This document shows positions 1-12,559 of a stretch of DNA of 12,559 nucleotides, piece by piece. The position numbers were made by a program, and so were the translations under genes. Source of the DNA: an uncultured Clostridia bacterium (GTDB taxonomy: Bacteria; Bacillota; Clostridia; Lachnospirales; Lachnospiraceae). The stretch is taken from assembly GCA_947178045.1 (NCBI GenBank), contig CAMWWR010000015.1, forward strand, positions 1 to 12,559, in the 5' to 3' direction. Below the pieces are notes generated by a model. That model made no database searches and was not told the origin of the DNA. It saw nothing but the letters and a program-made list of their open reading frames with translations. How positions within the stretch are numbered: position 1 is the stretch's first letter; each line of letters starts with the position of its first letter.

Positions 1-48
1 GGCCGGCTCCTCTCCGTTTTCAAAAAAGCTTTTCGATAATTTTATCAT
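1..48 (-). CDS. Possible start of a gene running off the left edge (partial)
   Basis: An open frame begins on the minus strand and continues past the window edge. Two starts are possible: ATG at 58-60, or ATG at 46-48, giving MIKLSKSFLKTERSR. I chose 46-48 because a GGAG lies 6 bases upstream of it, while the upstream ATG has only a weak G-rich stretch before it. A TGC-extended -10 box lies about 30 bases upstream. Only 15-16 codons are visible, so no product can be named. It follows the anchored protein gene at 253-1047 in the same direction, with about 200 bp between. It could be a chance open frame. Confidence 0.4.
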   Translation of the reverse strand, partial: MIKLSKSFFENGEEPA

Positions 49-78
49 TTTAGTCTCCATGCTGCGGCCCCGCCATTT

Positions 79-87
79 ATTTTAGCA
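79..87 (-). promoter_or_regulatory. Extended -10 promoter for the left-edge gene
   Basis: Read on the minus strand, TAAAAT (79-84) is preceded by TGC (85-87), the TGn extension that can replace a good -35 box. The -35 position (102-107, TGGCGG) is poor. The predicted RNA start lies near 72, about 25 bases before the preferred ATG. Confidence 0.35.
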
Positions 88-144
88 CACTTTACCGCTT
101 TCCGCCACATCTCTTTTGTCTTATTTCACCGACGTTTTTCCCGC

Positions 145-194
145 AAAAAGCAGAAAGCGCAGGCTCTTCCCGCTGACCCGGCAAGACCTCGCGC
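145..194 (-). terminator. Imperfect terminator downstream of the anchored-protein gene
   Basis: On the minus strand, arms at 194-183 and 168-157 (GCGCgAGGTCTT and AAGAgCCTGCGC) pair with one bulge on each side. They are followed by a T-rich stretch, TTTCTGCTTTTT, at 156-145. The hairpin lies about 60 bases after the stop codon at 253. The stem is imperfect, so this is a moderate call. The rest of 61-252 holds nothing else I recognise. Confidence 0.35.
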
Positions 195-252
195 CTTCTG
201 AAATCAAAAGCATATTCTTCTTTTCCCGGCCGCCGCCCGAAACCGGTGAGGA

Positions 253-1047
253 TCACTGATTTCCCTGCAGCCTGAGTATAAAGTTCCGGAGCTCCGCATC
301 CGACGAGACAGCCTCGTTCATGCGCTCCGTGACGTCCTCGATCAGCGCCTTCACATCCGGCATGGCATTCAGCTCGTCCAGATAGGCGGCCTCCTCCGGA
401 CTGAACGAATCGCCGGCAATAAAAATCTTCGGATTTCCGTCCTCATCATATTTGACATAGAGCTGCTCCATCGAAGGAGCATAGGTATCAATGGTGGCAA
501 TCTCCACATCATTCAGCACATACAGCACATAATCGACCGGCCCGGCGCCTCTTTTGGCATAGCACTCTATATTATGGTACTGGACAATATACTCCACCCT
601 CTTTTTCGTGAGCTCTTCATTCACATATTCCGCATTGTAGAACAGATTTTTATACTCCTCGAACGAATCACCAAGAATTGTCGAAAAATAAGCTTCGGCC
701 AGCGCCCCGAGATCGTCCGATATCTCCGACAGCAGAGGATTGTTTTCCGGCGAAAGCGTCGGGGTTGGCTCCGGAGTCGGGGTTGGAACAGGCGTCGGCG
801 TCGCGGCGGGCGTCGGCGATCCTGCGGGGCCGGACGGCGTCACCACATCGGGCGCAGGCGTCAGCCCACCCTGGGAGGATGCCCCCGGCGTCAGGAACAG
901 AAGCTGCGGGACGATTGCCGGCAACGCAGCCTTTCCGCCCGATAGCGGCTCGGAATCGGGCATGGAATTTGTCGGAAAGATTATCATACCGATTCCCATA
1001 AAAAGCAAACCGGAATATATCATAAGCTTTATATTCTTTGTTTTCAT
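253..1047 (-). CDS. Membrane-anchored extracytoplasmic protein with Pro/Thr-rich linker and NTF2-like domain
   Basis: This 264-residue protein has a short basic N-terminus (MKTKNIK), one hydrophobic segment at about residues 8-25, and a low-complexity linker rich in Pro and Thr at about 57-100. A compact acidic C-terminal domain follows at about 101-264. There is no lipobox cysteine, so the hydrophobic stretch is a signal anchor or an ordinary signal peptide. The C-terminal part (FEEYKNLFYNAEYVN, then the IVQYHNIECYAKRG region and DTYAPSMEQLYVKYDEDGNPKIF) resembles NTF2-like domains that many Lachnospiraceae carry on surface proteins; this rests on pattern memory, not a search. The start is fixed by an in-frame stop 9-12 bases upstream. 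The ribosome site is weak (GAGAG). Role unknown; the fold points to a binding or cell-envelope function. Confidence 0.85.
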   Translation of the reverse strand: MKTKNIKLMIYSGLLFMGIGMIIFPTNSMPDSEPLSGGKAALPAIVPQLLFLTPGASSQGGLTPAPDVVTPSGPAGSPTPAATPTPVPTPTPEPTPTLSPENNPLLSEISDDLGALAEAYFSTILGDSFEEYKNLFYNAEYVNEELTKKRVEYIVQYHNIECYAKRGAGPVDYVLYVLNDVEIATIDTYAPSMEQLYVKYDEDGNPKIFIAGDSFSPEEAAYLDELNAMPDVKALIEDVTERMNEAVSSDAELRNFILRLQGNQ

Positions 1048-1088
1048 CGTAAGCTCTCATTCCCGCACCGCTCCGGACAGATGCCGTT

Positions 1089-1097
1089 AAAATACCA
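1089..1097 (-). promoter_or_regulatory. Candidate extended -10 promoter for the anchored protein
   Basis: On the minus strand, TGG-TATTTT (1097-1089) forms a TGn-extended -10 element about 42 bases before the start codon. No recognisable -35 box is 17 bases upstream. The call rests on the -10 element alone. Confidence 0.3.
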
Positions 1098-1145
1098 TTG
1101 TTCGGACTGCCGGGGTGCTAACACTTCCGGTCGGAAGGACAGGAG

Positions 1146-1201
1146 AAAAAACGGGGATAATGAAATGGATGCGGTATCACGGACAGCCCCGCAATACCGC
1201 A
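1146..1201 (-). terminator. Hairpin and T-run downstream of tRNA-Arg
   Basis: An 8-bp inverted repeat (TGCGGTAT at 1170-1177 with ATACCGCA at 1194-1201) follows the tRNA 3' end by 12 bases. An inner CGG/CCG pairing is also possible. A run of six T (minus strand) is at 1151-1146, but 18 bases separate it from the stem, so it is not a standard intrinsic terminator. Another short inverted repeat (CTTCCG-GT-CGGAAG) sits at 1124-1137. Confidence 0.25.
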
Positions 1202-1212
1202 CAGGTACAAAA

Positions 1213-1286
1213 TGCACCTGATAGGATTCGAACCTACGACCTCTGGCTTCGGAAGCCATTGCTCTATCCAGCTGAGCTACAGATGC
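1213..1286 (-). tRNA. tRNA-Arg (anticodon CCG)
   Basis: The minus strand folds into a complete 74-nt cloverleaf. The acceptor GCATCTG pairs with CAGGTGC with one G-U. The D arm is GCTC/GAGC with GG and A20 in the loop, A20 being an arginine identity base. The anticodon loop is TTCCGAA, with CCG at 1250-1252. The T arm is GTAGG-TTCGAAT-CCTAT and the discriminator base is A. It reads the CGG codon. The top pair of the anticodon stem (27-43) is an A-G mismatch. CCA is not encoded and must be added by nucleotidyltransferase. The gene stands alone with its own promoter. Confidence 0.97.
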
Positions 1287-1331
1287 ATAATAAAATGTAG
1301 AAAATATTCATTTGAGCGGAACACATAGGGT

Positions 1332-1360
1332 ATTATACCTTGTTTCGGTGATTTTGTAAA
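1332..1360 (-). promoter_or_regulatory. Sigma-A promoter of tRNA-Arg
   Basis: On the minus strand, TTTACA (1360-1355), a 17-base spacer and a perfect TATAAT (1337-1332) form a near-consensus housekeeping promoter. Transcription should begin near 1325, giving a leader of about 39 nt before the mature tRNA 5' end at 1286. This is the strongest promoter in the window by inspection. Confidence 0.85.
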
Positions 1361-1381
1361 GAAGATTTTGAATATTTAATT

Positions 1382-1416
1382 TTTCCGGGCGACGGGTGCG
1401 ACCCGCCGCCCGGAAA
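1382..1416 (-). terminator. Strong GC hairpin after the cellobiose phosphorylase gene
   Basis: The arms 1382-1391 and 1407-1416 pair perfectly over 10 bp. After one A/C mismatch come 5 more pairs (1393-1397 with 1401-1405) and a 3-base loop (GCG). It lies about 120 bases after the phosphorylase stop and just upstream of the tRNA promoter. A run of T does not follow on either strand; the minus strand continues AATTAAATATT. It may block read-through or protect the mRNA 3' end, but is not a textbook intrinsic terminator. Confidence 0.45.
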
Positions 1417-1422
1417 GACCGC

Positions 1423-1449
1423 CCGGAGGAACGTCACGGATTCCTCCGG
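1423..1449. repeat. Second perfect inverted repeat after the phosphorylase gene
   Basis: CCGGAGGAA (1423-1431) and TTCCTCCGG (1441-1449) form a perfect 9-bp stem with a 9-base loop, seven bases from the hairpin at 1382-1416. The pair forms a tandem hairpin block in the 170-bp tail between the phosphorylase stop and the tRNA promoter. The remaining 1450-1532 holds no gene I can support. Confidence 0.45.
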
Positions 1450-1532
1450 CGGGCAGCCCCTCACCAGGACCGCCCCGGAAGCTTTCTCTGCAGATGCGCC
1501 GGACATTCTCCCCGGACGCCACACCCGCCGCC

Positions 1533-4028
1533 TCAGCCGAGCGTCACCTCGGCCTCGTGCTCCTTCCCGTCGCCGAACACCGGTATGATGTTTCCGGAAA
1601 TTTCCTTCCCGTCGACGACGAGGCTCACAACACCCTTCGAGACATGCTTCGGATTCTTCACTTTGACCCGCAGCGTATCCCCGCGGAACTGACGGACAAC
1701 CTCATAGCCGTCCCAGGCCGCCGGTATCGACGGGTCAATCATCAGGCCGTCATACTCCGGCTTCACGCCGAGAATATACTGCGAGATCGCAACAAAATTC
1801 CACGACGCCGTGCCGGTCAGCCAGGAATTCTTGGCCTCGCCGAAGCGCTTCGCGTCCCTGCCCGCCACCATCTGCGCGTACACATACGGCTCCAGGCGGT
1901 GAATTTCGGAATACTCCTCGGTGTACGCCGGCGCGATCCGGGTATAGTAATCAAACGCCCGGTCGCCCCTGCCTATGAACGCCTCGGCACATATAATCCA
2001 GGCGTTATTGTGGCAGAACACACCCGCGTTTTCCTTGTAGCCTGCCGGGTAGGTGGATATCTCACCGTATTCCAGATAATACCTCGTAAATGCCGGGTTG
2101 TTGAGCATAAGGCCGTATTTCGTGCCGAGCCGCTCTCCCACGGCGTCCAGCGCCGCAATCGCCTTTCCGTCGTCAAGTCCGCATTTGCCGAGAACGCAGA
2201 AGCCCTGCGATTCGATAAAGATCTTGCCCTCCTCGCATTCCCTGCTGCCGATCTTGCGGCCGAAATCATCGTACGCACGCAGGAACCATTCCCCGTCGTA
2301 GCCGTCGCGCAGGATCGTCTCCCGCATTTTTTCGACCTCGCGCATCGCACGCTCCGACTCCGCCCGGTTCCCGGTTTTGTCCATCAGCACGGCGTACTCC
2401 TCGCCGATATAGGCAAACATGCCTGCGATCATGACGGACTCCGCCACCTTGCCGTCCTTGCTCGTCACGGTCTGGAACGGCTCTCCGGACTCGGACGAGA
2501 AGCAGTTCAGATTCAGGCAGTCATTCCAGTCCGCGCGCCCGATCAGCGGCAGCCCGTGCGGTCCGAGATTGTTGATAACATGGTCGAACGCGCGCTTCAG
2601 ATGATCCGCGAGCGGCGCCGCGAGCTCGTCCCGGTTGTCGTATGGCGTCATAACGTCGAGAATGCCGTAATCCCCCGTCTCCTTGATGTACGCGACCACA
2701 GCCAGGATCAGCCAGAGCGGATCGTCGTTGAAATTGCCGCCGATCTCGTCGTTGCCCTTCTTGGTCAGGGGCTGGTACTGATGGTACGCGCCGCCGTCCG
2801 GCAGCTGCGTCGACGCGAGGTCGATGAGCCTCTCCCGCGCGCGGTCCGGAATCTGGTGCACAAAGCCGAGCAGATCCTGATTCGAATCGCGGAAGCCCAT
2901 GCCCCGCCCGATGCCGGATTCAAAATAGGAGGCGCTCCGGGACAGGTTGAAGGTCACCATGCACTGATACTGATTCCAGATATTGACCATGCGGTCGACC
3001 CGCTCGTCCGCCGTCTTAACCGCATATTTGGACAGAAGCCCGTCCCAGTATTCCCTGAGCTGCGCAAATGCGAGATCCACCGCCTCGGCCTTTTCAAACT
3101 GCGCGATCATCGCCTCGGCCTTTTTCTTGTTGATAATATTTGTGCCGTTCGGCGCCGACGTCGACTGCAGAAGTCCCTCCGCGTCCGGCGTGCCGAGCTG
3201 CCATTCCCATTTTTCATCCGCTGCATTCTCCACATACCCGAGAACGAATACCAGCTGCTTTTCCTCTCCCGGCGCAAGCGTGAACTCCACGCAGTGCGAG
3301 GCGATCGGGGACCAGCCGTCCGCGACGGAATTGCCCGGCCTGCCCTCCGCGACCACCTTCGGGCTCTCAAAGCCGCCCCAGGTTCCGAGGAACGTCTCGC
3401 GGTCGGAATCAAAGCCGGCCACCGGCGCATTGACCGAGTAGAACGCGTAGTGATCGCGCCTCTCCTTGTACTCCGTCTTGTGGTAGATGACGGAGCCCTT
3501 GATCTCGACCTCGCCCGTATTGAAATTGCGCTGGAAATTCGTGCTGTCATCCTGCGCGTTCCACAGACACCACTCGACAAAGGAAAAAAGCTTCAGTTCC
3601 TTTTTTTCCGTGCCGGTGTTGCGCACGACGACCTTATGTACCTCGCCGTTGTAATCCTGCGGCACAAAGAAGGTCACCTCCGCCTCAACGCCGTTCCGGC
3701 TGCCCTTGATGATCGTGTAGCCCATACCGTGCCGGCACTCGTAGGAATCGAGCTTCCGCCTTGCCGGCGCGTAGCCCGGAGACCAGAAATCTCCGCCGTC
3801 ATACAGATAAAAATAGCGGCCGCCGCCCATATCCAGCGGCACATTATTGTAGCGGAAACGCGTGATGCGGCGCAGCTTCGCATCCTTATAAAAGCTGTAG
3901 CCCCCCGCCGTATTTGAAATCAGCGAAAAAAACGCCTGGGATCCGAGATAATTGATCCACGGGTAAGGAGTCTCCGGCGTCGTGATGACATACTCCTTCC
4001 TGGCGTCGTCAAAATATCCAAACTTCAT
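1533..4028 (-). CDS. Cellobiose phosphorylase (glycoside hydrolase family 94)
   Basis: An 831-residue cytoplasmic enzyme that splits cellobiose with inorganic phosphate into alpha-glucose-1-phosphate and glucose, saving one ATP. The opening [18 protein letters not shown] followed by PYPWINYLG is the family signature. The segment [15 protein letters not shown] carries the general acid Asp at residue 503 (codon 2520-2522), equivalent to D490 of the Cellvibrio gilvus enzyme. [10 protein letters not shown] and the [11 protein letters not shown] segment form the phosphate-site region. It is slightly longer than the usual 810 or so, apparently because of an extra stretch near residues 274-298. The start at 4028 is chosen over an in-frame ATG at 4112 because AAGGAG lies about 8 bases upstream and homologues begin there. 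There is no signal peptide. Cellodextrin and laminaribiose phosphorylases are longer, and the N-terminus matches cellobiose enzymes closely, so specificity is fairly secure. Confidence 0.96.
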
Positions 4029-4110
4029 GCAAATCTCCTTTCCTTGCCGCAGCCGTTTTTCCGCGGCCGCACTCCTGCAGAATTTTATCTCTGCAAAGGC
4101 ATCTGTTTCC

Positions 4111-4119
4111 ATTTTAGCA
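4111..4119 (-). promoter_or_regulatory. Extended -10 promoter of the cellobiose phosphorylase gene
   Basis: On the minus strand, TGC-TAAAAT (4119-4111) forms a TGn-extended -10 box about 85 bases before the start codon. No good -35 box is at the right spacing. A partial catabolite-repression-like core, AAAGCGCT (4131-4138), lies just upstream; its outer bases do not match a cre site well. The predicted leader holds a small hairpin, TGCAGA/TCTGCA, near 4076-4095. Confidence 0.4.
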
Positions 4120-4192
4120 TGAAGTCAAAAAAAGCGCTACTGCACGATTTACCAAAATAGCGAAAACATCCTTGTGAAAAAGCTACAATCTT

Positions 4193-4209
4193 TGCGAAAC
4201 ATTTTCGCA
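4193..4209. promoter_or_regulatory. Palindrome, probable operator upstream of the phosphorylase gene
   Basis: TGCGAAA-CAT-TTTCGCA is a perfect palindrome with 7-bp arms around a 3-base centre, about 80 bases upstream of the -10 box of the phosphorylase gene. A matching half site, GCGAAAACAT, lies at 4160-4169, and a related palindrome is at 4302-4314. A repressor or activator site for sugar control is a reasonable guess. No cognate regulator is identifiable in the window, although the AraC-type gene is a candidate. Confidence 0.4.
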
Positions 4210-4227
4210 GCTTTTACAATCAAATTT

Positions 4228-4257
4228 CGGTTTCCGGCAGGAACCTCCCGGAAACCG
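4228..4257 (-). terminator. 10-bp hairpin between galE and the phosphorylase gene
   Basis: CGGTTTCCGG (4228-4237) and CCGGAAACCG (4248-4257) are perfect inverted repeats with a 10-base loop. Read on the minus strand it is about 115 bases after the galE stop and is followed by AAATTTGATTGT, only weakly T-rich. It may end galE transcription, or form part of the control region of the phosphorylase gene. The rest of 4258-4372 has no convincing gene on either strand. Confidence 0.35.
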
Positions 4258-4301
4258 CAGGAAATCAGCAATCCTCCCGCAGCAGCCCCGCGCCAGGAAT
4301 T

Positions 4302-4314
4302 ACGAAATTTTCGT
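4302..4314. promoter_or_regulatory. Second CGAAA/TTTCG palindrome
   Basis: ACGAAA-T-TTTCGT is a perfect palindrome with 6-bp arms around one base. It shares the CGAAA...TTTCG core with the palindrome at 4193-4209 but has a shorter centre (1 base against 3), so the two may not bind the same protein in the same way. Confidence 0.25.
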
Positions 4315-4372
4315 TTTCCGCCGCACCGGCTCCCCGGGCAAAAACATCCGCGCCGCCTACCACCTGCGCCGT

Positions 4373-5410
4373 TTACCGTCCGCTCAGCCCGTCCGGATTC
4401 TTTCTCTGCCAGTTCCATGCGTCCCGGCACATATCCGTGATGCCGTACTGCGCCTTCCAGCCCAGCTCGCGCTCCGCCTTTGCCGGGTCGGAATAGCTGA
4501 CCGCGACATCCCCCGCGCGCCTCTCCCGGATGATATACGGAATCTTCACGCCGTTCGCCTCCTCAAAGGCCCTCACCACCTCCAGGACCGAATAGCCCCT
4601 GCCGGTGCCGAGGTTATATACCGCGAGCCCGCATTTGTTCCCGATCGCCCCCAGCGCCTTCACATGGCCGCGCGCCAGGTCGACCACATGGATATAATCG
4701 CGGATGCCCGTGCCGTCCGGCGTATCATAGTCGTCGCCGTATATATTCAGCTCCTTCCGCCTGCCCGCCGCCACCTGCGTGATATACGGCATCAGATTAT
4801 TCGGGATGCCGTTCGGGTCCTCTCCGATCAGCCCGCTCTCATGCGCGCCGATCGGATTGAAATAGCGCAGCAGAACGATGTTCCACTCCGGATCCGCCGT
4901 CTGCAGGTCCGTCAGAATCTGCTCCAGCATGCTCTTCGTCCACCCGTACGGATTGGTGCACTGTCCCTTTGGGCATTCCTCCGTGACCGGGATCACCGCC
5001 GGACTGCCGTACACCGAGGCCGAGGATGAAAAAATCATGTTTTTACAGCCGTGCCGGATCAGCTCGCCGAGCAGGACCTGCGTTCCCGTGATGTTGTTGT
5101 CATAATACTCCAGCGGAATTCGAATCGACTCGTTCGGGGATTTCAGCCCGGCAAAATGGATGCAGCAGTCAAAGGCCTGCCCCGTTCTGTCCTCGTGCGC
5201 CTTCATCGCCCCGGATAAGCCCTCCCGGTCTCTGATGTCCGCCTTATAAAACGGGATTTCTCTCCCGACGATTTCCGCGGCGCGCTCCAGCGATTTCTCG
5301 CAGGAATTTGCCAGATTGTCCACAACGGCTACCTGATGTCCGCTGTTCATAAGCTCAATTACGGTGTGGGAGCCGATATACCCGGCTCCGCCGGTTACCA
5401 GGATGTTCAT
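4373..5410 (-). CDS. galE: UDP-glucose 4-epimerase
   Basis: A 345-residue cytoplasmic short-chain dehydrogenase/reductase that interconverts UDP-galactose and UDP-glucose with bound NAD, the last step of the Leloir route, and supplies UDP-galactose for surface glycans. The N-terminal Rossmann motif GGAGYIG is at residues 7-13. The FSSSASVYG segment (127-135) holds the catalytic Ser region, and NPYGWTK (153-159) holds the catalytic Tyr155 and Lys159. The substrate region RYFNPIGAH and the C-terminal GIRDYIHVVDLA match GalE closely, and the length is normal. The start is supported by AAGGAG about 10 bases upstream. galK and galT are absent from the window, so the gene may serve general sugar-nucleotide supply. 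A 124-bp spacer with hairpin and promoter separates it from the DUF5107 gene. Confidence 0.97.
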   Translation of the reverse strand: MNILVTGGAGYIGSHTVIELMNSGHQVAVVDNLANSCEKSLERAAEIVGREIPFYKADIRDREGLSGAMKAHEDRTGQAFDCCIHFAGLKSPNESIRIPLEYYDNNITGTQVLLGELIRHGCKNMIFSSSASVYGSPAVIPVTEECPKGQCTNPYGWTKSMLEQILTDLQTADPEWNIVLLRYFNPIGAHESGLIGEDPNGIPNNLMPYITQVAAGRRKELNIYGDDYDTPDGTGIRDYIHVVDLARGHVKALGAIGNKCGLAVYNLGTGRGYSVLEVVRAFEEANGVKIPYIIRERRAGDVAVSYSDPAKAERELGWKAQYGITDMCRDAWNWQRKNPDGLSGR

Positions 5411-5464
5411 GACCGGTTTCTCCTTGCTTTTTGTATTGCCGCCTTAGTATCGGCAGCTTTGTTT

Positions 5465-5493
5465 ATTGTATTCGTTCGCACGGGGAAAAGCAA
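5465..5493 (-). promoter_or_regulatory. Promoter of galE
   Basis: On the minus strand, TTGCTT (5493-5488), a 17-base spacer and TACAAT (5470-5465) form a plausible sigma-A promoter. The RNA would begin near 5458, leaving a leader of about 48 nt with a short TGCCG/CGGCA inverted repeat. The -35 box is only partly consensus. Confidence 0.45.
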
Positions 5494-5505
5494 GAAGAAA
5501 ATGCC

Positions 5506-5539
5506 TTTAAGGAAACGCTTTCATCAGCGTTTTCTTAAA
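5506..5539 (-). terminator. Hairpin overlapping the stop codon of the DUF5107 gene
   Basis: The arms 5506-5519 and 5526-5539 pair over 14 positions with one G-T, closing a 6-base loop. The stop codon of the DUF5107 gene (5535-5537) lies inside the stem. On the minus strand the stem is followed by GGCATTTTCTTCTTGCTTTT, a T-rich tail that fits termination, though the T-run is not immediate. The sequence is related to the hairpin at 8993-9029. The minus-strand piece TGAAAGCGTTTCC (5523-5511) also resembles a catabolite-response element. Confidence 0.55.
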
Positions 5540-8500
5540 AGAAGATCCTGAAACGTCCCGTGCGGAAGACCGGATGAAGCTCTGCGGCGCGCGCGGCAAA
5601 TTCCTGTGCCTTCGCCGTCTCTCCCAGTCCGAGATTGCCGAGCGCCATCAGATAATAGCAGTGCGCCCGGTTTCGTACCGTGCAGTCCTCGTCAAAGATC
5701 AGGAAATCCGGCAGGGAAACCGCAAAATAATCGATCTTTACCTCGTCGCGCAGATGCTTTTCCCCGTAATCGATCAGGCGGTAGAAGCGGGATTTTGCCC
5801 GGGCCGCCTTTCCGAGCTCCTTCCACGCAAGTCCCTGATAAAGGATCATCTCCGCCGGCTGATCGTTGTAGTACATTGCGCCCGCCGGCTCGTCGGTTCC
5901 CTCCGTGGCGAGCAGGAAGCAGGCGTCAGCCTCCTCCGGCCTCCCCTGGGCCCTGAGGCAGAGTCCAAGCCGGTAATACAGGTGATTGTCCTTCGTTCCC
6001 TCCAGCTTCCCCTCGCCGAGGTTCTCCGGCAGAACGAGCGCTCTTCTCAGCAGCGCCTCCGCATCGGTGTATCCGCCGCTCTGCATTTTCTCCTTTGCCA
6101 GCTCTAAAAGCGCGAGCGTATACTGCTCTGTGATTTTGCCTTCTCCCCCCTCCCACGGATGGAAACGGCGTCCCATAATGCAGCTCAGCGCTTTTTCATA
6201 TTTCCCCGCCGCGTTGAGCAGCGTGATATATTCCACATAGAGATCATCCCGCTTTCCCAAAAGCTCCGGGTATTTCTCATAATTTGCGAGACGCTCCCCG
6301 CAGCTCATCCCGAGCTTTTTGTACAGCTGATCCAGCTCGAGGAAAACTCTGGCGTCCGAGGTGTCCAGCGCAAAGGCGCGCTCCAGCTCGCTCCTTGCCG
6401 CTTCCCCGTCCCCCTTTTTATTGTAGTACGCAATAGCGAGGTTCCGGTGCACCGTCGGGAAATCCGGCTCCGCCTCCGCCGCCATTTCCCACAGGGCGGC
6501 TGCCTCCTGCCACTGCAGCTTATCGTAAAACAGACAGCCAAGATAATACGGCGCGCGCTTCCTGCAGCCGTGTGCAATCGCAAAGCGCAGGACCGCGATG
6601 TCCTCCAGCCTGTTCGGGAAGCAGTAGTCTGCCGGAACACGCTCCGCCTGCTCGAGAAGCTCCTCCCACGGTGTGTGGGCATTTTGAGAATCTGTTTCTG
6701 TGCAGGACCGTGCCGCCTGTGCTTCTGCCGCCCGCTGAACAGCGCGGTAATATGCCTCATAATATTTCAGCAGCGGCTGTTCCTTCGCACAGCTCTGCAG
6801 CAGCCCGCACGCCTCCTCGTACGCGCCGAACTCCGCGTAATCCCGCGCAGCCATAAGGTAATTTTCCGGGAAATCCCGCAGCTTGCCGCGAAGCTCACCG
6901 GCAGCACCGGAGACATGCAGCACCGCCGCCTCGCTGCAGGAGACAAAATCAAACGGGTCAAGCGCGAGACTGGCCTCAATCCACCGAACCGCCTCTTCCT
7001 CCCTGCCCAGCTTCCGCAGCAGATATGCCTTCAATCCCCGCGCCTTCACATTGTGGGTATTCCGCACGAGCGATCTCTCAACGTGCTCCAGCGCCGGCAT
7101 CCATTTCCCCGCCCTCGCGTCAAGCGCGGCCAGGTAGTAATATGATTTTTCCTGCTGCTCGCAGCTCCAGGCTGCCTTGTATAAATTCTCGTATGCCCCG
7201 GCGGTATACTGCTCTGCCAGGTCCGCGTATTCTCCGCTGCACCGTATCTGTGTCTCCTCCGCCCGGTAAAAATAATTCAGCCCCAGCAGATAAAAGGTCT
7301 CGCTGTGGTACGGGTTCGGATTCCGCCATGTCAGGCGCTCCAGCGCCTTCTTCAAATATCCCTCCGCCTGTGCGAACTGCCCCCTGCCAAGCAGCAGCTT
7401 CCCGTACGCATTGTTGATCCGGATATCGCCCGGGTCACGCTTTAAGCCCTCCAGGTAATACGGGTCCGGCAGGAAGGTCGCATGGCGGTACTGCTCCAGA
7501 TGCTGTCCGGTCAGATAAAGCTCCTCATTCGTCATAAGCTCCTCCGGCGCGGCCGCGGCCTGTGCCGGCTCCGGCAGCTTTGGAATGTCCTCCTTCTCTT
7601 CCCTGCAGCTGACAAGAAGCTTTCCGTCCGACCATACCTCAAGCTGCAGCTCCTTTTCCGCCGCCCCCGCAAGCGGAACGCTCTTCTTAAATATTTTCAC
7701 CGGTGAGAGCTTTGTCCTCTCCTCCAGCAGAACTGTTTCTCCCGCCTTAAGCCGCACAAGCGCCTCCGGAAACCTTTGAGACGCATATACGACGACCTGC
7801 GCCTGCCCGTCCCCGCACGAGAACGTAACCACGGCTTCCTTTGTCGCGTTTTTTACCTGTCCTACCGCCTTGTACGGCATAAAATACTGGCGGAACACCT
7901 TTTCCTCAAACGGCTTCAGCCAGGTGAAATCCGGCTGGTTATCCGTATAGACGCCCGTCATCAGCTCAATGTACGGCCCGTCCTCATCCGTCAGATTCCG
8001 ATCCCATGCTCTGCCGAAATCGCCGCAGCCCCAGGTCCACTGCTTTTTTCCCGGCGAGACATGATGATCCGCCACATGCAGAAGTCCCGCCTCCCTGCCG
8101 TAATCATAGCCGCCGACGAAATCATAGCGGGATTTCTCCGCCATGTAGGAGGTCGGCACCGGAATATTTTTGTAACGCGAAATATCGACGCCCTCACTGT
8201 AATCCTTCTTGTAATATACGCCGGTCGCGATCGGGAAGCGGGAAACATCGCGCTTTCCGTGATCCATCACCGCATGCACATCCGGCGGAAAGATGGACTG
8301 CGTCTGATCGTTGACCGCGACGGCAGGATTCGCCCACCACAGAAAGGTCTGCGGCAGCGGCGTCCGGTTGTAGAGCTGCCCCGTGATCTCGATATACGCC
8401 TTCCCCGGATACAGCGCGATTCTGGTGACCGCCTTCGTCCCGTACATCCGGTCCACATCGCCTAACAGCACCGCCGCGGCTCCGTCCTCCGTCTGCTCCG

Positions 8501-8903
8501 TCACATAATCCACCGGCAGGAAGGTCGTCGGCCGATGATGCTGCGGCCAGTTGAATTCGATTCCCCCGGAGATCCACGGGCCGGTCAGCCCCACCAGCGC
8601 CGGCTTGATCACATGATTGTAATAGACAAAATCGTAGCCGTTCGTCTTGTCGTACGCTCTCTGTATCCGTCCGCCCAGCTGCGGCAGGACCATCACCTTC
8701 AGATACTCGTTCTCCAGCATCACCGCCTCGTACTCCTGATCTACCTTCTCATCGCTGATGCTCTCGATCGTCGGATACGGATAGACCCTGCCGCTGCTCC
8801 CCTGATAAACGCGCTTTTCAAGGAACATCGGATTTTTCTCCGCCCTTCCGATCTCATACGTCGGTATCGTGACCTTCTCCGCCCACACTCTTGCTTTCTC
8901 CAT
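5535..8903 (-). CDS. DUF5107 domain protein with TPR repeats
   Basis: This 1122-residue protein has no signal peptide and is probably cytoplasmic. Residues about 40-350 are the DUF5107 domain, a beta-rich region resembling aldose-1-epimerase-like sandwich folds. It holds the conserved stretches VLPQLGGRIQRAYDKTNGY, ISGGIEFNWPQHHRP and GPYIELMTGVYTDNQPDF. A second beta-rich part follows at about 355-435, then a Pro/Ala linker near 440-455. From about 485 to the end there are helical tetratricopeptide repeats (such as NNAYGKLLLGRGQFAQAEGYLKKAL). The start is supported by GGGAGG 6 bases upstream and by the conserved opening. The family is common in Clostridia and Actinobacteria near sugar-use genes, but no reaction is established to my knowledge. 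Conserved acidic and His residues (E116, H122, H123, E313) would be the first candidates for a sugar site. Transcription diverges from the AraC-type gene. Confidence 0.92.
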   Translation of the reverse strand: MEKARVWAEKVTIPTYEIGRAEKNPMFLEKRVYQGSSGRVYPYPTIESISDEKVDQEYEAVMLENEYLKVMVLPQLGGRIQRAYDKTNGYDFVYYNHVIKPALVGLTGPWISGGIEFNWPQHHRPTTFLPVDYVTEQTEDGAAAVLLGDVDRMYGTKAVTRIALYPGKAYIEITGQLYNRTPLPQTFLWWANPAVAVNDQTQSIFPPDVHAVMDHGKRDVSRFPIATGVYYKKDYSEGVDISRYKNIPVPTSYMAEKSRYDFVGGYDYGREAGLLHVADHHVSPGKKQWTWGCGDFGRAWDRNLTDEDGPYIELMTGVYTDNQPDFTWLKPFEEKVFRQYFMPYKAVGQVKNATKEAVVTFSCGDGQAQVVVYASQRFPEALVRLKAGETVLLEERTKLSPVKIFKKSVPLAGAAEKELQLEVWSDGKLLVSCREEKEDIPKLPEPAQAAAAPEELMTNEELYLTGQHLEQYRHATFLPDPYYLEGLKRDPGDIRINNAYGKLLLGRGQFAQAEGYLKKALERLTWRNPNPYHSETFYLLGLNYFYRAEETQIRCSGEYADLAEQYTAGAYENLYKAAWSCEQQEKSYYYLAALDARAGKWMPALEHVERSLVRNTHNVKARGLKAYLLRKLGREEEAVRWIEASLALDPFDFVSCSEAAVLHVSGAAGELRGKLRDFPENYLMAARDYAEFGAYEEACGLLQSCAKEQPLLKYYEAYYRAVQRAAEAQAARSCTETDSQNAHTPWEELLEQAERVPADYCFPNRLEDIAVLRFAIAHGCRKRAPYYLGCLFYDKLQWQEAAALWEMAAEAEPDFPTVHRNLAIAYYNKKGDGEAARSELERAFALDTSDARVFLELDQLYKKLGMSCGERLANYEKYPELLGKRDDLYVEYITLLNAAGKYEKALSCIMGRRFHPWEGGEGKITEQYTLALLELAKEKMQSGGYTDAEALLRRALVLPENLGEGKLEGTKDNHLYYRLGLCLRAQGRPEEADACFLLATEGTDEPAGAMYYNDQPAEMILYQGLAWKELGKAARAKSRFYRLIDYGEKHLRDEVKIDYFAVSLPDFLIFDEDCTVRNRAHCYYLMALGNLGLGETAKAQEFAARAAELHPVFRTGRFRIFF

Positions 8904-8992
8904 GGCTGCCTCCCGAATAAAATTTTGTTTTTAATTCTTTTTTTGAGCCTGCGTTTTCGTTTTACATTGGATTCAAGTTTCAAATTCCGGAT

Positions 8993-9029
8993 TCTAAGGA
9001 AGCGCTGCTTTAATCAGCGTTTCCCTAGA
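8993..9029. repeat. Hairpin repeat in the leader of the DUF5107 gene
   Basis: Arms 8993-9007 and 9015-9029 pair over 15 positions with one mismatch and one G-T, closing the 7-base loop CTTTAAT. It lies about 90 bases upstream of the DUF5107 start, downstream of the predicted promoter, so it would be in the 5' leader RNA. It matches the hairpin at 5506-5539 in the core GGAARCGCT...ATCAGCGTTT and points the same way. A T-tract does not follow on the minus strand. Confidence 0.6.
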
Positions 9030-9047
9030 TTTATATTTTATGCTGCC

Positions 9048-9076
9048 ATCATACTCTATTTTTAAGCTGATTTCAT
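9048..9076 (-). promoter_or_regulatory. Candidate promoter of the DUF5107 gene
   Basis: On the minus strand, ATGAAA (9076-9071), a 17-base spacer and TATGAT (9053-9048) form a moderate sigma-A promoter. RNA would begin near 9041, giving a leader of about 140 nt that includes the hairpin at 8993-9029. Several other A/T-rich boxes nearby (for example a TAAAAT just downstream) are alternatives. Confidence 0.35.
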
Positions 9077-9112
9077 TATGATTCTCTGCTGTTCTGTTTA
9101 TATTTTTTGCGG

Positions 9113-9141
9113 TTGATATTTTTTGAGAGATCCGGTATGAT
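9113..9141 (+). promoter_or_regulatory. Promoter of the AraC-type regulator gene
   Basis: TTGATA (9113-9118), a 17-base spacer and TATGAT (9136-9141) form a near-consensus sigma-A promoter. RNA should begin near 9148, which puts the whole 26-bp repeat array (9187-9337) in a transcribed leader of about 186 nt. It lies about 40 bases from the candidate promoter of the divergent DUF5107 gene, so one regulator could affect both. Confidence 0.6.
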
Positions 9142-9186
9142 GGGGTTGAGCGGCAGTGGAAGTCCCGGATAAAAAGCAAAAAGGGC

Positions 9187-9337
9187 AATGAGGAAAAATC
9201 GCATGAAATGAGCAAAGGAAAAAATCGTATGAAATAAGCAAGGGAAAAAATCGTATGGAATGAGCAAAGGAAAAAATCGCATGAAATGAGCAAAAAACAA
9301 AATTCATGAAATGGGGGCAGGGAGAAAAATCAGATGA
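9187..9337 (+). repeat. 26-bp tandem repeat of ribosome-site/ATG/stop modules
   Basis: Six units lie head to tail. Three central units are exactly 26 bp (9207-9232, 9233-9258, 9259-9284); the first is shortened (20 bp), and the last two are 25 and 28 bp and more diverged. Each typical unit reads GAGCAAAGG, an A-rich spacer with ATCGT or ATCGC, then ATGAAAT. An AGG- or AAGGG-like Shine-Dalgarno thus stands 9-10 bases before an ATG in units 1-4 and again before the true araC start, which is part of unit 6. The ATGs are at 9203, 9229, 9255, 9281, 9306 and 9334. There are no unique spacers, so this is not a CRISPR array. It probably arose by slippage or unequal exchange of the gene's own start module. 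Confidence 0.9.
9203..9289 (+). other. Four tandem two-codon minimal ORFs
   Basis: Each ATG in units 1-4 is followed at once by one sense codon and a stop: ATG-AAA-TGA (9203-9211), ATG-AAA-TAA (9229-9237), ATG-GAA-TGA (9255-9263) and ATG-AAA-TGA (9281-9289). In each unit the stop abuts or overlaps the next Shine-Dalgarno-like stretch. Two-codon minigenes are known in other bacteria to cause peptidyl-tRNA drop-off and to compete for ribosomes. Here such a role in control of the downstream regulator is inference. Confidence 0.55.
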
Positions 9338-9347
9338 AATCCTGTGA
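9306..9347 (+). CDS. Possible 13-codon upstream ORF overlapping the regulator start
   Basis: In repeat unit 5 the stop of the minimal ORF is lost, so the ATG at 9306 opens a 13-codon frame (MKWGQGEKSDEIL). It covers the Shine-Dalgarno of the regulator gene and ends 12 bases inside it, in a different frame. Its own ribosome site is poor (A-rich, no GG), so translation may be low. If it is translated, ribosomes would cross and cover the regulator's start site. Confidence 0.3.
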   Translation: MKWGQGEKSDEIL

Positions 9348-10173
9348 AAAATATATTGACAAGCATTCCGATTATTATGTTTATACGCCGAGCGTCACCG
9401 CCAGGCAGCTTTTTTTCTATCCGCTGCAGTGTGGTCATTTTATCTACGAGGCTGGCTATTCCCTGAGCCGCGAGGCCTTCGACAGCTTCTTGCTCCTGTA
9501 CGCGGAGCATGGCTGTATGGCGGTAACAACCGAAGCATACACCTGCGAGGTATCGGCGGGACAATTCCTGTTTCTGGACTGCTACCGGCCTCATGCCTAC
9601 CGCTCCTCTTCGGGCTGCGAATGCCTCTGGCTTCATTTTGACGGAAGCCTGGCGCGCGGCTTTTATGAGGCGGTCGCCGCGCACTCCGGCATCGTAATTT
9701 CCCCGAAAAATCCGTATCCTGCCCGCGAAAAGCTGCGGGCGGTCTACGATCTGTTCCAAAACAGGGCTCCCATAAGAGAGCCCCTTGTTTCCAAATATAT
9801 TAACGACCTTCTGACGTTTTTTCTTCTGAATCAGCCGCAAAAGAGCGGGAGCCTCCCCCAGGCAAGCATTTCCGAGGAGGCTGCCGCCTTTATCCGCGAA
9901 CATTTCGCGGAGGATATTCCGGTCGAGGCGCTCGCAAAGCGCGCGGGACTGAGTCCGTATCACTTTATCCGCGTATTCAAGCGCGAAACCGGCTTCACAC
10001 CCCACCAGTATCTTGTGGACACTCGAATTGCCGCCGCAAAATACCTTTTAAAAAACTCTCCGCTCTCCGCCAAAAGTATCTGCTTCCAGACGGGATTTTC
10101 CTGCGAGAGCGTTTTCTGCAGCGCATTCAAAAAGCACGAGGGCGTCACACCGGCCGAATACCGCAGCACCTGA
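9334..10173 (+). CDS. AraC/XylS-family transcriptional regulator
   Basis: This 279-residue one-component regulator has an N-terminal cupin-like sensing half (about 20-110, with VSAGQFLFLDCYRPHAYRSS typical of the arabinose-binding fold) and a C-terminal DNA-binding half (about 180-279). The latter holds two helix-turn-helix units: VEALAKRAGLSPYHFIRVFK, and SICFQTGFSCESVFCSAFKK followed by GVTPAEYR. The ligand is unknown; the neighbours suggest a sugar or oligosaccharide. The start is supported by AGGGAG 9 bases upstream (9319-9324). The same ribosome-site/ATG module is repeated upstream. It is divergent from the DUF5107 gene and convergent with the GH2 gene, 54 bp away, with no clear terminator in that gap. 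Control of these neighbours is plausible from position but not shown. Confidence 0.95.
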   Translation: MKSCEKYIDKHSDYYVYTPSVTARQLFFYPLQCGHFIYEAGYSLSREAFDSFLLLYAEHGCMAVTTEAYTCEVSAGQFLFLDCYRPHAYRSSSGCECLWLHFDGSLARGFYEAVAAHSGIVISPKNPYPAREKLRAVYDLFQNRAPIREPLVSKYINDLLTFFLLNQPQKSGSLPQASISEEAAAFIREHFAEDIPVEALAKRAGLSPYHFIRVFKRETGFTPHQYLVDTRIAAAKYLLKNSPLSAKSICFQTGFSCESVFCSAFKKHEGVTPAEYRST

Positions 10174-10227
10174 GGACGCTCCTGATCTGGACCGATTCAT
10201 ACCGGATGATCTGGCGGCAGCAGCGAA

Positions 10228-12559
10228 CTATGCCTCCTCCTTTACGAGCTCCGCGATCCGCTCCGGCGCGACCGTCTGAGCAGGGCGGAATTCCTCCGAT
10301 GCCAGATAGGTGTAAATACTGTTCTGCAGCGCTCTGCATTCCGGGTACTGCTGCAGATTCTGCAGCCCGAACGAGGAAAAAAGCAGCCTTCCGTTCCGGC
10401 AGCGGCATTCAAAAAGCTGTGCCATCGGCCGCAGATAAGCATAGCTGTCAAGCTCTGCGACGATTGTCTCCATGCGCTCCGGCAAAATAACCGCACGCTG
10501 CCCCGCCATCGCCCACCACTGCCAGTTCGTATGAAATTCCGTCGGAAAGCTTCGGAACAACGGGTGCTTTTCGGCGATCAGCTGTCCCATGCCGCCCTCC
10601 TGCCCGGCAAATGTGCCCACCGACCAGAAATCCGTTGTAAACTGCGCCTTTATGGACTTCGGCAGGCTCTCCTTTGTGGAATCCGGCGCAAGATATACGA
10701 TTCCTCCGTTCTCCAGCACCTGCTCTGCCGCACGGTCAAAGCATCTGGTCTCATACACGCTGTCCGGACATTTCGGCGTCACCGATGGATACACCCAGAT
10801 CGGATAGCGGTTTTTCATCCCGCCGATCTCCACCAGAAGGTCAAGACGCGACGGCTTTTGTATTGTCTGCAGAGAGAACACCAGCTCTCCCACCTTCGTC
10901 AGTTTTCCGCAAGGGCAGCAGATTTCCGTATCCTCTCCCGCCCCCTTATTTCCTTCTGCAATGTTTTCTAGGCGTATTCCATCCCCTGAGAGCACGGCGT
11001 GCAGACGGCCGCGGATATCCCTTTTTCCGTAATTCGCCGCGAGCACAGACGCCGTGAGGCATTCTGTATTCTCGTAGGTATAGCGGTCAAGCAGGACAAG
11101 CGGCAGCTGTTCGCGGAAAAAGCTCCGAAACCTCTCCGGTCTCGCAAACGGATACGGCTTCGGCATAAGATGGGAATTCATCATTCCGACCAGCGCCGTC
11201 CCCTGTCCCGGGAAATCCTGAAGGCCGAGCAGGGAGAGTCCCGACATTTCATCCGTGCGGAGCACCGCCTCAACCTCCTCCCGGTAGCCGATCAGCGCAA
11301 GCTCCCCTGTCGCTGCGACCTGGCGGTGCCATTCCTCCCGCGTGATTCCACGCTCCCGCACGCGCTCCTGTATCATCCGCAGATTGGCCGGTTCCGTCAC
11401 ACCGCAGAAGCAGTCCAGCTCCCCGAAATCGGGAAGCACCTCAAACTGCCCCACCTCAAACCCGAACACAGGCTTTTTATACTGTTCGCGCAGCTTTTTC
11501 ATGGAAGCCCTGTAATCGGCTGACGCGCTCGGATATTTTTGGTTGATATAGCCCTCCATATTGGCGAAGGTTCCCCGCAGATCGCTGCCGAGACAGCTCT
11601 GCGCCGCGTAAAAATCACTTTCCGCCTCACAGCCCCTCCCGCCGTAATGGTTGTTCGAGCCGTCCGCGATCAGCCTCGTCGAATCCAGCGCATGCGCCTC
11701 CCTGAGCAGCTGCCGCATTCTTTCATGCCCCCGCTCGTCCGTCTGCAGCTCATTTCCAAAGCTGAGCATGACAAAGGACGGATGATTCGCCAGAAAAAGC
11801 AGCAGCTCCCGCAACTCCGTGCGGTAGTACGCAAAGCTTTCCTCTGACAGGAACGCGTTCTCCGGGTTCCAGCAGGACAGCTCCGGCTGCAGCAGCATGC
11901 CGAGCCGGTCTGCCGCTGCAAACGCCGCCTCCGGCGGACAGTGCGAATGAAAGCGCACACAATTCACGCCGTAACGCCGGTACATGCGCAGAGCGGTCAG
12001 CCACTCCTGCTCCGTCATCGGCTCGTGCCCGCTCTCCGGAAATTCTGCACAATTCGCCTCGCCGCGCAGAAAAATCGTCCGCCCGTTCAGGCAAAGCCGC
12101 CCCTCACGATTTGCGCCAAAGCTGCGTATTCCGAAGCGCACAGTCCGCGGCGAAAGCCCCTCCGGCTGCACGGTCAGCTCACAGCACTCCCCCTCATTCT
12201 CATCCCAGCGCCGCGCGTCCTTTGCGAGCGCCAGCGGCCCGACCGCAAGCTCCGTCCGGCCCGCCAGAATGTCCGCCTCGATCACCGTCTCCTCCTGCAG
12301 CGCGCTGCTCACAATGTGCAGCCTGCCGCTCCAGGCATTGGCCGCCGACAGCTCGATGCGCAGGTTGAGAATGGTCTGCGCAGCAGCATCCTGTACTGTC
12401 GGATAGACCCGGACCGCCGGGACGAAAACCGGCTCCTCCACGCGCAGTCGCAGATATCCCAATATCCCGTTCCAGTTCGTCTGCGTCTCGTCGGTCGCCG
12501 TCGAGGAATACAGAATATCCTTCGCCGGCAGCCCCGGGTAGGTATTGTCCGATAAAAAC
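10228..12559 (-). CDS. Glycoside hydrolase family 2 enzyme (5' end outside the window)
   Basis: The frame stays open to the right edge; about 776 residues are visible. The apparent start at 12462 is an internal TTG, because the frame upstream of it encodes LSDNTYPGLPAKDILYSS and TQTNWNGILG, the end of a GH2 sugar-binding domain. Then come an immunoglobulin-like domain and a TIM barrel beginning near LCLNGRTIFLRGEANC. FGNELQ carries the acid/base Glu (codon 11749-11751), and KPVFGFEVGQFEVLPDF carries the probable nucleophile Glu (codon 11455-11457). The last 180 or so residues (VYLAPDSTKES, FHTNWQWWAMAG) resemble the amidotransferase-like tail seen in some large GH2 proteins. Cleavage of a beta-galactoside or related glycoside is likely; the exact sugar cannot be read. 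Secretion cannot be judged without the N-terminus. Confidence 0.92.
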   Translation of the reverse strand, partial: FLSDNTYPGLPAKDILYSSTATDETQTNWNGILGYLRLRVEEPVFVPAVRVYPTVQDAAAQTILNLRIELSAANAWSGRLHIVSSALQEETVIEADILAGRTELAVGPLALAKDARRWDENEGECCELTVQPEGLSPRTVRFGIRSFGANREGRLCLNGRTIFLRGEANCAEFPESGHEPMTEQEWLTALRMYRRYGVNCVRFHSHCPPEAAFAAADRLGMLLQPELSCWNPENAFLSEESFAYYRTELRELLLFLANHPSFVMLSFGNELQTDERGHERMRQLLREAHALDSTRLIADGSNNHYGGRGCEAESDFYAAQSCLGSDLRGTFANMEGYINQKYPSASADYRASMKKLREQYKKPVFGFEVGQFEVLPDFGELDCFCGVTEPANLRMIQERVRERGITREEWHRQVAATGELALIGYREEVEAVLRTDEMSGLSLLGLQDFPGQGTALVGMMNSHLMPKPYPFARPERFRSFFREQLPLVLLDRYTYENTECLTASVLAANYGKRDIRGRLHAVLSGDGIRLENIAEGNKGAGEDTEICCPCGKLTKVGELVFSLQTIQKPSRLDLLVEIGGMKNRYPIWVYPSVTPKCPDSVYETRCFDRAAEQVLENGGIVYLAPDSTKESLPKSIKAQFTTDFWSVGTFAGQEGGMGQLIAEKHPLFRSFPTEFHTNWQWWAMAGQRAVILPERMETIVAELDSYAYLRPMAQLFECRCRNGRLLFSSFGLQNLQQYPECRALQNSIYTYLASEEFRPAQTVAPERIAELVKEEA

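Follow-up and report, generated by a model that had tools for sequence, protein, structure and literature searches.

Upstream of an AraC-type regulator gene in an uncultured Clostridia bacterium lies a tandem array of 26-bp units (positions 9194 to 9313, + strand) that is a real, lineage-specific minisatellite, in which four two-codon frames have come about through the copying of a start site; regulation by these frames is possible and is not indicated. Positions refer throughout to the 12,559-nucleotide stretch of DNA that was analysed (the window), which belongs to contig C15 of an assembly of 2.32 Mb in 431 contigs that is 69% complete and has Lachnospiraceae, including Eisenbergiella, as its nearest named kin. 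We place at roughly three in four the probability of the fuller reading, namely that the minisatellite occupies the 5' leader of the regulator gene, arose from the start region of the regulator itself, and modulates translation mildly at most.

Anatomy of the array

TRF describes the array as 4.7 copies of a 26-bp period with 86% matches and a score of 170, the highest of the nine TRF rows in the window, and hence as head-to-tail units within the range of about 10–100 bp and with the high mutual identity expected of a minisatellite. Bacterial minisatellites, or VNTR loci, are lineage-specific arrays of near-identical units, each tens of bp long, in head-to-tail order. The ATG codons lie at 9203, 9229, 9255, 9281, 9306, and 9334, and both their spacings (26, 26, 26, 25, and 28) and the single codon plus stop that follow each of the first four are just as the initial annotation had given them. 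Minigenes 1, 2, and 4 encode Met-Lys (ATG AAA TGA, 9203–9211; ATG AAA TAA, 9229–9237; and ATG AAA TGA, 9281–9289) and minigene 3 encodes Met-Glu (ATG GAA TGA, 9255–9263), all on the + strand, with Shine-Dalgarno energies of –5.6, –5.8, –5.8, and –5.5 kcal/mol, respectively. The description of six units that each carry a Shine-Dalgarno stretch, a spacer, and an ATG stands for units 1 to 4 and for unit 6. It does not stand for unit 5, which has lost its near stop together with its Shine-Dalgarno (only –1.9 kcal/mol) and opens a 13-codon frame (MKWGQGEKSDEIL, 9306–9347, + strand) that runs out of frame into the regulator. At the other end, a partial leading unit (9188–9211, + strand) has a weak Shine-Dalgarno (–3.0 kcal/mol) and an ATG that opens MRKNRMK in the reading frame of minigene 1.

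There is also a second layer of short frames on the + strand, which with its ATGA overlaps was missing from the initial annotation. In units 1, 3, 4, and 5 a second ATG five bases in (9208, 9260, 9286, and 9311) opens a frame of 7–9 codons. These frames are MSKGKNRMK (9208–9237), whose start overlaps the stop of minigene 1 as ATGA; MSKGKNRMK once more (9260–9289), overlapping the stop of minigene 3 in the same manner; MSKKQNS (9286–9309), whose start overlaps the stop of minigene 4 and whose own stop overlaps the unit 5 ATG; and MGAGRKIR (9311–9337), which has no Shine-Dalgarno (+2.0 kcal/mol) and whose TGA overlaps the regulator ATG. Stop-start overlaps of the ATGA type occur at 9208, 9260, 9286, 9306, and 9334, the last being the regulator's own ATG.

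The number of two-codon frames exceeds what base composition gives: four ATG-N3-stop motifs occur in 9141–9333, compared with a mean of 0.33 and a maximum of 3 in 2000 dinucleotide-preserving shuffles, none of which reached four (0/2000), and the + strand of the whole window holds only two others, at 2662 and 2959. Since the four minigenes are copies of one another, they represent one event rather than four independent ones. Units 2–4 are mutually identical at 23–24 of 26 positions, and near-identical tandem units are a type of sequence prone to copy-number change. This would suit a copy-number (VNTR) rheostat, in which slippage alters the count of ribosome-catching, ATGA-coupled units and thereby shifts the level of the regulator heritably while its coding sequence stays untouched; the one genome covered for the species, however, shows no second allele, the divergence of units 1 and 5 means that the array is not brand-new, and we consider such a rheostat distinctly improbable.

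Setting of the array and its regulator

The regulator (9334–10173, + strand, 279 aa) matches AraC_binding (PF02311, 1.2e-07) and HTH_18 (PF12833, 4.4e-23), and alignments with the proteins of its relatives begin at residue 1 or 2, in agreement with the original assignment of unit 6 as the real start of the gene, at 9334. A divergently oriented gene for a DUF5107 and TPR protein (5535–8903, – strand; PF17128, 2.2e-62) is, from its divergent position, a possible target of the regulator. Beyond it are an epimerase/dehydratase-family gene and a GH94 gene, and on the opposite side of the array and regulator is a protein with a weak GH2 match, so that the gene neighbourhood looks like a sugar-use locus.

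A sigma-70-type promoter-like site, TTGATA-17-TATGAT (9113–9141, + strand), agrees with the consensus at 10 of 12 positions; three promoter-like sites were counted on both strands of 8850–9400, compared with 1.2 in shuffles. The closest relative, L013, has TTGAAA-17-TATGAT, with spacing and –10 identical to those of the site in the window. The array is thus placed between this promoter-like site and the regulator and, if the consensus match marks a true promoter, would fall inside the transcribed leader.

Just upstream of the –35 is a stretch, TTTATATTTTTTGC (9097–9110), with a similar counterpart, judged by eye, in six of the nine orthologous leaders described below (L012–L017); a TTTATATTTTTTGC-like stretch also occurs elsewhere in the congener G003 (L057). 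It is a candidate operator of the AraC-type regulator, and a better candidate than the 26-bp unit. AraC-type proteins often bind direct repeats, and a period of 26 bp, about 2.5 helical turns, could be taken to mean that the array is itself an iteron-like operator bound by the regulator. The unit is, however, absent from the relatives, whereas the promoter-adjacent stretch is found in most of them, and it lies downstream of the promoter-like site, all of which makes an iteron-like role very unlikely indeed.

A different repeat is found on the far side of the promoter-like site, where an imperfect palindrome, CTAAGGAAGCGCTG..CAGCGTTTCCCTAG (8994–9028), belongs to a dispersed set. The stretch 8904–9345 has 71 matches in its own genome and, among the matches listed, the non-self ones coincide with this palindrome or its borders, in many cases on both strands of a single site, with more in the congener G001. 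The stretch 8987–9033 folds at –19.5 kcal/mol (z –4.6), and these properties suggest a REP-like or terminator-like repeat family.

Probable origin from the regulator's own start

The proposal that the regulator's own ribosome-binding and start module was serially duplicated is borne out, as units 1, 2, and 4 share AAAAATC-N2-ATGAAAT with the start of the regulator (AAAAATCAGATGAAATCC). By eye, the regulator start reads ATGAAATC in four of nine relatives (L014–L017), and TTG/GTG-AAATC is present at this place in three more (L012, L013, and L018). The leader distances point the same way. From the –10 to the first ATG of the array there are 61 nt and to the regulator ATG 192 nt, compared with 66 nt from the –10 to the regulator start in L013 and 25–122 nt over L013–L019 (best consensus hits), and the array therefore looks like the expansion of an otherwise normal leader by way of a copied start region.

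We propose that a stretch of about 26 bp, comprising the Shine-Dalgarno of the regulator itself, its spacer, and ATGAAAT, was duplicated in tandem and that the product was then duplicated again, probably by slippage or misaligned recombination. A unit length of 26 does not divide by 3, so successive copied ATGs fall in different frames, and a stop would be created where ATGAAAT joins the GAG of the following unit (ATGAAAT+GA). The two-codon frames would thus be by-products of copying and not designed parts.

Orthologous leaders and the question of selection

The initial annotation had also proposed that the array serves a function, such as ribosome titration or Lys-tRNA sensing, and had named beforehand, as the observation that would speak against this, orthologous leaders that lack the repeat. 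This is what the comparison gave. Nine orthologous leaders were compared (L013–L019, L012, and L047; 44–68% protein identity of the regulator), with L010 and L011 being identical to the loci L013 and L014, and with L020–L026 left out as non-orthologues that have partial C-terminal matches of 32–45% identity. The array, or any repeated start, is present in none of the nine, and the 190 nt upstream of the regulator contain no ATG-N3-stop in any of them; their best 26-mer self-matches are 11–14 of 26 positions, compared with 18 of 26 here. The lineage restriction is that of a minisatellite, while retention among the relatives of the regulated gene, which would support a role as leader minigenes, is seen in 0/9 leaders. 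Two of the five other genomes of the genus gave no regulator match at E 1e-40. At 44–68% identity, the relatives would speak only against an old age of the array and not against a present use.

The few differences between units carry no signal of selection. All four minigenes retain the ATG, the stop, and the Shine-Dalgarno, the sole change in a stop being TGA to TAA, and the initial annotation had taken this kept layout as a possible sign of selection. Units 2–4 differ from their consensus by four distinct changes (counted manually, with units 1 and 5 excluded), and four random substitutions would leave all of the minigene ATGs and stops intact with P 0.37. At such low divergence the retention of ATGs and stops can be explained without selection and is uninformative either way, so selection on the layout is unsupported. 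The decay of unit 5 is what relaxed constraint would give, and the loss of its Shine-Dalgarno could also have been favoured, as a ribosome at that position would get in the way of the regulator's site.

Strength of the start sites and folding of the leader

Four two-codon frames with Shine-Dalgarno stretches lie in a leader whose transcription is predicted from the promoter consensus match, which is the arrangement of leader minigenes. Their duplex energies with the 16S tail (–5.5 to –5.8 kcal/mol) are those of modest start sites, with Shine-Dalgarnos weaker than that of the regulator (–8.0 kcal/mol); those of seven of the nine relatives' regulators (L013–L019) range from –8.8 to –11.0 kcal/mol. 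Of the 333 window ATGs that were scored, 28% have a Shine-Dalgarno at least as strong as –5 kcal/mol. The ribosome footprint is 34–38 nt, as quoted in PMC8708949, and exceeds the 26-nt spacing, so that occupancy of adjacent units should be mutually exclusive. Unit 4 sits 53 nt before the regulator, far enough for the regulator start not to be blocked. Ribosomes, if they start at the minigenes, would do so at a low to moderate rate and would end after two to nine codons, and initiation at the regulator would thereby be modestly reduced or reshaped, making the array a mild attenuator. Such a mild effect on regulator translation is plausible.

The leader with the first codons of the regulator (9147–9400) folds worse than its shuffles (z +2.25), 198 of 200 of which fold at least as well. 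A structured RNA, such as a riboswitch or an attenuator hairpin, is hence not indicated, and only a tRNA was found by Rfam at the gathering threshold in the whole window.

These properties can also be read as those of a selected, cis-acting translational control, in which ribosome loading on the minigenes protects the mRNA or hands ribosomes over to the regulator start, as in ler and axe-txe. Two-codon leader minigenes act in this way in other bacteria, according to the account in PMC8708949, and the four Shine-Dalgarno-bearing frames, the little-folded leader, and the ATGA overlaps, which suit reinitiation, are all compatible with it. However, Shine-Dalgarnos of this strength are commonplace before ATGs in the window, the unit that adjoins the regulator has lost its own, the array is missing from all nine relatives, and no signal of selection emerges from the unit differences. 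We therefore regard selected control as unlikely, and we favour the minisatellite with a mild effect at most.

Further copies and the background of tandem repeats

There is no second copy of the array in its own genome, where the next best match is 17 bp. A dispersed repeat family was considered and rejected, given this lack of a second copy, the lack of any match to the array in plasmid records, and 0 matches to the exact core of the unit in viral contigs. A DNA search of 397 genomes of the family gave weak single matches of 28–68 bp (E 1.8e-4 to 9.9e-4) in 7 of the 396 others; inspection by eye of about 200 bases around each of the seven revealed no array of a similar kind, and the matches in L053 and L055 look by eye like the single ribosome-binding site of one gene. 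In view of such matches the unit looks like any ordinary ribosome-binding site. Recurrence of Met-Lys-stop pairs was set aside as a measure: the pattern ATGAAATRA-N8..30-ATGAAATRA occurs in 96 of the 397 genomes, including its own, and is too loose, given that its reversed control also matches. Among the matches listed, one family genome has short tandem ATGAAATAAG-like units about 13 bp apart with overlapping Met-Lys-stop matches (G369:C2:3840-3913, – strand).

The background of tandem repeats was sampled by TRF in 447,188 bases (the window and 40 stretches, about 19% of the genome) with ORFs called mechanically. This sample has 56 merged arrays, of which 17 lie outside ORFs, and five of these 17, including the leader array, have 2.4 or more copies. 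The corresponding numbers for 400,000 bases of the congener G004 are 25 arrays, seven extragenic, and four with 2.4 or more copies, so the genome under study has about twice as many arrays per base and not clearly more extragenic multi-copy arrays. Several arrays lie near gene ends: a 19-bp unit (L080 617-685; 3.6 copies, 94%) repeats the end and stop codon of a putative ORF, a 52-bp unit (L068 277-395; 2.3 copies, 97%) ends at the ribosome-binding site of the next putative ORF, and a 22-bp unit (L076 5511-5564) lies just upstream of the RBS of a putative ORF. A duplicated Shine-Dalgarno-like region (L066 3834-3883) was rejected as a second case because it lies within a coding frame or at its border. 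ATG-N3-stop motifs are absent from the other 16 extragenic arrays of the sample, and of the seven in G004 one contains a single such motif. Arrays copied in tandem close to gene ends are thus nothing special in this genome, and the minigene layout is unusual even there. Together with the nine leaders that lack the repeat, such arrays elsewhere leave the proposed function in ribosome titration or Lys-tRNA sensing without support.

Relation to known systems

The closest parallels are leader minigenes described by Kedzierska and Potrykus (2021; PMC8708949). In axe-txe, mg2 is a two-codon ATG-N3-stop that has a Shine-Dalgarno to itself and precedes the regulated gene within a leader, as here, but there are one or two minigenes whose effect is shown by mutation, while here a tandem array of the gene's own start is known from sequence. 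According to that account, deletion of the whole minigene stretch of axe-txe raised txe translation by 30%, and inactivation of the minigenes lowered it more than 8-fold (PMC8708949); with such opposite outcomes, the sign and size of any effect here are unpredictable. The LEE1 ler leader of enterohaemorrhagic E. coli also has a two-codon minigene before a transcription-factor gene, but it is a single, experimentally tested one, and its description in PMC8708949 mentions no tandem repeat. In the Gram-positive B. subtilis, two dipeptide mini-ORFs before ycbK are reported to interfere with translation; unlike the minigenes here, both share a single Shine-Dalgarno with the gene, and the mini-ORFs are located 5 and 10 nt ahead of it (described in PMC8708949). 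The TAACTGA repeats of Beggiatoaceae, as presented in PMC4679880, are likewise direct repeats just upstream of start codons with a proposed translational role, but the unit is 7 bp, there are 169 sets in one genome, and the start codon is not part of the unit.

The array differs from other minisatellites and VNTR loci in that its unit contains a Shine-Dalgarno and a start codon, so that copies create minigenes. Among the titles and abstract openings of the matches listed, a scope that covers few subscription journals, we recognised no report of tandem two-codon minigene arrays that arose by duplication of a start site.

The array is a caution that a regular layout alone does not mean function. 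Nevertheless, two-codon minigenes can arise in a single step when a ribosome-binding site is copied in tandem, and this is a plausible route for the birth of regulatory leader minigenes. If the copies are translated and vary in number, the array would provide a natural dose series for the effects of minigenes.
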